64,000 nt of DNA, taken from positions 50,681 to 114,680 of the forward strand of contig JADFDI010000009.1 of NCBI GenBank assembly GCA_018262985.1. Direction: 5' to 3'. The number at the start of each line of letters is the position of its first letter. Positions within the stretch are counted from its first letter, which is position 1. Position numbers and translations under genes: made by a program. Below, piece by piece: positions 1 through 64,000 of the stretch. Source of the DNA: Spirochaetota bacterium (GTDB lineage Bacteria > Spirochaetota > Spirochaetia > Treponematales > UBA12059). A model generated the notes under the pieces. The model worked only from the letters and a program-made list of their open reading frames with translations. It was not told the origin of the DNA and did not search any database.

Positions 1-1201
1 TGGTCATGATCTGGAGGCCGGGGGCCGGCGTGCGCCACATCTGGCCGATGAGGTGCGTGTGGGCGCCGACGTCGCAGGCCATGATGCCGTCGTCGGGCAG
101 GACCTCGCGGAGGATCTTGAGCGCGGCCCGCGCGCCGAAGCTGCCCTCCGGCGGCTCGAAGGCGGCGAACATGGCCGCCCGGCGCTCGGCCAGGGCCTTC
201 GAGTCCCAGGCGGAGGCGATCGGCTTCAGGGCCTCGAGGCGTTCGAGCGAGGCGCGGACGTTCCCCACGGCGTCGAGGACGCGGGGCCAGCGCATGCGGT
301 CGATGTCGGCCGGTACCGAGTCGAGGTGGGCCAGCGTCGCGTCCGGCATCCAGTCCTCGTAGTTGAACTCGATGGGATCGTAGCCGACGCCGACGACGAG
401 GTCGGCCTGCAGGTAGGTTTTCGAGACCACGTCGGAGAGCGCGTGGAAGAGGACGCCCGCGTACCACTCGTGGTCCTCGGCCAGCATCCCCTTGGCCATG
501 GGAGTCAGCACCACCGGGACGCGGTGCTTCTCGGCGACGCGCCGTACCAGGTCGGCGACGCCTGAGCGGACCGCCGAAAGCCCCACGGCGAGGAGGGGCT
601 TCGAGGCGAGCGAGAAGAGCCTTTCGAGGTCCGCGAGGTCCTCCGGGGCCGCGGCGGGCACGGGGGCCGGAACGGGCAGGCGGAAGGGGCGGAAGCTCTC
701 GGGGGCGGGCCTGGCGCCCAGGTCCTCGGGCAGGCCGAGGTGCACGGGACCGGGCATCTCGGAGACGGCGATGTTCACCGCCTTGAGGAGCTCCTGGTCG
801 ACGCGGTCGGGCGCCAGGCGGGTCGTGTACTTGGTGAGCGGGCGGAAGAGGGCCTGCTGGTCGACCGCCATCTGCACCGTGCGGCCGATCATGGGCTCCG
901 GCGGCTCGCTCGAGAGCGCGATGACGGGCGAGCGGTCGAACAGGGCCCCGCCGACGCCGGTCGAGAGGTTCGTGGCGCCGGGGCCGACGGTGCCGTAACA
1001 GGCGCCCGGGACGCCCGAGAGGCGGGCCGTGACGTCCGCCATCACGCCGGCCGCGCCTTCGTTCGAGACCAGCACGAAGTCGACGTCGGATTTTCGCATC
1101 GCTTCCATATAGTAGAGCCAGGATCCGCTCGGGACGCCGAAAACCCGCCGTATGCCGAGTTCCTTGAAACGTTGGATGATATGTTCGGCCACGTTCGACA
1201 T
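1..1201 (-). CDS. ThDP-dependent enzyme, acetolactate synthase/decarboxylase family (3' part beyond window)
   Basis: This gene is missing from the ORF track because it runs off the left edge; I translated the reverse strand from the ATG at 1201 and get about 400 residues (MSNVAEHIIQRFKELGIRRV...). The N-terminal pyrimidine-binding domain carries the family's SNEGAAGVMADVTARLSG segment, with the Glu that activates thiamine diphosphate, followed by GTVGPGATNL. The central domain (about 190-330) reads as the usual Rossmann-like middle domain, and the pyrophosphate-binding domain begins with MACDVGAHTHLIGQMW just before the edge. Enzymes of this family cleave or join 2-oxo acids; the exact substrate cannot be told. 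It is divergent from the GntR gene and faces the TRAP transporter island, so it probably acts on what that transporter imports. A palindromic operator overlaps a perfect TATAAT in its promoter. Confidence 0.85.
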   Translation of the reverse strand, partial: MSNVAEHIIQRFKELGIRRVFGVPSGSWLYYMEAMRKSDVDFVLVSNEGAAGVMADVTARLSGVPGACYGTVGPGATNLSTGVGGALFDRSPVIALSSEPPEPMIGRTVQMAVDQQALFRPLTKYTTRLAPDRVDQELLKAVNIAVSEMPGPVHLGLPEDLGARPAPESFRPFRLPVPAPVPAAAPEDLADLERLFSLASKPLLAVGLSAVRSGVADLVRRVAEKHRVPVVLTPMAKGMLAEDHEWYAGVLFHALSDVVSKTYLQADLVVGVGYDPIEFNYEDWMPDATLAHLDSVPADIDRMRWPRVLDAVGNVRASLERLEALKPIASAWDSKALAERRAAMFAAFEPPEGSFGARAALKILREVLPDDGIMACDVGAHTHLIGQMWRTPAPGLQIMT

Positions 1202-1286
1202 GGTGCCTCCCCTGCGCCTTGCCGCCGCGCGGAGTTCCGCGGTCGGCGTGGCGCGTCCCCCGGGTGTACCCGGGGCTCAATAAACC

Positions 1287-1306
1287 CTATATCCTATATT
1301 ATATAG
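1287..1306. promoter_or_regulatory. AT-rich operator 1 (CTATATC + CTATATTATATAG)
   Basis: In this GC-rich DNA the block CTATATC followed by the perfect palindrome CTATAT-T-ATATAG (1294-1306) stands out. Read on the minus strand it contains TATAAT (1303-1298), with a TTGCCA 19 bp upstream, so it overlaps the probable promoter of the ThDP enzyme gene. The same palindrome recurs before the GntR gene. Likely the binding site of the adjacent regulator (inference). Confidence 0.6.
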
Positions 1307-1441
1307 CATAACTTTCCGGGGATGGCAAGCAAAGAATCGGAACGAAGGCGGCCAGATTCCGGAGAGGCCCGGGCAGGGCGGGATTCCGCCCCTCCCGCGA
1401 CGCCTTCATATCCAAGTAGGCTAAAACGTGGTACTCTCATG

Positions 1442-1454
1442 CTATATCATATAG
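1442..1454. promoter_or_regulatory. AT-rich operator 2 (CTATATCATATAG)
   Basis: A perfect palindrome CTATAT-C-ATATAG ending 33 bp before the GntR start codon. It differs from operator 1 only at the centre base and contains a -10-like TATCAT. Centre-to-centre distance to operator 1 is 148 bp, close to 14 helical turns, which would allow looping between the divergent promoters (inference). Confidence 0.6.
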
Positions 1455-1487
1455 GATGCACTTTTCCAGAAAGGCGGTTCCCGGGCC

Positions 1488-2150
1488 ATGAAGAAGATCG
1501 TCAACCTCTCCATGCGCGAGCAGATCTACGAGGCCCTCAAGGGCATGATCCTCGACAACAAGTACGAACCGAAGACCGTGCTGGCCATCGACCGCCTGGC
1601 GGAGGAATTCGGGGTAAGCGCCACGCCGGTGCGCGAGGCCCTGGTGCGGCTCGAGGCCGAGAACCTGGTCGAACTGATTCCCAACAAGGGGGCGCGGGTC
1701 ACTGGCATCAGCGCCGACGACGTGCGGAGCATCTGGGAGCTCCGCCGGCTTCTCGAACCCTACGCGGCCCGGATGAGCGCCGCCTCGATAGACCGGGCCG
1801 AGCTGGCCGCACTCGAGGCCGATATAAGGAAGCTCGCGGCTTCGCCGAACGACGACGAGCTCTACGTCGGCACCGACACCAGGCTCCACGAGCTGCTCTA
1901 TTCCCGCGTGGAGAACGCGATGCTCAAGGACATGATCCACCGCGTCCACCTGATGTCGCACCGCATCCGCTTCTTCGCGGAGCACAGCCCCGAGCTGCAC
2001 GAGAAGGTCGTCCACGACGTCATCGCGGAACACCTCGAGATACTCGAGGCGGTGCGCAAGGGCGACCCGGAGCAGGCCGGCGTCCTGCTCCGCCAGCACC
2101 TGGAGAACGGAGAGCGGCGCACCCTGTCCGCCCTCAGGCTCGAGCGCTGA
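1488..2150 (+). CDS. GntR-family transcriptional regulator, FCD (FadR-like) subfamily
   Basis: A 220-residue protein with an N-terminal winged helix (about 8-75: MREQIYEALKGMILDNKYEPKT...LAEEFGVSATPVREALVRLEAENLVELIPNKGARV), the classical GntR DNA-binding signature, and an all-helical C-terminal FCD ligand domain (about 82-205) with the spaced Arg/His residues that often bind a metal and a carboxylate effector (RLHELLY, HLMSHRIRF, HDVIAEHLEIL). It lies between the divergent ThDP enzyme gene and the TRAP transporter. CTATATN-type operator repeats occur on both sides of it, so it very probably controls all three units and itself. The effector is likely the imported carboxylate or its metabolite; that is inference. 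Confidence 0.9.
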   Translation: MKKIVNLSMREQIYEALKGMILDNKYEPKTVLAIDRLAEEFGVSATPVREALVRLEAENLVELIPNKGARVTGISADDVRSIWELRRLLEPYAARMSAASIDRAELAALEADIRKLAASPNDDELYVGTDTRLHELLYSRVENAMLKDMIHRVHLMSHRIRFFAEHSPELHEKVVHDVIAEHLEILEAVRKGDPEQAGVLLRQHLENGERRTLSALRLER

Positions 2151-2220
2151 ACGCCTCGGGCCGTTCCCTCGCGATTTTGGCGCGCGCGGCGAGCTGGCAA
2201 CCGGACGGCCTTTCCGCGAG

Positions 2221-2246
2221 CATTTTTACTTGCAGGCGTAAAAGTG
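2221..2246. repeat. Inverted repeat CATTTTTAC / GTAAAAGTG
   Basis: Nine-base arms with one mismatch around an 8-base spacer, located 70 bp after the GntR stop. It could be a weak terminator for the GntR gene, but no T-run follows, or part of the control region of the TRAP operon. Confidence 0.35.
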
Positions 2247-2262
2247 TCGTGCTACACTCGAT

Positions 2263-2284
2263 GATATAGGATATAGGATATAAT
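2263..2284 (+). promoter_or_regulatory. Tandem GATATAG heptads running into a TATAAT -10 box
   Basis: Three direct 7-bp repeats, GATATAG GATATAG GATATAA (2263-2283), are the complement of the CTATATC unit found in operators 1 and 2. The last unit merges into a perfect -10 hexamer TATAAT (2279-2284). No -35 hexamer is visible at 16-18 bp, so the promoter may depend on the bound regulator. It is followed by the inverted repeat AATTCT-TTAG-AGAATT (2282-2297). Presumed promoter and operator of the TRAP operon. Confidence 0.6.
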
Positions 2285-2308
2285 TCTTTAGAGAATTACT
2301 CCTGTACC

Positions 2309-2344
2309 TCGGATCGATGCCGCCCGTAGGGCGGGGCCATCCGA
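2309..2344 (+). promoter_or_regulatory. Stem-loop in the TRAP operon 5' leader
   Basis: Outer arms TCGGAT/ATCCGA enclose an inner stem CCGCCC-gta-GGGCGG. It lies in the predicted leader, about 20 nt before the start codon, and could influence translation or mRNA stability. No known riboswitch fold is recognised. Confidence 0.35.
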
Positions 2345-2365
2345 ACGCTCATGCGAGGTGTTGCC

Positions 2366-4330
2366 GTGAAGAAGAAACCGGAGACCTTGGCGCAAGGCGA
2401 GAACATCGTCGAAGTCGCCGAGAAGATCATCGAGCAGAAGGAGGTGGAGTCGCGCTGGCGCAAGGGCCTCGGCTCCACCTGGAAGATCATCATCGCGGCG
2501 ATCTCGGTAGTCTTCATCGGCTACCACCTGTTCACGTCGCGCTTCGGCATGCCCGAGACCATCAAGCACCGCGCCATCCACGTGGGCTTCATCCTCGTGC
2601 TCGCCTTCCTCTACTTCCCCGCGCACCGCAAGTCGCCGAAAGGCAGGCCGAGCTGGTTCGACGTGGGACTAGCCGTCGTCTCGGCCGCGGCCACCGTCTA
2701 CACGGTCCTGAGCCGCGACGCCTTCACCGCTCGCGCGGGCGTCGCCGTCTGGCACAACATCTGGGTGGGCGGGCTCTACACGCTGCTCGTGCTCGAAGCG
2801 TGCCGGCGCGCGGTCGGCAACCAGCTGCTGATCCTGGCGGGCCTCTTCCTGCTCTACGCGGCCTTCGGCCGCTACGTGCCCGGCGTGCTTTCGCACCGCG
2901 GCTACTCGCTCGAGCGCATCATCTACATGATGTACATGACCGGCCAGGGCATCTTCGGCATGCCGATCGGCGTGTCGTCCACCTACCTGATCATCTTCGT
3001 GGTGCTCGGCGCCATGCTCGACAAGAGCGGGCTTTCGAAGCTCTTCAACGACACCGCCATGTCGGTCGGCGGCCGCTTCACCGGCGGGCCGGCCAAGGTG
3101 TCCGTCATCGCCAGCGCGCTCATCGGCATGATCCAGGGCTCCGCCGCCACCAACGTGGCCACCACCGGCGCCTTCACCATCCCGCTCATGAAGAAGGTCG
3201 GCTACAAGCCCGCCTTCGCCGGCGCGGTCGAGGCCGCCGCCTCGACGGGCGGCCAGTTCATGCCGCCCATCATGGGCTCGGTCGCCTTCATCATGGCCGA
3301 GTTCGTCGGCGTGCCCTACCTGACCATCGCCACGGCCGCCTTCATTCCCGCCGTGCTCTATTTCGCCGCCGTCTTCTTCCAGATCGACCTCCGCGCCCGC
3401 TCCCTGGGGCTCAAAGGCATCGGCAAGGAGGAAATGCCCGACACGAAGTCCACCGTGCTCCGCTACGGCCACATGATCATTCCGATCGGCGTGCTCCTCT
3501 GGCTGCTCTTCCAGGGCCGCACCCCGCTCTACGCCGCCTTCTACACCGTCGTCGCCACCGCGGTCCTCTCGTGGATGCGCAAGGAGACCCGGATCGACCA
3601 CAAGGTGCTCAAGGACGTGGCCGTCAACTCCGCGCGCTCGAGCATCTCCATCGGCGTGGCCATGGCCAACGCGGGCTTCGTGGTGGCGGTGCTCTCGATG
3701 ACCGGCATCGGCGCCATCCTGGCCGACAACATCGTCGCGCTCTCGCAGGGCCGGCTCTGGATCGCCCTCGTCCTCAGCATGGTCGTCTCGATCATCCTCG
3801 GCATGGGCCTGCCGACCTCGGCCTGCTACGTCATCGCGGCGTCCATCACGGTGCCGATCCTGACCAAGATGGGCGTGCCCCTCTTCCAGGCGCACTTCTT
3901 CACCCTCTACTACGCCGCGCTCTCCACCATCACGCCGCCCGTGGCCCTGGCCGCCTACGTCGGCGCCGGCATGGCGGGCGCCAAGCCGAACGAGGTGGGC
4001 TGGATCGCCTTCCGCCTGGCCCTGGCCGGTTTCATCGTGCCCTTCTTCTTCATCTACGCCCCCGAGATGATCCTCATCTCCGACTCGGCCTGGGCCATCG
4101 TGCTCTCCGCCCTGTCGGGCCTGGCCGGCGTGTTCCTGCTCGCCACCGCCATCGAGGGCTACTTCCTCATGAAGCTGCCGATCTACCTGCGGGCCATCGC
4201 CCTCGTGGCCGCGGTCCTGCTCCTCATCCCGGGTTGGGAGACCGACCTGATCGGCCTCGGCCTCGCGGCGCTCGGCACCCTGGGGATCCTGCTCATGAAG
4301 TCCCGCGGGAAGGTCGTCCCGGCCTCCTGA
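2366..4330 (+). CDS. TRAP transporter, fused 4TM/12TM permease
   Basis: About 654 residues, almost entirely hydrophobic after a charged 45-residue N-terminus. The first part (about 45-180) corresponds to the DctQ-like small subunit and the rest to the DctM-like large subunit, with typical segments such as GSAATNVATTGAFTIPLMKKVGY, EAAASTGGQFMPPIMG and GMGLPTSACYV...ITPPVALAAY. Such fusions belong to TRAP systems that use a TAXI-type receptor, which is the next gene. The permease sits in the inner membrane and imports an organic acid using an ion gradient. I chose the GTG at 2366 because GAGGTG lies 7 bases upstream; the ORF track uses an ATG 15 bases earlier. The substrate is unknown; a carboxylate is likely given the GntR-FCD regulator and ThDP enzyme. 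Confidence 0.93.
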   Translation: MKKKPETLAQGENIVEVAEKIIEQKEVESRWRKGLGSTWKIIIAAISVVFIGYHLFTSRFGMPETIKHRAIHVGFILVLAFLYFPAHRKSPKGRPSWFDVGLAVVSAAATVYTVLSRDAFTARAGVAVWHNIWVGGLYTLLVLEACRRAVGNQLLILAGLFLLYAAFGRYVPGVLSHRGYSLERIIYMMYMTGQGIFGMPIGVSSTYLIIFVVLGAMLDKSGLSKLFNDTAMSVGGRFTGGPAKVSVIASALIGMIQGSAATNVATTGAFTIPLMKKVGYKPAFAGAVEAAASTGGQFMPPIMGSVAFIMAEFVGVPYLTIATAAFIPAVLYFAAVFFQIDLRARSLGLKGIGKEEMPDTKSTVLRYGHMIIPIGVLLWLLFQGRTPLYAAFYTVVATAVLSWMRKETRIDHKVLKDVAVNSARSSISIGVAMANAGFVVAVLSMTGIGAILADNIVALSQGRLWIALVLSMVVSIILGMGLPTSACYVIAASITVPILTKMGVPLFQAHFFTLYYAALSTITPPVALAAYVGAGMAGAKPNEVGWIAFRLALAGFIVPFFFIYAPEMILISDSAWAIVLSALSGLAGVFLLATAIEGYFLMKLPIYLRAIALVAAVLLLIPGWETDLIGLGLAALGTLGILLMKSRGKVVPAS

Positions 4331-4464
4331 TCCGGGAATCCGTCCCGGGAGCGCCCGCGAGGGCCTTCCGGGGCGGCGTCGCCGTTTTTGGAATCCGGAC
4401 CGTCCCGGTGGACGGTCCTTCAGGAAAGGAAAGTCCCGCCCGCGGGCGGAACGAGGAGGACCAT

Positions 4465-5472
4465 GTGAACAGGCTTCTTTCGAAGGCGGGCTTCGCGCTC
4501 GCGATCGTCGCCGTCGTCGCGCTGGCCGCGTCGTGCGCGCCGAAGGCCGAGGGCGCGGCGAGCTCCGCCGCCCCGACGTCGATCCGGCACATCACCATGG
4601 GCACCGCGGGCGTCGGCGGCACCAACTACCCGACCGGCATCGCCATGAGCGCCCTTTGGAACGCGAACATCCCCGGCGTGAAGGCCGTGGCCATCGCCAC
4701 CAACGGCAGCCCGCACAACATCGACCTCTTGCGCACCAAGGACGCGGACGTGGCCGTCTGCCGCTCGCTCGAGGCGTACCGCGCCCTGAACGGCGTCGAG
4801 CCCTATCCCGAGAAGATGCCCTGGATGCGCTCGCTCACCGGCGGCCTCTTCTCCGACGTGTTCCAGGTCGTGGCCACCAAGGATTCCGGCATCAAGAACA
4901 TCGCCGACTTCCGCGGCAAGCGCATCGTGGTCGGTCCCGTCGGCTCCGGCGGCGAGGTCGACGCCCGCGAGACCCTCGCGGCCTACGGCATGACCTACGA
5001 CGACATCAAGCCGAGCTTCGTCGAATTCGCCCAGGGCATCGAGATGATGCAGGACGGCCTGGTCGACGGCGGCATCATCGGCCTCGCGCTCGGCGCCGCG
5101 GCCATGCAGGAGCTCCTGCTCGAGGGCGACGTCGTGATGCTCCCCATCAGCGACGAAGCCCTGGCCAAGCTCAAGGAAAAGAACCAGTTCTACATCCGCC
5201 GCACCATCCCGGCCAACATCTACCCGAACCAGGACTACTCGGTCGAGACCGTCGGCACTCCGCCCGACATCATCATCGTCCGCGCGGACATGGAAGAGGA
5301 CCTGGTCTACAAGATGACCAAGACCCTCTACGAGAACCTGCCGGCCGTCCACGCGGTCTCGGCGCTCCTGACCCAGTTCACGAAGGATCTCGTCCTCGCC
5401 GACGACCAGATGCTCGTGCCCTACCACCCGGGCGCCCGCAAGTACTTCGTCGAGCAGGGCTGGCTCAAGTAA
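4465..5472 (+). CDS. TAXI-family TRAP solute-binding lipoprotein
   Basis: About 335 residues. A GTG start at 4465 follows GAGGAGG; the upstream ATG at 4463 is immediately closed by TGA. The N-terminus is a signal peptide ending LAASC, a relaxed spirochaete-type lipobox, so the protein is probably anchored in the periplasm. The mature part has the TAXI hallmarks: ITMGTAGVGGTNYPTGIAMS near the N-terminus (the ligand-binding Gly-rich stretch), GKRIVVGPVGSGGEVDARETLAAYGMTYDD in the middle and ALLTQFTKDL...PYHPGARKYFVEQGW at the end. It is 134 bp downstream of the fused permease and delivers substrate to it. A strong terminator follows. Confidence 0.93.
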   Translation: MNRLLSKAGFALAIVAVVALAASCAPKAEGAASSAAPTSIRHITMGTAGVGGTNYPTGIAMSALWNANIPGVKAVAIATNGSPHNIDLLRTKDADVAVCRSLEAYRALNGVEPYPEKMPWMRSLTGGLFSDVFQVVATKDSGIKNIADFRGKRIVVGPVGSGGEVDARETLAAYGMTYDDIKPSFVEFAQGIEMMQDGLVDGGIIGLALGAAAMQELLLEGDVVMLPISDEALAKLKEKNQFYIRRTIPANIYPNQDYSVETVGTPPDIIIVRADMEEDLVYKMTKTLYENLPAVHAVSALLTQFTKDLVLADDQMLVPYHPGARKYFVEQGWLK

Positions 5473-5558
5473 AATACCGTCGCAGCTTCCCCGGCGCGCG
5501 GCCAACCACCCGCGCGCTCCGGGGAACGCCCGCCGTACGCGACGGCTTCGGTACCGAA

Positions 5559-5600
5559 AGGGGGAGTCCCGCCCAGGCGGGGCTCCCCCTCCTTTTTTTT
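5559..5600 (+). terminator. Rho-independent terminator of the TRAP operon
   Basis: A long GC-rich hairpin, AGGGGGAG...CTCCCCCT with inner CCCGCC/GGCGGG pairing, is followed by eight T residues. It is the strongest intrinsic terminator in the window and closes the ThDP/GntR/TRAP island. Confidence 0.9.
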
Positions 5601-5762
5601 AATTGCGGAGCGGTCGGGCCTCGGGCGCGCCGGCGCTGCCAGGGCGCGGCCGGCGGACGGACGGGCGCGGACCGGCGCTGCCAGGGCGCGGGCCGGGGCG
5701 AGCGGGCACTCAGGCGGGCGGGCGCGGAGACGTCGCGGCGCGCCGCCGTCCGCGGGTTCCGC
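5601..5762. other. Intergenic spacer with a 19-bp direct repeat
   Basis: After the terminator the spacer holds two copies of CGGCGCTGCCAGGGCGCGG (5631-5649 and 5673-5691, 42 bp apart). No gene is supported here. The pepD promoter starts at 5763. Confidence 0.5.
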
Positions 5763-5792
5763 TCGACAGCCCGAGCCTCCGCGTCCTACCAT
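5763..5792 (+). promoter_or_regulatory. Predicted promoter of pepD
   Basis: TCGACA, 18-bp spacer, TACCAT. The start codon is 19 bases further on with GGAGG in between. Confidence 0.45.
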
Positions 5793-5810
5793 GGGCGCAT
5801 GGAGGACGCC

Positions 5811-7322
5811 ATGAACGCGAACGAGCTCGGCGCGCCGGAAGCCCTGTGGGAAGCCTTCTTCGAACTCTGCGCCGTGCCGCGACCCTCGCGCCACGAGGAA
5901 GCCGCCGCCGAGTGGGCGCTCGGACGCGCGCGGAAGGCCGGGCTCGAGGCCCGGCGCGACGCGGCCGGCAACGTCCTGGCGCGGAAGCCCGCCCGTCCGG
6001 GACGCGGGGGGGCGCCCCTCGTCATACTGCAGGCCCACCTCGACATGGTGCCGCAGAAGGCCGAGGGCTCGGCGCACGACTTCCTCCGCGACGCGATAGT
6101 CCCGCGGCTCGATCCGGACGATCCGGACTGGCTCCGCGCCACGGGGACCACGCTCGGCGCCGACGACGGCATCGGGGTGGCCGCCGCCTTCGCCCTCCTC
6201 GAGGACCGAGGGCTCGACCACGGTCCGATCGACGCCCTCTTCACCGTGAACGAGGAGAGCGGCATGTCCGGCGCCCGCGGCGTCGAAAGCGCCTTCCTGG
6301 GTGGGGATCTGCTCGTGAACCTGGACGGCGAAAAACTGGACGAGATCTGCGTCGGCAGCGCGACCGGCCAGCGCATGTCCTTCCGGCTCGAGGCCGGCGC
6401 GGACCGGACGCGCCGGGTGGCGCCGGGCGAGATTTTCGTCCGCGCCGGTATTTCAGGCCTGCGCGGCGGGCACTCGGGCGGCGACATCCACCTCGGGCGC
6501 GCGAACGCCATCACCGAGCTCGCGCGCCTGGTCGCGGGGGCGGCGCGGGTTCATGGCGCGCGGCTCGTCTCAATCGAGGGCGGCTCGGTGCCGAACGCCA
6601 TTCCCCGCGAGGCGCGCGCCGTGCTGGCGCTCGAAGCGGGCCGCGCCGACGGCTTCGAGGCCGGCCTGGCCGCTGCGGCCGCGGAGCTCCGCGGCCGCTT
6701 CGGGACGGCCGAGCCCGGACTGAGGGTCGCCGTGGAGCGCGTCGGGCTTCAGGACCTGGGCACCGCGCCGCCGCCGGCCTTCGACGCGGAAACCGGAGGG
6801 CGCTTCCTCGAGGCGCTCGCGGCCGCGCCGGACGGGCTCGCTTCGATGATGCACGGCATGGACGACGTGGCGCGGCTCTCGTCGAACATCGGCCTCGTCC
6901 GGAGCGCCGCGACCGGGGACGGGCGCCTCGTCGCGGACGGCATGCTGTTGGCGCGCGGTGCCTACGAGGACGAGCTCGACGGGCTCTGCGACGGCATCGC
7001 GCGCGCCCTCGAGGCGGGCGGCTGCTCGGTCGAGCGCGTCGCGCGCACCTCCGGCTGGGCGCCCGATCACGGGAGCCCCCTGCTCGCGGCCGCGCGCGAA
7101 GCCTGGACGGAGGCGCTCGGCGCGGAACCCGAGGCGCGGGCCACGCACGGCGGCCTCGAGTGCGGGCTCCTGCGCGCCGCGCGCCCGACCCTGGACATGA
7201 TCTCCGCGGGGCCGGACATCCGCTTCCCGCACTCGCCGGACGAGGCGGTCCGGATAGCCTCGGTGGCGCGCTTTTACGCGGCGCTCCGCGCCCTGGTGGA
7301 AAAGCTGGCGCGGCGGACCTGA
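5811..7322 (+). CDS. pepD: Aminoacyl-histidine dipeptidase (peptidase M20, PepD)
   Basis: About 503 residues, the normal length for PepD. Metal ligands sit in recognisable motifs: LQAHLDMVPQ (first zinc His and catalytic Asp), GTTLGADDGIGVAAAFALLED (bridging Asp), FTVNEESGMSGARGV (general-base Glu-Glu), LLVNLDGEKLDEICVG, and near the C-terminus GGLECGLL and GPDIRFPHSPDEAV (last His). The middle of the protein is the lid domain of this family. The enzyme is a cytosolic metallopeptidase that cleaves Xaa-His and other dipeptides, feeding amino acid pools. The start at 5811 is preferred over the ATG at 5799 because GGAGG lies just before it. The gene stands alone between the TRAP operon terminator and a convergent beta-barrel gene. 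Confidence 0.92.
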   Translation: MNANELGAPEALWEAFFELCAVPRPSRHEEAAAEWALGRARKAGLEARRDAAGNVLARKPARPGRGGAPLVILQAHLDMVPQKAEGSAHDFLRDAIVPRLDPDDPDWLRATGTTLGADDGIGVAAAFALLEDRGLDHGPIDALFTVNEESGMSGARGVESAFLGGDLLVNLDGEKLDEICVGSATGQRMSFRLEAGADRTRRVAPGEIFVRAGISGLRGGHSGGDIHLGRANAITELARLVAGAARVHGARLVSIEGGSVPNAIPREARAVLALEAGRADGFEAGLAAAAAELRGRFGTAEPGLRVAVERVGLQDLGTAPPPAFDAETGGRFLEALAAAPDGLASMMHGMDDVARLSSNIGLVRSAATGDGRLVADGMLLARGAYEDELDGLCDGIARALEAGGCSVERVARTSGWAPDHGSPLLAAAREAWTEALGAEPEARATHGGLECGLLRAARPTLDMISAGPDIRFPHSPDEAVRIASVARFYAALRALVEKLARRT

Positions 7323-7383
7323 GGCGCTCCCGCGGGACTCCGCCGGCGGCGGCGCCGCGGGGCCGCCGCCCGAGTGAAATGGA

Positions 7384-7410
7384 AGCGGCCGCCCTCGGAT
7401 GGCGGCCGCT
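7384..7410. terminator. Symmetric hairpin between convergent genes
   Basis: Perfect 10-bp stem AGCGGCCGCC / GGCGGCCGCT with a 7-base loop, placed between the ends of pepD and the convergent beta-barrel gene. No T-run on either side, so it would be a factor-assisted or bidirectional terminator at best. Confidence 0.45.
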
Positions 7411-7475
7411 CGAGAGGGTGCGGGGGTGGAAGGCGAGGCCCCGCGGGGGCGGGGAACCCCCTTTCCCCCCGGATC

Positions 7476-8081
7476 CTAGAAGCGGTAGCCGAGCGCGACC
7501 TGCACCGACGAGTAGCGGAGCGTGTCGCGCAGGTCGGAGAGCAGGGTGTAATCGCCCGCGAAGCGGGACTCCGCGTACGCGAGGTCCGCGAAGAGCCCCT
7601 GGCCGAGCTTGATGGTGAGGCCCGCGGACCAGTCGACGCCGACGCCGTAGGAGTCGTAGCCCGCCGCGTCCTTGAAGGCCTGGTTCGGCAGGGTTACCGC
7701 GAGACCGACGCGGCCCATCGGGCCCATGGTGATGCCTTCGATCTCGAGCGGCAGGCGGACCGTGGCGTACGGGGCGAGGAAGGCGAGGCTCCGGCCGGCG
7801 GCGCCGACGTCGCGGGGCAGTTGGAAGGCGAGCCCGCCGCCGACGAGCAGGAAGCGCTCGACCTCGAGCGTGTACTCGACCGAAAGGTCGAAGCCCACGC
7901 CCTCGTCCCAGACGACGTCAGGCGGATCGTAGGACGTGACGGTGCCGTCGGCGAGGATTTCCGTGGAGAGCGTGGCGAGCCCGCCTTCCAGGTCCAGGCC
8001 GACGCGGACGGCGAGCTGGGCGGAAGCGGCGGCGGCGAAGAGGACGGCGAAGGCCGCGAGCGCGGCGGTTTTGCGGTTCAT
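7476..8081 (-). CDS. Small outer-membrane beta-barrel protein
   Basis: A 201-residue protein with a clear signal peptide (MNRKTAALAAFAVLFAAAASAQ) and a mature part of alternating short amphipathic strands ending in VQVALGYRF. A C-terminal aromatic residue after an alternating strand is the usual beta-barrel insertion signal. At roughly 180 mature residues it would form an 8-stranded barrel of the OmpA/OmpW size class. Function is unknown; proteins of this type are common in spirochaete outer membranes. It is convergent with pepD and divergent from the sensor kinase, with 113 bp to the latter. Confidence 0.75.
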   Translation of the reverse strand: MNRKTAALAAFAVLFAAAASAQLAVRVGLDLEGGLATLSTEILADGTVTSYDPPDVVWDEGVGFDLSVEYTLEVERFLLVGGGLAFQLPRDVGAAGRSLAFLAPYATVRLPLEIEGITMGPMGRVGLAVTLPNQAFKDAAGYDSYGVGVDWSAGLTIKLGQGLFADLAYAESRFAGDYTLLSDLRDTLRYSSVQVALGYRF

Positions 8082-8159
8082 GTCTCGTTCCTCCGGCCCC
8101 GATGGTAGGGCGGCGGACGGACCCGCGTCAACCGGAGCGAGCGGTTCCGCATATCGCGC

Positions 8160-8188
8160 TTGCGGATACGGCCGGCGCGGGATACCAT
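8160..8188 (+). promoter_or_regulatory. Predicted promoter of the HisKA_2 kinase (leaderless)
   Basis: TTGCGG, 17-bp spacer, TACCAT. The expected transcription start, 7 bases after the -10 box, coincides with the ATG at 8195. Confidence 0.5.
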
Positions 8189-8194
8189 TCGGCC

Positions 8195-9319
8195 ATGGCC
8201 GGCGTCGAAGGTCCCGAACACAATCCCGATCCGCAGGACTCCTTCGTGCCGGGTCTGCCGGGCTTCGGCGAGTACTTCCTGGCCACCCAGACGCCGGTCT
8301 GGATCGAGGACTTCTCGGGCGTGGCCCAGCGCCTGCGCGAGCTGGGCCTCTCGGGCGCGGCGCTCGAAGCCCACCTACGCGCCAGTCCGGGCGAGGTGCG
8401 CTACCTGGCTTCGAAGGTCCGCGTCCTCGACGCCAACCAGGCGGCCGCCGAGCTGATCGAGGCGGAAAGCCGCCGGCAACTGATCGGGAACATCGCGGTC
8501 GGCTTCGACGACGGATCCTACGCCAACTTCCTGGAGGAGATCCTCTCGATCGCCTCGGGCGCGCGTCGCTTTTCGGTGGATTTCCGCGCCAGGTCCATCA
8601 AGGGCCGCGCCTTGAGGCTCCGCATGGAGTGGACGGCGGCGCCGGGCCACGAGGAGGACCTGGCCCTGGTCTTCGTCACCTCGGTGGACCTGAGCGCCCT
8701 CATGGAGCGGGACGACCAGCTCCGCGTCGCGCTCGAGCGGCAGGAGGCCCTGCTCCGCGAGCTCCAGCACCGGGTGCGCAACACCCTTTCGCTCGTGATC
8801 TCCATCCTGCGCTGGCAGCGGGACGCGGACCCTTCGGGAGAGGCCGTGCTCGGCTCGGCGCTCAGGCGCGTCGAGACCCTGGCGACGGTCCAGCGCTCGC
8901 TCGGCCACGCGGAGGATTTCGCGCGGGTCTCGCTCCGCGATTGCGTGGAGGCCATCGTCGTGTCGGCGCGCGCCGCCCTGGGGTCGCGGGCTTCCATCGC
9001 GAGCGAGCTGCCGGAGCTCGCCCTGCCGGTGGAGACGGCGACGCCGCTCGCGCTCGCGGTGGGGGAGCTCGCGGACAACGCCCTCAGGCACGGCAGGGCA
9101 GGGGACGGGGAGGCGGAGCTGTCCGTCGCGGCGCGCCTGGACGACCTGTCCGCGCTCCGCGTCGAGGTGGGCGACCGCGGCCCCGGGATAGCCGCCGGGG
9201 CGGTGGAGGGCATCGGGCTCGGGCTCGTGCGGGTGCTGGCCCTGCAGCTGAAGGCCGAATTCCGGCTCGAGGACGCGGAGCCCGGCACGCGGGCGGTCCT
9301 GGTCGTTCCGCTGGCCTAG
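8195..9319 (+). CDS. Cytosolic sensor histidine kinase, HisKA_2 type
   Basis: About 374 residues with no membrane segment or signal peptide. A PAS-like region spans about 55-175 (VRVLDANQAAAELIEAESRRQLIG..., ...FVTSVDLSAL). It is followed by the dimerisation/phosphoacceptor motif ALLRELQHRVRNTLSLVISIL, in which His is the phosphorylated residue of the HisKA_2 class, and a HATPase domain with N-box GELADNALRHG, G1 box VGDRGPGIAAG and GIGLGLVRVL. It should sense a cytosolic cue and pass phosphate to a response regulator, but no receiver gene is adjacent. The ORF track starts 31 codons earlier; ATG 8195 is preferred because the predicted promoter fires at that base. Its stop overlaps the convergent methyltransferase by 4 bp. 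Confidence 0.88.
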   Translation: MAGVEGPEHNPDPQDSFVPGLPGFGEYFLATQTPVWIEDFSGVAQRLRELGLSGAALEAHLRASPGEVRYLASKVRVLDANQAAAELIEAESRRQLIGNIAVGFDDGSYANFLEEILSIASGARRFSVDFRARSIKGRALRLRMEWTAAPGHEEDLALVFVTSVDLSALMERDDQLRVALERQEALLRELQHRVRNTLSLVISILRWQRDADPSGEAVLGSALRRVETLATVQRSLGHAEDFARVSLRDCVEAIVVSARAALGSRASIASELPELALPVETATPLALAVGELADNALRHGRAGDGEAELSVAARLDDLSALRVEVGDRGPGIAAGAVEGIGLGLVRVLALQLKAEFRLEDAEPGTRAVLVVPLA

Positions 9320-10017
9320 AGGCTGCGCCGGGGCCGGTTCCCCCGGTCGTCCCCGGCCGCGCGTCCGGCACCCGGGAAGCGCAATACCGCGAGGTCGGGC
9401 GGCTCGAGCAGGTCGAGCCGGGCGCCGAGGCGTCGGGCGAGGGCCTCGAAGGCGGGCGGGCCGAAGAAGCCGACATGCGTCGGATCCTCCTTGTACCACC
9501 AGCGCCCGAAATCCTCAGGGCGCTCCGGCGGGAAGCGCGTGCGGACGGCGATGGCCCCGCCGCCCTCGAGCTTGCGCGCGAGCGTCGCGAGCAGGCGATA
9601 CGGGTAGGGGACGTGCTCGAGCACCTCGTGGACGGCTATCAGGGCGAAGGGGCCGGCCAGGGAGCGCCGGTCCGGAGCGAAAAGCGGGTCCCACGCCTCG
9701 GCGCGGTAGCCGCGCTCGCGGAGCAGCCGGGCGAGCGCGGGCGTAGGTCCCGAGCCGAAATCGAGGACGCGCCCGGGCGGCGGGGCGAAGGGCGCGAGCG
9801 CGCGGTCGATGAAGGTCTCGAGGAAGGCCCGGTAGCCCGGATCGGCGGGATCGTTGCGGTGGAGGCGGTAGCGGGCCTCGGCGGCCTCCGGGCCCGGCAC
9901 GGCGGACGGCTCGACCCGGACATGGCCGCAGCGCGGGCAGCGGAACCAGGACGCGCCCCGTGCCCGGGTCCAGGGCGGGGCGGAGGGGAAGGGGGCGGCG
10001 CAGGCGCGGCATCGCAT
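9316..10017 (-). CDS. Class I SAM-dependent methyltransferase with N-terminal zinc ribbon
   Basis: A 233-residue protein. The N-terminus carries two CxxC knuckles (MRCRAC and FRCPRCGHVRVE), a zinc ribbon. The methyltransferase core follows: GRVLDFGSGPTPALARLLRERGY is SAM motif I, AEAWDP the acidic end of strand 2, and LIAVHEVLEHVPYPYRLLATLARKLEGGG motifs IV-V. This arrangement is seen in bacterial methyltransferases that act on small molecules or surface sugars; the substrate is not identifiable here. It is convergent with the kinase gene (stops overlap) and divergent from the AI-2E permease. The C-terminus is Arg-rich (RGNRPRRSL). Confidence 0.8.
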   Translation of the reverse strand: MRCRACAAPFPSAPPWTRARGASWFRCPRCGHVRVEPSAVPGPEAAEARYRLHRNDPADPGYRAFLETFIDRALAPFAPPPGRVLDFGSGPTPALARLLRERGYRAEAWDPLFAPDRRSLAGPFALIAVHEVLEHVPYPYRLLATLARKLEGGGAIAVRTRFPPERPEDFGRWWYKEDPTHVGFFGPPAFEALARRLGARLDLLEPPDLAVLRFPGAGRAAGDDRGNRPRRSL

Positions 10018-10169
10018 GGCGCCATGCTAGCCCGGACCCCGCGCGGGGGCCAAGGGCGGACGCGCTCGCAGGCCCCGCGCGCCTCGGGGCGCCTCCCGCT
10101 TGACGCGGGTCCGTCCGCGCGCCATTTTCATGGACGGAACGCGCGGCGCCGCGCGCTTCCGGAGGCACG

Positions 10170-11297
10170 ATGAACGACCGGCTCAAGAACTTCAACGCGG
10201 GCAGGGCGAACTTCTTCCTGGTCGGCTTCATGGCCCTGGTCGTGCTCATGGCCGTGGCCAAGATCACCGCCGCGGTCCTGATCCCCCTCGTCATCGCCCT
10301 CCTGCTCGCCTTCGTGCTCGAACCGCTCGTGCTCTTCATCGAACGGCTCCGGATACCGCGGCTGCTGGCCATCCTCGCGGTGTTCATCCTGCTCGGGGGC
10401 GGCATCTACGTCATCGGCGCCATCGTGTTCACGGGCGGGCGGACCATCCTGGGCCTCTACCCGAAATACGAGGCGCGCTTCTCGGAAATCTACGAACGGG
10501 TGGCCGAGGTCCTGAGCCTGCCCTACGACGAGCAACTCTCGGTCTTCGGCAACCTCTGGGGCCAGCTCGGCGTGCGATCGAAGGTCCAGTCGCTCGCGCT
10601 CTCGCTTTCCGAAGGCTCCATCGGCTTCCTCTCCGACGCCTTGATCGTGCTCATCATGACGACCTTCCTCCTCCTCGAGCTCGGCCATTTCCGGAGCAAG
10701 ATCGCCATCGCCTTCGAGCACCGCCTCTCGGACCGCATCAGGGTCATCGCGACCGACGTGGTGGCCCAGGTCAGCCGCTACCTGAGCGCCAAGTTCTTCA
10801 TCTCGCTCGCCACCGGCGTCCTGGTCACCATCGGGCTCGAACTCGTGGGGCTCGATTTCGCGATCGTGTGGGGCGTCATCTCCTTCGTGCTCAACTTCAT
10901 CCCGAATTTCGGCAGCATCGGCGCGGGGCTCGGGGCGGGCGTCTTCGCCCTGGTCCAGTTCTGGCCCGAACCAGGTCCCATCATCGGCGTGGGCGTCGTG
11001 ATGCTCGGGGTCAACCAGGTCATCGGGAACTTCCTCGAACCGAAGATCATGGGCGACAACCTGGGGCTCTCGCCCTTCGTCATCGTGGTCTCGCTGATCG
11101 CGTGGGGCTGGCTCTGGGGCTTCGCCGGGCTCGTGCTCGCGGTGCCGATGACGGTCATAGTGAAGATCGTGTGCGAGAACGTTCCCATTCTCGAGCCCGC
11201 CTCCATCCTGATCGGTTCGTGGAAATCGGCCCGGAAGCGGCGGAACGGCGAGGAGCCGGCCGGTCCCGCCGCGGAGCCCGACGCGCCTCGCCCTTGA
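10170..11297 (+). CDS. AI-2E family transporter (PerM/YdiK-like membrane protein)
   Basis: A 375-residue polytopic protein with about eight membrane segments. It shows the family pattern: two N-terminal helix pairs (FFLVGFMALVVLMAVAKITAAVLIPLVIALLLAFVLEPLV), a soluble periplasmic-like stretch (about 95-150), SLATGVLVTIGLELVGLDFAIVWGVISFVLNFIPNFGSIGA and GVNQVIGNFLEPKIMGDNLGLSPFVIVVSLIAWGWLWG, the last being the most conserved region of the family. Members export signalling or metabolic solutes or act as ion antiporters; the substrate here is unknown. Length matches the family (350-380). A TTGACG box sits upstream at 10100. The gene stands alone. Confidence 0.9.
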   Translation: MNDRLKNFNAGRANFFLVGFMALVVLMAVAKITAAVLIPLVIALLLAFVLEPLVLFIERLRIPRLLAILAVFILLGGGIYVIGAIVFTGGRTILGLYPKYEARFSEIYERVAEVLSLPYDEQLSVFGNLWGQLGVRSKVQSLALSLSEGSIGFLSDALIVLIMTTFLLLELGHFRSKIAIAFEHRLSDRIRVIATDVVAQVSRYLSAKFFISLATGVLVTIGLELVGLDFAIVWGVISFVLNFIPNFGSIGAGLGAGVFALVQFWPEPGPIIGVGVVMLGVNQVIGNFLEPKIMGDNLGLSPFVIVVSLIAWGWLWGFAGLVLAVPMTVIVKIVCENVPILEPASILIGSWKSARKRRNGEEPAGPAAEPDAPRP

Positions 11298-11322
11298 CTC
11301 CGGGGGCGCCCGTCGCTAGATT
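11294..11322 (+). promoter_or_regulatory. Predicted promoter of the ECF transporter operon
   Basis: TTGACT, 17-bp spacer, TAGATT: one of the best sigma70-type matches in the window. It gives a leader of about 83 nt before the ATG at 11412. The leader ends in a short hairpin (CTTCC-gcgc-GGAAG); no known vitamin riboswitch is recognised in it. Confidence 0.65.
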
Positions 11323-11411
11323 GACACCGCGCCTGGATCCGTCGCGACCGGGACGCGGGAGTTTCGCATGACCAGACCCGAGGCTCCCCTTCCGCGCGGA
11401 AGGGCGGGGCC

Positions 11412-13220
11412 ATGCCGTTCGTAGACGTCCGCGGGCTTTTCCACCGCTACCCGGGTTCTCCCGTCCATTCCCTCTCCGACGTATCCTTTCAGGTCGAGCC
11501 GGGCGAGTACCTCGCCGTCCTCGGCGCCAACGGCTCCGGAAAGAGCACGCTCGTGCGCTGCCTCGACGGCCTCGCGGAGATCGAAAGCGGCTCGGCGCGG
11601 GTCGGCGGGCTCGACCCGATGAACGCCGACGAGCTCGCGGAGTTGCGCGCGCGGACGGGCCTGGTGTTCCAGTCGCCCGCCGACCAGCTGGTGGCCTCGG
11701 TGGTCGAGGAGGACTGCGCCTTCGGCCCCGAGAACCTCGGGCTGCCTCGCGAAGAGATCGCTCGGCGGGTGGCGTCGGCGCTCGAGGCGGCCGGGCTTTC
11801 CGCCGAACGCTCGAGGCCCGCCTGGGCCCTGTCGGCCGGCCAGCAGCAGCGCCTCGCCGTCGCCGGCGCGCTCGCCCTCGAGCCGGAGCTGCTGCTCCTC
11901 GACGAAGCCACCGCCATGATCGACCCGCCCGGACGCACGGGCTTCCTCGACCTGATCGAGCGCCTCAACTCAGGCGGCACCACCGTCATCCACGTCACCC
12001 ATTCGATGGAGGAAGCCCTCCGCGCGCGCCGCGTCCTCGTGCTGAGCGGCGGACGCCTCTCGTTCGACGGAGCGCCCGCGGAGCTGTTCGAGCGCCCCGA
12101 ACTGGAAGCGTGGTCGCTCTCGCGGCCCGCCTCGCTCGAAGCCGCGCGCCGCGTGCGCGTCGCGTTCCCTGATTTCCGGCCGGCAGGAAGCGCGCCCGCG
12201 GATTTCCGAGACGAACTCGCGCGCCTCGCCCGGATTTTCGGAGCCGCTCCGGCGGTACCGCGCGCGGGTCCGTCGAATCCGTCGAATCCGTCGATTCCGT
12301 CGGACGCCGCTCCCGTCGACCCGCCGCGCGACGACGACGCGCTCGTCCTCGACAAGGTCGTCCACGAGTACCTGGGCGGCACCGAGCTTGCGAAGCTCGC
12401 GCTCGACGGCGCTTCGCTCCGCGCCGGGAAGGGCGAACTGGTCGCGCTGGTCGGCGCCACGGGCTCCGGCAAGAGCTCCGCGCTCCAGCACGGCAACGCC
12501 CTGCTCGCGCCGTCATCCGGTTCGGTGCGCGTCCTGGGCCTCGACCCGGCGGCCAAGGGCGCCGACCTCAAAGCCCTGCGGTCGCGCGCGGCCCTGGCCG
12601 TGCAACGCCCCGAGACCGCGCTCTTCGAGACCTGCGTCGGCGACGACGTGGCCTTCGGTCCCCGCAACCACGGACTGAGGGGGAAGCCGCTCGTGGAGCG
12701 GGTCCGCTCGGCCATGGAGCGCGTGAAGCTCCCGTACGCGGAGTTCCGCGACCGCCCGGTCCGCGCGCTCTCGGGCGGCGAAAAGCGCCGCGCCGCAATG
12801 GCGGGGGTACTGGCCCTGGAACCCGAGCTCCTGCTGCTCGACGAACCCTGCGCCGGGCTCGATCCAGGCGGCCGGGAATCGGCGCTGGCGCTGCAGGCCG
12901 CGCTCAAGGCGGACGGCCGGACGGTGGCGGTATCGACCCACTCGATGGAGGACGCGACGCGGGCGGATCGGGTCTATGTGCTGGAGAAGGGAAGGGTGGT
13001 CGCCGAGGGAAGCCCCGCGGAGGTCTTCCTCGGGACGGAGCCGCCGCCCGGGCTCGAACGACCCTGGGCCGCGGAAGCGTCCGTACTCCTCTGGCGCGCC
13101 GGGCTGACGTCCGCCCCCGGCGCCCTCGACGCCGCGGCGCTGGCCGACGAGGCGCTCGCCGTCCTCGGCGCGCCGCGCCCGGGCGGCGTCCCGCGCGCGG
13201 CGGCGGAAGGCTCGCCGTGA
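11412..13220 (+). CDS. ECF transporter ATPase, EcfA1-EcfA2 fusion
   Basis: A 602-residue protein with two full ABC ATPase domains that in most bacteria are separate subunits. Domain 1 has Walker A LGANGSGKST (about 37-46), signature LSAGQQQRLAVAGALALEPE and Walker B LLLLDEATAMID. Domain 2 has Walker A GATGSGKSS, signature LSGGEKRRAAMAGVLALEPE and Walker B LLLLDEPCAGLD. Both carry the Q-loop FQSPADQLVASVVEEDCAFGPENLG / VQRPETALFETCVGDDVAFGPRNHG typical of ECF ATPases. The linker holds an in-frame 9-bp tandem repeat (NPSNPSIPS). With EcfT, overlapping by 4 bp, it forms the energising module that powers the S component downstream. Ends beyond domain 2 with an unconserved 60-residue tail. Confidence 0.93.
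   Translation: MPFVDVRGLFHRYPGSPVHSLSDVSFQVEPGEYLAVLGANGSGKSTLVRCLDGLAEIESGSARVGGLDPMNADELAELRARTGLVFQSPADQLVASVVEEDCAFGPENLGLPREEIARRVASALEAAGLSAERSRPAWALSAGQQQRLAVAGALALEPELLLLDEATAMIDPPGRTGFLDLIERLNSGGTTVIHVTHSMEEALRARRVLVLSGGRLSFDGAPAELFERPELEAWSLSRPASLEAARRVRVAFPDFRPAGSAPADFRDELARLARIFGAAPAVPRAGPSNPSNPSIPSDAAPVDPPRDDDALVLDKVVHEYLGGTELAKLALDGASLRAGKGELVALVGATGSGKSSALQHGNALLAPSSGSVRVLGLDPAAKGADLKALRSRAALAVQRPETALFETCVGDDVAFGPRNHGLRGKPLVERVRSAMERVKLPYAEFRDRPVRALSGGEKRRAAMAGVLALEPELLLLDEPCAGLDPGGRESALALQAALKADGRTVAVSTHSMEDATRADRVYVLEKGRVVAEGSPAEVFLGTEPPPGLERPWAAEASVLLWRAGLTSAPGALDAAALADEALAVLGAPRPGGVPRAAAEGSP
12270..12303 (+). repeat. 9-bp tandem repeat in the EcfA1-A2 linker
   Basis: Units CCGTCGAAT, CCGTCGAAT, CCGTCGATT and a partial CCGTCGG lie in frame and encode the NPSNPSIPS linker between the two ATPase domains. 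Such repeats can change length by slippage without breaking the reading frame. Confidence 0.8.
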
Positions 13221-14065
13221 AGGACCTCGAATTCTTCCGCAACGCCACGCTCGGGCAATACGTCGACTCCCCTTCGCGCGTGCACGCCTTCGCGCCGCTC
13301 ACCAAGTACCTCGGCCTCCTCGCGCTGGCGGCGCCGGCCCTCGCGTCGCGCACCACCTACGCGGCCCTGGCCGTCATGGCGCTCGGCCTCCTCGTCGCGC
13401 TGGCGGCCGGGGTGCGGCCGGCCTTCCTGCTCCGCGGCCTCAAGCCCGCGCTGCCGGCCCTGGCCCTCATCATGGCGCTGCAGATCCTGCTCTCCTGGCC
13501 CGGCGACGCGAGCGCCGCGCTGCTCCGCCTCGGCCCGATCGACGTGACCGTGGCCGAGCTCGCGAACTCCGCGCGCATCGCGGCGCGGCTCGCGGCGCTC
13601 ATGGTGACCCTCGGGCTCTTCACCGCCACGGCTTCCGAGAGCCAGATCGTGCACGGCATCGAGGACATCCTGGCGCCGCTCTCGCGGCTCGGCATCCCCG
13701 CGCACCGGCTCGCGCTCGTGGTCGGCATCGCGTTCCGCTTCATCCCCATCCTGGCGGGCGAGGCGGAGCTCATCGTCAAGGCCCAGGCTTCGCGCGGGGC
13801 CGACTTCGGCTCCGGCACGCGCAACCCGTTCCGGCGCGTGAAGGCCTGGCTGCCCGTGCTGGTGCCGCTCATGCTGCGCGCCCTCGAGCGCTCGGAGTCG
13901 CTGGTCGAGGCCATGGAGGCGCGCGGCTATTCAGGCGGCCTCCGCTCGCGCCTCGCGTCCTATCCGGCCGGGCGGGGCGAAAAGGCGCTCCGCATCGCCC
14001 TCGTCCTGTTCGGCTCGCTTTCGGTTTTCCTGGCCTCGAGGGCGCCTTCGCCCTGGGGGACCTGA
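13217..14065 (+). CDS. ecfT: ECF transporter transmembrane component EcfT
   Basis: A 282-residue membrane protein with a GTG start that overlaps the ATPase stop (GTGA), indicating translational coupling. It has four to six hydrophobic segments and, in its cytosolic coupling helices, the two family signatures around Ala-Arg/Ser-Arg-Gly: IVKAQASRGADFG and LVEAMEARGYSGG, which touch the two ATPase halves. EcfT transmits ATP-driven motion to the substrate-binding S subunit. Length and order (A1-A2, T, S) fit a dedicated, group I-like ECF system rather than a shared energising module. Confidence 0.92.
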   Translation: MKDLEFFRNATLGQYVDSPSRVHAFAPLTKYLGLLALAAPALASRTTYAALAVMALGLLVALAAGVRPAFLLRGLKPALPALALIMALQILLSWPGDASAALLRLGPIDVTVAELANSARIAARLAALMVTLGLFTATASESQIVHGIEDILAPLSRLGIPAHRLALVVGIAFRFIPILAGEAELIVKAQASRGADFGSGTRNPFRRVKAWLPVLVPLMLRALERSESLVEAMEARGYSGGLRSRLASYPAGRGEKALRIALVLFGSLSVFLASRAPSPWGT

Positions 14066-14099
14066 CGCCCGTCGTTCATCATCCGAAGGAGGATCAGCC

Positions 14100-14675
14100 A
14101 TGAAGAAATCCGTCGTCCGCAAGATCGTCGTGGCGGGAGTGCTCTCCGCCGTCGCCGCCTTCCTCGGCCTGACCCGGCTCGGCTACATCCCGTGGTTCTC
14201 CGGCGCCTCGCTGACGGTCATGCACGTGCCGGCCATCGTCGGCGCGGTGCTCGAAGGCCCCGTCGTCGGCGCCGTCATCGGCCTGGTGTTCGGCCTCACG
14301 AGCCTCCTCCAGGCGGCCATCGCGCCGACGGGGCCGCTCGACCCGGCCTTCGTCAACCCGCTCATCTCGGTGCTGCCCCGCCTCCTCGTGGGCCCCGCGG
14401 CCTTCCTCGCCTACGCCGCCTTCCGCGGCAAGCTGGAGATCCCCGCGCTCGGGCTTTCCGGCATCGTCGGCAGCCTCGTCAACACCATGCTGGTGGTCGG
14501 CGCCCTCGCGCTCTTCGGCTTCCTGACCTGGGACCTCTTCTGGCCGATCGTCACCGCCAACGGGCTCCCCGAGGCCGGCGCGGCGGCCATCGTCAACGTG
14601 GCCGTGGTGGCCGCCTGGAAGGGCGTCGCGCGCCGGGGCGGCAAGGCCTCCATCGCCGCCGAAGAGGACAGGTAG
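14100..14675 (+). CDS. ECF transporter substrate-binding (S) component, probably for pantothenate
   Basis: A 191-residue integral membrane protein with six predicted helices. The N-terminal half has the S-component pattern AAFLGLTRLGYIPWFSGASLTVMHVPAIVGAVLEGPVVGAVIGLVFGLTSLLQA, and the later VNPLISVLPRLLVGPAAFLAY is also typical. It follows ecfT by 34 bp with GGAGGATCAGCC before the ATG. Two bases after its stop begins a CoaX-like pantothenate kinase gene, so pantothenate (vitamin B5) is the most likely ligand; this rests on context only. A related vitamin cannot be excluded. Confidence 0.85.
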   Translation: MKKSVVRKIVVAGVLSAVAAFLGLTRLGYIPWFSGASLTVMHVPAIVGAVLEGPVVGAVIGLVFGLTSLLQAAIAPTGPLDPAFVNPLISVLPRLLVGPAAFLAYAAFRGKLEIPALGLSGIVGSLVNTMLVVGALALFGFLTWDLFWPIVTANGLPEAGAAAIVNVAVVAAWKGVARRGGKASIAAEEDR

Positions 14676-14677
14676 CC

Positions 14678-15517
14678 GTGCTCCTCGCCCTCGACGCCCG
14701 GAACGCCTCGGTCGCGGTCGGGGCGTCGGCTTCCGGTCCCGGCCCCGATCCGGGCCACGCGCGCTTCCGGATCGGCGCGGTTCCCTCGCGGAGCGCGGAC
14801 GAGTGGGCCTACGCCCTCGGCTCGATGCTCCGCGCCGAGGGAATCGAGCCGTCCCGCGTCGAGCGCGTCGTCCTCTCGTGCGTGGTGCCGAGCCTCGCGC
14901 CCAGGCTCCGCGAGGCCTGCGCCAAGGCTTTCGGCCTCGAGCCGCTCGTCGTAGGGCCCGGCGTGCGCAACGGGCTCAAGATCCGCACCGACTCGCCCTC
15001 CGAGCTCGGCTCGGACCTGGTCTGCGACGCCGTGGCCGCGCGCGAGCTCCTGGCCGAGCGCGGCCTCGCGGGGCGGCCCTGCGTCGTCGTCGACTTCGGT
15101 TCCGCCATCGCCTTCTCGGCCCTGTCGGCCTCGGGCGAGTACCTGGGCGCCTCGATAGCGCCGGGACCGGAGCTGGCCGCGCTCGCGCTCAGCCGCGGCG
15201 CCGCCCTCCTGCCCGAGGCCCGCTTCGAGGCGCCGGAGCGCGCCATCGGCCGCAACACGGCGCAGGCCCTGCAGTCGGGCCTGGCGCTCGGCTTCGCGGG
15301 CCTCGTGGACCGCGTCGTGGAGCGCATGGCCTCCGAGCTCGGGGAGGACTGCCTGGCGCTGGGTTCCGGAGAGGAGTACGGCCGCCTGCTCGAGCCGGAG
15401 CGGGGCTTCCTCGATTTCGTGCCGGACCTGGCGCTCGACGGCCTCCGCGCCATCGCGGCGCTCAACCCGGCGGAACCCGTCGTAAGGGGAGGCCCGGGCG
15501 AATCCCGCCGCGCCTGA
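14678..15517 (+). CDS. CoaX-like type III pantothenate kinase with eroded active-site motifs
   Basis: About 279 residues from a GTG two bases after the S-component stop. The fold of the ASKHA/type III pantothenate kinase family is clear: VVGPGVRNGLKIRTDSPSELGSD, VVVDFGSAIAFSALSASGEYLGASIAPG, and ERAIGRNTAQALQSGLALGFAGLVDRVV. The catalytic signatures deviate: the phosphate loop DxGNT reads DARNAS, GADR reads GSDL, and DFGTATTFD reads DFGSAIAFS. It would normally phosphorylate pantothenate in the first step of CoA synthesis, trapping the vitamin brought in by the ECF system. Either the enzyme is unusual, or it is a non-catalytic or repurposed paralogue. The symbol is withheld for that reason. 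Confidence 0.8.
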   Translation: MLLALDARNASVAVGASASGPGPDPGHARFRIGAVPSRSADEWAYALGSMLRAEGIEPSRVERVVLSCVVPSLAPRLREACAKAFGLEPLVVGPGVRNGLKIRTDSPSELGSDLVCDAVAARELLAERGLAGRPCVVVDFGSAIAFSALSASGEYLGASIAPGPELAALALSRGAALLPEARFEAPERAIGRNTAQALQSGLALGFAGLVDRVVERMASELGEDCLALGSGEEYGRLLEPERGFLDFVPDLALDGLRAIAALNPAEPVVRGGPGESRRA

Positions 15518-15559
15518 GCGCGGCCCCCCCGTTCCGCCCGCCTTCGAGCGCCGCGGCGC

Positions 15560-15589
15560 TTGCCCGGCTCCCCCCGCCCGGCCTAGAAT
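15560..15589 (+). promoter_or_regulatory. Predicted promoter of the oadB-like gene
   Basis: TTGCCC, 18-bp spacer, TAGAAT. It gives a leader of about 28 nt containing GGAGG before the ATG at 15624. Confidence 0.6.
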
Positions 15590-15623
15590 CGACCGCAAGC
15601 AATCCGGACGGAGGGTCCAATAA

Positions 15624-16754
15624 ATGGAAGAACTCTTCATCGGCTTCACGTCGGTGACCTGGCAGCACCTGGTCATGTACCTGGTGGGCGTCGCGCTCAT
15701 CGTCCTGGCCATCGTCAAGCAGTACGAGCCGATGCTGCTCCTGCCCATCGGCTTCGGCGCCATCCTCGTCAACCTGCCCCTCGAGACCGTGTGGGAGCAC
15801 GCGGGCGCCCCCGGCTTCCTCAAGGTCCTCTACGAGGCCGGCATCGCGACCGAGCTCTTCCCGCTGCTCATCTTCGTCGCGGTGGGGGCCATGATCGACT
15901 TCGGGCCGCTGTTCAAGAACCCCTACATGATCTTCTTCGGCGCCGCCGCGCAGTTCGGCATCTTCGCCACCATGATAGTGGCGACCCTGGTCGGCTTCGA
16001 CCTCCGCGAGGCCGCGAGCATCGGCATCATCGGCGCGGCCGACGGCCCCACGAGCATCTTCGTCGCCAACGTCTTCGCGCCGAAGTTGCTCGGCCCCATA
16101 TCGGTGGCGGCCTACTCGTACATGTCGCTCGTGCCCCTCATCCAGCCGCCGGTCATCAAGGCGTTGACCACCAAGGCCGAGCGCCGCATCCACATGGCCT
16201 ACCACGAATCCGCCTCGCCGAAGTGGCTCAAGGTGATGTTCCCCATCGCCGTCACCATGATCGCGGGCTTCGTCGCCCCGATCTCCGTGCCCCTCATCGG
16301 CTCGCTCATGTTCGGCAACCTGATCCGCGAGTCCGGCGTCCTCGAGCGCCTCTCGCAGACGGCGCAGAACGAGCTCGCGTACCTGGTGACCCTGCTCCTC
16401 GGCATCACGATCGGCTCCAGCATGAAGGCGGCCGACTTCCTGACCTGGAAGACCCTGCTCATCATGGGCATGGGCCTCGTGGCCTTCGTCTTCGACACCG
16501 CGGGCGGCGTCCTCTTCGCCAAGGCCGTCAACCTCTTCCTGCCCAAGGGCCGCAAGGTCAACCCGATGATTGGCGCCTGCGGCATCTCCGCCTTCCCCAT
16601 GTCGGGCCGCATCGTCCAGAAGATGGCCAGCGACGAGGAGAAGGGCAACATCATCCTCATGCACGCCATCGGATCCAACGTCTCGGGCCAGCTCGGCTCG
16701 GTCATCGCGGGCGGCATGGTGCTGGCCCTGGTCCCGCTCGTCGCGGGCCTCTGA
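15624..16754 (+). CDS. Sodium-ion-translocating decarboxylase beta subunit (OadB/GcdB family)
   Basis: A 376-residue protein with about nine hydrophobic segments. The family core is clear: PLLIFVAVGAMIDFGPL, ASIGIIGAADGPTSIFVANVFAPKLLGPISVAAYSYMSLVPLIQPPVIKALTTKAERRIHM, and the second inverted half GACGISAFPMSGRIVQKMASDEEKGNIILMHAIGSNVSGQLGSVIAGG. The conserved Asp, Asn and Ser residues of the Na+ channel are present. It couples decarboxylation of a carboxybiotin intermediate to Na+ export across the inner membrane. No carboxyltransferase or biotin carrier gene is adjacent; only a small membrane protein follows. The substrate (oxaloacetate, methylmalonyl-CoA or glutaconyl-CoA) cannot be assigned from the beta subunit. 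Confidence 0.92.
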   Translation: MEELFIGFTSVTWQHLVMYLVGVALIVLAIVKQYEPMLLLPIGFGAILVNLPLETVWEHAGAPGFLKVLYEAGIATELFPLLIFVAVGAMIDFGPLFKNPYMIFFGAAAQFGIFATMIVATLVGFDLREAASIGIIGAADGPTSIFVANVFAPKLLGPISVAAYSYMSLVPLIQPPVIKALTTKAERRIHMAYHESASPKWLKVMFPIAVTMIAGFVAPISVPLIGSLMFGNLIRESGVLERLSQTAQNELAYLVTLLLGITIGSSMKAADFLTWKTLLIMGMGLVAFVFDTAGGVLFAKAVNLFLPKGRKVNPMIGACGISAFPMSGRIVQKMASDEEKGNIILMHAIGSNVSGQLGSVIAGGMVLALVPLVAGL

Positions 16755-16767
16755 CAGGAGCGATCGC

Positions 16768-16920
16768 ATGGAACGCTTTACGGAATGGCTCAAGTACGGC
16801 GACGACACGGTCAAGGCGCTCGGCGTCTCCGCGGGCGGCCTCGTCGGGGTCTTCGCCACGCTCGGCGTCTTCTTCCTCGTCATCTGGCTCTCGGACAAGG
16901 TCGGAAGCAAGGCGAAGTAG
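16768..16920 (+). CDS. 50-residue single-span membrane protein, possibly a gamma-like partner of the Na+ pump
   Basis: A 50-residue ORF with a proper ribosome site (ACAGGAGCGATCGC before ATG) placed 13 bp after oadB. MERFTEWLKYGDDTVKALGVSAGG is amphipathic and GLVGVFATLGVFFLVIWLSDKVGSKAK contains one membrane helix with a positive tail. Its location and size suggest the small anchoring (gamma-like) subunit of the sodium-pump decarboxylase, though typical OadG proteins are longer and have the helix at the N-terminus. It is hidden inside a longer spurious ORF in the track. Confidence 0.7.
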   Translation: MERFTEWLKYGDDTVKALGVSAGGLVGVFATLGVFFLVIWLSDKVGSKAK

Positions 16921-17106
16921 GGGAAGGGGGAGGGGGAAAAAGGGCTTCGCCCGGCCGGCCGGCGGCAGCCTCCTCTCCCCTGCACCGGCGGGGCCGCCCC
17001 AGCTCTCCGCCGGGCAGGCGGCGCGCGCAGCCTTGCCGCCGCGGACCGTCGCCCGGCGCTCGGCCGCGGATAGCCGCGGATGGCCGGCCCGCGATTCCGC
17101 CCCGAT

Positions 17107-17136
17107 TTGCGCCCCCTCCGGACCGGGCACTATACT
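17107..17136 (+). promoter_or_regulatory. Predicted promoter of the membrane histidine kinase
   Basis: TTGCGC, 18-bp spacer, TATACT. The region before it (16921-17106) is GC-rich, with a purine tract after the small membrane gene and no supported gene. Confidence 0.5.
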
Positions 17137-17170
17137 TCCCGCATCATCGGCTCGGGGAGGTTGCCTGAAG

Positions 17171-18898
17171 ATGGGTCCGGATCCGGGCAAGGCCGAGACG
17201 ACGGGGCGGACGCTCCGGGGAGAAATCCAGTTCCTCGCCGTGGCCGTCCCGACGGTCATCCTGGCCCTCGTCGCGCTCGCCTTCATCGCCATCGTCTCCG
17301 CCTCCATGGCCCGCGAGCTCGAGTCCGACGCGGCCAAGGCCGCCGACGAGACGCGCGATCTGCTGGTCGACCCGCTCTACCGCATCGACAAGGCCCAGGC
17401 CCGCGCCATCGGCGAGGCCTTGCTGTCCTCCGGGCGCATCGACGGCATCCGCGTCGAATCGCCCGTGTCCGGCGTCGTCCTCGACGCGGCGCCGTCCGAT
17501 CCTTCGACCATCGAGGCGCTCGAGCGCCGCATCGAGCGCGACGGCATCCCGGTCGGAACCGTCACGCTCCATTTCTCCGACCGGCGGCTCGAGGAAACCC
17601 GCAGGCTGCTCGCCGGGCTCGGCGTGGCCGTCATCCTGAGCGCCAGCCTGGCGAACGCGATCGCCCTCTCGGCGATTCTGGCCCGCCAGATCGGCAGGAC
17701 CCTCCGGGGACTCGCCTCCGGCGTCGACGCCATCGCGCGCGGTGACTACGAGCGGCCCGTGCCCCTGACCCGCTACCCGGACGTCAACCAGATCGTCGCC
17801 CTCCTCAACGACATGGCTGGACGCGTCCAGGCCAAGAACCGCGAGCTCGTGCACGCCAACGCCACGCTCGAGACGCGCGTGGCCGAGCGCGCCTCCGAGC
17901 TCAACGACTCCCTCTCGGAGCTGAAGCGGACCCAGCGCCTGCTCGTCGAATCGGAGAAGCTCTCCGCGCTCGGCCACCTGTCCGCCGGCGTCGCGCACGA
18001 GCTCAACACCCCGCTCGGAGCCATCGTCTCGGCCCTCGGCTCGATTCGCTCCTATTTCGGAAACCAGGCGCTCGAGCTCGTCCGCTACCGCGCCGCGCTC
18101 GCTCCGGAGGCCGCGGCCCTGTTCGACGCGGCGCTCGAGGCCGGGCTTTCCGGCGAGGCGGCACCGCTCGGCGGGATCGGCGCGCGGGGCGAGCTCAAGC
18201 GACTCAAGGCCGCGCTCGCGGAGCTCGGCCTCGAGGACGGCGCCAGAATCGCGCCCAGCCTCCATGAGCTGGGCGGCATGACCGGCCTCGACCGCTTCAA
18301 GGACCTGCTCGGGACGCCCGGCGCCGCTGAAATTCTCGAGACGGTCCTGCGGCCGGTCAACGCGCGGCGCATGGCGGAGGTGGCCGCGCTGGCCGCCCAG
18401 AAGGCGTCGGAAGTGGTGGCGGCGCTCAAGCCCTTCCTCGACGACGGCGCGCGGCCCGAGCTCGGTCCCGTCGACGTCGCGAAGAGCGTCGAGGAAGCCC
18501 TGTCGCTCATGAGCGAGTTCGCCCTGTCCAAGGTCCGCGTCACGCGCGACTTCGCCGGCGTTTTCGCGCGCGGCAAGCGCGAGGACCTGACGCGGATCTG
18601 GTACAACCTGATCCGGAACGCGGTGCAGGCCATGGATTACCAGGGCGAGCTCGGCCTTTCCGCGCGCGTCGAGGACGGCATGGCGGTAGCGCGCGTCCGC
18701 GACGACGGTCCCGGCATCCCCGACGATATCCGCGACCGCGTGTTCGATCCGTTCTTCACCACCAAGACCGGCGGCGAAGGCCTCGGCCTCGGCCTCATGG
18801 TCGCGCGGCGCCTCGCCGAGGGTTTCGGGGGGAGCGTCGACTTCGAGTCGAGGCCCGGCTTCACCGAGTTCACGGTCCGCCTTCCCGTCTGGAATTGA
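17171..18898 (+). CDS. Membrane sensor histidine kinase with HAMP domain
   Basis: About 575 residues. Two membrane helices (about 20-45 and 140-165) flank a periplasmic sensor of roughly 100 residues. A HAMP linker follows (RTLRGLASGVDAIARGDYERPVPLTRYPDVNQIVALLNDM), then a coiled coil. The HisKA motif SEKLSALGHLSAGVAHELNTPLGAIVSAL has the phospho-His. An unusual insert of about 130 residues separates it from the HATPase domain (IWYNLIRNAVQAMDYQGEL, VRDDGPGIPDDIRDRVFDPFFTTKTGGEGLGLGLMVARRL). It phosphorylates an unlinked response regulator; no receiver protein is adjacent. Start at ATG 17171 with GGGAGG about 10 bases upstream. Confidence 0.9.
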   Translation: MGPDPGKAETTGRTLRGEIQFLAVAVPTVILALVALAFIAIVSASMARELESDAAKAADETRDLLVDPLYRIDKAQARAIGEALLSSGRIDGIRVESPVSGVVLDAAPSDPSTIEALERRIERDGIPVGTVTLHFSDRRLEETRRLLAGLGVAVILSASLANAIALSAILARQIGRTLRGLASGVDAIARGDYERPVPLTRYPDVNQIVALLNDMAGRVQAKNRELVHANATLETRVAERASELNDSLSELKRTQRLLVESEKLSALGHLSAGVAHELNTPLGAIVSALGSIRSYFGNQALELVRYRAALAPEAAALFDAALEAGLSGEAAPLGGIGARGELKRLKAALAELGLEDGARIAPSLHELGGMTGLDRFKDLLGTPGAAEILETVLRPVNARRMAEVAALAAQKASEVVAALKPFLDDGARPELGPVDVAKSVEEALSLMSEFALSKVRVTRDFAGVFARGKREDLTRIWYNLIRNAVQAMDYQGELGLSARVEDGMAVARVRDDGPGIPDDIRDRVFDPFFTTKTGGEGLGLGLMVARRLAEGFGGSVDFESRPGFTEFTVRLPVWN

Positions 18899-18945
18899 GC
18901 CTCCGGCGCAACCATCTGGCCGCGCGCGCGGTATATTCCGGGTAT

Positions 18946-20769
18946 ATGAGCGCCACGTTCAACAAAAGGGGCCGCCGCCCCGCGCGCGCGCCGCGCGCCG
19001 CTTCCCTCGTCGCCTTTTTTCTCGTCGCCCTTGCCGCCCTCGGCTCCTGCGGCCAGCCGGACCCGGTCGACGAGACCGTCTACCCGGTGTCCACGTCGTT
19101 CGACGCCGCGGACGAGTCCGCCTGGACCGCGGCCGGCCCTTCGGTGCGCTTCCGCACACACGCCCCCGACGACCGCAACGAGGAGGTGTCGTTCACCGCG
19201 AGCGGCCTCGTCGCCGGACAGGCCTTCCTCGTCGTCACCAACGCCGACCCGGGCGCCTCCTTCGCGCTTTCCGGCACCCTGGCCAACGCCGCGCCCGAAG
19301 CGCGGACGGCTCTCGACGCTTCCGCGACCGCGGACTCCGCCGCGCGCTACCTCCGCGACATCCCGGCGGTCAGCGCCTTCAACGCGGACCCGTGGGCGTT
19401 CGTCGAAGCTGACGCGGACACGAGCAGGGCCATTGTTACATCCGAGCCTGCATTCAGTACATCCGCTGTGGGAGACCCAGAGGAGTTCACCTATCTGATA
19501 GTCAACTTCGTAGGCGAACTGGAGACCGTGACGGCATCTGCTACATGCATGGCTTACGACACTGATACCGATACTGGCATCAGCGCCGCGATATGGGTGC
19601 TTGATAGCCTCCTGGCCGACAGCACAATAAGCCAAACAATGATTGATGCGGTACTCTCGAAATTCCTTGTTGACGGACCCGACAACGATATCCATGACTG
19701 GGTATCGAGCGTTTTCGGCGACAGCTACTCGACCCCGGTCGCTGCACGTTCCGATGCGCTCATCACCGATGCCGATGTTGTCGATATCCTGATCGCGGAC
19801 ATCGGACAGCAGGATATCGAGAGCGGAATAATCGGATATTTCCATTCGTTGCACAATTATAAGAAGACTGTGTTTTCCGATTCGAACGAGAGAGTGATGT
19901 TTTTTATCGATGCCCCGATACTGGCTGATCCGTATGGCGGGAAAAACCTGATCTGGGAACCGACCGACGACGGTCCCATGGAAATTTGGTCCACGCTGGC
20001 GCACGAACTGCAGCACATGATCCACTTCAATGAGAAATACGTGGAACGCGCGTCCGCCCAATCTCCGACATGGTATGACGAAACGTGTTCTGCCGCGGCC
20101 GAGGATTTAGTGTCTTACAAACTTGCGATCAACGGACCCAGAGGCGTTTCATGGGATCGGGCCGATGCGGGCGATACGGGAAACCAAAACGGTCTCCTGC
20201 CTTATTTCGTATGGTATCCCGAGGATTCCTTGACCTATTGGCCCTCGCCAGAATTTTCCACGCTGCATGACTACGGCAGCGCGTACGCGTTCGCCGCATG
20301 GCTTGGCAGGAACTACGGTCCCCAGGTCTTCCAGGGAATGGTGCAGAGTTACGACACCGGGTTCCAGGCGCTTGAAAGTGCGATTGCCTACCTGGGGCAT
20401 GTGAAGCCGGACGAGTCGACCCTATTGCGGGACTGGGCAGTAGCGTGTATCGGCTCGACCTTCGATCCTGTGGCTTACCCAATGGAAATTCCATATCGCT
20501 TCAATTCAGGGACATGGTTTACGGGTACGGTGGGATCAACCACATACCAGGTAGGCTCGATTGGTCTGGATCGTTATCGCCAAAAAGAGGACGGAGCCAC
20601 GACCGTAATTTTCGGAACAGGGCTGAAGATCCTGGGCGATGTTCCATCCTCGGGCTCCATCGCCCCCGCCGCCAACCTGTACATCGAACTGCCGGTCGTG
20701 GACGGGACGGCGAGCGGGACGCTCACCCTCTACCGGGGCATGTCCATGACGGTGGTGGTGACCGATTGA
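18946..20769 (+). CDS. HExxH zinc metalloprotease-like lipoprotein (M30/hyicolysin-like), composition mosaic
   Basis: About 607 residues. The signal peptide ends LAALGSC, a lipobox, so the protein is probably a surface or periplasmic lipoprotein. Residues 30-160 form a beta-rich, low-complexity N-terminal region. The protease part contains IWSTLAHELQHMIHFNEKY, with the zinc HExxH, followed by SPTWYDETCSAAAEDLVSY, where Glu is the expected third ligand as in M30-like enzymes. The C-terminal 90 residues are a beta domain. Bases from about 19430 to 20640 are close to 50 % GC with AT-rich codons, while both ends of the same ORF are above 70 %. The protease core therefore looks recently acquired inside a native lipoprotein frame. 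ATG 18946 is preferred to the track's 18895. Confidence 0.8.
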   Translation: MSATFNKRGRRPARAPRAASLVAFFLVALAALGSCGQPDPVDETVYPVSTSFDAADESAWTAAGPSVRFRTHAPDDRNEEVSFTASGLVAGQAFLVVTNADPGASFALSGTLANAAPEARTALDASATADSAARYLRDIPAVSAFNADPWAFVEADADTSRAIVTSEPAFSTSAVGDPEEFTYLIVNFVGELETVTASATCMAYDTDTDTGISAAIWVLDSLLADSTISQTMIDAVLSKFLVDGPDNDIHDWVSSVFGDSYSTPVAARSDALITDADVVDILIADIGQQDIESGIIGYFHSLHNYKKTVFSDSNERVMFFIDAPILADPYGGKNLIWEPTDDGPMEIWSTLAHELQHMIHFNEKYVERASAQSPTWYDETCSAAAEDLVSYKLAINGPRGVSWDRADAGDTGNQNGLLPYFVWYPEDSLTYWPSPEFSTLHDYGSAYAFAAWLGRNYGPQVFQGMVQSYDTGFQALESAIAYLGHVKPDESTLLRDWAVACIGSTFDPVAYPMEIPYRFNSGTWFTGTVGSTTYQVGSIGLDRYRQKEDGATTVIFGTGLKILGDVPSSGSIAPAANLYIELPVVDGTASGTLTLYRGMSMTVVVTD

Positions 20770-21077
20770 CGCGCCCGCATCCTCCGCTCGCGCGCTTCGC
20801 CTTCGGATGCCTCGCGGCCGCGCTCGCGCTGCTCGCCCTGGTCCTCCTGGGGGCCTGCGACGCGACGTTCGAGGGGACGGTGCTGCGGGTGGGCAACGAG
20901 CCGTTCTCCATGCTCGTGCTCAGGCTCGACGACGGGCGGGACCTCGCGCTCGAGGGACCGCTCCTCGCGGAGCTCGAGCGCTTGCAGAACCGCCGCGCGC
21001 GGCTCGCGGGCGAGCTCGTCGAAGGCGGCCCCCCCGGCGCCGCCGCCCGCCTCGTGGTCGGCCGCATAGTCGAATAA
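20766..21077 (+). CDS. Small lipoprotein of unknown function
   Basis: About 103 residues from a TTG start that overlaps the metalloprotease stop (TTGA), so translation is coupled. The signal peptide is strongly hydrophobic and ends LVLLGAC, a good lipobox. The mature part (DATFEGTVLRVGNEPFSMLVLRLDDGRDLALEGPLLAELERLQNRRARLAGELV) reads like a small OB-fold or beta-barrel domain. Function unknown. Base composition is that of the genome, unlike the core of the preceding gene. A strong hairpin follows directly. Confidence 0.7.
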   Translation: MTRPHPPLARFAFGCLAAALALLALVLLGACDATFEGTVLRVGNEPFSMLVLRLDDGRDLALEGPLLAELERLQNRRARLAGELVEGGPPGAAARLVVGRIVE

Positions 21078-21078
21078 C

Positions 21079-21110
21079 AACCGCGGAGACGCCGTCTCCG
21101 CGGTTTCTTC
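21079..21110. terminator. Bidirectional hairpin terminator
   Basis: Perfect 12-bp stem AACCGCGGAGAC / GTCTCCGCGGTT with a 3-base loop, followed by TTTCTTC on the plus strand and preceded by TTATTCG-type sequence on the minus strand. It separates the convergent lipoprotein and porin operons. Confidence 0.8.
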
Positions 21111-21128
21111 GTCGCGGATCGTCTTCCT

Positions 21129-22508
21129 CTAGAAGCTGCCCGAGCCGACGGTGATGGAGAGCGACGCCGACGCCGAGGGCTTGCCGGGACCGGTAGGACC
21201 CATGGTGAACTCGTCACCCTCCTCGCCGAAGGTGAAGCGCGCCGAGAGGCTGGCGGACAGGTAGTCGAAGAAGCGGTACGAAAGCTGCGGCAGCGCGAAG
21301 CCCGAGAGGTCCGAGAGGTTCGCCATCGCGGTGATCGAGGCCGAGAGGTCCTCCGCGCCGAAGAGCTCGCCGAGCGAGACCGAGGCCGCCGCGTAGTGCC
21401 GCGACCAGCGGAGCGAGTCGAGGGCAAAGAGCGATTCGTCAGGAAAGGTGCCTAGTTCTACGAAAGCGGTCTGAGCTCCGTAATGCGCGAACGCCTCGGC
21501 GACCGTCGCCTCGGTCTGCGCCTCGCCGTTCCACAGGTACTGCGCCATCACCGTCAGGTTCGACTCCTGGTTCAGGTAGCTGGCGCCGAGCGTCGCGGTG
21601 GCGAAGAAGCGGTCCGGGTACTCCACGGCCTCGAATTCCAGGCCGGGAAACGCGACCGCGCGCGGTTCGAGGAAGGTGCGCTCGGAGCCGTACTTGAGCT
21701 GGGCCTCGCCGAAGACGTTGAGGTCCCAGAGCCCCGAGTTGAGCATGAGGAAGGCCGAGGGCGGGGCGTCGTACTTGTACGCGGCGGCGAGCGCGAGCTC
21801 GGTGTCGCCGAAGAAGTGCTTGGCCTTCGCGGCGTACATGATGTCCTCCGGCTTTTCGGCGCCCTTCGGGAACACCGTCCAGAGCGCGACGCTCGAGAGG
21901 GTGCGCGGTATCGGCCAGAGCGCGGTGAAGGCGAGCGGTCCCTCGCGCTCGGCGTCCGGATCCGACACGTCGATCTCCGAGAGCGACACGAGGTCGTCGG
22001 CCGGCTGGAAGAAGCGCCCGACGCCGAGGCGCAAGGGCTGCTTGCCGAAGCTGAAGAAGAGCGCGTCGTCCCGGCTGAAATTCGCGTAGAGCGCGTAGAC
22101 GGAGATGTTCGGAATCGTCGGCTCCCCGGGCGCCGCGTCGAGGGCGAAGGGATACGCGAGGTCGAGGGCCGCGTAGTAGCCCCAGTCGGATTCGGGTTTG
22201 GCCTGGAGCGTCAAGCGGCTCGAAAGGGCGGGGCTCATGGCGTAGTCGTCGTACATCGCCGACTCGAAGGCCCAGGGATCGAGCCAGGTCCACGAGAAGC
22301 CGAGCGAACCGGAGAGCCGGCCCGAGACGCGCGGGGCGTCCCACTCCAGGAACTCGGAGCGGTCGATCTCGGCCGCGTCGGCGGCCTCCTCGACCGTCTC
22401 CGGGGCGCCGAACAGGTCGTCGTCCGAAAGATCCTGAGCCGCGAGCGGCGAAACCAGGACCGCGAAAGCCACCGCGAAAATGAAACCGTACAGCGCGAAA
22501 CGCTTCAT
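21129..22508 (-). CDS. Outer-membrane beta-barrel protein encoded with a Lol-like ABC system
   Basis: About 459 residues: a signal peptide (MKRFALYGFIFAVAFAVLVSPLAAQ), a short acidic N-terminal stretch DLSDDDLFGAPETVEEAADAAEIDRSEF, then a barrel-like domain rich in alternating strands (GSLGFSWTWLDPWAF..., RLTLQAKPESDWGYYAALDLAYPF, LSARFTFGE) ending ITVGSGSF with a terminal Phe. It resembles a porin or the spirochaete barrel partner of lipoprotein trafficking machinery. It is the last gene of a five-gene minus-strand operon, 17 bp behind the LolA-like gene. Residues 28-39 are identical to a periplasmic-loop segment of the first permease of the same operon. ATG 22508 is preferred over the track's long N-terminal extension, which has no signal peptide. 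Confidence 0.8.
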   Translation of the reverse strand: MKRFALYGFIFAVAFAVLVSPLAAQDLSDDDLFGAPETVEEAADAAEIDRSEFLEWDAPRVSGRLSGSLGFSWTWLDPWAFESAMYDDYAMSPALSSRLTLQAKPESDWGYYAALDLAYPFALDAAPGEPTIPNISVYALYANFSRDDALFFSFGKQPLRLGVGRFFQPADDLVSLSEIDVSDPDAEREGPLAFTALWPIPRTLSSVALWTVFPKGAEKPEDIMYAAKAKHFFGDTELALAAAYKYDAPPSAFLMLNSGLWDLNVFGEAQLKYGSERTFLEPRAVAFPGLEFEAVEYPDRFFATATLGASYLNQESNLTVMAQYLWNGEAQTEATVAEAFAHYGAQTAFVELGTFPDESLFALDSLRWSRHYAAASVSLGELFGAEDLSASITAMANLSDLSGFALPQLSYRFFDYLSASLSARFTFGEEGDEFTMGPTGPGKPSASASLSITVGSGSF

Positions 22509-22525
22509 GGTTACCTCGTTCGATT

Positions 22526-23266
22526 CTACCGGGCGCGCTTGAGGAAGGCCTCGGTGAAGGTGTCGTCGGCGAGTTTTCCGACGGCCACGTCCGAGAGGGT
22601 CAGCTGGCTCTTCTCGCCCGTGTTGATCTCGTCGACGATCAGGATGCGCGAGGGTATCTGCTTGCCGCCCGCGCTGATGTAGCTCGGCGGGAAGCTGACC
22701 GTGCGCATGAGCCGGCCGGAGACGGAGAAGTCCTCCTCCTTGAGCACGAGCGGCTTGTCCTTGCGGACGTAGAGGCGGACGCGCTGCCAGCTGACCTCCG
22801 AGTCCTTCGACACCAGCTCGAGGATCCACACGTCGTAGGCGCCGAGCTTGCCCTCGGAGCTTTTCTCGATGTCGTAGTCGTCGGCGTAGCTCATGCGCGA
22901 GAGGTCGGAGTTGCGCGCCTCCGAGTCCTGCACGCTTTCCTTGATTGTGCTCTTGGCGAACTCCCCCGACTCGGGGTCGTAGAACCAGACGTTGTCGTCC
23001 ACCTTGAGGTAGCCCTGGCCCTTCTGGCGCTCGGGCTTGAGGAAGAGGAAGACGAATTGGTCGCGCTCGTCGCGGCGGTAGACGCGGACCTGGACGGTCT
23101 CGGGCTTCTGGCCCGGCTTCTCCGAGACGATGGTGTAGGTGGCCGTGAAGTCCTGGCCGCCGAAGTCGCCGAGCGAGTCGATCTCGCGCAGCATGGCCTT
23201 GAAATCCTGGGCGCCCGCCATCGCCACCGAGAGCGCCGCCAGGACCGATATCATCGCGCGTTTCAT
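22526..23266 (-). CDS. LolA-like outer-membrane lipoprotein-sorting protein
   Basis: A 246-residue secreted protein (signal peptide MKRAMISVLAALSVAMAGAQ). The mature part matches the LolA/LolB-fold family of COG2834 type: DFTATYTIVSEKPGQKPETVQVRVYRRDERDQFVFLFLKPERQKGQGYLKVDDNVWFYDPESGEFAKSTIKESVQDSEARNSDLSRMSYADDYDIEK and a later VSKDSEVSWQRVRLYVRKDKPLVLKEEDFS. This is an unclosed barrel that carries a lipid or lipoprotein acyl chain across the periplasm. It lies between the two permeases and the barrel protein, so the operon links an inner-membrane extractor, a periplasmic carrier and an outer-membrane component. The cargo is not known. Confidence 0.85.
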   Translation of the reverse strand: MKRAMISVLAALSVAMAGAQDFKAMLREIDSLGDFGGQDFTATYTIVSEKPGQKPETVQVRVYRRDERDQFVFLFLKPERQKGQGYLKVDDNVWFYDPESGEFAKSTIKESVQDSEARNSDLSRMSYADDYDIEKSSEGKLGAYDVWILELVSKDSEVSWQRVRLYVRKDKPLVLKEEDFSVSGRLMRTVSFPPSYISAGGKQIPSRILIVDEINTGEKSQLTLSDVAVGKLADDTFTEAFLKRAR

Positions 23267-23282
23267 GGAACCTCCAAAAGTG

Positions 23283-24593
23283 TCAGACGGCCGTGCGGAG
23301 GGCGACGGCGGGGTCGAGCTTCGCGGCGCTCCGCGCCGGGAAGAAGGCGGCGGCCAGGGTCAGGAAGGCCACGATGGCCACCTTTCCCGCGACGCGCGCC
23401 CAGTCGAGGCGGAAGCTCATGTGCCCGTTCCTGAGGATGAGGAAGAGCGGGCTGTCGAGCCCGAAGTCGATGAGTCCCACGCCGAGCATCACGAGCGACG
23501 CGACGGCGAGTCCCGCCACGGCGCCGCCGAGCGCGAGGAACAGCGCCTCGTAGAGGAAGAGCCCGCGCACCTGGCCGCGCTGCATGCCCACCGCCCGCAT
23601 GGTGCCGATCTCGCGGATGCGCTCGTACATGATGATGCGGAAGGTGTTGGTGATGCCCACCATGATGATGAGGAAGAGCACCAGGAGGATGACGAGGCTG
23701 GCGACGTCGAGCACGTCGACGATCTGCTGCACCTGGGCCAGCGCGTCGTTCAGCGTGGTGACGCGGTATTTCACGCCGGTCCAGGTCTCCTCGTCCTCGC
23801 CGCGCATCATGGCCAGGACGGGGTTCCCGCCCTCGGCGCCGGGCGCCTTGCGCTCGAAGGCCTGGAGCCGGCTCGACACCTCGGCGTGCAGGCGGTCGCC
23901 GGCCTCGTCCATGCCCTTGAGCGAGGGCAGGTAGAACGAGAGGGCCTGGTACTCGTCCGGCGCCAGGTCGAGGAGCTCGTTGACGTAGTCGCGCCCGGCG
24001 TAGGCCGAGACCGAGCCGAGTATGCCCGGATCCTTGATGACGGCGGCCACGGCGAATTCGCCGACGTTCTGCTGGCCGGAATAGGTGCGCGTCGTCACGA
24101 GCAGGCGGTCGCCGATCTCGACGCCGAGCTTGTCGGCGATGGGTTCGGGAAGGACGATGCCGTCGCGGGGCAGGTCATCGAGGCTGCCCGAGGCGAGCGC
24201 GAGCCGCTCGGCCAGGAAGGTCTCTGCCTCGAAGTCCACGCCCTGCACCGCGAGGGTCGCGGTGCGGCCGGCGAATTTGAGCGAGCCCTGGAGTCCCGAG
24301 CGCCGCGAGACGTATTTCGCCTCGATGCCCGCGGCTTCGGCGGCTTCGCGGAGCGCGGCGTCGTCGCGGATGATCTCGAGGTCGCGCCCCTTGGGGCTCT
24401 TCTCGACGCCCTCCACGAAGACGTGGCCCGCGAGCAGGTTGGAGAAATTCTCCGAGACGTTGTCGACGAAGGCGCCGGCGAAGCCGTCGATCAGGGTGAC
24501 GATCATGATGCCGAAGGCGATGGCGCCTCCGAGCAGGAAGGAGCGCCGCTTCTGGCGGCTCAGGTTGCGGAAGGCGAGCATGGCGGTCTGCAT
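23283..24593 (-). CDS. ABC transporter permease, FtsX/LolC-E (MacB-type) family, second of pair
   Basis: A 436-residue protein with the type VII ABC topology: one N-terminal membrane helix (SFLLGGAIAFGIMIVTLIDGFAGAF), a periplasmic domain of about 220 residues, and three C-terminal helices (LDVASLVILLVLFLIIMVGITNTFRIIMYERIREIGTMRAVGMQRGQVRGLFLYEALFLALGGAVAGLAVASL). The cytosolic coupling motif ERIREIGTMRAVGMQ is the FtsX-domain hallmark. Together with the other permease and the ATPase it should form a heterodimeric mechanotransmission transporter extracting lipoproteins or lipids from the inner membrane. It starts 10 bp after the preceding permease. Confidence 0.9.
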   Translation of the reverse strand: MQTAMLAFRNLSRQKRRSFLLGGAIAFGIMIVTLIDGFAGAFVDNVSENFSNLLAGHVFVEGVEKSPKGRDLEIIRDDAALREAAEAAGIEAKYVSRRSGLQGSLKFAGRTATLAVQGVDFEAETFLAERLALASGSLDDLPRDGIVLPEPIADKLGVEIGDRLLVTTRTYSGQQNVGEFAVAAVIKDPGILGSVSAYAGRDYVNELLDLAPDEYQALSFYLPSLKGMDEAGDRLHAEVSSRLQAFERKAPGAEGGNPVLAMMRGEDEETWTGVKYRVTTLNDALAQVQQIVDVLDVASLVILLVLFLIIMVGITNTFRIIMYERIREIGTMRAVGMQRGQVRGLFLYEALFLALGGAVAGLAVASLVMLGVGLIDFGLDSPLFLILRNGHMSFRLDWARVAGKVAIVAFLTLAAAFFPARSAAKLDPAVALRTAV

Positions 24594-24603
24594 GGCGGCC
24601 TCC

Positions 24604-26061
24604 TCACTCGGCCTGCATCGCGCGGACCGGCTGGACGCGGAGCGCGAGCTGCACGGGATACACGTGGGCGACCACGGAGACCGCGGTGACCATGACCAGG
24701 GACCAGAGGACCGACATCGGGTTCACCGCGGGCCTCAAGACCTTGCCGGCGAAGAGGATCTCGAGGAAGGCGTTGCCCGCCTCGATGTTCAGCGCCGAGA
24801 GCAGCCCCAGTATGCCGAAGGCGAGGGCCGTGCCGACGAGGCCGAACACGGCGGCGATGACGACGGTCTCCACCAGGAACATCTTTCGCACGAAGCCCTT
24901 CTGCGCGCCGAGGGCCCGCATGGTGCCGATCTCTCCGGTGCGTTCGATGACCGAGATGACCAGGGTGTTGGTCATGATGATGACGGCCACGACGGCCACG
25001 ATGATGATGGCGAAATTGAAGACGATGCGGACCACGTCGACGCTCTGGGCGAAGGGGCCCGCGGCGGCCTTCCAGCCCTCCGCGACGACCGGGAGGCCTT
25101 CTTCGGCGAAGCGCTGGTTGAGCTCCTTCACGACGCGCTCCGCCTGGCCCGGGCGCTCGAGGCGCGCCAGCAGGAAGTGCCAGGCGCCCGAATCGACCAC
25201 GGTGGCCGGGGCGGCCGCGGCGGGAACGCTTTCGGCCTCGGGGACGGGCTCCGGCGCGGCCGCGACGGCGAGGTCGACGGTCTCCGGCGCGCCGAAGAGG
25301 TCGTCGTCGCTCGTCGAGGCGAGCAGCTCGGTCTGCTCCGGCGCGAGCGTCACGTCCGCGTCCGTGCCGAGCGTGAGCCCCATGAGTATGCGGAGCGTGT
25401 CCGCGTCCACGTATGAAATGAACTCGGTCGCCTCGGTGTCGGCCTTGTACTCGATGAGGCCGACGAGCGGGACGGCCCGGATCTTGAAGCCGGAATTGCC
25501 CATGCCGGTCAGCACGACGTCGTCGCCGACCTTGAAGTCGATTTCGAGGTGCTCGGCCATGCGCTCCGCCTGGCGCTTGGTGAGGAGTATGCCCTCCTCG
25601 CCGGGCTCGAGCATGCGGCCTTCCACCACGACGGCGTTGTCGAACACGCGCGAGTACTCGTCGGGCACGACGCCGAACATGAGGGCGAAGCCGGTCTTCT
25701 CCGAGTCGCGCGGGGAGGCGAGGGCGAAGCCCGTGACCTGGCTGGCCACGCCGACGACGCCGTCCGCCTCCTCGAGGATGGCGCGAACCCGGTCGTAATC
25801 GGGGATGGCCGGGGTTTCCTCGCGGCCGCCCACCGACTGCACGCCGAAGAGGCTGACCGGGTCCGTCGTCTCGGCGTGGACGAAGACGTCGGCCGTGTAG
25901 TTCTCGGTGAAGGTCTTGCGGATGCCGGCCGCGGCCGTGTCCATGAAGCTGTTGCCCACGACCAGGATGACCACGCCGAGCGCGAGGAGGCCGCCGATGA
26001 TGAAGCTCTTGGCCTTGTGCTCGAGCAGGTTCCGGAGGGCTATGCGCACGAGGATGGGCAT
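24604..26061 (-). CDS. ABC transporter permease, FtsX/LolC-E family, with an insert carrying SDDDLFGAPETV
   Basis: A 485-residue protein with the same four-helix type VII layout as its neighbour (N-terminal AKSFIIGGLLALGVVILVVGNSFMDTAAAG; C-terminal FNFAIIIVAVVAVIIMTNTLVISVIERTGEIGTMRALGAQKGFVRKMFLVE...). Its periplasmic domain is longer by an Ala/Pro/Glu-rich insert at about 248-288 (STSDDDLFGAPETVDLAVAAAPEPVPEAESVPAAAAPATV). Residues 251-262 of this insert are identical to residues 28-39 of the barrel protein of the operon, but the DNA differs at synonymous sites. The ATG abuts the ATPase stop with no gap. Expected role: one half of the Lol-like permease pair. Confidence 0.9.
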   Translation of the reverse strand: MPILVRIALRNLLEHKAKSFIIGGLLALGVVILVVGNSFMDTAAAGIRKTFTENYTADVFVHAETTDPVSLFGVQSVGGREETPAIPDYDRVRAILEEADGVVGVASQVTGFALASPRDSEKTGFALMFGVVPDEYSRVFDNAVVVEGRMLEPGEEGILLTKRQAERMAEHLEIDFKVGDDVVLTGMGNSGFKIRAVPLVGLIEYKADTEATEFISYVDADTLRILMGLTLGTDADVTLAPEQTELLASTSDDDLFGAPETVDLAVAAAPEPVPEAESVPAAAAPATVVDSGAWHFLLARLERPGQAERVVKELNQRFAEEGLPVVAEGWKAAAGPFAQSVDVVRIVFNFAIIIVAVVAVIIMTNTLVISVIERTGEIGTMRALGAQKGFVRKMFLVETVVIAAVFGLVGTALAFGILGLLSALNIEAGNAFLEILFAGKVLRPAVNPMSVLWSLVMVTAVSVVAHVYPVQLALRVQPVRAMQAE

Positions 26062-26772
26062 CTAGGCCTCCGCCCCCGCGCGCTCGCGGCGGAAGTTCTC
26101 GGTGACGAGGCCGTCGCGGAGGCGCACCACGTGGTCGGCGATGTCGACGATCTTGGCGTCGTGGGTGGAGAAGATGAAGGTGGTCTCCAGGTCGCGGTTG
26201 ATCTTCTTCATGAGCTCGATGATCTGCTCGCCGGTGGCGGAGTCGAGGTTGGCGGTCGGCTCGTCCGCCAGCACGATCTTGGGCTTGGTGACGAGGGCGC
26301 GCGCGATGGCCACGCGCTGGCGCTGGCCGCCGGAGAGCTCGTTGGAGCGGTGGCCCTTCCAGTCGGAGAGCCCGACCTCCTCGATGAGGAAGTCGACCCA
26401 CTCGGCCGCCTCCTTCCTCGGCTGCCGCTTCGCGCCGAGGAGCAGGGGGAACTCCACGTTCTCGCGCACGTTCAGCACCGGAATCAGGTTGAAGCTCTGG
26501 AAGATGAAGCCGAGCGTCTCGTGGCGGAGCGTGGTCAGCTCGCGGTCGCCCAGCTTCGAGGTGGGCTTGCCCTCGATCAGCACCTCGCCGCCCGAGGGGC
26601 GGTCCACGAGGCCGATCATGTTGAGGATGGTGGTCTTCCCGGAGCCGGAAGGACCGGCGATCGAGATGAAGTCGCCCCGCTCGATGCGGAACGAGACGCC
26701 CTTGACCGCCTGCACCTCGGTCTTGCCGAGCGGGTAGGTCTTGCGGACTTCCGACAGTTCGATGATGGACAT
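26062..26772 (-). CDS. ABC transporter ATPase, LolD/MacB type
   Basis: About 236 residues, the standard length for LolD. Walker A AGPSGSGKTT, Q-loop FIFQSFNLIPVLNVRENVEFPLLL, signature NELSGGQRQRVAIARALVTKP, Walker B KIVLADEPTANLD and H-loop FSTHD are all intact; the segment FQSFNLIPVLNVRENVEFP is characteristic of the LolD/FtsE/MacB group. It is the first gene of the minus-strand operon and powers the two FtsX-like permeases. ATG 26772 is chosen because the track's 72-residue extension is Pro/Arg-rich shadow sequence before the domain begins. Confidence 0.93.
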   Translation of the reverse strand: MSIIELSEVRKTYPLGKTEVQAVKGVSFRIERGDFISIAGPSGSGKTTILNMIGLVDRPSGGEVLIEGKPTSKLGDRELTTLRHETLGFIFQSFNLIPVLNVRENVEFPLLLGAKRQPRKEAAEWVDFLIEEVGLSDWKGHRSNELSGGQRQRVAIARALVTKPKIVLADEPTANLDSATGEQIIELMKKINRDLETTFIFSTHDAKIVDIADHVVRLRDGLVTENFRRERAGAEA

Positions 26773-26937
26773 GGGCTTTCGCTCCTCGGGCGCCGCCCCT
26801 TCCGGGGGCCGGCACGGCTCTGGCGGAGGAGGGCGCGCGAGCGTCCGTCCCCGGCCGGTCCGCCGCCCGCCGGGCGCGGCCTGACCGGCGCGCCCGACGG
26901 CGTGGAGCCGCGGGCCGCATGGGGACGAAAATAGCGA

Positions 26938-26968
26938 GGGCCGCGTCCCCCGATCAAGGACGCGGCCC
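26938..26968 (-). terminator. Hairpin downstream of the aminotransferase gene
   Basis: Perfect 11-bp stem GGGCCGCGTCC / GGACGCGGCCC with a 9-base loop, followed on the minus strand by CTCGCTATTTTCG. It probably ends the aminotransferase transcript before the ABC operon. Confidence 0.6.
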
Positions 26969-27067
26969 GGAATGTCAGGAAAACGCAAGGAACGCGGGGT
27001 GAAGGCGCCGCCGCCGCCTCGGGGCGAGTCGAAGCGAGCGCGGCGGCCCGGCGCCCGTTTCCCCCTT

Positions 27068-28342
27068 TTACATTCCCTCGGGGGAGGTGCGGCCGCGGGG
27101 ACCGGCCTCGTGCGCCTCGATCTCGGCCTTGACCACCTCGGCGAGGCGCTTCACGCCCTCCTCGATCTGCTCGAAGCTCGAGTACGAGAAGTTGATGCGC
27201 ATGGCGTTGTGCTCGGGCTCGTCGAAGTAGAAGGCCGAGCCGACCACGTAGGCCACCTTGCGCTCGACGGCCTTGAAGATCATCTGGTCGGTGTCGATGT
27301 ACTTCGGCAGCGAGATCCAGAGGAAGAGGCCGCCCTCGGGCTTGGTCCAGGTCAGGTCGTAGCGCTTGGGCATGTACTTCTCGAGCATGGCCACCATGTG
27401 GTTGCGCTTGTCGCGGTACAGCTTGCAGGTGTTCTCGATGACCGCGTAGAGCTTGCCGGTCTTGAGGTACTCGGCCAGCCACTTCTGCGCGAAGACGTTG
27501 GTGCAGAGGTCCATGGCCTGCTTGGCGATGACGAGCTTCGCGATCAGGTCGGGATGGGCCATGATCCAGCCGACGCGGGCGCCGGGCACGAGGATCTTCG
27601 AGAAGGTCTTCATGTTGACGACGATGCCGCGGTTCTCGCCCTGCTGGTCGAGCTGGTAGATGGAGGGCAGGGTCTCGCCCATGAAGCGGACCTCGCGGTA
27701 GGGCGCGTCCTCGACCAGGGGCAGGTCGTGGTCGTAGGCGAACTTGAGGATGGCCTTGCGCTTCTCGAGGCTCCAGCAGATGCCGGAGGGATTCTGGAAG
27801 TCCGGGATGACGTAGACGTACTTGACCTTCCTGCCGTCGCGGAGCGCGCGCGCGTAGCGCTTCTCGAGCTCGACCATGTCGAAGCCGTCGTTGTCCGGCG
27901 AGAAGGGGACGCCGAGCACCTTGCCCTGGTAGGACTGGATGGCCTGGATGGTGCCGACGTAGGTGGGTCGGCCGGCGATGACGTAGTCGCCCGGGTCGAG
28001 GAAGAGCTTCGGGAGCATGTCGAGGGCCTGCTGGCTGGCGGAGACGATGAGCAGGTTCTCCGGCGACAGCGCGACGCCCTGGCGCGCCTCGTACTTGATC
28101 AGCTCGGCCTTGAGGTCGTTGTCGCCCTCGGTGGTGCCGTACTGGAGCGCCTTGGCGGCGTGCTTGGTGAACACCGCGTCGGCGGCGACGCGGAGGTCCT
28201 CGACGGGGAAGGTCTCCGGGGCCGGGAGGCCGCCGGCGAACGAGATGATATCGGGCTGCGTGGTCAGCTTGAGGAGCTCGCGGATGACGCTCTTCTTCAT
28301 GCTGAGCGCGTTCTTCGAGTAGAGCGAGTCGAACTTCGGCAT
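27068..28342 (-). CDS. PLP-dependent aminotransferase, class I/II (2-aminoadipate/aromatic aminotransferase type)
   Basis: About 424 residues. Fold type I hallmarks are all there: DIISFAGGLPAPETFPVEDL near the N-terminus, LQYGTTEGDNDLKAELIKYE, the aromatic/Asn cofactor-contact segment VSASQQALDMLPKLFLDPGDYVIAGRPTYVGTIQA, YVIPDFQNPSGICWSLEKR, VEDAPYREVRF with the pyridine-binding Asp, and the Schiff-base lysine in MKTFSKILVPGARVGWI. The C-terminal FSYSSFEQIEEGVKRL provides the carboxylate-binding region. The group covers broad-specificity transaminases of LysN, aromatic and branched-chain type. The gene is monocistronic, divergent from ychF, with a possible TTTCCA-N17-TACCAT promoter at 28432-28404. 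The 1216-residue ORF in the track is a read-through of shadow sequence. Confidence 0.92.
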   Translation of the reverse strand: MPKFDSLYSKNALSMKKSVIRELLKLTTQPDIISFAGGLPAPETFPVEDLRVAADAVFTKHAAKALQYGTTEGDNDLKAELIKYEARQGVALSPENLLIVSASQQALDMLPKLFLDPGDYVIAGRPTYVGTIQAIQSYQGKVLGVPFSPDNDGFDMVELEKRYARALRDGRKVKYVYVIPDFQNPSGICWSLEKRKAILKFAYDHDLPLVEDAPYREVRFMGETLPSIYQLDQQGENRGIVVNMKTFSKILVPGARVGWIMAHPDLIAKLVIAKQAMDLCTNVFAQKWLAEYLKTGKLYAVIENTCKLYRDKRNHMVAMLEKYMPKRYDLTWTKPEGGLFLWISLPKYIDTDQMIFKAVERKVAYVVGSAFYFDEPEHNAMRINFSYSSFEQIEEGVKRLAEVVKAEIEAHEAGPRGRTSPEGM

Positions 28343-28509
28343 GTCGGCTTTCTCCTTGCGGCGCGGCGGGAACGGTGGGAAGGGGCCCGCCGGAGCCGCG
28401 ACCATGGTACAACGGCTTTCCGCATTTGGAAACCGCGAATAAAAACCCGCCCCGGGCGGATGGATAACCGCGGCGGCCGGGCTCCGCCCCGCCGGAGGCC
28501 GGGCGAGGA

Positions 28510-28539
28510 TTGACCCGGGGGGCGGGAGCACCTTATCGT
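28510..28539 (+). promoter_or_regulatory. Predicted promoter of ychF
   Basis: TTGACC, 18-bp spacer, TATCGT, about 45 bases before the ATG at 28586. Confidence 0.5.
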
Positions 28540-28585
28540 AGGAAACGCGGCGCGAGCGGCCGCGCATCAGACCCCTGGAGACTAC

Positions 28586-29695
28586 ATGGCACTCAACTGC
28601 GGTATCGTCGGGCTTCCGAACGTCGGCAAGTCCACCATTTTCTCGGCCCTCTCGAGCGCCAAGGCCGAGGCCGCCAACTATCCCTTCTGCACCATCGAGC
28701 CCAACGTGGGCATCGTGCCCGTCCCCGACCCCCGGCTCGACCGCCTCGTCGAGCTCTTCCAGCCCAAGAAGCGCGTGCCGGCGGTGGTCGAATTCGTCGA
28801 CATCGCGGGCCTGGTGGCCGGCGCCTCGAAGGGCGAGGGCCTCGGGAACCAGTTCCTGGCCCACATCCGCGAGGTGGGCATCATCGCGCACGTGGTGCGC
28901 TGCTTCGACGACCCGGACGTGGTCCACGTGGCCAACAAGGTCGACCCGATCTCCGACGTCGACGTCATCCTGACCGAGCTGGCCCTGGCCGACCTCGACG
29001 CGGTGGACAAGCGGCTCGAGAAGACGAAGCGCTCGATGAAGGTGCTCGGCGGCGAGCAGAAGCGCGCGGCCGAGCTCGAGACCGCCGCCCTCGAGAAGGT
29101 CCGCGCCGCCCTCGAGGAGGGGAAGCCCGCCCGCTCGGTGGCGCTCTCCGACGAGGAGTCCGAGCTCGCGCGCGCCTGGTTCCTCCTCACCATGAAGCCC
29201 CAGATCTACGTGTGCAACGTGGACGAGGCTGGCGTGAAGGGCGGCAACGCCCACGTGGAGGCCGTGAAGCAGCGCGCCGCGGCCGAAGGCGCCGAGGCCG
29301 TGGTCATCTGCGGCAAGTTCGAGGCGGAGCTCGCGGACCTCGGCTCCGACGAGGAGAAGCGCGAGTTCCTCGCCGAGCTCGGGCTCGAGGAGTCGGGGCT
29401 CACCGCCCTGGTGCACGCGGCCTACCGGCTCCTGGGCCTCCGCACCTTCCTGACCGCGGGCCCCGACGAGTGCCGCGCCTGGACCATACGGGCGGGCGAC
29501 AAGGCGCCCCAGGCCGCCGGCGTCATCCACACCGATTTCGAGAAGGGCTTCATCAAGGCCGAGGTCTACTCCTTCGCCGACATCGACGCCCTCGGCTCCG
29601 AGAAGGCCGTCAAGGAAGCCGGCAAGCTCCGCGTCGAAGGCAAGGAATACGTCGTCGCCGACGGGGATGTCGTCTTCTTCAAATTCAACGTGTAG
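28586..29695 (+). CDS. ychF: Ribosome-binding ATPase YchF (Obg-like)
   Basis: A 369-residue protein, the usual length for YchF/OLA1. G1 is GLPNVGKST, the switch region NYPFCTIEPNVGIVPVPDPRL, G3 DIAGLVAGASKGEGLGNQFLAHIREV, and the G4 position reads NVDE rather than NKxD, which explains the family's preference for ATP. A helical insert separates G3 and G4, and a TGS domain ends the protein (RTFLTAGPDECRAWTIRAGDKAPQAAGVIHTDFEKGFIKAEVYSFADI...VADGDVVFFKFNV). YchF binds ribosomes and modulates translation and stress responses. It is monocistronic. A palindromic noncoding repeat follows. Confidence 0.97.
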   Translation: MALNCGIVGLPNVGKSTIFSALSSAKAEAANYPFCTIEPNVGIVPVPDPRLDRLVELFQPKKRVPAVVEFVDIAGLVAGASKGEGLGNQFLAHIREVGIIAHVVRCFDDPDVVHVANKVDPISDVDVILTELALADLDAVDKRLEKTKRSMKVLGGEQKRAAELETAALEKVRAALEEGKPARSVALSDEESELARAWFLLTMKPQIYVCNVDEAGVKGGNAHVEAVKQRAAAEGAEAVVICGKFEAELADLGSDEEKREFLAELGLEESGLTALVHAAYRLLGLRTFLTAGPDECRAWTIRAGDKAPQAAGVIHTDFEKGFIKAEVYSFADIDALGSEKAVKEAGKLRVEGKEYVVADGDVVFFKFNV

Positions 29696-29702
29696 GAAAT
29701 TT

Positions 29703-29805
29703 CCACACAGAGGCACAAAGGCACGGAGAATCAAAGAAACTGCGAGATACGGAGCTTCGGGTTTAGCCCTTTCCCATCTTCCTCCGTGCCTCCGTGCCTC
29801 CGTGG
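29703..29805. repeat. Imperfect palindrome of the CACAGAGGCAC / GTGCCTCCGTG type
   Basis: The left arm CCACACAGAGGCACAAAGGCACGGAG (29703-29728) is an imperfect inverted copy of the right arm CTCCGTGCCTCCGTGCCTCCGTGG (29782-29805), itself a triple CTCCGTGC repeat. The composition is lower in GC than the surroundings. Related single-arm sequence occurs at 55799-55824 (CTTCGTGTCTTGGTGTCTTGGTGTGG). It looks like a dispersed noncoding repeat that inserted between ychF and the next gene; the right arm touches that gene's stop codon. Confidence 0.65.
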
Positions 29806-30285
29806 TCAGTCTTCCCGGACGAGGCCGCGGCGGGAAAGCTCGGCGAAGACTTCGTCCATGAAGGCCAGGCGCGCCTTGACGCCCTCGGGCTCCCCGGAGC
29901 GCGCGCGCCAGGCCGAGTCGATGGCCTCCTCGAGGTCGTCGCGGCGCGGGCGGGGGTCGCGGGTCAGGTCGAGCGCCTTGCCGACCGCGCAGCCTTCCGC
30001 GTGCCAGCCGGAGCCGCCGCAGGACGGGCAGGCCGATTCCTCCCCGCCGTTCGAGAACGCGAGCCCGTGCAGGGCCTTCCACGCCTCGATGAGCAGGGCG
30101 CGCGTGCGCGCGAGCTCGTCGGAGGATACGCCGAAGGCGACGCGGAGCTCGTCGAGCCGCGCGCGGGCCTTGCGCAGGGCCTGGCTGGCCAGCTCCGGCA
30201 TGTCGCGCGCCTGCTCCAGGCGCTCGCGGAGCGAGCGGATCTCGTCGCGCAGCCGTTCGTTCTCGCCCTCGTGGCCGTCGTTCAT
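29806..30285 (-). CDS. Coiled-coil protein with a zinc-ribbon-like knuckle, function unknown
   Basis: About 159 residues. The N-terminal half is a heptad-rich coiled coil (ENERLRDEIRSLRERLEQARDMPELASQALRKARARLDELR). The middle holds CPSCGGSGWHAEGCAVGKA, with Cys and His spacing that could bind zinc, and the C-terminus is charged helical sequence. No homologue is recognised. It is real by codon usage: the opposite-strand ORFs lack any such structure. ATG 30285 is chosen because the track's upstream extension (MLSTWLLRF...) overlaps the intergenic region of the divergent corrinoid operon. Its last codon adjoins a dispersed repeat. Confidence 0.6.
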   Translation of the reverse strand: MNDGHEGENERLRDEIRSLRERLEQARDMPELASQALRKARARLDELRVAFGVSSDELARTRALLIEAWKALHGLAFSNGGEESACPSCGGSGWHAEGCAVGKALDLTRDPRPRRDDLEEAIDSAWRARSGEPEGVKARLAFMDEVFAELSRRGLVRED

Positions 30286-30376
30286 GCTCCGCGTTCCCCC
30301 TCCGCCATGATAATACCTTCCCGTCGCGCTGGACAGCCCGGCGAACCGGGGCGAGACTGGGAAACGGAGGAGCCAG

Positions 30377-31111
30377 GTGGAAAGCACGTTCCAATCGATC
30401 CGGGAAGAACTCTACGCGCGCATACTGGCCGCCCGGCCGAAGGAGGCCGGCGCCCTCGTGACCGGGTTCCTCGCGGAGCACGGAGCCGAGGCCACGCTCA
30501 ACCGTCTGCTCGGACCGGTGCTGGCGTCGATCGGCGAGCGCTGGAGCCACGACCGCATCTCGCTCGCGGTGGCCTACGTCGCCGGGCGGGTGGCGGAGGA
30601 CGCCATCGAGGCCATCATGGCGGGCGCCGGGACCGACGTCGCTTCCGCAGCGGGGACGACGAGGGTCGAAGATCCGTCGAAGGCGGCCGTCGTCGGCAAC
30701 GCCGAGGACGACTACCACGGGCTCGGCCGCCGCATGGTCGCGGCTTTCCTGCGCGTGGCCGGCTGGAGGGTGGTCGACCTCGGGTACGACGTGCTGCCCG
30801 CCGAGTTCGTCGACGCGGCCCTCGCGGAGGGCGCTCGGGTGATCGGCGTCTCCGCGATGATGCTGACCAACGCGGAGAACATCGCGCGCGTCCGCGCCGA
30901 GCTCGACCGGCGCGGCCTCTCCGGTCGCGTCAAGCTGGCGGTCGGCGGCGCGGTCTTCGTAATGCGCCCGGAGCTGGTGGCCGAGGTGGGAGGCGACGGC
31001 ACCGCCGCCACGGCCATGGACGCGCCCGCCCTGTTCGAGCGGCTCGCCGCCGAGGCGGCGGAAGCCGAGGCCGCCGCGGGGAGCGGCTCTTCCGGAGGGG
31101 GCGCCGCATGA
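30377..31111 (+). CDS. Cobalamin (corrinoid) binding protein, methyltransferase type
   Basis: A 244-residue protein from a GTG start preceded by GGAGGAG. Residues 1-85 form the helical cap domain (B12-binding 2 type: ALVTGFLAEHGAEATLNRLLGPVLASIGERWSHDRISLAVAYVAGRVAEDAI). The Rossmann-like B12 domain follows, with the base-off cobalamin motif DxHxxG seen as EDDYHGLGRRMVAAFLRVAGWRVVDLGYDVLPAEFVD, then VIGVSAMMLTNAENIARVRAEL and VAVGGA-like strands. This is the methyl-carrier of a three-part corrinoid methyltransferase system. It overlaps the methyltransferase gene by ATGA. The C-terminal 25 residues are Ala/Gly/Ser-rich. Confidence 0.93.
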   Translation: MESTFQSIREELYARILAARPKEAGALVTGFLAEHGAEATLNRLLGPVLASIGERWSHDRISLAVAYVAGRVAEDAIEAIMAGAGTDVASAAGTTRVEDPSKAAVVGNAEDDYHGLGRRMVAAFLRVAGWRVVDLGYDVLPAEFVDAALAEGARVIGVSAMMLTNAENIARVRAELDRRGLSGRVKLAVGGAVFVMRPELVAEVGGDGTAATAMDAPALFERLAAEAAEAEAAAGSGSSGGGAA

Positions 31112-32133
31112 CAGGCCTCGAACGGATAGGCGCCGCGCTCCAGGGGAATTTCGCGGATAGGCGCGCCTTCGCCATGACCCTCTCGCTCTACGGCGCGCGG
31201 CTCGCGGGAAGCGCGCCGAAGGACTACTACCGGGAGCCGGAGCGCTATCGCGGGGGGCAGGCGGCGGTGGCCTCGCTCGTCGATCCGGACGTGCTCTTCG
31301 GTCCCTTCGCCATGCCGCTCGAGGCGGAGGCCTGGGGCGCGACCTTGGCCTGGACCGAAAAGGCGCCGCCCAATGTCGCGAAGCCGCTCCGTTCGGTCCA
31401 GGCCTTCCTCGGGGGCGAGGCGCCCAGCCCCGATTCGGACCCGCGCCTTTCGTACCTGGTCGAGTCCGTCCGCCTCGTGGCCGCGGACAACGCCGGCGCC
31501 CGGCCCGTCGCGGCCGTAGCGACCTGCCCCTCGGACCTGCCGGCCATGGCGCTCGGCATCGACGCCTGGCTCGAGATCCTGCTCTTCGATCCCGACTTGG
31601 CCGCCCGCGTGCTCGAGCGCTCGGGAGAGCACTTCAGGGCGCTTTGCGGGGCCTACGCGACCGCGGGCGCGGCCTTCGTCGCGGTTCCGGTGATGTTCGC
31701 CAATCCGCGCATCCTGCCGGAAGCGCTGGTCAGGGAACTGGTCGTCCCCTATCTCGCGCGCGAGTTCGGCGCGGCGGGTCTCCCGGTGGTCTTCCACCAT
31801 GGCGCGAACCCGCTGGCCGAGTACCTGCCGCTCTTCGCCGGGCTGCCGGGCGTGGCTGGCTTCGCGCTGGCCGAGCGCGATGATTCGGGCGCCGCGCGCG
31901 ACGCGCTCGGACCGGGCGTCCTGCTCCTCGGCGGCGTCGAGGGTCCCACGCTTTCGAGGCGGCCGCTCGCGCGCGTCCTCGAGGCGGCGCGCTCGGCGCT
32001 CCGGGCGCGGGCGGCCGATCCCCGCTTCGTGTTCGCCACGGCCTCCGCCGACGTGCCCTGGGATACGGAGCCGGCGACCCTCGTAGCCCTCGCGGAGACG
32101 GTCCGCGAATCGGAACTCGCGCGTGGCCCGTGA
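31108..32133 (+). CDS. Uroporphyrinogen decarboxylase-like (MtaA/MtbA family) methyltransferase, zinc cysteines missing
   Basis: About 341 residues, start codon overlapping the corrinoid protein stop (ATGA). The whole protein aligns by pattern with the UroD-fold methyltransferases that move methyl groups between a corrinoid protein and a thiol. In this family zinc is held by HxC and a later GC. Here the first site reads VVFHHGANP, so the His is kept and the Cys is Gly, and the second reads FATASADVP, with Ser for Cys. Either the metal is bound differently, or the protein is a methyl-group acceptor of another kind. It acts with the preceding corrinoid protein; the following gene may report on the system. 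The substrate is unknown. Confidence 0.85.
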   Translation: MTGLERIGAALQGNFADRRAFAMTLSLYGARLAGSAPKDYYREPERYRGGQAAVASLVDPDVLFGPFAMPLEAEAWGATLAWTEKAPPNVAKPLRSVQAFLGGEAPSPDSDPRLSYLVESVRLVAADNAGARPVAAVATCPSDLPAMALGIDAWLEILLFDPDLAARVLERSGEHFRALCGAYATAGAAFVAVPVMFANPRILPEALVRELVVPYLAREFGAAGLPVVFHHGANPLAEYLPLFAGLPGVAGFALAERDDSGAARDALGPGVLLLGGVEGPTLSRRPLARVLEAARSALRARAADPRFVFATASADVPWDTEPATLVALAETVRESELARGP

Positions 32134-33943
32134 GAAGGCGAAGACCCGGTTGCTGGCCTGCGGCATCTTCGCGCGCGAGTACGGAAGGCTCGACCCGGCC
32201 CTCCGCGCTCGCTTCGAGCCCGTGTTCCTCGACTCGATGTTGCACATGCATCCAGGCAAACTCGGCGAGGCCTTGGACGGCCTCCTCGCCGCGGCCGGCG
32301 ACGCGCCCGCGGTCGGCCTCTTCGGCGACTGCTGCCCCCGTTCGCGCGAGCTCTTCGCGGGACCGGGCCGCGCTCGGGTGGCCTGCGTGAACTGCGTCGA
32401 GCTCTCGCTCGGACGGGAGCGCTACCGCGAGCTCCGCAAGGCCCGCACCTTCTTCTTCATGCCGGAGTGGGCCGAGCGCTGGGAGGAAGTGTTCGCCCGC
32501 GAGCTCGGGCTCGGCGATCCGGAGCTCGCCCGCTCCTTCATGCGCGACGAGATGAGCCAGATCGTGTACCTCGACACGGGCGTCGCGCCGGTGCCGGAGG
32601 CCGCGCTCGCGGCCATCGCCGAGCGCTTCGGCCTGCCGGTCCTGGTGGAGAAGGCGGACGCGAAAAGCGGCCTCGAAGCCGCGCTCCGGGCCGCGCTGGA
32701 GAAGGCCGAGGCATCCTCCGGCGCGAAGGATCCGGTCCCCGCGGCCGCGGCCGTCGATGCCCGGGCTCCGGCGTGCGGAGAGCGGAGCGAGAGCGCCTTC
32801 GAGTACCTGTTCTCCGACCTCGTGGAACGGACCATGTCGCTGGCCGACCGGCCGGCCGAGTGCGTCGCCTTCATCGCGCACGAGCTCAGGCAGCTGGTCG
32901 GGGTGAAAAGCATCTTCGTCTACGCGGATCCCGGCGCGGACCCGGGCAGATCCCCCGAACTCGCGCTGCTCTCGGTCCTGCCGGAGCGCCGGCGCCCCCT
33001 CGGCGAGGACGGGCGCCTCGTCGCCCTCGCCGGGCTGGCGCGCGCGAACGCGGAGCCCTTCTTCGCCTCGCCGGAGGACGGAACCCGCGCGGGAGCGGCG
33101 CTCGCGGAGCTCGGCATCGGGGACTCGCTCGCGCTGCCGCTCGGGTACGCGGGAAACGCCGTCGGCGCCATCCTGCTCCTGGACCTGCTCGACAAGGCGA
33201 ACCTCGGCACGGTCATCGACACGCTCGGCCGCCTGTCCTCGGTGCTGGCCCTGATCATCCGCACGGCGCGGCTCTACGGCAACCTCGAGGCGGCGGTGGC
33301 GGAGCGCACGCGCGAGATCGAGGTCCAGCGCGCGACCGTCGCGGCCTCGCTCCGCGAGAAGGAGGCCATGCTCAAGGAGATCCACCACCGCGTCAAGAAC
33401 AACCTGCAGATCGTCTCGAGCCTGCTCCACCTCAAGATGGGCACGCTCGACGATCCCGCGGTGCGCGAGCTCTTCTCCGAGAGCGAGAGCCGGATCCGCG
33501 CGATGGCCCTCGTGCACGAGGAGCTCTACCGCTCCGGCGACCTGGGCAGGGTGGACATCTCCGACTACATCGAACGCCTGACGCGGAGCCTGGCGGCCGC
33601 GGGCGACGTCGAGCTCGACCTGGAAGCGGAGAAGGCGGGCTTCCCTGTCGACGCGGCGGTGCCCTGCGGCCTCGCGCTCAACGAGCTCGTGATGAACGCG
33701 ATCAAGTACGGGAAGGGCGGGCGCCCGTCGGTGCACGTCGGCGTGCGCTTCGCGCGGCGGGGCGGCGACTTCGTCCTCGAGGTCCGGGACGACGGCCCGG
33801 GCCTGCCGCCGGGCTTCGCGCCGGGGAAGGCGGGCGGCGTGGGGCTCTCCATAGTGGAGGCGCTGGCGGGACAGCTCCGGGGCGAGCTCTCGATCGGCGA
33901 CGGGCCGGGCGCCCGCTTCACGCTGGCCTTTCCCGCGCCCTGA
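32123..33943 (+). CDS. DUF1638-GAF-HisKA_2 sensor kinase fused to a corrinoid methyltransfer operon
   Basis: A 606-residue protein from a GTG overlapping the methyltransferase gene by 11 bp. Residues about 8-180 match DUF1638 by pattern: RLLACGIFAREY, DSMLHMHPGKLGEALDGLL, AVGLFGDCCPRSRELF, RVACVNCVELSLGRERY, TFFFMPEWAERWEEVF; its Cys residues are candidate cofactor ligands. A GAF domain follows at about 225-385 (AHELRQLVGVKSIFVYAD... LALPLGYAGNAVGAILLLDLL). The kinase has MLKEIHHRVKNNLQIVSSLLHLKMGTL (phospho-His), N-box LNELVMNAIKYG and VRDDGPGLPPGF. DUF1638 proteins are usually free-standing neighbours of corrinoid methyltransferases; here the domain is fused to a signalling output. Probably senses methyl or corrinoid state. 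Confidence 0.88.
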   Translation: MAREKAKTRLLACGIFAREYGRLDPALRARFEPVFLDSMLHMHPGKLGEALDGLLAAAGDAPAVGLFGDCCPRSRELFAGPGRARVACVNCVELSLGRERYRELRKARTFFFMPEWAERWEEVFARELGLGDPELARSFMRDEMSQIVYLDTGVAPVPEAALAAIAERFGLPVLVEKADAKSGLEAALRAALEKAEASSGAKDPVPAAAAVDARAPACGERSESAFEYLFSDLVERTMSLADRPAECVAFIAHELRQLVGVKSIFVYADPGADPGRSPELALLSVLPERRRPLGEDGRLVALAGLARANAEPFFASPEDGTRAGAALAELGIGDSLALPLGYAGNAVGAILLLDLLDKANLGTVIDTLGRLSSVLALIIRTARLYGNLEAAVAERTREIEVQRATVAASLREKEAMLKEIHHRVKNNLQIVSSLLHLKMGTLDDPAVRELFSESESRIRAMALVHEELYRSGDLGRVDISDYIERLTRSLAAAGDVELDLEAEKAGFPVDAAVPCGLALNELVMNAIKYGKGGRPSVHVGVRFARRGGDFVLEVRDDGPGLPPGFAPGKAGGVGLSIVEALAGQLRGELSIGDGPGARFTLAFPAP

Positions 33944-34084
33944 AGGCGCGCCTTCCGCGCGAGGGAACGCCCCGACGGTGATCGGGAGCGAGCGGCCCGG
34001 AGCGGAGCGGGGACCGCTCGCGGAGCGTCCGACGGCCGCAGGCCGGCGCGCCCCGATTCCCCCGGAGAATCCACTACACAAAAA
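33944..34084. other. Intergenic region before uvrA
   Basis: Contains GC-rich dyads (for example GAGCGGCCCGGAGCGGAGCGGGGACCGCTC) and a short AT-rich tract (ACTACACAAAAA) just before the uvrA operator. No gene is supported. Confidence 0.4.
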
Positions 34085-34125
34085 GCAAGTACCCACTTGC
34101 CGGCCTCGCGGGGCGGCGCTATGCT
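34085..34125 (+). promoter_or_regulatory. uvrA promoter with overlapping dyad operator GCAAGT-N4-ACTTGC
   Basis: A -35 TTGCCG (34097-34102), 17-bp spacer and -10 TATGCT (34120-34125) predict a start about 5 bases before the uvrA ATG. The perfect dyad GCAAGT-ACCC-ACTTGC (34085-34100) overlaps the -35 box. Because uvrA is a classical SOS gene and LexA sites are short dyads, this is a good candidate for the LexA box of this organism (inference). Confidence 0.6.
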
Positions 34126-34136
34126 CTGCCGCAACC

Positions 34137-36962
<2,826 letters not shown>

Positions 36963-37013
36963 GCGCCGGGCGCGGAAGGGACGGAGCGGCCCGGGCCGCC
37001 GGCGGAATGCGCA

Positions 37014-37042
37014 TTGCCGGACGCCGCCGGCTCGGCTAGAAT
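37014..37042 (+). promoter_or_regulatory. Predicted promoter of the LptD-like gene (leaderless)
   Basis: TTGCCG, 17-bp spacer, TAGAAT. The expected transcription start falls on or one base before the ATG at 37050, so the mRNA would have essentially no leader. Confidence 0.55.
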
Positions 37043-37049
37043 CCTCGCC

Positions 37050-40000
37050 ATGCCGCCAGAGCGCCGCGCGCGGGGAAAAACCCGCCGTCCGAGCAACCCC
37101 CGCCTCCTCGCCGACGCTCTCGCCGCGCTCCTCGCGCTCTCTGCGCTCGCCGCGGGCGCTCCCGCGACGGCGCAGGAGGCGACCGCGCCGGAGGAGCCCG
37201 TCGCGGGCGCTCCCGCCGGAGAAACGGACCTGAGCGCGGATTCCGCCGAGGAAGAACCCGACGGAGCGGAATCCGAACCCGACCTGGCCGAGGCGACGCT
37301 CGTCATGGACCTCGAGAGCTCGGATCTCGCGGCCCTGGTCGCGCGCTGCCGGGAGCTGGGCCTGCCCGAGACGGGAACCGAAGCGGAGCTCCGGGCGCGG
37401 CTCTACGCGCACTACGGCCTCGAGCCGCCCGAAGCCGCCCCGCGCGAAGGCGTTCGCGTGCGCGTCCTCCAGGCGGACACGGCCCGCTCCTTCGAACTCG
37501 ACGGCGAACGCCTGACCGTGCTCTCCGGCGGCGTCTCGCTCGAGCTCGAGGCCGAGGACGGCGGAGTGCACCGACTCTTCGCCGACTCCGTCGTCTACAA
37601 CGCCGAACTGGGCACGGTGTACGCGCGCGGGCACGTCACCTACCGCACCGAGGGCGCCGAGGCCTTCACGGGCTCCGCCCTGTCCATCGACCTGGACAGC
37701 TGGGCCGGACGCTTCCTGGGCGGCCGGACCCTCCGCGACGCCAGCATCGGCGAGGCCGAAGGGCTCTTCTTCGAAGCGGACGAGATCATCCGCTCGGCCG
37801 GGGAAGCCGCCTCGTTCCGGGACGGCGTCATCACCTCCTGCGACCTGGAGGACGACCCGCACTGGTCCATCCGGGCGTCGAGGGTGTGGCTGCTCGCGCC
37901 AGGGGAATGGGCCGTGGGCAACGCGTGGCTTTCCGTCGGCGAGGCGCCGCTCCTCTGGCTGCCCTTCTTCTATTACCCCGGGGAGGAACTCGTCTTCCAC
38001 CCCGTGTTCGGCTACCGCGACCGCGAAGGCCGCTTCGTGCAGACCACCACCTACCTCGTAGGCGCCAAGCCGCCGGCGAAAGAGTCGACCTTGCCGCTTT
38101 CGCTCGCCGGGGACGCGGAGGGGACGGGAAAGACCCTCGAGGGCTTCTTCCTCCGGACCGACCCGTCCGCGGAGGCGGAGCTCGGCAGCGACTACGTCAA
38201 GCTGATCGCCGACGCCTACGGGAAGCTCGGCTTCGCGTTCGGAGCGGACTGGAAGCTCGCGAAGCTGCCGCTCGGGGGCACGGCCGAAGGCTCGCTCATG
38301 CTGGCCCGCAGCCGATCGGTCTTCCTGTCGAGCGGCGTATATACTCCCTTCATCGGGGACGGCGGGTGGGCCAGCGTCTGGAACGACGCCCCCTTCCTCG
38401 GCGCGAACCTGCCGCTCCGCTTCGCCTTCGACTCCACCCTGCGCTTCCAGGGCTCGGGCGCCAGCCTCTCGCTCAGGATCCCGCTGGCCTCGGATCCCTG
38501 GATGAACCGCGATTTCCGCGACCGGAGCGAGGACATGGACTGGTTCTCCTTCCTCGATCCCGCCGACGAAGCGGCGCCGCCGGCCAAGCTTTCCTCGCTC
38601 TCGCAGGCATTCGACCTGTCCTGGAACCCGAACCTGTCCGTCCTGAAGCCCTGGGTCGAGACCTTCTCGCTGAACCGTCTCGGCTCCTCGCTCTCGTGGA
38701 CCGCCCGGACCCGCGCGCAGGGCGCCGACGAGGCGTACGCGCTCTACATGGCCGATCCCTTGCGCGACTACTTCGCGCCGGAGCGGCTCCTCCTCGCGGA
38801 CACCCAGGTTTCGCTGCGAGGCACGCTCCTTTCCGTGAAGCCGGCCGCCGCCGCGAGCGCGAAGCAGCCGGAAGGACCCGCCCTCCGCGCGCCCTGGAGC
38901 GCGGACGCCGCTCCGGAGGACGGCGCGGAGGGGGCCGGCGACGCTTCCGCGGCGGACGCGGTCACGGGCGACGCGGCCGGAGCGGGGCTCGCGCTCAAGG
39001 GCTTCGTCCCCCCGGAGAGCGCGCCTTCTCCGCCGGCCTCCAGGCCCGCGGGCACGAGCGCCTCCCTGACCTGGACCCTCGGACCGGCCGGCTCGATCGA
39101 GCGCCGTTTCTCGACCCTGGGCCTGAGCGGCCCCGCGGACATCGACCTCGATCCCTGGTACGACCTCGCGGTCGCGCGCGCGTCCGGCCAGCTCTCGTTC
39201 GCCTTCGGCCTGCCCGCGGGCTTCGCGGACGGATCGCTCGTTTTGAGCGGCAACTACCAGGACCAGGTCCACGCCACGCTCTCCGCGGACGCTTCCGCGG
39301 CGGAACGCGAGGCCTGGCTCCTGCAGGACGCCAAGTTCGAGTCGGCCAAGGCCGGCGCCTCCGTCAAGCTCGCCCTGAAGCCCTTCGGCGCTTCGGGGCC
39401 CTTCGGGAACCTGTTCGAATCCGAGCTGCCCCGCTCGCTCGGCCTTTCCTGGAGCCTGGACGCCAGGCTTTGGTCGCGCGCCTGGGAGTCCGGAACCGGC
39501 AGCGATCCGGTATACGCGGTCGAGTCCTTCGCGTGGGACCGCGATTCGCTCGGCGCCCACCAGGCTTCGCTGAGCTTCGCCCCGAACGTGGCCGGATACG
39601 CGCAGAGCCTCTCGGTCTCCGCCTCGTTGCCGCCGCTCAGGCAATCGTATTCGGGCAAGGCGGACCTGCGCGCGAACGGCCTCGCGGTCTCGCTCTCCGC
39701 GCGCTGGGCCGCGCGCGACGACGAAGGCGGCTTCGCCTGGGATCCGCTGGCCGCCAACGCCAGCTGGTCGCCCGCGGGGCTGTTCCGCCTGACCGGCAAC
39801 CTGTCCTGGAACCTGGAGGAAGAGCGCCCCGAGAGCGCCCGGGCCACCCTCGACGCGGGCCCCCTGTCCGCGAGCTTGTCGGCCAGGCGCTCGACGGGGT
39901 ATCGGCTCGAGCTCGCGACGGCGCCGCTGGGATGGCAGTCGATACCCGGCTCGGAGAGCTTCCGCGCGAGCGACGCCTCGCTCTCGCTCGGCGGCGACTG

Positions 40001-40514
40001 GAGCCCGGATCCCTTCTGGAAAGGCCGGGTGGACGCCTCGCTGTCCGCCTCGCTCGCCGCCTCGCAGAGCCTCCTCAAATTCACCGACTCGACCCTCTCC
40101 CTGAACCTGCGCGCCGAGTTCAAGGTGGCCGACCGGCTCGCGCTGAGCTTCGCGAGCGTCTCCCGCAACCAGTCGCTCTGGCGCTACTTCCCGGGCTTCT
40201 TCGAGTTTCCCGGGACCATCGAGCCGGTCAATCCCGCGCGCGACATCCTCGATTCCTTCGATTTCTTCAGCCCGGGCCAGGAAGGGCGGTACCGGAGCCT
40301 CTGGAAGCTCTCCTCGCTCTCGGTCAAGCTCCTCCGCGAGCTGCACGACTGGGACCTCTCGCTCGAGCTCAGCGCGAAGCCGGTGCTGCGCGCCGACGCG
40401 GTGCCGAAGACCTACGAGTTCGAGACCTCCTGGACGATCCTCGCGGCCTGGCGCGCCATCCCGAAGATCCAGACCAAGGCGACGGGCAAGGGCGGCGAGT
40501 TCGCGATCGAGTAG
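37050..40514 (+). CDS. LptD/OstA-like outer-membrane assembly protein
   Basis: About 1154 residues. After an Arg-rich N-terminus and a signal-like helix (LLADALAALLALSALAAGAPATAQ) comes an acidic region and then a SAP-like helical motif, LESSDLAALVARCRELGLPETGTEAELRARLYAHYGLE (about 85-125). The OstA/LptA-like jelly-roll follows (RVLQADTARSFELDGERLTVLSGGVSLELEAEDGGVHRLFADSVVYNAELGTVYARGHVTYRTEG). The C-terminal 850 residues read as a long beta-barrel with many S/L alternations, and include WLPFFYYPGEELVFHPVFGYRDREGRFVQTTTYL, matching the LptD core. LptD inserts lipopolysaccharide; in spirochaetes lacking LPS it may export another glycolipid. Separate promoter, upstream of phoH. Confidence 0.8.
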   Translation: MPPERRARGKTRRPSNPRLLADALAALLALSALAAGAPATAQEATAPEEPVAGAPAGETDLSADSAEEEPDGAESEPDLAEATLVMDLESSDLAALVARCRELGLPETGTEAELRARLYAHYGLEPPEAAPREGVRVRVLQADTARSFELDGERLTVLSGGVSLELEAEDGGVHRLFADSVVYNAELGTVYARGHVTYRTEGAEAFTGSALSIDLDSWAGRFLGGRTLRDASIGEAEGLFFEADEIIRSAGEAASFRDGVITSCDLEDDPHWSIRASRVWLLAPGEWAVGNAWLSVGEAPLLWLPFFYYPGEELVFHPVFGYRDREGRFVQTTTYLVGAKPPAKESTLPLSLAGDAEGTGKTLEGFFLRTDPSAEAELGSDYVKLIADAYGKLGFAFGADWKLAKLPLGGTAEGSLMLARSRSVFLSSGVYTPFIGDGGWASVWNDAPFLGANLPLRFAFDSTLRFQGSGASLSLRIPLASDPWMNRDFRDRSEDMDWFSFLDPADEAAPPAKLSSLSQAFDLSWNPNLSVLKPWVETFSLNRLGSSLSWTARTRAQGADEAYALYMADPLRDYFAPERLLLADTQVSLRGTLLSVKPAAAASAKQPEGPALRAPWSADAAPEDGAEGAGDASAADAVTGDAAGAGLALKGFVPPESAPSPPASRPAGTSASLTWTLGPAGSIERRFSTLGLSGPADIDLDPWYDLAVARASGQLSFAFGLPAGFADGSLVLSGNYQDQVHATLSADASAAEREAWLLQDAKFESAKAGASVKLALKPFGASGPFGNLFESELPRSLGLSWSLDARLWSRAWESGTGSDPVYAVESFAWDRDSLGAHQASLSFAPNVAGYAQSLSVSASLPPLRQSYSGKADLRANGLAVSLSARWAARDDEGGFAWDPLAANASWSPAGLFRLTGNLSWNLEEERPESARATLDAGPLSASLSARRSTGYRLELATAPLGWQSIPGSESFRASDASLSLGGDWSPDPFWKGRVDASLSASLAASQSLLKFTDSTLSLNLRAEFKVADRLALSFASVSRNQSLWRYFPGFFEFPGTIEPVNPARDILDSFDFFSPGQEGRYRSLWKLSSLSVKLLRELHDWDLSLELSAKPVLRADAVPKTYEFETSWTILAAWRAIPKIQTKATGKGGEFAIE

Positions 40515-40586
40515 GGCGCCGGCGCGCGCGTTCCCGCCGTCCCGCGCGGGCGCGGCCTCCCTCGCGGCCGCGTCCGGGCGCATCGG

Positions 40587-40615
40587 TTGATTTTTCCGGG
40601 GCGCCGGGTTACGAT
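40587..40615 (+). promoter_or_regulatory. Predicted promoter of the phoH-ybeY operon
   Basis: TTGATT, 17-bp spacer, TACGAT. The -10 box overlaps the first possible ATG of phoH (40614), so translation from this promoter would have to begin at the next ATG, 40647. Confidence 0.5.
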
Positions 40616-40646
40616 GGCGATCCGAGAGGCAGTATTGGAAGATTGC

Positions 40647-41600
40647 ATGGCCATGGCGCTCGACGACACCGGGCTCCTCGCCGAGGTATGCGGAGCCAAT
40701 GACGGCAACCTGCGCGCGGCCGAGCGGGTTCTCGGCGCCCGCGTCTTCACCCGGGGCAACGAGATCTTCCTCGAATCCGCCGACGAGGCCCTGCGGAACC
40801 GCTTCCGCCGCCTGGTCGGGGAGCTCGTGGACTCGGTGCGGGACGGCATGCCCTCGTCGCCCGAGCTGGTGGCGGCCATCGCCGCCAGCATCGATCCGGA
40901 GCCGTACCTTCGCGGCGACGCCGAGATCGAGGGGTTCAAGGATTCCTGCGTCCAGGTCCCGGGGGGCTTCGGCAAGATCTACCCCCGATCGCCGGCGCAG
41001 TCGCTTTTCCTGAAAGGCCTCTCGAATTTCGACGTCTGCTTCGCGGTCGGTCCCGCCGGAACCGGCAAGACCTACCTCGCCGTGGCGTGGGCCCTGCGCG
41101 AGATCCTCTCGAAGAAGCGCCGCAAGCTGGTCCTGACCCGCCCCGTCGTGGAGGCCGGCGAAAGCCTCGGCTTCCTGCCCGGCGACCTCGCGCAGAAGAT
41201 CAGCCCCTACCTTCGCCCGCTCTACGACGCCATGGAGAGCCTGGTGCCCTTCGAGACCATACGGCGGCTCGAGGAGAGCCACGCCATCGAGATAGCCCCG
41301 CTGGCCTACATGCGCGGCCGCAGCCTCAACAACGCCGTCATCATCCTCGACGAGGCCCAGAACACCACGCGCGAACAGATGAAGATGTTCCTGACCCGGC
41401 TCGGCCAGGGCTCCCAGGCCATCATCACGGGCGACGTCACCCAGGTGGACCTGCCGCGGAAGGGCGAGTCCGGCCTCGCGCACGCAGTGAAGGTCCTCAA
41501 GGACGTGGAAGGCATCTTCGTTTCGCGACTCGACGCGCGGGACGTGGTGCGGAATCCGCTCGTACGCTCCATCATCAAGGCCTATGAAACCGAAGACTGA
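40647..41600 (+). CDS. PhoH-like ATPase (PhoL/YbeZ type)
   Basis: About 317 residues from ATG 40647, which has GGAAG 5 bases upstream; an in-frame ATG at 40614 overlaps the predicted -10 box and is less likely. The N-terminal small domain reads LLAEVCGANDGNLRAAERVLGARVFTRGNEIFLES, typical of the PhoH/YbeZ group. The P-loop ATPase has Walker A AVGPAGTGKTYLAVAWAL, the RPVVEAGESLGFLPGDLAQKISPYLRPLYDA signature, and Walker B NNAVIILDEAQNTTREQMKMFLTRLGQGSQAIITGDVTQVDLP. These proteins work with YbeY on rRNA or 70S quality control. Next gene overlaps by 17 bp, and ybeY is two genes further on in the same operon. Confidence 0.93.
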   Translation: MAMALDDTGLLAEVCGANDGNLRAAERVLGARVFTRGNEIFLESADEALRNRFRRLVGELVDSVRDGMPSSPELVAAIAASIDPEPYLRGDAEIEGFKDSCVQVPGGFGKIYPRSPAQSLFLKGLSNFDVCFAVGPAGTGKTYLAVAWALREILSKKRRKLVLTRPVVEAGESLGFLPGDLAQKISPYLRPLYDAMESLVPFETIRRLEESHAIEIAPLAYMRGRSLNNAVIILDEAQNTTREQMKMFLTRLGQGSQAIITGDVTQVDLPRKGESGLAHAVKVLKDVEGIFVSRLDARDVVRNPLVRSIIKAYETED

Positions 41601-43809
41601 GGGGCGCGCGCGCGCGGCGGCGACCCGGCTCGCCGCCATGGCGCTCGGCTCGACCAAGGTCAGTCGGGTTGATCGCCTCATCCTCGCGGGCGCCTTCGCC
41701 GCCAGCATGGCGGTCGCCGCCCTGCTCGGACCCGGCGGCCCCCTCTCGGAAGGGGCGGTGGTCTCCGATTTCGAGGTGGGCAAGGTGGCCGAGCGGGACG
41801 TGGTCGCGATCCGGGACCTGGTCTACGTCGACGAGGCCGCGACCGAGATCCGGCTCGACGCCGAGCGGCGGCTCGTCCCGGCGGTCTTCGTCGTCGACGA
41901 GGAAGCCTCCAGGGAGGCCTCGCTCGAGCTCGGGCGCTTCCGGTCCTACCTGGCCGAGCTGCTCGCGCGCGAAGCGGGCGAGTCCCGGGCCCTGGCCCTG
42001 CAGCGCGACTGGCCGGGGGCGCTCGGCAAGGAAGCCGCCGCCTCCCTGCTCGCGCTGGCCGATCCCCTGACCGCGGTCGACGCCGCGGCCCAGGCGCTCG
42101 CGGAGCTGCTCGCGCGCGGCATCCTCGAGGTGCCGGACGCGGGGCTGGAAGACTACAACCCCGACGTTTTCGAGATACGGCGCTGGCGCGAAGGCCGCCT
42201 CGCCTACGAGCGCGTGCCGGTCGATCGCGCCCCCGTCCTTCGGCGGGTTCCGGCCCTCGCCGACGAGATCCTCCGCGCCCGGGCCCTGCCCGCGGGGCGC
42301 CGGGAGGTGGCGACCGTGATCGTCGCGAGCTTCGCCTCCGCGAACGCGCCCTTCGACGCGGAACAGAGCTCCCGCCGCATGGAAGCCGCCCTGGCCAGGG
42401 TCGAGCCCGTGGTCCGGCGCGTCGAGCGCGGCGAATACCTCGTGCGCCGCGGCTTCGTCGTCACGGAAGCCGACGTCGAGCGGCTCCGCGCCGCCCGCGA
42501 TTCCAGTCGCCGCTTCGACTTCGGGCGCGTTTTCGGCGCCGCCCTCGTCATCGCCTTCGCGCTCGCCATCGGCGCGCGGGCGGCCGCCAGCTCCCTCTCC
42601 GGCGTCAACTTCACGCGCCAGACCCTGCTCGTGACGCTTTCGCTGGCCTTCTTCATGTTCGTCGCGGCGCAGCTCGTCCGGCGCTTCGTGCCCACCGGCC
42701 CCGGCCTGCCGCCCGCGGCTTTCCTGCCAGCCGCCTTCGCCGCCATCGTCGTGTCCCTGCTCGTGTCGGCCCGCTTCGCGACCAGCTTCGCGGTGGTGAC
42801 GACCCTCCTCGCGTCGACCGCGTTCGGGCTCGACCCGCGGACCATCGTCACCGTGCTGGTGGGTTCGCTCGCGGGCGTCTTCGCCGCGCGCGACGCGGAC
42901 AACCGCATCGACCTGGTGCGCGCGGGCGCGGTCCTCGCCCTCATCCAGGCCGGCGCCTCGATCGCCGTCGACCTCGTTTCGGGGGCGGAGGCGTCCACGC
43001 TGCTCCAGGCCGGCGTGTGGTCGGGCCTCAACGGCTTCTTCTGCGCCATCCTGGCCATCGGACTGCTGCCGCTCCTCGAGCAGGCCCTGAACGCCCCGAC
43101 GCGCTTCAGGCTCATGGAGCTCTCGGACCTGAACGCCCCGCCGCTCAAGCGCCTGCTGACGGTGGCGCCCGGCACCTACGCCCACTCGGTCACGGTGGCG
43201 CACCTCGCCGAGACCGCCTGCCGGGAGATCGGCGCGAACCCGCTCATCGCGCGGGTGGGGGCCTACTACCACGACATCGGGAAGATCGACCAGCCGGAGT
43301 ACTTCATCGAGAACCAGGCGGGCGGCCGCAACAAGCACGACGACATCAATCCGCGCCTCTCGGTGACGGTCATACGCTCGCACGTCAAGCTCGGCGTCGA
43401 GCGCGCCCGCGCCCTGGGACTCCCGCGCGAGGTGGTCGACATCGTCGCCCAGCACCACGGCAACGCCCTGATCCCCTGGTTCTTCGACAAGGCCCGGAAA
43501 AAGGACGCGGCGGCCGTTCCCGAGGATTACTCCTACCCGGGCCAGCCCCCCGCGAGCCGGGAGGCCGCCGTGGTCATGCTGGCCGACGCGGTCGAGGCCG
43601 CCAGCCGCACGCTCAAGAAACCGTCGATCGGCAAGCTCGAGGACCTGGTCCGCGGCCTGGCCATGGAGCGCGTGCGCGACGGCCAGCTTTCGCGCGCCGA
43701 CCTGACCTTCCGCGACCTCGAGACCATCGTCGCCTCCTTCGTCAGGATACTCGCGGGGCATTTCCACTCCCGCATCGAATACCCGAAAGTACGGGAGAAC
43801 GCCCGATGA
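41584..43809 (+). CDS. 7TM-HD family phosphohydrolase (PgpH/YqfF-like, c-di-AMP phosphodiesterase candidate)
   Basis: A 741-residue membrane protein. One N-terminal helix (ILAGAFAASMAVAALLG) leads into a 7TM-HDED extracellular domain of about 250 residues, then seven membrane helices (about 310-500), and a cytosolic HD domain: APGTYAHSVTVAHLAETACREIGANPLIARVGAYYHDIGKIDQPEYFIENQ, with VAQHHGNALIPWFF and VVMLADAVEAASRTLKKPS as later metal-site segments. In Listeria PgpH this architecture hydrolyses c-di-AMP, and the gene is regularly found between phoH and ybeY. It overlaps phoH by 17 bp and ybeY by ATGA. No second messenger synthase is visible in the window. Confidence 0.93.
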   Translation: MKPKTEGRARAAATRLAAMALGSTKVSRVDRLILAGAFAASMAVAALLGPGGPLSEGAVVSDFEVGKVAERDVVAIRDLVYVDEAATEIRLDAERRLVPAVFVVDEEASREASLELGRFRSYLAELLAREAGESRALALQRDWPGALGKEAAASLLALADPLTAVDAAAQALAELLARGILEVPDAGLEDYNPDVFEIRRWREGRLAYERVPVDRAPVLRRVPALADEILRARALPAGRREVATVIVASFASANAPFDAEQSSRRMEAALARVEPVVRRVERGEYLVRRGFVVTEADVERLRAARDSSRRFDFGRVFGAALVIAFALAIGARAAASSLSGVNFTRQTLLVTLSLAFFMFVAAQLVRRFVPTGPGLPPAAFLPAAFAAIVVSLLVSARFATSFAVVTTLLASTAFGLDPRTIVTVLVGSLAGVFAARDADNRIDLVRAGAVLALIQAGASIAVDLVSGAEASTLLQAGVWSGLNGFFCAILAIGLLPLLEQALNAPTRFRLMELSDLNAPPLKRLLTVAPGTYAHSVTVAHLAETACREIGANPLIARVGAYYHDIGKIDQPEYFIENQAGGRNKHDDINPRLSVTVIRSHVKLGVERARALGLPREVVDIVAQHHGNALIPWFFDKARKKDAAAVPEDYSYPGQPPASREAAVVMLADAVEAASRTLKKPSIGKLEDLVRGLAMERVRDGQLSRADLTFRDLETIVASFVRILAGHFHSRIEYPKVRENAR

Positions 43810-44261
43810 ACAGGATAGCCGTGAGCGCCGAAGGACTCGAGCCGCCTCCGTGGACGGACAGGCTCCGCGCCTTCGCCCTCTCCGCGCTCGACGCCCTCGC
43901 CATCGACGGCTGGGACGTCTCCGTGCTGCTCTGCGACGACGCCTTCATGGCCGACCTGAACGCGCGCTATCGCGGCAAGGAGGGGCCGACCGACGTCCTG
44001 TCCTTCGAACTGGGTGATACCTGGGACGACGGCGAGGCGGGCGCCCGCTTCCTGGCCGGCGACATCGCCATATCGCTGGAGACCCTGCCGCGGAACGCCG
44101 CGGAGTTCGGCGTGTCCGAGGACGAGGAGCTCAGGCGCCTCGTCGTCCACGGCCTGCTCCATCTGTCGGGCCTCGACCACGCGACGAACGACGCGGGCGA
44201 GCCCATGCTCGCGCGACAGGAGGAAGTGCTCGCTTCCCTGTCCGGGGAGCGGATACTGTGA
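43806..44261 (+). CDS. ybeY: Endoribonuclease YbeY (rRNA maturation factor)
   Basis: About 151 residues, normal for YbeY. The zinc motif HGxLHLxGxDH is exact (VVHGLLHLSGLDHATNDAGEPMLARQEEVLASL), preceded by the conserved DDAFMADLNARYRGKEGPTDVLSFEL and GDIAISLETLPRNAAEFG. It trims the 3' end of 16S rRNA and takes part in ribosome quality control. Its start overlaps the pgpH-like stop (ATGA) and its stop overlaps the next gene (GTGA), so it lies in the middle of a tightly coupled operon. Confidence 0.97.
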   Translation: MNRIAVSAEGLEPPPWTDRLRAFALSALDALAIDGWDVSVLLCDDAFMADLNARYRGKEGPTDVLSFELGDTWDDGEAGARFLAGDIAISLETLPRNAAEFGVSEDEELRRLVVHGLLHLSGLDHATNDAGEPMLARQEEVLASLSGERIL

Positions 44262-45064
44262 ACCTCGGCGATCGCATCCGGGCCGCGCTGGCCCGGGGAC
44301 GCGGGAAGGGACCGCAGGCGGAGAACGCCGTCGACGAGGCCGAATCCGTGGCCGAGCGCCGGGACATGATCCGCGGCGTCGAGGAGCTCTCCGAGACGAC
44401 GGTCAAGGAGATCATGGTGCCCCGCGTCGACGCGGTGTTCCTGCCCATCGACGTCACGCGGGACGAGCTGCTGGAAACCGTGATCGAATGCGGCCACTCG
44501 CGCATCCCCATCTACCGCGACACCATCGACCGCGTCGAGGGCGTCCTCTACGTCAAGGACCTGCTCAAGGCGGTAATCCGCGGCGACGACCCCATCGACC
44601 TCGAGGCGGTCGTCCGCAAGCCCTTCTTCGTGCCCGACTCGAAGCGGATCGACAGCCTGCTCCGCGAGTTCCGTCGGCGCCACGTCCACATCGCCATCGC
44701 CATCGACGAGTACGGCGGGGTTTCCGGGCTGATCTGCCTCGAGGACATCATCGAGGAGATCGTCGGCGACATCCAGGACGAGTTCGACGACGAGCGCGAG
44801 GACGTCGTGACCATCGGCGAGGGCATCTGGATCGTGGACGGCAGGCTCAACCTGGCGGACCTCAACGAGGAGCTCGGCCTCGGACTGCCCGACGACGAGT
44901 TCGACACCCTGGGCGGCTTCGTCTTCGACCTGTTCGGCAAGATTCCCGCCCGCTACGAGAAGGCGGCCTGGCGCGATCTCGATTTCATCATCCAGGACAT
45001 GGACGGCCACAAGGTCGACTCGGTGAAGATAGTCCGCCGCAAGCCCGAGGGGGGAACCCCGTGA
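44258..45064 (+). CDS. CBS-domain protein, CorC/HlyC family (YbeX-like)
   Basis: A 268-residue soluble protein from a GTG overlapping the ybeY stop. The tandem CBS pair occupies about 45-175 (ETTVKEIMVPRVDAVFLPIDVTRDELLETVIECGHSRIPIYRDTIDRVEGVLYVKDLLKAVI... HVHIAIAIDEYGGVSGLICLEDIIEEIVGDIQDEFDDE), followed by the CorC_HlyC transporter-associated domain (GIWIVDGRLNLADLNEELGLGLPDDEFDTLGGFVFDLFGKIPA). It lacks the membrane DUF21 domain, as YbeX does. YbeX proteins are linked to ribosome metabolism and magnesium homeostasis; location next to ybeY supports that role. Confidence 0.93.
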   Translation: MNLGDRIRAALARGRGKGPQAENAVDEAESVAERRDMIRGVEELSETTVKEIMVPRVDAVFLPIDVTRDELLETVIECGHSRIPIYRDTIDRVEGVLYVKDLLKAVIRGDDPIDLEAVVRKPFFVPDSKRIDSLLREFRRRHVHIAIAIDEYGGVSGLICLEDIIEEIVGDIQDEFDDEREDVVTIGEGIWIVDGRLNLADLNEELGLGLPDDEFDTLGGFVFDLFGKIPARYEKAAWRDLDFIIQDMDGHKVDSVKIVRRKPEGGTP

Positions 45065-47064
45065 GCGGCCGGCCCTTGCGGACTCTCGCCGCGGCGCTCG
45101 CGCTCGCGCTCGCGACCGCCGGTCCGGCCTCGGCGCAGCTTCGTTCGGCGACTGTGCTGGCCGCCCGGGCGAACGAGCTGATGTTCGCGGGAGACTGGTA
45201 CGAGGCGGTCGAGGCCTGGCTGGCGGCCCTCGAGGCCAATCCGGCGTATTTCGAGGCCCTGCGCGGCCTCGCCTCCTGCTACCTCGAGCTCGGCGAATAC
45301 GCCCAATCGCTCGAATACGTCGCGCGCGCGCGTCCCTTCCGTTCCTCCGACGCCGCGCTCCGCAATATCGAAGGCTTCGCGCTCATCGGGCTCGACCGCC
45401 TCGACGAGGCCCGCGCGGCCTTCCAGGCGACCCTCGCGGGCCTGCCCAACGACCTCGAGGCCCGCTTCGGGCTCGCCCTGCTGGACCTGCGCGCCGGAAG
45501 GTCGGCGGACGCCCGCGGGCGCTTCGAGGACGCGCTTCGGATCGAGCCGAGGAACGCCCGCGCCCTGCTTTCCCTCGCCTTGGTCGCCCTCGACTCGGGC
45601 GCCCTGCGCGAGGCGCGGATCCGCATCGACGAGGCGCTACGCCACCACGCCGAGGAGGCCCGCGCCTGGTACGTGGCCGCCAGGGTCTCGCTCGCCGAGG
45701 GGAACCCCGCCGAGGCCGCGGCGCACGCCGCGACCGCGCTCGAGCTCGACCCCTCGGACGCGGACGCCCGCGCCCTCCTGGCATCGATCCGCCAGCGTTC
45801 CGGCGACTACGCGGGCGCCGCCGCCCTGATGGAGGCCGCGGTCAAGGCTAACCGCGACGACGCCCTGGCCTGGTACGCCCTCGGGCGCGCCCGCGCCGCC
45901 TCGGGCGACGCCGCCCGCGCCCTGTCGGCCTACCAGGCGGCCATCCGCATCCGCCCCGACGACGAGATCGTCCGATTGGCGGCGGAGGACCTCGTCATGG
46001 AGAGCACCCCGCTCGAGGATCCCTCGCGCTCCGCGTGGGCGGACTGGCGCTTCGCCCGCGCGGCCTCGTTCCAGTCGCTCCGCGAGTACGAGAGGGCCAT
46101 CGCGGAGTTCCGTCGTGCCCTGCGGCTCTACCCCTACGCCGCCGCGGGGCGCAAGGCCTACGCCGAGCTTCTCCGCCTGCGCGGCCTCGACGGCTCCTAC
46201 CTCGCGGAACTCGAGTTCCTCGAGGAGCTCGGCAAGGCCGACCGCGACTCCCGCGACAAGGCCGAGTCGTGGCGCTCGCTCCTCGCCGATTCCGTGGCGT
46301 TCCGTTGGCGCGTGGACCAGTTCGCACTCCCGAAGCGGCCCTACCGGCTCGTTATAGCCATCGACCCGGCGACCTTCTCCACCCTGCATCCGGACGCCGA
46401 GGCCGTCGCGGCTTCCTTGTTCCGTTCCGCGTTTTCCGCGTCCGGCCTGGTCCGGGTCGAGGCGCGCATCGTGCGCGCGCCCGATTTCGCGGGAGCGTGG
46501 CGCGCCGCCCGCGAGCTCGTCGCGGACTACCTGGCCATCGTCAGCTTCCGCGAGACCTCGCGCGAATGCTCGCTTTCCGTCGCCCTCCACTCGGCGCGCA
46601 CCGGATCGCCCTCCGCGAGCTTCCGGTCCGTGCGCTCCGGCAACGACCGCGTGCAGCGCGTCGCCGAGCGGGTCGCGCTCCGCGTCCTGGAGTCCCTCGA
46701 GATCCGCGGCTCCCTCCTCGCGCGCGAGCGCGAACGCGTGCTCATCGATCTCGGCGCCCTCGACGGCGTCGCCGCCGGCGACGAGCTCGTCGTCTACCGC
46801 AAGGGCGACGTCGCTCTTCCCGCCTCCGGCCTCGTCCTCGCCCGCCCGCCCTCCGGCCCGATCGCGACGATCACCGTGACGACGGTCGACGAGGAAGTCT
46901 CCGAGGGAATCCTGAAGAGCGCGGGGTGGTTCGACCGCGTCAACGTGGGGGACGCGGTGCTCCGCGCCGCGAAGCCCGACGCGGCGGCGCCGCCCGCGGC
47001 TTCGTCGGCCGCGGCGGAGCCCGTGTACACGGGCCTCTTCGACGAGGTCTCGGGGCTGCGCTAG
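45061..47064 (+). CDS. Secreted tetratricopeptide-repeat protein
   Basis: About 667 residues from a GTG overlapping the CBS gene stop (GTGA). A signal peptide (LRTLAAALALALATAGPASAQ) is followed by at least eight TPR-like repeats to about residue 360 (ANELMFAGDWYEAVEAWLAALEANPAYFEALRGLASCYLELGEY..., ALSAYQAAIRIRPDDE). A second domain (about 430-570) has the RLVIAIDPATFSTLHPDAEAVAASLF...VADYLAIVSFRET pattern. A small beta domain ends the protein (ERERVLIDLGALDGVAAGDELVVYRKGDVALPASGLV). Probably a periplasmic scaffold. The last gene of the phoH operon; function unknown. Confidence 0.8.
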   Translation: MSGRPLRTLAAALALALATAGPASAQLRSATVLAARANELMFAGDWYEAVEAWLAALEANPAYFEALRGLASCYLELGEYAQSLEYVARARPFRSSDAALRNIEGFALIGLDRLDEARAAFQATLAGLPNDLEARFGLALLDLRAGRSADARGRFEDALRIEPRNARALLSLALVALDSGALREARIRIDEALRHHAEEARAWYVAARVSLAEGNPAEAAAHAATALELDPSDADARALLASIRQRSGDYAGAAALMEAAVKANRDDALAWYALGRARAASGDAARALSAYQAAIRIRPDDEIVRLAAEDLVMESTPLEDPSRSAWADWRFARAASFQSLREYERAIAEFRRALRLYPYAAAGRKAYAELLRLRGLDGSYLAELEFLEELGKADRDSRDKAESWRSLLADSVAFRWRVDQFALPKRPYRLVIAIDPATFSTLHPDAEAVAASLFRSAFSASGLVRVEARIVRAPDFAGAWRAARELVADYLAIVSFRETSRECSLSVALHSARTGSPSASFRSVRSGNDRVQRVAERVALRVLESLEIRGSLLARERERVLIDLGALDGVAAGDELVVYRKGDVALPASGLVLARPPSGPIATITVTTVDEEVSEGILKSAGWFDRVNVGDAVLRAAKPDAAAPPAASSAAAEPVYTGLFDEVSGLR

Positions 47065-47251
47065 GATCCCCGCCCCGCGAGCTTTCCGGGAATCGCACGT
47101 ACATTCGAAAAAAGCGGCGGATAGCTTTATCAATGCCCGCCAGCGGGGGTCCTGTCGCGGCACGACACACCCCATTCGCTGACGCTCAGGGGCGCGCCGT
47201 GCCGCGCCACCCCCCGCGCTGTTGGCACGGCTCAAGCTGTCGCCGGGTATG

Positions 47252-47319
47252 CCCCACCACGCCGCCATTCCGTAACGGCGACGGGCGGGCTTCCAAGTGG
47301 AACGCCTCGACGGGCGGGT
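47252..47319 (+). repeat. 68-bp direct repeat, copy 1
   Basis: Begins CCCCACCACGCCGCCATTCC and ends CTCGACGGGCGGGT. It agrees with copy 2 at roughly 62 of 68 positions by eye. Confidence 0.8.
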
Positions 47320-47331
47320 CAATCGGGAGAT

Positions 47332-47382
47332 CGCCGAAGGCGCTCCGCGCCTTCGGCGCCGCGACCGCTCGAGGCGGTCGCG
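47332..47382. repeat. Double hairpin, block A
   Basis: Two adjacent perfect hairpins: CGCCGAAGGCG-ctccg-CGCCTTCGGCG (47332-47358) and CGCGACCGC-tcgag-GCGGTCGCG (47360-47382). The same pair in the opposite order and orientation occurs at 56132-56183. Confidence 0.75.
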
Positions 47383-47410
47383 CCCCGCGTATCGGTCGAC
47401 CCCATCGCAT

Positions 47411-47478
47411 CCCCACCACGCCGCCATTCCGTAACGGCGCGGGGCGGGCTTCGAAGCGGAGCGCCTCGACGGGCGAGT
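47411..47478 (+). repeat. 68-bp direct repeat, copy 2
   Basis: Second copy of the 68-bp unit, starting 159 bp after copy 1, with the double hairpin between the copies. Confidence 0.8.
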
Positions 47479-47605
47479 GAAATGCTCCCCCATCGCTTCG
47501 AAGACGGTAACGCAATCGCGCGCAAGCGTCACGGGCGAAGCGCCCGCAGTAACGCGCGGCCGGAAATGCCGCCGCCCGCCGGAATGGCGGCGTGAAAGAT
47601 TGCCG

Positions 47606-47732
47606 ACCCGGCGCAGCGCCTCGCGGAACCGTGCGGGACGGCGGGTGACGAGCGAACGCGCGGACCACCCCCGGAGCGGGGTGGCCTGTGCGTTCGCTCG
47701 TCAGGACCCGCCCCGAACAGCTCCGATGACGC
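47606..47732 (-). repeat. 127-bp structured element, copy A (inverted)
   Basis: Read on the minus strand this matches copy B at 55531-55656 over its full length. The core is a perfect 14-bp stem TGACGAGCGAACGC / GCGTTCGCTCGTCA (47646-47659 and 47690-47703) with an inner hairpin CCACCCC / GGGGTGG. The flank (complement) TCGTCACCCGCCGTCCCGC...TCCGCGAGGCGCT is nearly identical to copy B. Confidence 0.8.
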
Positions 47733-47858
47733 CCCCCGCCGCGCGGCATTTCTTCCCGTCCCTTTCCCGCGCGCGACGCTAGTTCCGATCCGCATGTTCA
47801 TGCGCCGCGCCTCGCTCTTTATGCAGAAACTCCATTCGCGCCACTTTTATCATTTACC

Positions 47859-47887
47859 TTGCCGGAATTCGGGAACGGGTTTACAAT
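47859..47887 (+). promoter_or_regulatory. Predicted promoter of gdhA
   Basis: TTGCCG, 17-bp spacer, TACAAT; strong by the pattern seen elsewhere in this window. It leaves a leader of about 87 nt before the ATG at 47981, with AGGAGGGCAC as ribosome site. Confidence 0.65.
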
Positions 47888-47980
47888 TCCTTCGCGGCGC
47901 CGCGAGCGGTCTTCCGGGCAATCCGGAGCACCCCGACGGCGCCGCGACCACGTACAACACGTATCGCGTCAGGAGGGCAC

Positions 47981-49327
47981 ATGAACGCCTATATCAAGGA
48001 AGTCCTGGACGGCCTCAAGGCCCGCTATCCTTGGGAAACCGAATTCCTCCAGGCCGCCGAAGAGGTCCTCGAGTCCATCGAGCCCCTCATCGAGGCCGAG
48101 CCCAAGTACAAGGCCCAGCGCATCCTCGACCGGATCGTCGAACCCGAGCGCACGGTCATGTTCAAGGTGCCCTGGATGGACGACAAGGGCGAGTACCACG
48201 TCAACCGCGGCTACCGCGTCCAGTTCAACTCCGCCATCGGCCCGTACAAGGGCGGCATCCGCTTCCATCCGAAAGTGACGCTCTCGACCCTGAAGTTCCT
48301 CGGCTTCGAGCAGACCTTCAAGAACTCGCTCACCAGCCTCCCCATGGGCGGCGGCAAGGGTGGCGCGGACTTCGACCCGAACGGCAAGAGCGACAACGAG
48401 ATCATGCGCTTCTGCCAGAGCTTCGTCACCGAGCTCTTCCGCCACATCGGCCCCGACACCGACGTGCCCGCGGGCGACATCGGCGTGGGCGGCCGCGAGG
48501 TCGGCTACATGTTCGGCCAGTACAAGCGCCTCGCCAACGAGTTCACCGGCACCTTCACCGGCAAGGGCCTCTCCTTCGGCGGCTCCCTCGTGCGCCCCGA
48601 GGCCACCGGCTTCGGCGCCGTCTACTTCGCCGAGGAGATGCTCAAGACGAAGGGCGACAGCCTCAAGGGCAAGACCGTCTCCGTCTCCGGCTTCGGCAAC
48701 GTAGCCTGGGGCGCCTGCATCAAGGCCAGCCAGCTCGGCGCCAAGGTCGTCACCATCTCCGGCCCCGACGGCTACGTCCACGACCCGGACGGCATCGGCA
48801 CCCAGGAGAAGTGGGACTATCTGACCGAGATGCTCGTCATCGACCGCAACAAGGTGGAGACCTACGCGAAGAAGTACAAGAACGCCAAGTTCTTCGCCGG
48901 CAAGAAGCCCTGGGAGCAGAAGGTCGACATCGCCATGCCCTGCGCCATCCAGAACGAGCTCAACGGCGAGGACGCCAAGACCCTCGTCGCCAACGGCGTG
49001 AAGATCGTCGTCGAGGTCTCGAACATGGGCTGCACCCCCGAGGCCTGGAAGCTCTTCATCGAGAAGAAGATCCCCTTCGCGCCCGGCAAGGCCGCGAACG
49101 CGGGCGGCGTCGCCACCTCCGGCATCGAGATGAGCCAGAACTCCATGCGCCTCTCGTGGACCGCCGAGGAAGTCGACCAGAAGCTCCACGCCATCATGGT
49201 CAACATCCACAAGGCCGCCTACGAAACCGCGAAGCAGTACGGCTTCGAGGGCAACTACGTCGTCGGCGCCAACATCGCCGGCTTCAAGAAGGTCGCCGAC
49301 GCCATGATCGCGCAGGGCCTCGTGTAA
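47981..49327 (+). CDS. gdhA: Glutamate dehydrogenase, hexameric NADP-type
   Basis: A 448-residue protein, the length of hexameric bacterial GDH (GDH-I). The substrate site segment GGIRFHPKVTLSTLKFLGFEQTFKNSLTSLPMGGGKGGADFDPNGKSDNEIMRFCQSFVTELFRHIGPDTDVPAGDIGVGGREVGYMFGQYK carries the catalytic Lys (PMGGGKGG) and Asp. The Rossmann domain has VSVSGFGNVAWGACIKASQLGAKVVTISG. The C-terminus KAANAGGVATSGIEMSQNSMRLSWTAEEVDQKL is characteristic. It interconverts 2-oxoglutarate plus ammonium with glutamate, the main nitrogen entry reaction here since no GS/GOGAT gene is present in the window. Monocistronic with its own promoter and terminator. Codon usage is highly biased, suggesting strong expression. 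Confidence 0.98.
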   Translation: MNAYIKEVLDGLKARYPWETEFLQAAEEVLESIEPLIEAEPKYKAQRILDRIVEPERTVMFKVPWMDDKGEYHVNRGYRVQFNSAIGPYKGGIRFHPKVTLSTLKFLGFEQTFKNSLTSLPMGGGKGGADFDPNGKSDNEIMRFCQSFVTELFRHIGPDTDVPAGDIGVGGREVGYMFGQYKRLANEFTGTFTGKGLSFGGSLVRPEATGFGAVYFAEEMLKTKGDSLKGKTVSVSGFGNVAWGACIKASQLGAKVVTISGPDGYVHDPDGIGTQEKWDYLTEMLVIDRNKVETYAKKYKNAKFFAGKKPWEQKVDIAMPCAIQNELNGEDAKTLVANGVKIVVEVSNMGCTPEAWKLFIEKKIPFAPGKAANAGGVATSGIEMSQNSMRLSWTAEEVDQKLHAIMVNIHKAAYETAKQYGFEGNYVVGANIAGFKKVADAMIAQGLV

Positions 49328-49350
49328 GCGCGAAACCCCCATCGATCGAG

Positions 49351-49376
49351 GGCCGTCCCGGAAGGGGCGGCCTTTT
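49351..49376 (+). terminator. Rho-independent terminator of gdhA
   Basis: Stem GGCCGTCCC / GGGGCGGCC with one G-T pair and a GGAA tetraloop, followed by TTTT CG TTT. Confidence 0.85.
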
Positions 49377-49600
49377 CGTTTCCCGCGCGTTCGGGATAGG
49401 GACGGGGGAAATAGGCGCCGGGGCCTCGAGCTCGCTTCGACTTCCCTTGGGCGGCGGGCCGCGTTTTCCGGCTCGGGCGGCGGTTCTCGCCTCTGGCGAT
49501 GGCGGCGACGCAGCCGGCAGGCGGCTTCGTCGATGCCCCGAACCGCCGTCGGGGTGAGCTTGTCCGGGCGCCGGCTCCCGCGCCGGCTCCGGAACCGGCT
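49377..49600. other. Intergenic sequence between gdhA and the CPBP operon
   Basis: GC-rich spacer of the two convergent units. Near its right end the unit GCCGGCTCC is repeated (49571-49600 area), forming a possible stem for the minus-strand operon terminator. No gene is supported. Confidence 0.35.
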
Positions 49601-50653
49601 CTACAGCTTGAACGTGAGGCCGATCATCATGGTCCGCTCGTTGATCGAGAAACCCGCCTCGTTCGGCACGCCGCCCTGGGCCAGCCAGTCGATGAAGAAG
49701 ACGAGCACGTCGCTCGCGGCGTGGGCGGCCACCGCGTACTCGAGGCCGTGCCATTCGTACAGGTACTGGAACCAGAAGGCCTGCGCGAACGAGAGCGCGG
49801 TCTTGAGGAGCAGTCGGCCGACCGGCATGGCCTTGAGCTCGTCCCACTGCTGGGGAAAGTGCGAGAAGGTGAACCACGAGGCGTCGAGGAGCTTGGCGGG
49901 CCACTCGCCGAGCCGGGTCGAGAGCTCCTCGTAGTACGTGCCGCGGTAGAGGGCTTCCTCGCCGACGCCGGTCATGACGAAGTTCGGCACCTGGAGGAGC
50001 AGCATGAGAGCGACGCCCGCCCAGACGGGGAACTCCCGGTCGCCGAGGAAGGCCGATCCTGTGTCCCAGACCGCCTCGCCCGGCGCCGCGCCGAGCGCCG
50101 AGACGGCGGCGAAGGCGCCCATCGAGGCCACGTAGCCCCAGACGGGCCAGGGGGCGTAGCTCGCGGGCTTGAAGGGGGCGAGCGCGAGTTCGCCGAAGGA
50201 AGCGCGCGCGATCCCGGCCGCGTAGCCCGGGTCCTCCGAAAGGGCCCGGATATCGGCGTAGCCCGAGTACGTCGCGTACATGGAGAGCTTGTGCGCCGAA
50301 TTGAACAGGAGCGGCGTCGCGAGGTTCGTGCCGAAGGCGAGCTCGTTGGCGACGAAGGCGAGGGAGAGGCCGAGCTGGGCCCCGGCGAGCGGCCAGGCGT
50401 CCCGGGTCCCGAACGCGAGTCCGACGCCCGCTTGGGCTCCCGCGGTGCCGAGCAGGGCCCAGGGCAGCCAGGCTTCGCCGTAGGCGAAGGACTCGAACAC
50501 CGTGGCGGCCTGGAGCGCGCCCGACGCGGCCAGATATCCGGCGAGGTCCGCGTCGTCCGTCGCTTGCGCCGCGGCGGAAGGGAGCGCCGTAACCGCGACC
50601 ATGGCCGCGAGGACGCGCGCGACCGCGGCGGGGCGACCGGCGCGCATGCTCAC
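49601..50653 (-). CDS. CPBP-family intramembrane metalloprotease (CAAX protease-like)
   Basis: A 350-residue protein. A GTG at 50653 overlaps the preceding stop (GTGA); the ATG at 50647 is the alternative. After a signal-like N-terminus (AAMVAVTALPSAAAQ) there are several membrane helices, and the Abi/CPBP motifs appear late: FVMTGVGEEALYRGTYYEEL (the EExxxR motif), SWFTFSHFPQQW (FxxxH) and HAASDVLVFFIDWL (HxxxD/N). These form the glutamate-histidine metal site of Rce1-like proteases. The soluble first third is longer than in typical members. It may process prenylated or secreted peptides or act in envelope stress; the substrate is unknown. Last gene of a three-gene minus-strand operon. Confidence 0.85.
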   Translation of the reverse strand: MSMRAGRPAAVARVLAAMVAVTALPSAAAQATDDADLAGYLAASGALQAATVFESFAYGEAWLPWALLGTAGAQAGVGLAFGTRDAWPLAGAQLGLSLAFVANELAFGTNLATPLLFNSAHKLSMYATYSGYADIRALSEDPGYAAGIARASFGELALAPFKPASYAPWPVWGYVASMGAFAAVSALGAAPGEAVWDTGSAFLGDREFPVWAGVALMLLLQVPNFVMTGVGEEALYRGTYYEELSTRLGEWPAKLLDASWFTFSHFPQQWDELKAMPVGRLLLKTALSFAQAFWFQYLYEWHGLEYAVAAHAASDVLVFFIDWLAQGGVPNEAGFSINERTMMIGLTFKL

Positions 50654-50904
50654 TTCGCTTCGCCGTTTCCGCCCGTACGGTCTTCGAGCAGGCGGTTCAG
50701 GAAGGCGAGCTCGCCTTCGAGCTTCGCGACCCGTTCGTCGCGGTCCTCGAGCCGGGCCTCGAGCGATTCGAGCCTGCGCTCGAGCTCGCGCGTCCGCGCC
50801 GCGTCGGCCGGGGCGGCCTTCGCGCGCCGGCCGAGGTAGTCGAAGCCCGCGGCCGCGATGGTCATCAGCACGAGCCCGCCGACTATGGTCAAGGCTATTC
50901 CCAT
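50650..50904 (-). CDS. Small membrane protein with C-terminal coiled coil
   Basis: An 84-residue protein with GGAGGATCC directly before the ATG at 50904. One membrane helix (MGIALTIVGGLVLMTIAAAGFDYLGRR) precedes a charged coiled coil with heptad spacing (ARTRELERRLESLEARLEDRDERVAKLEGELAFLNRLLED). The layout resembles PspB- or LapA-like anchors of phage-shock systems, but no sequence signature confirms this. It overlaps the DUF523 gene by 10 bp and the CPBP gene by 4 bp. The track buries it inside a 240-residue ORF whose upstream part is shadow. Confidence 0.7.
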   Translation of the reverse strand: MGIALTIVGGLVLMTIAAAGFDYLGRRAKAAPADAARTRELERRLESLEARLEDRDERVAKLEGELAFLNRLLEDRTGGNGEAK

Positions 50905-51314
50905 GGATCCTCCTCGGTCCGCACCCGGACCCCTTCCGAAGCGAGCAGGGCGGCGGCGAGCCCGTCGCCTTCCACGAGGCCGTCGCCGAAGCGCCCGTCG
51001 TGGACGAGGCCCTTGCCGCACGAGGGCGAGCGGGCCTTGAGGATCGCCTCGTCGCACCCGTAGGCCCGCGCCAGGTCGAGGGTTGCGCGGGCTCCGCGGC
51101 CGAAGGCCTCGGTGAGGTCCCGGCCGTCGCGCGAAAGCACGCGGCCGCCGACGATTTCCGAGGGCTCGCGCGGGGTCGGAAGCCCGCCGAGCTGCTCGGG
51201 GCAGACGGGCAGGGCGCCGCCGCTCCGCACGAGCGCCATGACGCGCGGGTCGCTTTTCGCCGCGCCGTCGTAGCGGCAGGGGAAGCCGGCCAGGCACGCG
51301 CTCACGATCTTCAC
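50895..51314 (-). CDS. DUF523 family protein (YbbK-like)
   Basis: About 139 residues from GTG 51314, preceded by GGAAGGCGAGAG. This start gives the conserved N-terminus KIVSACLAGFPCRYDGAAKSDP; earlier in-frame ATGs only add Arg-rich sequence. The family Cys motifs are complete: SACLAGFPCRYDG, LPVCPEQLGGLPTPREPSEI and ILKARSPSCGKGLVHDGRFG. Some members are described as 2-thiouracil desulfurases using an iron-sulfur cluster; the role here is unproven. First gene of the operon with the small membrane protein and the CPBP protease. Confidence 0.9.
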   Translation of the reverse strand: MKIVSACLAGFPCRYDGAAKSDPRVMALVRSGGALPVCPEQLGGLPTPREPSEIVGGRVLSRDGRDLTEAFGRGARATLDLARAYGCDEAILKARSPSCGKGLVHDGRFGDGLVEGDGLAAALLASEGVRVRTEEDPWE

Positions 51315-51423
51315 CTCTCGCCTTCCTTCCCCGGCGCGGCGCGCCGGACGGGGCATGGTACGACGTCCGCACCGGCCGATCAAGCGGCGCGGCGGGAAAT
51401 TGGCGAGGTTCGCGCGCCGCGCC

Positions 51424-52302
51424 TCAGGCCGAGAGCATCAGGCAGCCGGCCGGATCGGCCGCTTCGGGACGAAGCTCGGCGAGGTCCAGGGGCGACGGCA
51501 CGCGCGAGAGGTCGAGGTTCCGCACGTGGAGGTAGGTCATGGTGGCAAGGATGCTCGAATGGCCGAGGAGTCGCATGACCTGGAAGACGTCGGCGCCGTC
51601 CTCGAGCAGGTGGGTGGCGAAGCTGTGCCTGAGCGCGTGGACGGATACCCGGCCGCCGAGGCCCCGCGCCCGCGCGAGGCGGTGGAAGCCCGCGCGGATC
51701 CAGTCCGTGGACACCGGCCGCGCGATATCCCCGCGCCGCGGGAAGAGGACGGTGGCGGGGCGGTGGACGGCGATGTAGCCGCGAAGGAGCTCGGCGGCCC
51801 GCCGCGACAGCACGGTGTAGCGGTCCCGGCCGTGCTTGCCGTTCCGCACGAAGACGGTGCGCCGCGCGAAGTCGACGTCGCCGAGCTCGAGCCCCGACGC
51901 CTCGGATATCCTGAGGCCGGACGAATAGATGAGCGAGAGTATCGCCTTGAGCTTGAGGCTCGCGCAACTTTCCAGCAGGCCGACCACCTCGGTCCGCGCG
52001 ATGACCCGCGGCAGGCGCCTCCGCCTCCGCGTCAGGGCCAGCTCGGGCACTTCGCGCCGCCTGCCGTGCAGGGCGTAGAAGAACTTGAGCGCCTCGAAGT
52101 AGGCGCGCACGGTCGAATCGCTCCGGCCCAGGTCGCGCAGGTGAAGGAGGAAGGCCGGGATGCCGCCGGGGCCGATTTCGAGCGGGGACGCGCCATAGTG
52201 CCGCGCGTAGAGCGCCACGCAGGACGTGTACAGCTCGATCGTGTTCGGCGAGTAGCCGCGCGTCCGCATGCAATCCACCATCTGGTCCCTCAGTATTCCC
52301 AT
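51424..52302 (-). CDS. Tyrosine recombinase / integrase
   Basis: About 292 residues. The SAM-like N-terminal domain (about 1-80: MRTRGYSPNTIELYTSCVALYARHYGASPLEI...STVRAYFEALKFFYALHG) is of the type in mobile-element integrases. The catalytic domain has every active-site residue: Arg131 in YSSGLRISEASGL, Lys156 in NGKHGRDR, His222 and Arg225 in HALRHSFATHLLEDGADVFQVM, His248 in LLGHSSILATMTYLH and Tyr257. It shows neither the integron-integrase insert nor close XerC/D sequence. It lies between two inverted hairpin blocks (47.25-47.73 and 55.53-56.19 kb); whether it acts on them is open. No adjacent att site, excisionase or cargo is recognisable. Confidence 0.9.
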   Translation of the reverse strand: MGILRDQMVDCMRTRGYSPNTIELYTSCVALYARHYGASPLEIGPGGIPAFLLHLRDLGRSDSTVRAYFEALKFFYALHGRRREVPELALTRRRRRLPRVIARTEVVGLLESCASLKLKAILSLIYSSGLRISEASGLELGDVDFARRTVFVRNGKHGRDRYTVLSRRAAELLRGYIAVHRPATVLFPRRGDIARPVSTDWIRAGFHRLARARGLGGRVSVHALRHSFATHLLEDGADVFQVMRLLGHSSILATMTYLHVRNLDLSRVPSPLDLAELRPEAADPAGCLMLSA

Positions 52303-52472
52303 GTCGCGGCCTCCCGGCGCCGGCTCGACGCCGACGCGATGGTAGCGCCGGGGGGCGCCGCCTTCGAAGCCCGCTCCGGGGCGAGATCCTGGAGGCCCGG
52401 CAGCCGCGTCCCGTTCCGGGCCGTCCGGCCGCCCTCGGTCGCGCCCTCCTTTCCCCCGTCCGCTTCCCGCCC

Positions 52473-52490
52473 TATACTCGTCCGGACGGA
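52473..52490 (+). promoter_or_regulatory. -10 box and ribosome site of the receiver/PPDK-like gene
   Basis: TATACT (52473-52478) with only a weak -35 (TTTCCC, 17 bp upstream). The sequence GGACGGAGGG that follows provides the ribosome site for the ATG at 52502. Confidence 0.4.
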
Positions 52491-52501
52491 GGGTGCGCCC
52501 C

Positions 52502-55501
52502 ATGTTCTTCAACGAGCTCGTCGAGTCCTACGACGCCGAGCGCCGCGAGCGCGACGTCTTCCACGACCTCATGGCCTTCCGCGTCCGCGAGATCCTGCTC
52601 GTGGCAAGCCTCTACGACTCCTTCATCCTCGAGTCGGACGGGGCGCTCTCCGAGCGCATCTACGGCGAGTACTTCTCGCTCAACCTCTCCTCCGCCCCGC
52701 GCGTCAGCTGCGCCTATTCCGGCGAATCGGCGCTGGAGCAGTTCCGCGGCGGCCGCTTCGACATGGTGGTCATCATGGCCGGCATGGACTTCGACGGCCC
52801 GCTCGCGACCGCCCGCGCCCTCCGCGACGCGGACGGCGACACGCCCATCCTGCTCCTCGCCATGAACAACACGAGCCTCGCGAGCCTCGACCTCGCGCGC
52901 CCGGAGCTCTCCGCCGTCGACCGCGTCTTCGTGTGGAACGGCTACTCGAAGCTCTTCGTCGGCATGGTCAAGTACGTCGAGGACCTCCGCAACGTGGAGG
53001 ACGACACGCGCATCGGCCTGGTGCGCGTGGTGCTGCTCGTGGAGGACTCCACCCGCTACTACTCGCGCTACCTGCCGCTCCTGTACTCGGTGGTCATGCG
53101 CCAGACCCAGGCCTTGATCGAGGAGGAGCGCCTCGTGGACACCTACAAGGTGCTCCGCATGAGGGGGCGCCCGAAGGTGCTGCATGCCACCACCTACGAG
53201 GAGGCCTGCGAGCTCCTCGACCGCTACAAGCCCTACCTGCTCGCGGTCATCAGCGACGTGCGCTTCCCGCGCGCGGGCTGCCAGGACGGCGAGGCCGGCT
53301 TCGCCCTGCTGGAGCGGGTCAAGGCGGCCTCGCCCGACCTGCCCGTCCTCATCCAGTCGGCCGAGAGCGCCAACCGCGAGCGGGCCTTCGAGGCGGGCGC
53401 TTCCTTCGTCGACAAGAATTCCGACACCCTGGCCCACGAGCTCGGCGAGTTCTTCCGCGAGCGGCTCGGCTTCGGTCCCTTCGTCTTCCGCACGGCGGAC
53501 GGGGCGGAGCTGGCGCGCGCGCGCAACATGGACGAGTTCGAGGCGCTGCTCAAGGTGGTGCCGGAGGAGAGCCTCCTCCAGCACGGCCGGCGCAACCACT
53601 TCTCCGCCTGGCTCATGGCGCGCGGCGAGATCCGCTTCGCCCGGCTCCTCCGCTCCTACACCGTCGAGGACTTTCCCGGCCCCGACGAGATCCGCGGCTT
53701 CCTGACCCGGCTCGTCGACGAGGTGAGGCGCGGCAAGTCGCGGGGCGCGCTCCCGAATTTCGACGAAGCGGGCAGGGGGGCGGGCGAGGAGTTCTTCCGG
53801 CTCGGCTCGGGGTCCGTCGGGGGTAAGGGCCGGGGCATCCTCTTCCTCAAGAGCCTCGTCGACAACCTCGCCTTCGCCGAGCGGGTCAAGGGCATCGACA
53901 TCCGCGTGCCGCCCACGGCCTTCATCGGCATCGACGAGTTCGAGCGCTTCCTCGAGGCGAACGGGCTCTGGCAGGAGGCCTACCACTGCCGCGACCACGA
54001 GGAGCTCAGGCGGCGCTTCCTGGCCGCGCCGCTGCCGCACGCCCTGGTCGAGCGCCTCCGCCGCCTCGTCGACGCCTGGAGGGGGCCGCTCGCGGTGCGT
54101 TCCTCCGGGCTCTTCGAGGACATGCTGATGGTGCCCTTCTCCGGCATCTACGACACCTACCTCATTCCGAACGCCCATCCGGACCCGGAGCGCCGGCTCG
54201 CCACCCTCTGCGACGCGATCCGCCTGATCTACGCCAGCATCTACGGTCCCGAGGCCCGCGCCTACTTCGCCGCCGCCCGCTACAAGATCGAGGAGGAGCG
54301 CATGGCCGTCCTCGTGCAGCAGGTGGTCGGGACGCGATCCGGGCGCTGGTTCTGGCCCGCGATCTCGGGCACGGCCCAGTCGCACAACTACTACCCGGTT
54401 TCCTACCTGAAAAGCGACGACGGGCTCTGCGTCGCGGCGCTCGGGCTCGGCTCCTGGGTCGTGGAGGGCGGACCGGCCTTCCGTTTCTCTCCCCGCTGGC
54501 CGAAGCTGGACCTGGTCTCGCAGGAGCACCGGCTCGAGGGCTCGCAGCACGCCTTCATGGCCATCGACATGGAGCGCTACGCCGACCTCTCCGCGGGCGA
54601 GGCCGCCTGCCTCTCGGAACTGCCGGTCGAGGAAGCGGCGTCGGACCACCGGGCGCGCCTGGCCGTCTCGACCTTCGACGCCGCGGAGGGAGCCCTGGTG
54701 CCCGGCTTCTCGGGCAAGGGGCCGCGCTTCGTGGACTTCGCCAACATCCTCAAGCACGACGCCTTTCCCTTCGCCCAGGCGGTCGAGGCGGCCCTGGACG
54801 TGGGCGCCAGGAGCATGGGCATCCCGGTCGAGATCGAGTACGCCCTCGACTGGCGCAGGGGCGAGACGCCGGTCCTCCACCTGCTCCAGCTCAAGCCCCT
54901 CCTGCAGAACGCGGACAAGGTGGAGATCGAGCTCGGCGCGACGCCGCGGGAGCGTTGCTTCCTCGCCACCTCGAGCGCCATGGGGAACGGCCGCGACGCG
55001 ACGGTGCGCGACCTCGTGGTCGTCGAGCCGCGGCGCTTCGACCGCGCGCGCACCTGGGAGATCGCCGCCGAGATCGGCGAGCTCGACGCCGAGCTGCGCG
55101 CGGCCGGCCGCAAGCACCTGCTCGTCGGACCCGGCCGCTGGGGGACGCGCGACCCCTGGCTCGGCGTGCCGGTCGGGTTCCCGCAGATCGCGGGCGCGCG
55201 CGCCATCGTCGAGGCCGACCTCGCGGACTTCCGCGTGGACTCGTCCCTGGGTTCGCACTTCTTCCACAACCTGACCAGCATGAACGTCGGCTACTTCCAC
55301 GTGCCCCGGGGCGACGACGAGTCCTTCGTCGACTGGGACTGGCTCGCGGCCTTCGAGCCCGCGCGGCGGACGGCGCACTGCGCGCGCTACGAGTTCGCGG
55401 AACCCTTCGAGATCCTCATGGACGGCCGGAGCGGTCGCGCGCTCGTGCTCAAGCCCGCGCCGCGCGCGGCCGCCGCTCCGGACGAGGCCTGTTCGGGATA
55501 G
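52502..55501 (+). CDS. Receiver-domain protein fused to a PEP synthase/PPDK ATP-binding domain
   Basis: About 999 residues. Residues 1-160 form a degenerate receiver-like fold (VREILLVASLYDSFILESDG...GGRFDMVVIMAGMDFDGPLATARAL). A second receiver (about 175-330) has the phosphorylation site pattern VVLLVEDSTRYY, LLAVISDVRFPRAG, PVLIQSAESANR and FVDKNSD. From about 430 the PEP/pyruvate-binding ATP-grasp domain begins (GSGSVGGKGRGILFLKSLVDN, AVRSSGLFEDMLMVPFSGIYDTYLIPN, AVLVQQVVGTRSGRWFWPAISGTAQSHNYY). It lacks the swivelling His domain and the PEP TIM barrel of real PEP synthase. The C-terminus (GPGRWGTRDPWLGVPVGFPQIAGARAIVEADL) is its own conserved block. Possibly a phosphotransfer signalling enzyme. 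ATG 52502 preferred over GTG 52493. Confidence 0.85.
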   Translation: MFFNELVESYDAERRERDVFHDLMAFRVREILLVASLYDSFILESDGALSERIYGEYFSLNLSSAPRVSCAYSGESALEQFRGGRFDMVVIMAGMDFDGPLATARALRDADGDTPILLLAMNNTSLASLDLARPELSAVDRVFVWNGYSKLFVGMVKYVEDLRNVEDDTRIGLVRVVLLVEDSTRYYSRYLPLLYSVVMRQTQALIEEERLVDTYKVLRMRGRPKVLHATTYEEACELLDRYKPYLLAVISDVRFPRAGCQDGEAGFALLERVKAASPDLPVLIQSAESANRERAFEAGASFVDKNSDTLAHELGEFFRERLGFGPFVFRTADGAELARARNMDEFEALLKVVPEESLLQHGRRNHFSAWLMARGEIRFARLLRSYTVEDFPGPDEIRGFLTRLVDEVRRGKSRGALPNFDEAGRGAGEEFFRLGSGSVGGKGRGILFLKSLVDNLAFAERVKGIDIRVPPTAFIGIDEFERFLEANGLWQEAYHCRDHEELRRRFLAAPLPHALVERLRRLVDAWRGPLAVRSSGLFEDMLMVPFSGIYDTYLIPNAHPDPERRLATLCDAIRLIYASIYGPEARAYFAAARYKIEEERMAVLVQQVVGTRSGRWFWPAISGTAQSHNYYPVSYLKSDDGLCVAALGLGSWVVEGGPAFRFSPRWPKLDLVSQEHRLEGSQHAFMAIDMERYADLSAGEAACLSELPVEEAASDHRARLAVSTFDAAEGALVPGFSGKGPRFVDFANILKHDAFPFAQAVEAALDVGARSMGIPVEIEYALDWRRGETPVLHLLQLKPLLQNADKVEIELGATPRERCFLATSSAMGNGRDATVRDLVVVEPRRFDRARTWEIAAEIGELDAELRAAGRKHLLVGPGRWGTRDPWLGVPVGFPQIAGARAIVEADLADFRVDSSLGSHFFHNLTSMNVGYFHVPRGDDESFVDWDWLAAFEPARRTAHCARYEFAEPFEILMDGRSGRALVLKPAPRAAAAPDEACSG

Positions 55502-55530
55502 CGGCGGGAAGATTGGCAGCGCGGCGAAGG

Positions 55531-55656
55531 GCGTCATCCGAACGCGCCCGGGCGGGGCCTGACGAAGGAATACACAACCCGCTCACTGGCGTTCGGGGCC
55601 GCGCATTCCTTCGTCACCCGCCGTCCCGCCGCGCTCCGCGAGGCGCTTCGCCGGGT
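55531..55656 (+). repeat. 126-bp structured element, copy B
   Basis: The stem TGACGAAGGAAT / ATTCCTTCGTCA (55560-55571 and 55605-55616) is perfect over 12 bp. It aligns with the inverted copy A; outer stem bases are identical while inner ones differ in a compensated way (G-C to A-T, C-G to G-C, C-G to T-A). The 3' flank is TCGTCACCCGCCGTCCCGC. Confidence 0.8.
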
Positions 55657-55848
55657 TAGCGCTTACACGCCGCTTCCCCGTGGAGGCACCAGCGGGTGCG
55701 GCCGCGCGGGGCATGGTTGCCGGCGGGTACGGGGCCGGTCCGGAGGATCCCTTCCGGGCGGTCGCTTCGCCGGGATGGCAAAATCCTCCCTGTCTCCCCT
55801 TCGTGTCTTGGTGTCTTGGTGTGGAAAAAGACGTTTCATTAGGGCTGG

Positions 55849-56133
55849 TCGTTCCAGAGGAATCCCTTTCAGGTGGTACGAGCGCCATGGTTAGCGCCAT
55901 TGTCTGGCCGCTCAATGCCCGCGGTGGCGGCGCACCGAGGACACGTTGGAGCGGTCCGATCCGCGAGGCTGGCGGAGCTGCGGAGACCTCATCGTTCCGG
56001 AAGGTCGCTTTCAGGTGGCACGAGCGCCATGGTTAGCGCCATTGCCTGGCCGCTCGATGCCAGCGGTTGCGGCGTACGGAAGACACGTTGGAGCGGTCCG
56101 ACCCGCGAGGCTGGCGGAGCCGCGGGTGTCTCG
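55849..56133 (+). repeat. Tandem duplication of a 143-bp unit
   Basis: Unit 1 (55849-55991) and unit 2 (55992-56133) share, in order, TCGTTCC, CTTTCAGGTGG, ACGAGCGCCATGGTTAGCGCC, ACACGTTGGAGCGGTCCGA and CGCGAGGCTGGCGGAG. By eye they are about 85 % identical. The unit has no coding signature. Confidence 0.8.
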
Positions 56134-56183
56134 CGACCGCCTTCGGGCGGTCGCGGCGACGAAGCCGGGGAACGGCTTCGTCG
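56132..56183. repeat. Double hairpin, block B
   Basis: CGCGACCGCC-TTCG-GGCGGTCGCG (56132-56155) and CGACGAAGCC-ggggaac-GGCTTCGTCG (56157-56183 region), both perfect 10-bp stems, followed by ATCTCCC as in the inverted block A copy. Confidence 0.75.
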
Positions 56184-56313
56184 ATCTCCCCTCGCGTCCC
56201 CAAGCGAGGTTTTGGGAGCGCGCGGGACGTGTTCTTTCGCCGACAGGCCCCGCTCCGTGAGGCCCCGAGACAAGCCCGATTACCATGGAGTGCGCTACGC
56301 CGGCCGCCTCGCA

Positions 56314-56342
56314 TTGACCGGGCGGGCGAATTGTGCCACTAT
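56314..56342 (+). promoter_or_regulatory. Possible promoter of pheST
   Basis: TTGACC, 17-bp spacer, CACTAT. The -10 box is weak, but the position just after the repeat block and about 105 bases before pheS fits a promoter. Confidence 0.35.
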
Positions 56343-56448
56343 CGCGCGGTACCGGGCGGCGCGCCGCCTCGCTGCTCCCGCTGCCTCACGGCCGCCCGGA
56401 GAGCCCTTGCCAGCGCGCGCCGCACACCCATTCAGGGAGCATCGAACC

Positions 56449-58011
56449 ATGGACGCACGCGCGCTCGCCAAGAGCCTCCACCCCCTCGAGACGAAGGTCC
56501 TCCTCCGCTACGGCCCCGGCGACGAGCTCGGGAACGGGCGGCTCGCCGCCGAGCTCGGCTACAAGGAGGGCCAGTCCAACCAGGCCTTCTCGTGGCTCGG
56601 CGCCAAGGGCCTCGTCGAGGAAGCCGGCCGCTCGACCCGCGTCGTCTACGAACTGACCCCCCTCGGTCGCGAGCTGGCGGAAAAGGGAACGCCCGAGGAG
56701 CGCATGCTGCGCCACGTGGCCTCCGGCCGGGGCGCCACCCTCCCCGAGCTGGCCGCCGCGCTCGGCCTCGAGCAGAAGGACGTAGGCTCCGCCTTCGGCC
56801 AGCTCTCGAAGGAAGGCATCCTCGCGATGGGCGAGGGGAAGAAGGCGACGCCCGCCTCCGGCAAGCCCTCGCCTCGCATGGAGGCCGTCCGCGCCCTCCT
56901 CGAGCGGGCCGCCGCCTCCGCGGACGGCATCCTCGGCGACGAGACGCTCTCGGTCCCCGAGCGCGAGGCCATGGCCGGCATCGCCAAGAAGCGCGGCGCG
57001 GGCGACTCGGCCTTCCGCGTCGCCGAGCGCGAGACCATCGTCTACCGCCTCTCCGCCGCCGCCCCCGAGGCCGCCGCCGCGCTCCGCGAGCTCGGCGTCA
57101 CGGGCGAGGAGATCGGCGCCCTCACCCCCGCCATGCTCGAGTCCGGCAGCTGGAAGGAAGGGACCTTCCGCCCCTACAACGTCGGCGTCCAGCCGGCCCG
57201 CCTCATGCCCGGCCGCCGGAACCCCTACGGCGAGTTCCTCGAGAGCGTCAAGGACAAGCTCGTCTCGCTGGGCTTCGAGGAGTTCGACGGCTCGCTCGTC
57301 GAGACCGAGTTCTGGAACTCCGACGCCCTGTTCATGCCGCAGTTCCACTCCGCCCGCGACATCCACGACGTCTACCGCCTCGCCGAGCCGACATCCGCGA
57401 AGTTCATCGAGGAGCCCTACCTTTCGCAGGTGGCCGCCGCCCACGAGAACGGCGGCGCCACGGGCAGCCGCGGCTGGAGCTACTCCTTCGACCGCGACTT
57501 CACCAAGCGCCTCATCCTCCGCTCCCAGGGCACGGTGCTCTCGGCGCGCGCCCTGACGCGGGCGGCCGTGCCGTCCAAGTACTTCGGCATCGCGCGCTGC
57601 TTCCGCTACGACAAGGTCGACGCCACCCACCTCTCGGACTTCTACCAGACCGAGGGCATCGTGGTCGGCGAGGACGTGAGCCTCCGCACCCTGCTCGGCT
57701 TCCTCGAAATGTTCGCGAAGGAAGTCGCCGGCGCGAAGGAAGTGAAGTACGTGCCCGGCTACTTCCCCTTCACCGAGCCCTCGGTCGAGGTCCACATCAA
57801 GCACCCGGTGCTCGGCTGGTTCGAGCTCGGCGGCGCCGGCATCTTCCGGCCCGAGGTCACCGAGCCGCTCGGCGTCAAGGTGCCGGTGCTGGCCTGGGGC
57901 ATGGGCATCGACCGCATGGCCCTCATGGCCCTCGGCCTCAACGACCTCCGCGAGCTCTTCTCGGACGACATCGAGGCCGTGCGCCTGCGCCGCGCCTCGT
58001 TCTCGGTCTGA
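56449..58011 (+). CDS. pheS: Phenylalanyl-tRNA synthetase alpha subunit, archaeal/spirochaetal type
   Basis: About 520 residues, longer than the usual bacterial PheS (about 340), because it has the N-terminal winged-helix tRNA-binding domains of the archaeal/eukaryotic form (LETKVLLRYGPGDELGNGRLAAELGYKEGQSNQAFSWLGAKGLVEE, then AELAAALGLEQKDVGSAFGQLSKEGIL-like repeats). The class II catalytic core has motif 1 (NPYGEFLESVKDKLVSLGFEEFDGSLVETEFWNSDALFMPQFHSARDIHD), motif 2 (PSKYFGIARCFRYDKVDATHLSDFYQTEGIVV) and motif 3 (VLAWGMGIDRMALMALGLNDLRELF). It charges tRNA-Phe together with PheT, encoded 25 bp downstream. ATG 56449 gives the start of the first wing. Confidence 0.97.
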   Translation: MDARALAKSLHPLETKVLLRYGPGDELGNGRLAAELGYKEGQSNQAFSWLGAKGLVEEAGRSTRVVYELTPLGRELAEKGTPEERMLRHVASGRGATLPELAAALGLEQKDVGSAFGQLSKEGILAMGEGKKATPASGKPSPRMEAVRALLERAAASADGILGDETLSVPEREAMAGIAKKRGAGDSAFRVAERETIVYRLSAAAPEAAAALRELGVTGEEIGALTPAMLESGSWKEGTFRPYNVGVQPARLMPGRRNPYGEFLESVKDKLVSLGFEEFDGSLVETEFWNSDALFMPQFHSARDIHDVYRLAEPTSAKFIEEPYLSQVAAAHENGGATGSRGWSYSFDRDFTKRLILRSQGTVLSARALTRAAVPSKYFGIARCFRYDKVDATHLSDFYQTEGIVVGEDVSLRTLLGFLEMFAKEVAGAKEVKYVPGYFPFTEPSVEVHIKHPVLGWFELGGAGIFRPEVTEPLGVKVPVLAWGMGIDRMALMALGLNDLRELFSDDIEAVRLRRASFSV

Positions 58012-58036
58012 CGACACCCAAAGGAAGGATGCGAAC

Positions 58037-59758
58037 ATGCCCAAGATAGAAGTCAACGAGCGCCTGTTCTTCGACCTGCTCGGACGCGTCCGGGACGCCG
58101 CCTCCCTCGAGGAGGTCCTGCCCGGCGCGAAGGCCGAGCTCGACGGCTGGGACCTCGCGGGCGGCAAGCCCGGCGACTCCGGCGCCGAAGGGCGCGTCAT
58201 CAAGATCGAGCTCAACGACACGAACCGCCCCGACCTCTGGTCGACGGCCGGCCTCGCGCGGCAGCTCCGCGTCCTCGACGGCGCGCCGATTCCCGAGTAC
58301 CCCTTCTTCTCGCGCGAGGGCGACGAACGGCCGGCGAAGTACACGGTCAAGGTCGAGTCCTCGGTCGCGAAGGTCAGGCCTTTCATGGCCGCCTTCGTCA
58401 TCTCGGGCAAGCCCGTCTCCGACGCCATGCTCCGGGACGTCATCCAGACCCAGGAGAAGCTCTGCTGGAACTTCGGCCGGAAGCGCCGCTCGGTGTCCAT
58501 GGGCCTCTACCGCACCGCCCTCATTTCCTGGCCGGTCGCCTACAAGGCCGTCGACCCGGACTCGGTCTCCTTCGTGCCGCTCGGCATGGAAGCGCCCCTG
58601 ACCCTGCGCCGCGCCCTCGCCGAGCACCCGAAGGGCAAGGAGTACGGCTTCATCCTCGAGGGCGAAAGCGTCCATCCCCTGCTCGTCGACGCGGGCGGCA
58701 AGGTGCTCTCCTACCCGCCCATCATCAACTCGAACGACTTGGGAGCGGTCCAGGTCGGCGACGCGGACCTTCTCGTCGAGCTCACCGGCACCGACCTGCA
58801 CTCGGTCACGCTCTCCGCCTCCATCGTCGCCTGCGACTTCGCGGACGCCGGGTACGAGATCCAGCCCGTGGCGATCGAGTACCCCGAGCCGACCGCCTTC
58901 GGCCGTCGCGTCGTCTTCCCCTACTATTTCCAGGCGCCCGTCGCCCTCGACTCCGCCCGCGCCTCCAAGCTGCTCGGCAAGAGCCTCTCGCCCGCCGCGG
59001 TGGTCGAGTCGCTCGCGAAGGCCGGCGTGCGCGCGGACGTCCACGGCCAGTTCGTGCAGGCCTTCCCGCCCGAGTACCGCAACGACTACCTCCACGCGGT
59101 CGACGTCGTCGAGGACGTCATGATCGGCCGCGGCATGGCGGACTTCCCGCCGGAGCGCCCGCGCGACTTCACCATCGGCAGGCTCCACCCGATCGAGCGC
59201 ATCAGCCGCAAGGCGAAGAGCCTCATGGTCGGCCTCGGCTACCAGGAGATGATCTACAACTACCTCGGCTCCGGCCGCGACTACGTCGAACGCATGGGCG
59301 TCGAAAGCGAGGGCGTGGTCCGCATCGCCAACCCCATGACCGAGAGCTTCGAGTACGTCCGGCCATCCATCCTGCCGAGCCTGCTCGGCAGCGAGGCCGC
59401 GAGCGCCCGCGCGCCCTATCCGCACCGCATCTTCGAGACCGGCAAGGTGGCCTTCCGCGACGCCTCCGAGAACTACGGCGTCGCCACGCGGCAGCGCCTC
59501 GGCTTCCTCTCGGTCCACGCGGAGGCCAACTACAACGAGGCCGCCAGCGTCGTCGCGGCGCTCTTCTACTACCTCGGCGAGGATTGGGCCATCGAGGAGT
59601 CCGAGGACGGCCGCTTCATCCCGGGCCGGCAGGCCCGCCTCCTGCGCAAGGGCAGGAGCGTGGGCGTGTTCGGCGAGCTCCATCCGCGGGTGCTGGAGAA
59701 CTGGGGCGTGACCGTGCCCGCCGTGGCCGGCGAGATCGACATCGAGAGCTTCGCCTGA
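58037..59758 (+). CDS. pheT: Phenylalanyl-tRNA synthetase beta subunit, archaeal/spirochaetal type
   Basis: A 573-residue protein, much shorter than typical bacterial PheT (about 800): it lacks the N-terminal EMAP-like tRNA-binding domain and the C-terminal anticodon-binding domain, as in archaeal and spirochaetal enzymes. It begins MPKIEVNERLFFDLLGR, has the IKIELNDTNRPDLWSTAGLARQLR signature, the B3/4 editing domain (VRPFMAAFVISGKPVS, RRSVSMGLYRTALI) and the B5 / core-like region (RIANPMTESFEYVRPSILPSLLGSEAASARAPYPHRIFETGKV). It removes mis-charged Tyr and supports the catalytic alpha subunit. Operon with pheS, AGGAAGGATGCGAAC before the ATG. Confidence 0.97.
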   Translation: MPKIEVNERLFFDLLGRVRDAASLEEVLPGAKAELDGWDLAGGKPGDSGAEGRVIKIELNDTNRPDLWSTAGLARQLRVLDGAPIPEYPFFSREGDERPAKYTVKVESSVAKVRPFMAAFVISGKPVSDAMLRDVIQTQEKLCWNFGRKRRSVSMGLYRTALISWPVAYKAVDPDSVSFVPLGMEAPLTLRRALAEHPKGKEYGFILEGESVHPLLVDAGGKVLSYPPIINSNDLGAVQVGDADLLVELTGTDLHSVTLSASIVACDFADAGYEIQPVAIEYPEPTAFGRRVVFPYYFQAPVALDSARASKLLGKSLSPAAVVESLAKAGVRADVHGQFVQAFPPEYRNDYLHAVDVVEDVMIGRGMADFPPERPRDFTIGRLHPIERISRKAKSLMVGLGYQEMIYNYLGSGRDYVERMGVESEGVVRIANPMTESFEYVRPSILPSLLGSEAASARAPYPHRIFETGKVAFRDASENYGVATRQRLGFLSVHAEANYNEAASVVAALFYYLGEDWAIEESEDGRFIPGRQARLLRKGRSVGVFGELHPRVLENWGVTVPAVAGEIDIESFA

Positions 59759-59894
59759 AGGTCCCCGTCCTCGCCCGAGGCCGGGGTTCGGGCGGGCGGC
59801 GGGGGGCTCCGCTTCTCCAGCGGAATGGCCTCGATTTTTCGCCCCGTTCGGGTAGACTGGTAGCGGGGCGCGCCCCGAGGACGGAGGAAACGGC

Positions 59895-61658
59895 ATGAAT
59901 CTCGAAAAGCTCTTCTCGCGGCTTCCCGACAGGCTCTACGACAATTTCGGCGCCCTGTTCGCCCAGTCGGTCCAGGCCCACGCGGAGCTGCCCGCCCTCC
60001 TCATGAAGCTCGGCGGCTCGGACGAGTACACGACCTGGACCTACGCCGCGTTCGCCGCCGAGGTCCGCAAGGCCGCCCGCTTCCTCGCCTCGCGCGGCCT
60101 CAAGTCCGGCGACTCCTTCGCCGTCATGTCCGAGAACCGAAGCGAGTGGATGGCCGCCTGGTTCGCCGCGACCATCCAGGGCATCGTGGCCGTGCCGATC
60201 GACTCCGCCTACGAGGAGGAGGGCATACGCACCGTGCTCGCGGCGGCCCGCTGCAAGGGCTTCGCGGGCTCGGCGCGTTTCGCGCAGAAGGCCCTCGCCG
60301 CGCGCGCCGCCGCCCCGGCGGGCTTCTTCGTCCTCGATTTCGACCTGGCCTCCGACTCGGGCGGCTTCCTCTCCTGGCGCGCCGCCCTCGACGGGGCGCC
60401 GGAGCTCGAGCTCCCGCCGGTCTCCGCGGTCCCCTCCGACGCGCCCGCCACCATCATCTTCACCTCGGGCACCACGGGCGTGGCCAAGGGCATCGTGCTC
60501 TCGCACCGGGCGCTCATCGCCAACGTCAACGCCGCCCGCATGGCCCTGCTCATCTCCGAGCGCGACCGCTTCATAGCCATGCTGCCGCTCCACCACACCT
60601 ACGCGCTCACCTGCACCTTCCTCGCGCCCTTCGAGGCGGGCGGCCGCATCGTCTTCACCGAGAAGCTCATCCCGACCGTCATCCTCAAGCACATCCGGGA
60701 CTCAGGCGTGAGCATCCTCATCGGGGTGCCGCTCGTGTTCGACAAGTTCGCCGCGGGCATCCGGAGCGAGCTCCGCAAGCTCCCCGGCCTCGCGCGCTCC
60801 GTCATCGGATCCCTCATCGGCCTCTCCGGCTCCGCCGCGCGCCTCGGCCTCCCCGTCGGCCGCGTCCTCCTGGGCTTCCTCCGGAAGAAGGCCGGCCTCG
60901 GTTCCATCCGCCTCGCGGTCGCCGGCGGCGGCCCCCTCATGGAGGACACCGCCGACTTCTTCGAGGCCCTCGGCATGAACCTGGTGCAAGGCTACGGCAT
61001 GAGCGAGAACGGGCCCCTCATCGCGGTCAACCTGCCTGAGTACCACGACAACCACTCGGTGGGCGTCGCCGTCAAGTTCACCGAGGTGCGCATCGCCGAT
61101 CCCGGCACGGACGGCATCGGCGAGATCCAGGTGCGGAGCCCCTCGCTCATGACCGGCTACCTCGACAACCCCGAGGCCACCCGCGAAGCCTTCACGGAGG
61201 ACGGCTGGCTCCGCACGGGCGACCTCGGCCGCATCGACAAACGCGGCTTCATCTTCATCACGGGCCGCTCGAAGAACCTCATCGTCACCGAGGGCGGCAA
61301 GAACGTCTACCCCGAGGAGATCGAGCAGAAGTTCGCGGGGCAGCCCTTCGTCCTCGAGGTCCTCGTGGTCGGCCGCAAGGCCCACTCCGGCGCGGCGGGC
61401 GACGAGATCGTCGCGGTGCTGGTCCCGAACCGCGACGCGATCGAGGCCGCCCACCCCGGCCGCTCCGCCGACGCGCCCTTCGTCCACGGCCTCATGCGCG
61501 ACGAGGTCGCCCGCGTCAACCGCCAGCTCGCCCAGTACATGAAAATTTCCGACCTCGTGGTCCGCGCCGACGAGTTCGAAAAGACCAGCTCGCGCAAGAT
61601 CCGCCGCTTCCTCTACCAGAAGCAGTACGGCGTCGCCGGCCCGGGCGCGGGGACTTGA
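59895..61658 (+). CDS. Long-chain acyl-CoA synthetase, AMP-binding family
   Basis: A 587-residue protein. Adenylate-forming motifs: IIFTSGTTGVAKGIVLSHRALIANV (P-loop-like A3), LVQGYGMSENGPLIAVN (A5), DGWLRTGDLGRIDKRGFIFITGRSKNLIVTEGGKNVYPEEIEQKF (A7-A8) and the C-terminal catalytic Lys region EFEKTSSRKIRRFLY. The pattern is that of the FadD15/LACS group, which activates free fatty acids with ATP and CoA. A hydrophobic stretch near 290-330 (SVIGSLIGLSGSAARLGLPVGRVLLGFL) may aid membrane attachment. A TAGACT box at 59853 lies 42 bp upstream. A small membrane protein gene follows after 4 bases. Acyl activation here probably serves lipid synthesis from exogenous fatty acids, as in other spirochaetes. 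Confidence 0.93.
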   Translation: MNLEKLFSRLPDRLYDNFGALFAQSVQAHAELPALLMKLGGSDEYTTWTYAAFAAEVRKAARFLASRGLKSGDSFAVMSENRSEWMAAWFAATIQGIVAVPIDSAYEEEGIRTVLAAARCKGFAGSARFAQKALAARAAAPAGFFVLDFDLASDSGGFLSWRAALDGAPELELPPVSAVPSDAPATIIFTSGTTGVAKGIVLSHRALIANVNAARMALLISERDRFIAMLPLHHTYALTCTFLAPFEAGGRIVFTEKLIPTVILKHIRDSGVSILIGVPLVFDKFAAGIRSELRKLPGLARSVIGSLIGLSGSAARLGLPVGRVLLGFLRKKAGLGSIRLAVAGGGPLMEDTADFFEALGMNLVQGYGMSENGPLIAVNLPEYHDNHSVGVAVKFTEVRIADPGTDGIGEIQVRSPSLMTGYLDNPEATREAFTEDGWLRTGDLGRIDKRGFIFITGRSKNLIVTEGGKNVYPEEIEQKFAGQPFVLEVLVVGRKAHSGAAGDEIVAVLVPNRDAIEAAHPGRSADAPFVHGLMRDEVARVNRQLAQYMKISDLVVRADEFEKTSSRKIRRFLYQKQYGVAGPGAGT

Positions 61659-61662
61659 GCGC

Positions 61663-61962
61663 ATGGACGGCGCCTCCCTCGTCCCCCTCGTCACGCGCCT
61701 CGCCACCACCGCGCTCGCGGCCTTCCTGGCCATCGCCCTCTGGTCGCGCACCCGCGACATCGCGTGGATGCTCGTGGTCATCGGCACGGTCGCCGGCTAC
61801 GCGGACATCCTCTACTCGCTGCTCCTCCGCTTCGGCGTCGTCGACGAGCGCACCGGCACCCTGCTCGGCGTCCCGCTCGCCGAGACGCTCTTCGCCAACC
61901 TTCCCGCCCTCTTCTACGCGGCCGCCTTCCTGACCATGCTCCGCCGCCGCCGTCCGCGCTAG
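61663..61962 (+). CDS. Small membrane protein of unknown function
   Basis: A 99-residue protein starting 4 bases after the acyl-CoA synthetase stop, so co-transcribed. Three hydrophobic segments: LVTRLATTALAAFLAIALW, IAWMLVVIGTVAGYADILYSLLLRFGVV and LAETLFANLPALFYAAAFLTMLRRRRPR, ending in an Arg-rich cytosolic tail. No family is recognised. Conserved coupling to the synthetase would suggest a role in fatty-acid uptake or anchoring; this is speculation from position only. Confidence 0.65.
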   Translation: MDGASLVPLVTRLATTALAAFLAIALWSRTRDIAWMLVVIGTVAGYADILYSLLLRFGVVDERTGTLLGVPLAETLFANLPALFYAAAFLTMLRRRRPR

Positions 61963-61976
61963 GATCCGGATCCTGT

Positions 61977-62008
61977 CCGGGAGAGGAACCTGACGGTTCC
62001 CCTCCCGG
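61977..62008 (+). terminator. Hairpin after the acyl-CoA synthetase operon
   Basis: CCGGGAGAGGAACC-TGAC-GGTTCCCCTCCCGG: 13 pairs with a single A-C mismatch, followed by a pyrimidine-rich but T-poor tract. Probable terminator before the ComM-like gene. Confidence 0.6.
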
Positions 62009-62091
62009 GCCCTTCCTTCCCTCGCCGATTCCACGGTCCTCCCGCAAGCGCCGCCCGGGTTCCCGCGCGGTGGCATCCCGCGGAGGGAGCC

Positions 62092-63660
62092 ATGGTCGTG
62101 TACGCCTACGAGCCGACGGGGTGGGAGGGGGAGCTGGTCAAGGTGGAGGTCGACATCCGCCGGGGCCTGCCGGCCTTCGACCTGTCGGGCCTGCCGGACG
62201 CCGCCGTCAAGGAGTCCCGCGAGCGCATCCGGGCCGCGGTGCGCAACTCGGGTTTCGAGTTTCCCGTCGACCGCGTCCTCGTCAACCTCGCGCCTTCCGA
62301 CGTCCCGAAGGGCGGCGCCTCCTTCGACCTGCCGATAGCGCTGGCCATCCTCGGGACCGCCGGCCTCGTGCCCGACCCGGGGGCGCCCCTCCTCGCGCTC
62401 GGCGAGCTCGGGCTCTCGGGCGCGGTGGCGCCGGTGCGGGGCAGCCTCGCCGCGGTGGCCGCCGCCGCCGCCGCCGGCATCATGGAGGCCTTCGTGCCGC
62501 CCGGCAACCTTGTGGAGGCGGCCGCCCTCGGCGAGGTCCGCGTGCGGCCGCTCCCGAACCTCGCCGCCGCCGCCCTGGCCCTCATCGAGCTCCGCGACGG
62601 CCTTCCGCCCCCCGTCCCGCCCGCGGTCCACGGCCAGGCTTCCGCGTCCGGGGCGTCCGGGGCCGTCCCGACCGGGGCCGTCCCGCCGGAGCCGGGCGAC
62701 TTCTCCGAGCTGCGCGGCCAGGGCGGGCTGCGAAGGGCCCTCGAGCTCGCGGCCGCGGGCGGCCACCACGTCTTCCTCTTCGGCCCGCCTGGCTCCGGCA
62801 AGACCATGGCGGCGCGGCGCTTCCCGGGCATCCTGCCGGAGCTCGACCGCCGCGCTTCGCTCGAGGCTTCGCGCGCGCACTCGCTCGCCGGGCTCGCGCC
62901 GCCGGGCGGCCTCGTGCGGAGGCCGCCCTTCCGCGCCCCACACCACGGGGCCTCCCTCGAGGGCATGGTGGGCGGCGGCAAGCGGCTCGTCCCCGGCGAA
63001 GTGTCGCTCGCCCACCGCGGCGTGCTCTTCCTCGACGAGGCCTCGGAGTTCCGTTCCGACGTGCTGCAGGCGCTTCGCGAGCCTGTGGAGGACGGCCGGG
63101 TCTCGATCGCGCGGGCGGGCCGCGTCGCCAGCTATCCGGCGCGCTTCCAGCTCGTGCTCGCGGCCAATCCCTGCCCCTGCGGCAACCTCGGGCGCCCCGG
63201 GGCGGCCTGCCTCTGCTCCGAGCGCGAGATCCGCGCCTACTGGGCGCGCGTCGGAGGGGCCCTGCTCGACCGCATCGACCTGCGCGTGCCGCTCAGCGCG
63301 CCCGAGCCTTCCGCCTTCTCGGACCCTCCCGGCGAGTCGAGCGCGGAGATCCGCCGGCGCGTGGAGGCCGCCCGCGAACGGCAGGCCTCGCGGTACTCCG
63401 GCGCCCCCTGGTCGCTCAACGCCGAGCTGCCGCCGGGCGCCGTGGAGCGCTGGTGCGCCCTCGACGGCTCAACGCGGCGCCGCTTCGAGGAGGAGGCCCG
63501 GCGCCTCTCCCTTTCGGCCCGCGCCTGCCACGGCGCGCTCAAGGTGGCGCGGAGCGTCGCGGACCTCGACGGCCGCGACGCCATCCGGGCGGCCGACATC
63601 GACGAGGCCTTTTTCTTCAGGCGCTTCGGCGACGAGGATTTCTACTGGAAAATCCCCTGA
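62092..63660 (+). CDS. YifB/ComM-family Mg chelatase-like AAA+ ATPase
   Basis: A 522-residue protein. The N-terminal ChlI-like domain begins MVVYAYEPTGWEGELVKVEVDIRRGLPAFDLSGLPDAAVKESRERIRAAVRNSGFEFPVDRVLVNLAPSDVPKGGASFDLPIALAIL, a near-invariant family signature. The AAA+ part has Walker A LFGPPGSGKTMAARRFPGILPEL, Walker B HRGVLFLDEASEFRSDVLQALREPVEDGRVSIARA and the cysteine-rich AANPCPCGNLGRPGAACLCSEREIRAYWARVGGALLDRIDL. ComM is a branch-migration helicase promoting natural transformation and homologous recombination. Its presence suggests that this organism can take up and integrate DNA. It stands alone between a hairpin and the strong promoters at the window end. Confidence 0.95.
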   Translation: MVVYAYEPTGWEGELVKVEVDIRRGLPAFDLSGLPDAAVKESRERIRAAVRNSGFEFPVDRVLVNLAPSDVPKGGASFDLPIALAILGTAGLVPDPGAPLLALGELGLSGAVAPVRGSLAAVAAAAAAGIMEAFVPPGNLVEAAALGEVRVRPLPNLAAAALALIELRDGLPPPVPPAVHGQASASGASGAVPTGAVPPEPGDFSELRGQGGLRRALELAAAGGHHVFLFGPPGSGKTMAARRFPGILPELDRRASLEASRAHSLAGLAPPGGLVRRPPFRAPHHGASLEGMVGGGKRLVPGEVSLAHRGVLFLDEASEFRSDVLQALREPVEDGRVSIARAGRVASYPARFQLVLAANPCPCGNLGRPGAACLCSEREIRAYWARVGGALLDRIDLRVPLSAPEPSAFSDPPGESSAEIRRRVEAARERQASRYSGAPWSLNAELPPGAVERWCALDGSTRRRFEEEARRLSLSARACHGALKVARSVADLDGRDAIRAADIDEAFFFRRFGDEDFYWKIP

Positions 63661-63675
63661 CGCGCCGGGCCGTCC

Positions 63676-63704
63676 TTGACACTCCCGGAGCCGGCCGGTA
63701 TAAA
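63676..63704 (+). promoter_or_regulatory. Strong tandem promoter P1
   Basis: Perfect -35 TTGACA, exactly 17-bp spacer, -10 TATAAA: the best promoter match in the window. It starts 15 bases after the comM-like stop. Confidence 0.8.
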
Positions 63705-63826
63705 CATCCTCGCACCGGACGAAGCGCCAGACGCCGCGTCCGTGGCGACCAACCGACAGCGTCGACGGGTCGTTCAGGCCGAAAGGCCGGGAGTCCCGAA
63801 AGCGTCGCCGGTTGCCGATCGGACGC

Positions 63827-63856
63827 TTGACACGGTCGCGACGAACTCGCTACAGT
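63827..63856 (+). promoter_or_regulatory. Strong tandem promoter P2
   Basis: Perfect -35 TTGACA, 18-bp spacer, -10 TACAGT, 151 bp after P1. Confidence 0.65.
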
Positions 63857-63924
63857 TACAAAGCGCTTCGTGCCTTGCGCAGGTTTTACAATCCGCTCAA
63901 AACGCATGATGACCGACGGACCGC

Positions 63925-63954
63925 TTGACACTCCGGTGTGAAGCTGGTAATAAT
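63925..63954 (+). promoter_or_regulatory. Strong tandem promoter P3
   Basis: Perfect -35 TTGACA, 18-bp spacer, -10 AATAAT. The sequence CTTGACACTCC is shared with P1. It is followed by the short hairpin CTTCC-gcg-GGAAG near the window edge. The three promoters point out of the window towards an unseen, probably stable-RNA, operon. Confidence 0.7.
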
Positions 63955-64000
63955 CGCGCCACCTTCCGCGAGGAAGGCGCCGAGCTGGCATGGAAGATGC

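Follow-up and report, generated by a model that had tools for sequence, protein, structure and literature searches.

Why would two envelope proteins of one operon, a predicted outer-membrane beta-barrel and an inner-membrane permease, carry an identical peptide of twelve residues? The question arose in a 64,000-nucleotide stretch of a Spirochaetota genome (the window), where a first-pass annotation had reported the peptide and suggested that it might be a shared docking tag, for example for the LolA-like carrier encoded between the two proteins.

The operon and its repeated peptide

The operon occupies the minus strand, with closely spaced genes in the order ATPase, permease 1, permease 2, LolA-like carrier and barrel. 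Its features, in window coordinates, are:

21129..22508, minus strand: barrel protein, 459 aa; predicted outer-membrane beta-barrel with a porin/AlgE-like fold
22392..22427, minus strand: SDDDLFGAPETV, copy 1; barrel residues 28-39, in the disordered N-terminal tail just after the signal peptide
22526..23266, minus strand: LolA-like periplasmic carrier, 246 aa; PF17131
23283..24593, minus strand: permease 2; FtsX/MacB_PCD, without insert and without motif
24604..26061, minus strand: permease 1; FtsX-like relative of LolC/LolE/LolF, with a motif-bearing insert at residues about 236-293
25276..25311, minus strand: SDDDLFGAPETV, copy 2; permease 1 residues 251-262, in the insert of the large periplasmic domain before TM2
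26062..26772, minus strand: ABC ATPase, LolD/MacB-type; start codon picked by eye at MSIIELSEVRK

The initial gene calls (an ATPase, two permeases, a PF17131 carrier and a predicted beta-barrel on a single strand) were upheld. A profile search places PF02687 in both permeases, and the FtsX domain together with a large periplasmic domain between TM1 and TM2 identifies the FtsX/MacB type (type VII). The profile of permease 1 aligns with LolF/LolE on either side of the insert, which sits between segments aligned to LolF residues 215 and 247. Permease 1 reaches 75 bits and permease 2 reaches 65 bits against TIGR02212 (LolC/LolE), below the cut-off of 362; other genes of the same genome outscore them, yet none passes the cut-off. 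The carrier matches PF17131 (LolA_like) with 132.5 bits against a cut-off of 30, and the structure predicted for an orthologue resembles 3buu along with other LolA structures, as expected of a LolA fold. PF03548 (LolA) is not detected in the carrier, the sole match of the genome lying elsewhere, and the last gene of the operon encodes the predicted beta-barrel instead of LolB.

Structure prediction is confident for the barrel from residue 60 on (pLDDT about 90 over most of this region), and the model resembles porin, AlgE and MOMP barrels. A search of PDB sequences with the barrel profile gave no match, and PF06980 (DUF1302) matches 6 of 35 relatives weakly (best E 0.008) and the window protein not at all. 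Residues 19-53, motif included, have pLDDT values below 50, and on this ground we rejected the motif as a piece of the barrel fold. About 30 residues separate the last motif Phe from the first strand of the barrel.

Translation confirmed the identical twelve residues in the barrel and in permease 1. The DNA of copy 1, TCGGACGACGACCTGTTCGGCGCCCCGGAGACGGTC, and that of copy 2, AGCGACGACGACCTCTTCGGCGCGCCGGAGACCGTC, both encoding the peptide, are identical at 30 of 36 bases, and all six differences are synonymous (Ser TCG/AGC and third positions). Their flanks show no relationship, with 15/60 and 27/60 bases identical. A search for the DDLFG codon pattern gave two matches in the window, against an expectation of 0.02, and seven in the 3.44 Mb genome; three of the seven were judged true coding DDLFG, namely those in the barrel, in permease 1 and in one lipoprotein. 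Searches for other exported carriers of the motif in this genome (DDLFG, D-x-[DE]-x-LF) and in four relatives ([DE][DE]LFG) returned mainly cytosolic or wrong-frame sequences among the matches listed. A literature search with the peptide letters gave unrelated text only among the matches listed.

A paired motif across the Spirochaetota

GTDB genomes supplied 42 loci that encode a related carrier, and relatives of the window genome supplied 40 operon regions. The two sets overlap, and merging left 70 distinct systems, 57 of which include permease 1, carrier and barrel. The gene order of the window operon recurs among related systems, and an acidic-LF-acidic motif is present in both the insert of permease 1 and the tail of the barrel (hereafter the two arms) of essentially every complete system. 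The first-pass annotation had named absence of the motif from orthologous permeases and barrels as grounds for refuting its proposal; this comparison found it in both. Its form is [D/E/S]-x-[D/E]-x-(L/M)-F-(G/S)-(D/E)-(D/E), at both places, in essentially all orthologous Spirochaetota systems found. Both proteins carry it in about 55 systems at the order level and in about 20 across the phylum. Representative pairs, permease first, are DADALFGEDVLVTSE with DIDSLFGDEVLVQPS (L051), NEDELFGAETLVSE with SEEDLFGAETVTET (L042) and TDSLFGGDMVDTG with EDALFSGDMVDTA (L113). The phylum-wide search added more distant systems with the motif again at both places; the most divergent of these have degenerate forms, such as EEDIF paired with DDSIY.

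Some Treponema systems (L071, L076, L077) have tandem motif copies on both arms.

Since our regular expressions were devised after the sequences had been seen, the counts that they give describe the pattern: [DE]x[LMIF]F occurs in 61 of 63 inserts (7.4 in composition shuffles) and in 56 of 64 tails (8.4 in shuffles), while a stricter form has 149 matches in 7,762 residues of arm sequence and a single match in about 106,000 residues outside the arms (permease 2, LolA and the other parts of permease 1 and barrel). One exception to the looser pattern is an incomplete contig, and most have a shifted acid. Acidic composition alone as the source of the motif is rejected by the shuffles. Less biased support comes from cross-prediction and from the permutation tests given below. 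A profile trained on barrels detects the permease motif in 47 of 63 cases, and one trained on permeases detects the barrel motif in 50 of 64, in each case with a score reached by at most 1 of 100 shuffles. When whole proteins are aligned, 15 columns are invariant among 38 permeases and 14 among the barrels, and the motif Phe is one of them in both proteins (F256 of the permease, with D253 nearly invariant). The motif thus has the character of a docking motif: a short conserved stretch, disordered in the barrel tail as modelled, that recurs in unrelated proteins.

The two motifs of a system also resemble each other. In 37 systems whose LolAs are less than 80% identical, the similarity of permease and barrel motif is 26.9 for own pairs and 18.6 for mismatched pairs; the own-pair value is reached by 0 of 10,000 free permutations and 0 of 1,000 restricted to related systems. 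Matching persists without the relatives of the window genome (0/10,000 free, 2/1,000 restricted) and, in the 17 systems with one motif per arm, when the comparison is confined to residues that follow the core (8/10,000 and 6/1,000). An independent phylum-wide set of 13 systems unused before gave 18.0 for own and 12.6 for mismatched pairs (46/10,000). G050, a genome that holds two systems, has a different motif in each, matched between permease and barrel: NADSLFGEDVTV with DLDSLFGEEVVV, and TDDELFGNGGSLVQ with TDDELFGSSESLVT. In G033, G023 and G025 the divergent second system's own partner is not its best match, and in G008 the permease motif of the second system was missed by the filter.

In the systems compared, insert and tail motif are present or absent together. 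The window genome has a second ABC-LolA_like-barrel system (contig C4) with permeases lacking the insert and a barrel lacking the tail motif. Both elements are likewise absent from a further locus (L227), from the plasmid cassettes of E. coli and Paraburkholderia, and from Borrelia BBJ26-28. A confident motif in one protein only was seen in none of the systems, several contigs ending before the barrel. In MMPL-LolA_like systems the tail motif is absent wherever an adjacent barrel was found, and this argues against a general signal for outer-membrane assembly; the barrels of motif-less ABC systems disfavour such a signal as well.

Given phylum-wide conservation and within-system matching, the DDLFG peptide is probably a docking tag for a shared partner. 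The part of the first-pass proposal which holds that a shared tag is kept at the protein level is strongly supported: the two positions are the same across the phylum, with an invariant Phe, cross-prediction, within-system matching and joint presence and absence. These features, like the disorder of the tail, come directly from sequence and structure prediction.

Candidate readers of the motif

We propose that the motif is a short linear docking element with the core [D/E]-x-L-F-G, acidic flanks and a following hydrophobic position, displayed by two flexible arms, one the insert in the periplasmic domain of the permease and the other the mature N-terminus of the barrel from the same operon. 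A single periplasmic partner would receive both arms at one site. The permease arm may catch the LolA-like carrier at the exporter, where the carrier would be loaded with lipid or lipidated cargo before crossing the periplasm. The barrel arm would then catch the carrier, and the barrel would take the receptor role that LolB has in E. coli. That the arms bind, which protein reads them, what cargo is moved and which way it travels are what we infer here. So understood, the operon, which is not LolCDE-LolA-LolB by the tests made, behaves like a Lol hand-off equipped with a linear docking element.

In favour of the carrier as reader, no other product of the operon is both soluble and periplasmic, and the carrier is encoded between permease 1 and the barrel. 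Against it, LolA-like proteins also occur in motif-less systems, so carriers in general can work without the motif. Basic residues distinguish motif-type from motif-less LolAs at R64 (88% versus 0%), R118 (89% versus 0%) and K239 (95% versus 25% K/R, the window carrier having E at this position), a contrast confounded by phylogeny because all motif-type LolAs form one group. We also ran AlphaFold2 on the carrier and barrel of one system (L058) as a single chain, the two genes being in one frame and the stop read through to give an artificial tether. In this model the tail has pLDDT values below 50 except at residues 266-271, by count DIDALF, the six-residue core of the motif. The rise is small (just over 50, with a block mean of 45) and weakly suggestive of docking; conservation or helix propensity could also give it.

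Partial Mantel tests of motif divergence gave r 0.19 for the barrel (11/1000), 0.14 for permease 2 (21/1000) and 0.02 for LolA (378/1000), all weak effects that are sensitive to phylogeny. The tag itself stood, and the proposal that LolA reads it, though plausible, fared less well: the tethered model rises slightly, the Lys/Arg contrast is confounded, and the Mantel tests do not single out LolA. With the basic residues confounded by clade and the Mantel tests favouring barrel and permease 2, we put a two-ended docking motif, with one periplasmic partner (likeliest the LolA-like carrier) binding the exporter and barrel arms, at just over one half (about 0.55).

The same Mantel results could be read as pointing to the exporter itself, with the periplasmic domain of permease 2 or the permease pair as reader. 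The insert would then be a placeholder in cis that the barrel tail displaces, so that the barrel docks on the ABC complex. Permease 2 of motif systems does have a set of conserved basic residues, smaller than that of the carrier, that is missing from insert-less permeases. However, a tail of about 30 residues would need to reach far across the periplasm, and the correlations are as fragile here as elsewhere; we consider this arrangement unlikely. We judge similarly improbable a third periplasmic factor, an adaptor, chaperone or protease encoded elsewhere, that recognises both arms. Neither the operon alone nor so short a motif tells what the reader is, which leaves room for such a factor, although none of the results points to one; the two separately matched motifs of G050 fit a reader encoded with each system better, and no other exported motif protein appears among the matches listed for the window genome.

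The acidic residues near the mature N-terminus of the barrel recall the surface-export signal (LES; SDDDD, SDDFE) of Bacteroides and Flavobacterium (PMC5080379), and the motif could be a sorting signal of this kind in place of a docking site. However, the LES acts directly after the lipidated +1 Cys of lipoproteins, whereas the barrel has a type-I-like signal peptide, the second copy is internal to an inner-membrane permease, and the motif Phe is invariant, unlike in the LES; we regard this explanation as very improbable. Recent DNA copying or a chance likeness of two acidic linkers, which the base identity of the window pair might suggest, is refuted as the main account by the unrelated flanks, the synonymous differences, the phylum-wide motif pair and the failure of shuffles to give the motif, and we give it hardly any weight, although some ancient copying could contribute to within-system matching.

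Relation to Lol systems and implications

The docking scheme with the LolA-like carrier as reader has parallels in E. coli Lol, in which the LolC Hook (residues 167-179) is the main recruiter of LolA (PMC10865981). In both, one of the two permeases of an FtsX/MacB-type ABC exporter would engage a carrier of LolA fold that then meets an outer-membrane receptor. However, the window carrier belongs to PF17131 and not PF03548, and its outer-membrane partner is a barrel and not LolB. The permease insert lies past the Hook position and is therefore an addition to the Hook site, not the Hook itself; unlike the Hook, the window motif is a linear peptide in a downstream insert and is repeated in the outer-membrane partner. 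In Xanthomonas and Porphyromonas, LolA and LolB meet mouth to mouth, a hydrophobic residue of a receptor loop entering the carrier cleft, and pairing is specific (PMC10368991, PMC13103446). The available portions of these reports describe no sequence shared by donor and acceptor, whereas the window donor and acceptor share a peptide.

Borrelia BBJ23-29 encodes an ABC permease, a LolA-like carrier and outer-membrane proteins and is a proposed Lol-like export system (PMC13078400). In contrast with the window operon, its permease has no insert and we found no comparable acidic motif, nor does that report mention one. The ABC-FtsX-LolA_like-barrel cassettes on E. coli and Paraburkholderia plasmids have the gene order of the window operon, and the E. 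coli cassette barrel matches the barrel profile with 62.6 bits; these cassettes differ in having neither a motif-bearing permease insert nor a tail motif. A search of full-text literature (open-licence papers) on the motif and on spirochaete Lol systems found no account of the motif.

To our knowledge, short linear motifs common to inner- and outer-membrane partners have rarely been described in bacteria. The finding bears on the route of lipids and lipoproteins to the outer membrane in bacteria for which no LolB is known, among them the spirochaetes, as a peptide shared by donor and acceptor names the barrel as candidate receptor. The synthetic 12-mer is a minimal reagent, two peptides and a single soluble protein would suffice to test the hand-off, and natural versions of the motif within one cell are available for the same purpose. 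We would give slightly less than an even chance to the broader idea of a spirochaete linear address code, in which the same evolving peptide on exporter and barrel is read by one carrier site and the barrel is the missing LolB-like receptor. If true, different, internally matched peptides would separate paralogous systems of the same cell from each other.

Motif copies and other segments of the two arms

Both the permease-1 periplasmic insert and the N-terminal tail of the barrel carry DDLFG-type copies in tandem at three loci of uncultured Treponema (L071, L076 and L077). Motif copy number in one arm is correlated with that in the other (Spearman 0.36, n=56), a value that still includes clade effects. 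In most relatives, L077 and L047 among them, the insert of permease 1 has a second conserved segment, ILGDTSxRxxLN, located after the motif and before GAW. The window's permease-1 insert lacks this segment (counterpart region about 25185-25290). The barrel tails of L045, L053 and L122 are long, with DPFADAF-type repeats preceding the motif.

Motif-like peptides in other proteins

A lipoprotein at L171 (G016:C4:306724) has CEDFFGTEDLKAI directly behind its signal peptide and is a possible additional motif carrier. SLFGDSGGSFFGDADSFFGKP / DDFFGSDDDWDF forms the end of an unrelated, apparently cytosolic protein at L106 (G000:C17:267654) and L175 (G016:C7:24475).

LolA_like genes in other settings

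The window's genome contains a second ABC-LolA_like-barrel system (L265; G000:C4:68500-78160), in which the permease insert and the barrel tail motif are absent; it is a negative control from within the same genome. At L222 (G032, a 1.1 Mb genome), an MMPL-type transporter adjoins the LolA_like gene, and no ABC permease pair is found near that gene. ABC-FtsX-LolA_like-barrel cassettes on E. coli and Paraburkholderia plasmids (L152, NZ_CP060058.1; L154, NZ_CP066077.1) are situated within apparent biosynthetic clusters.
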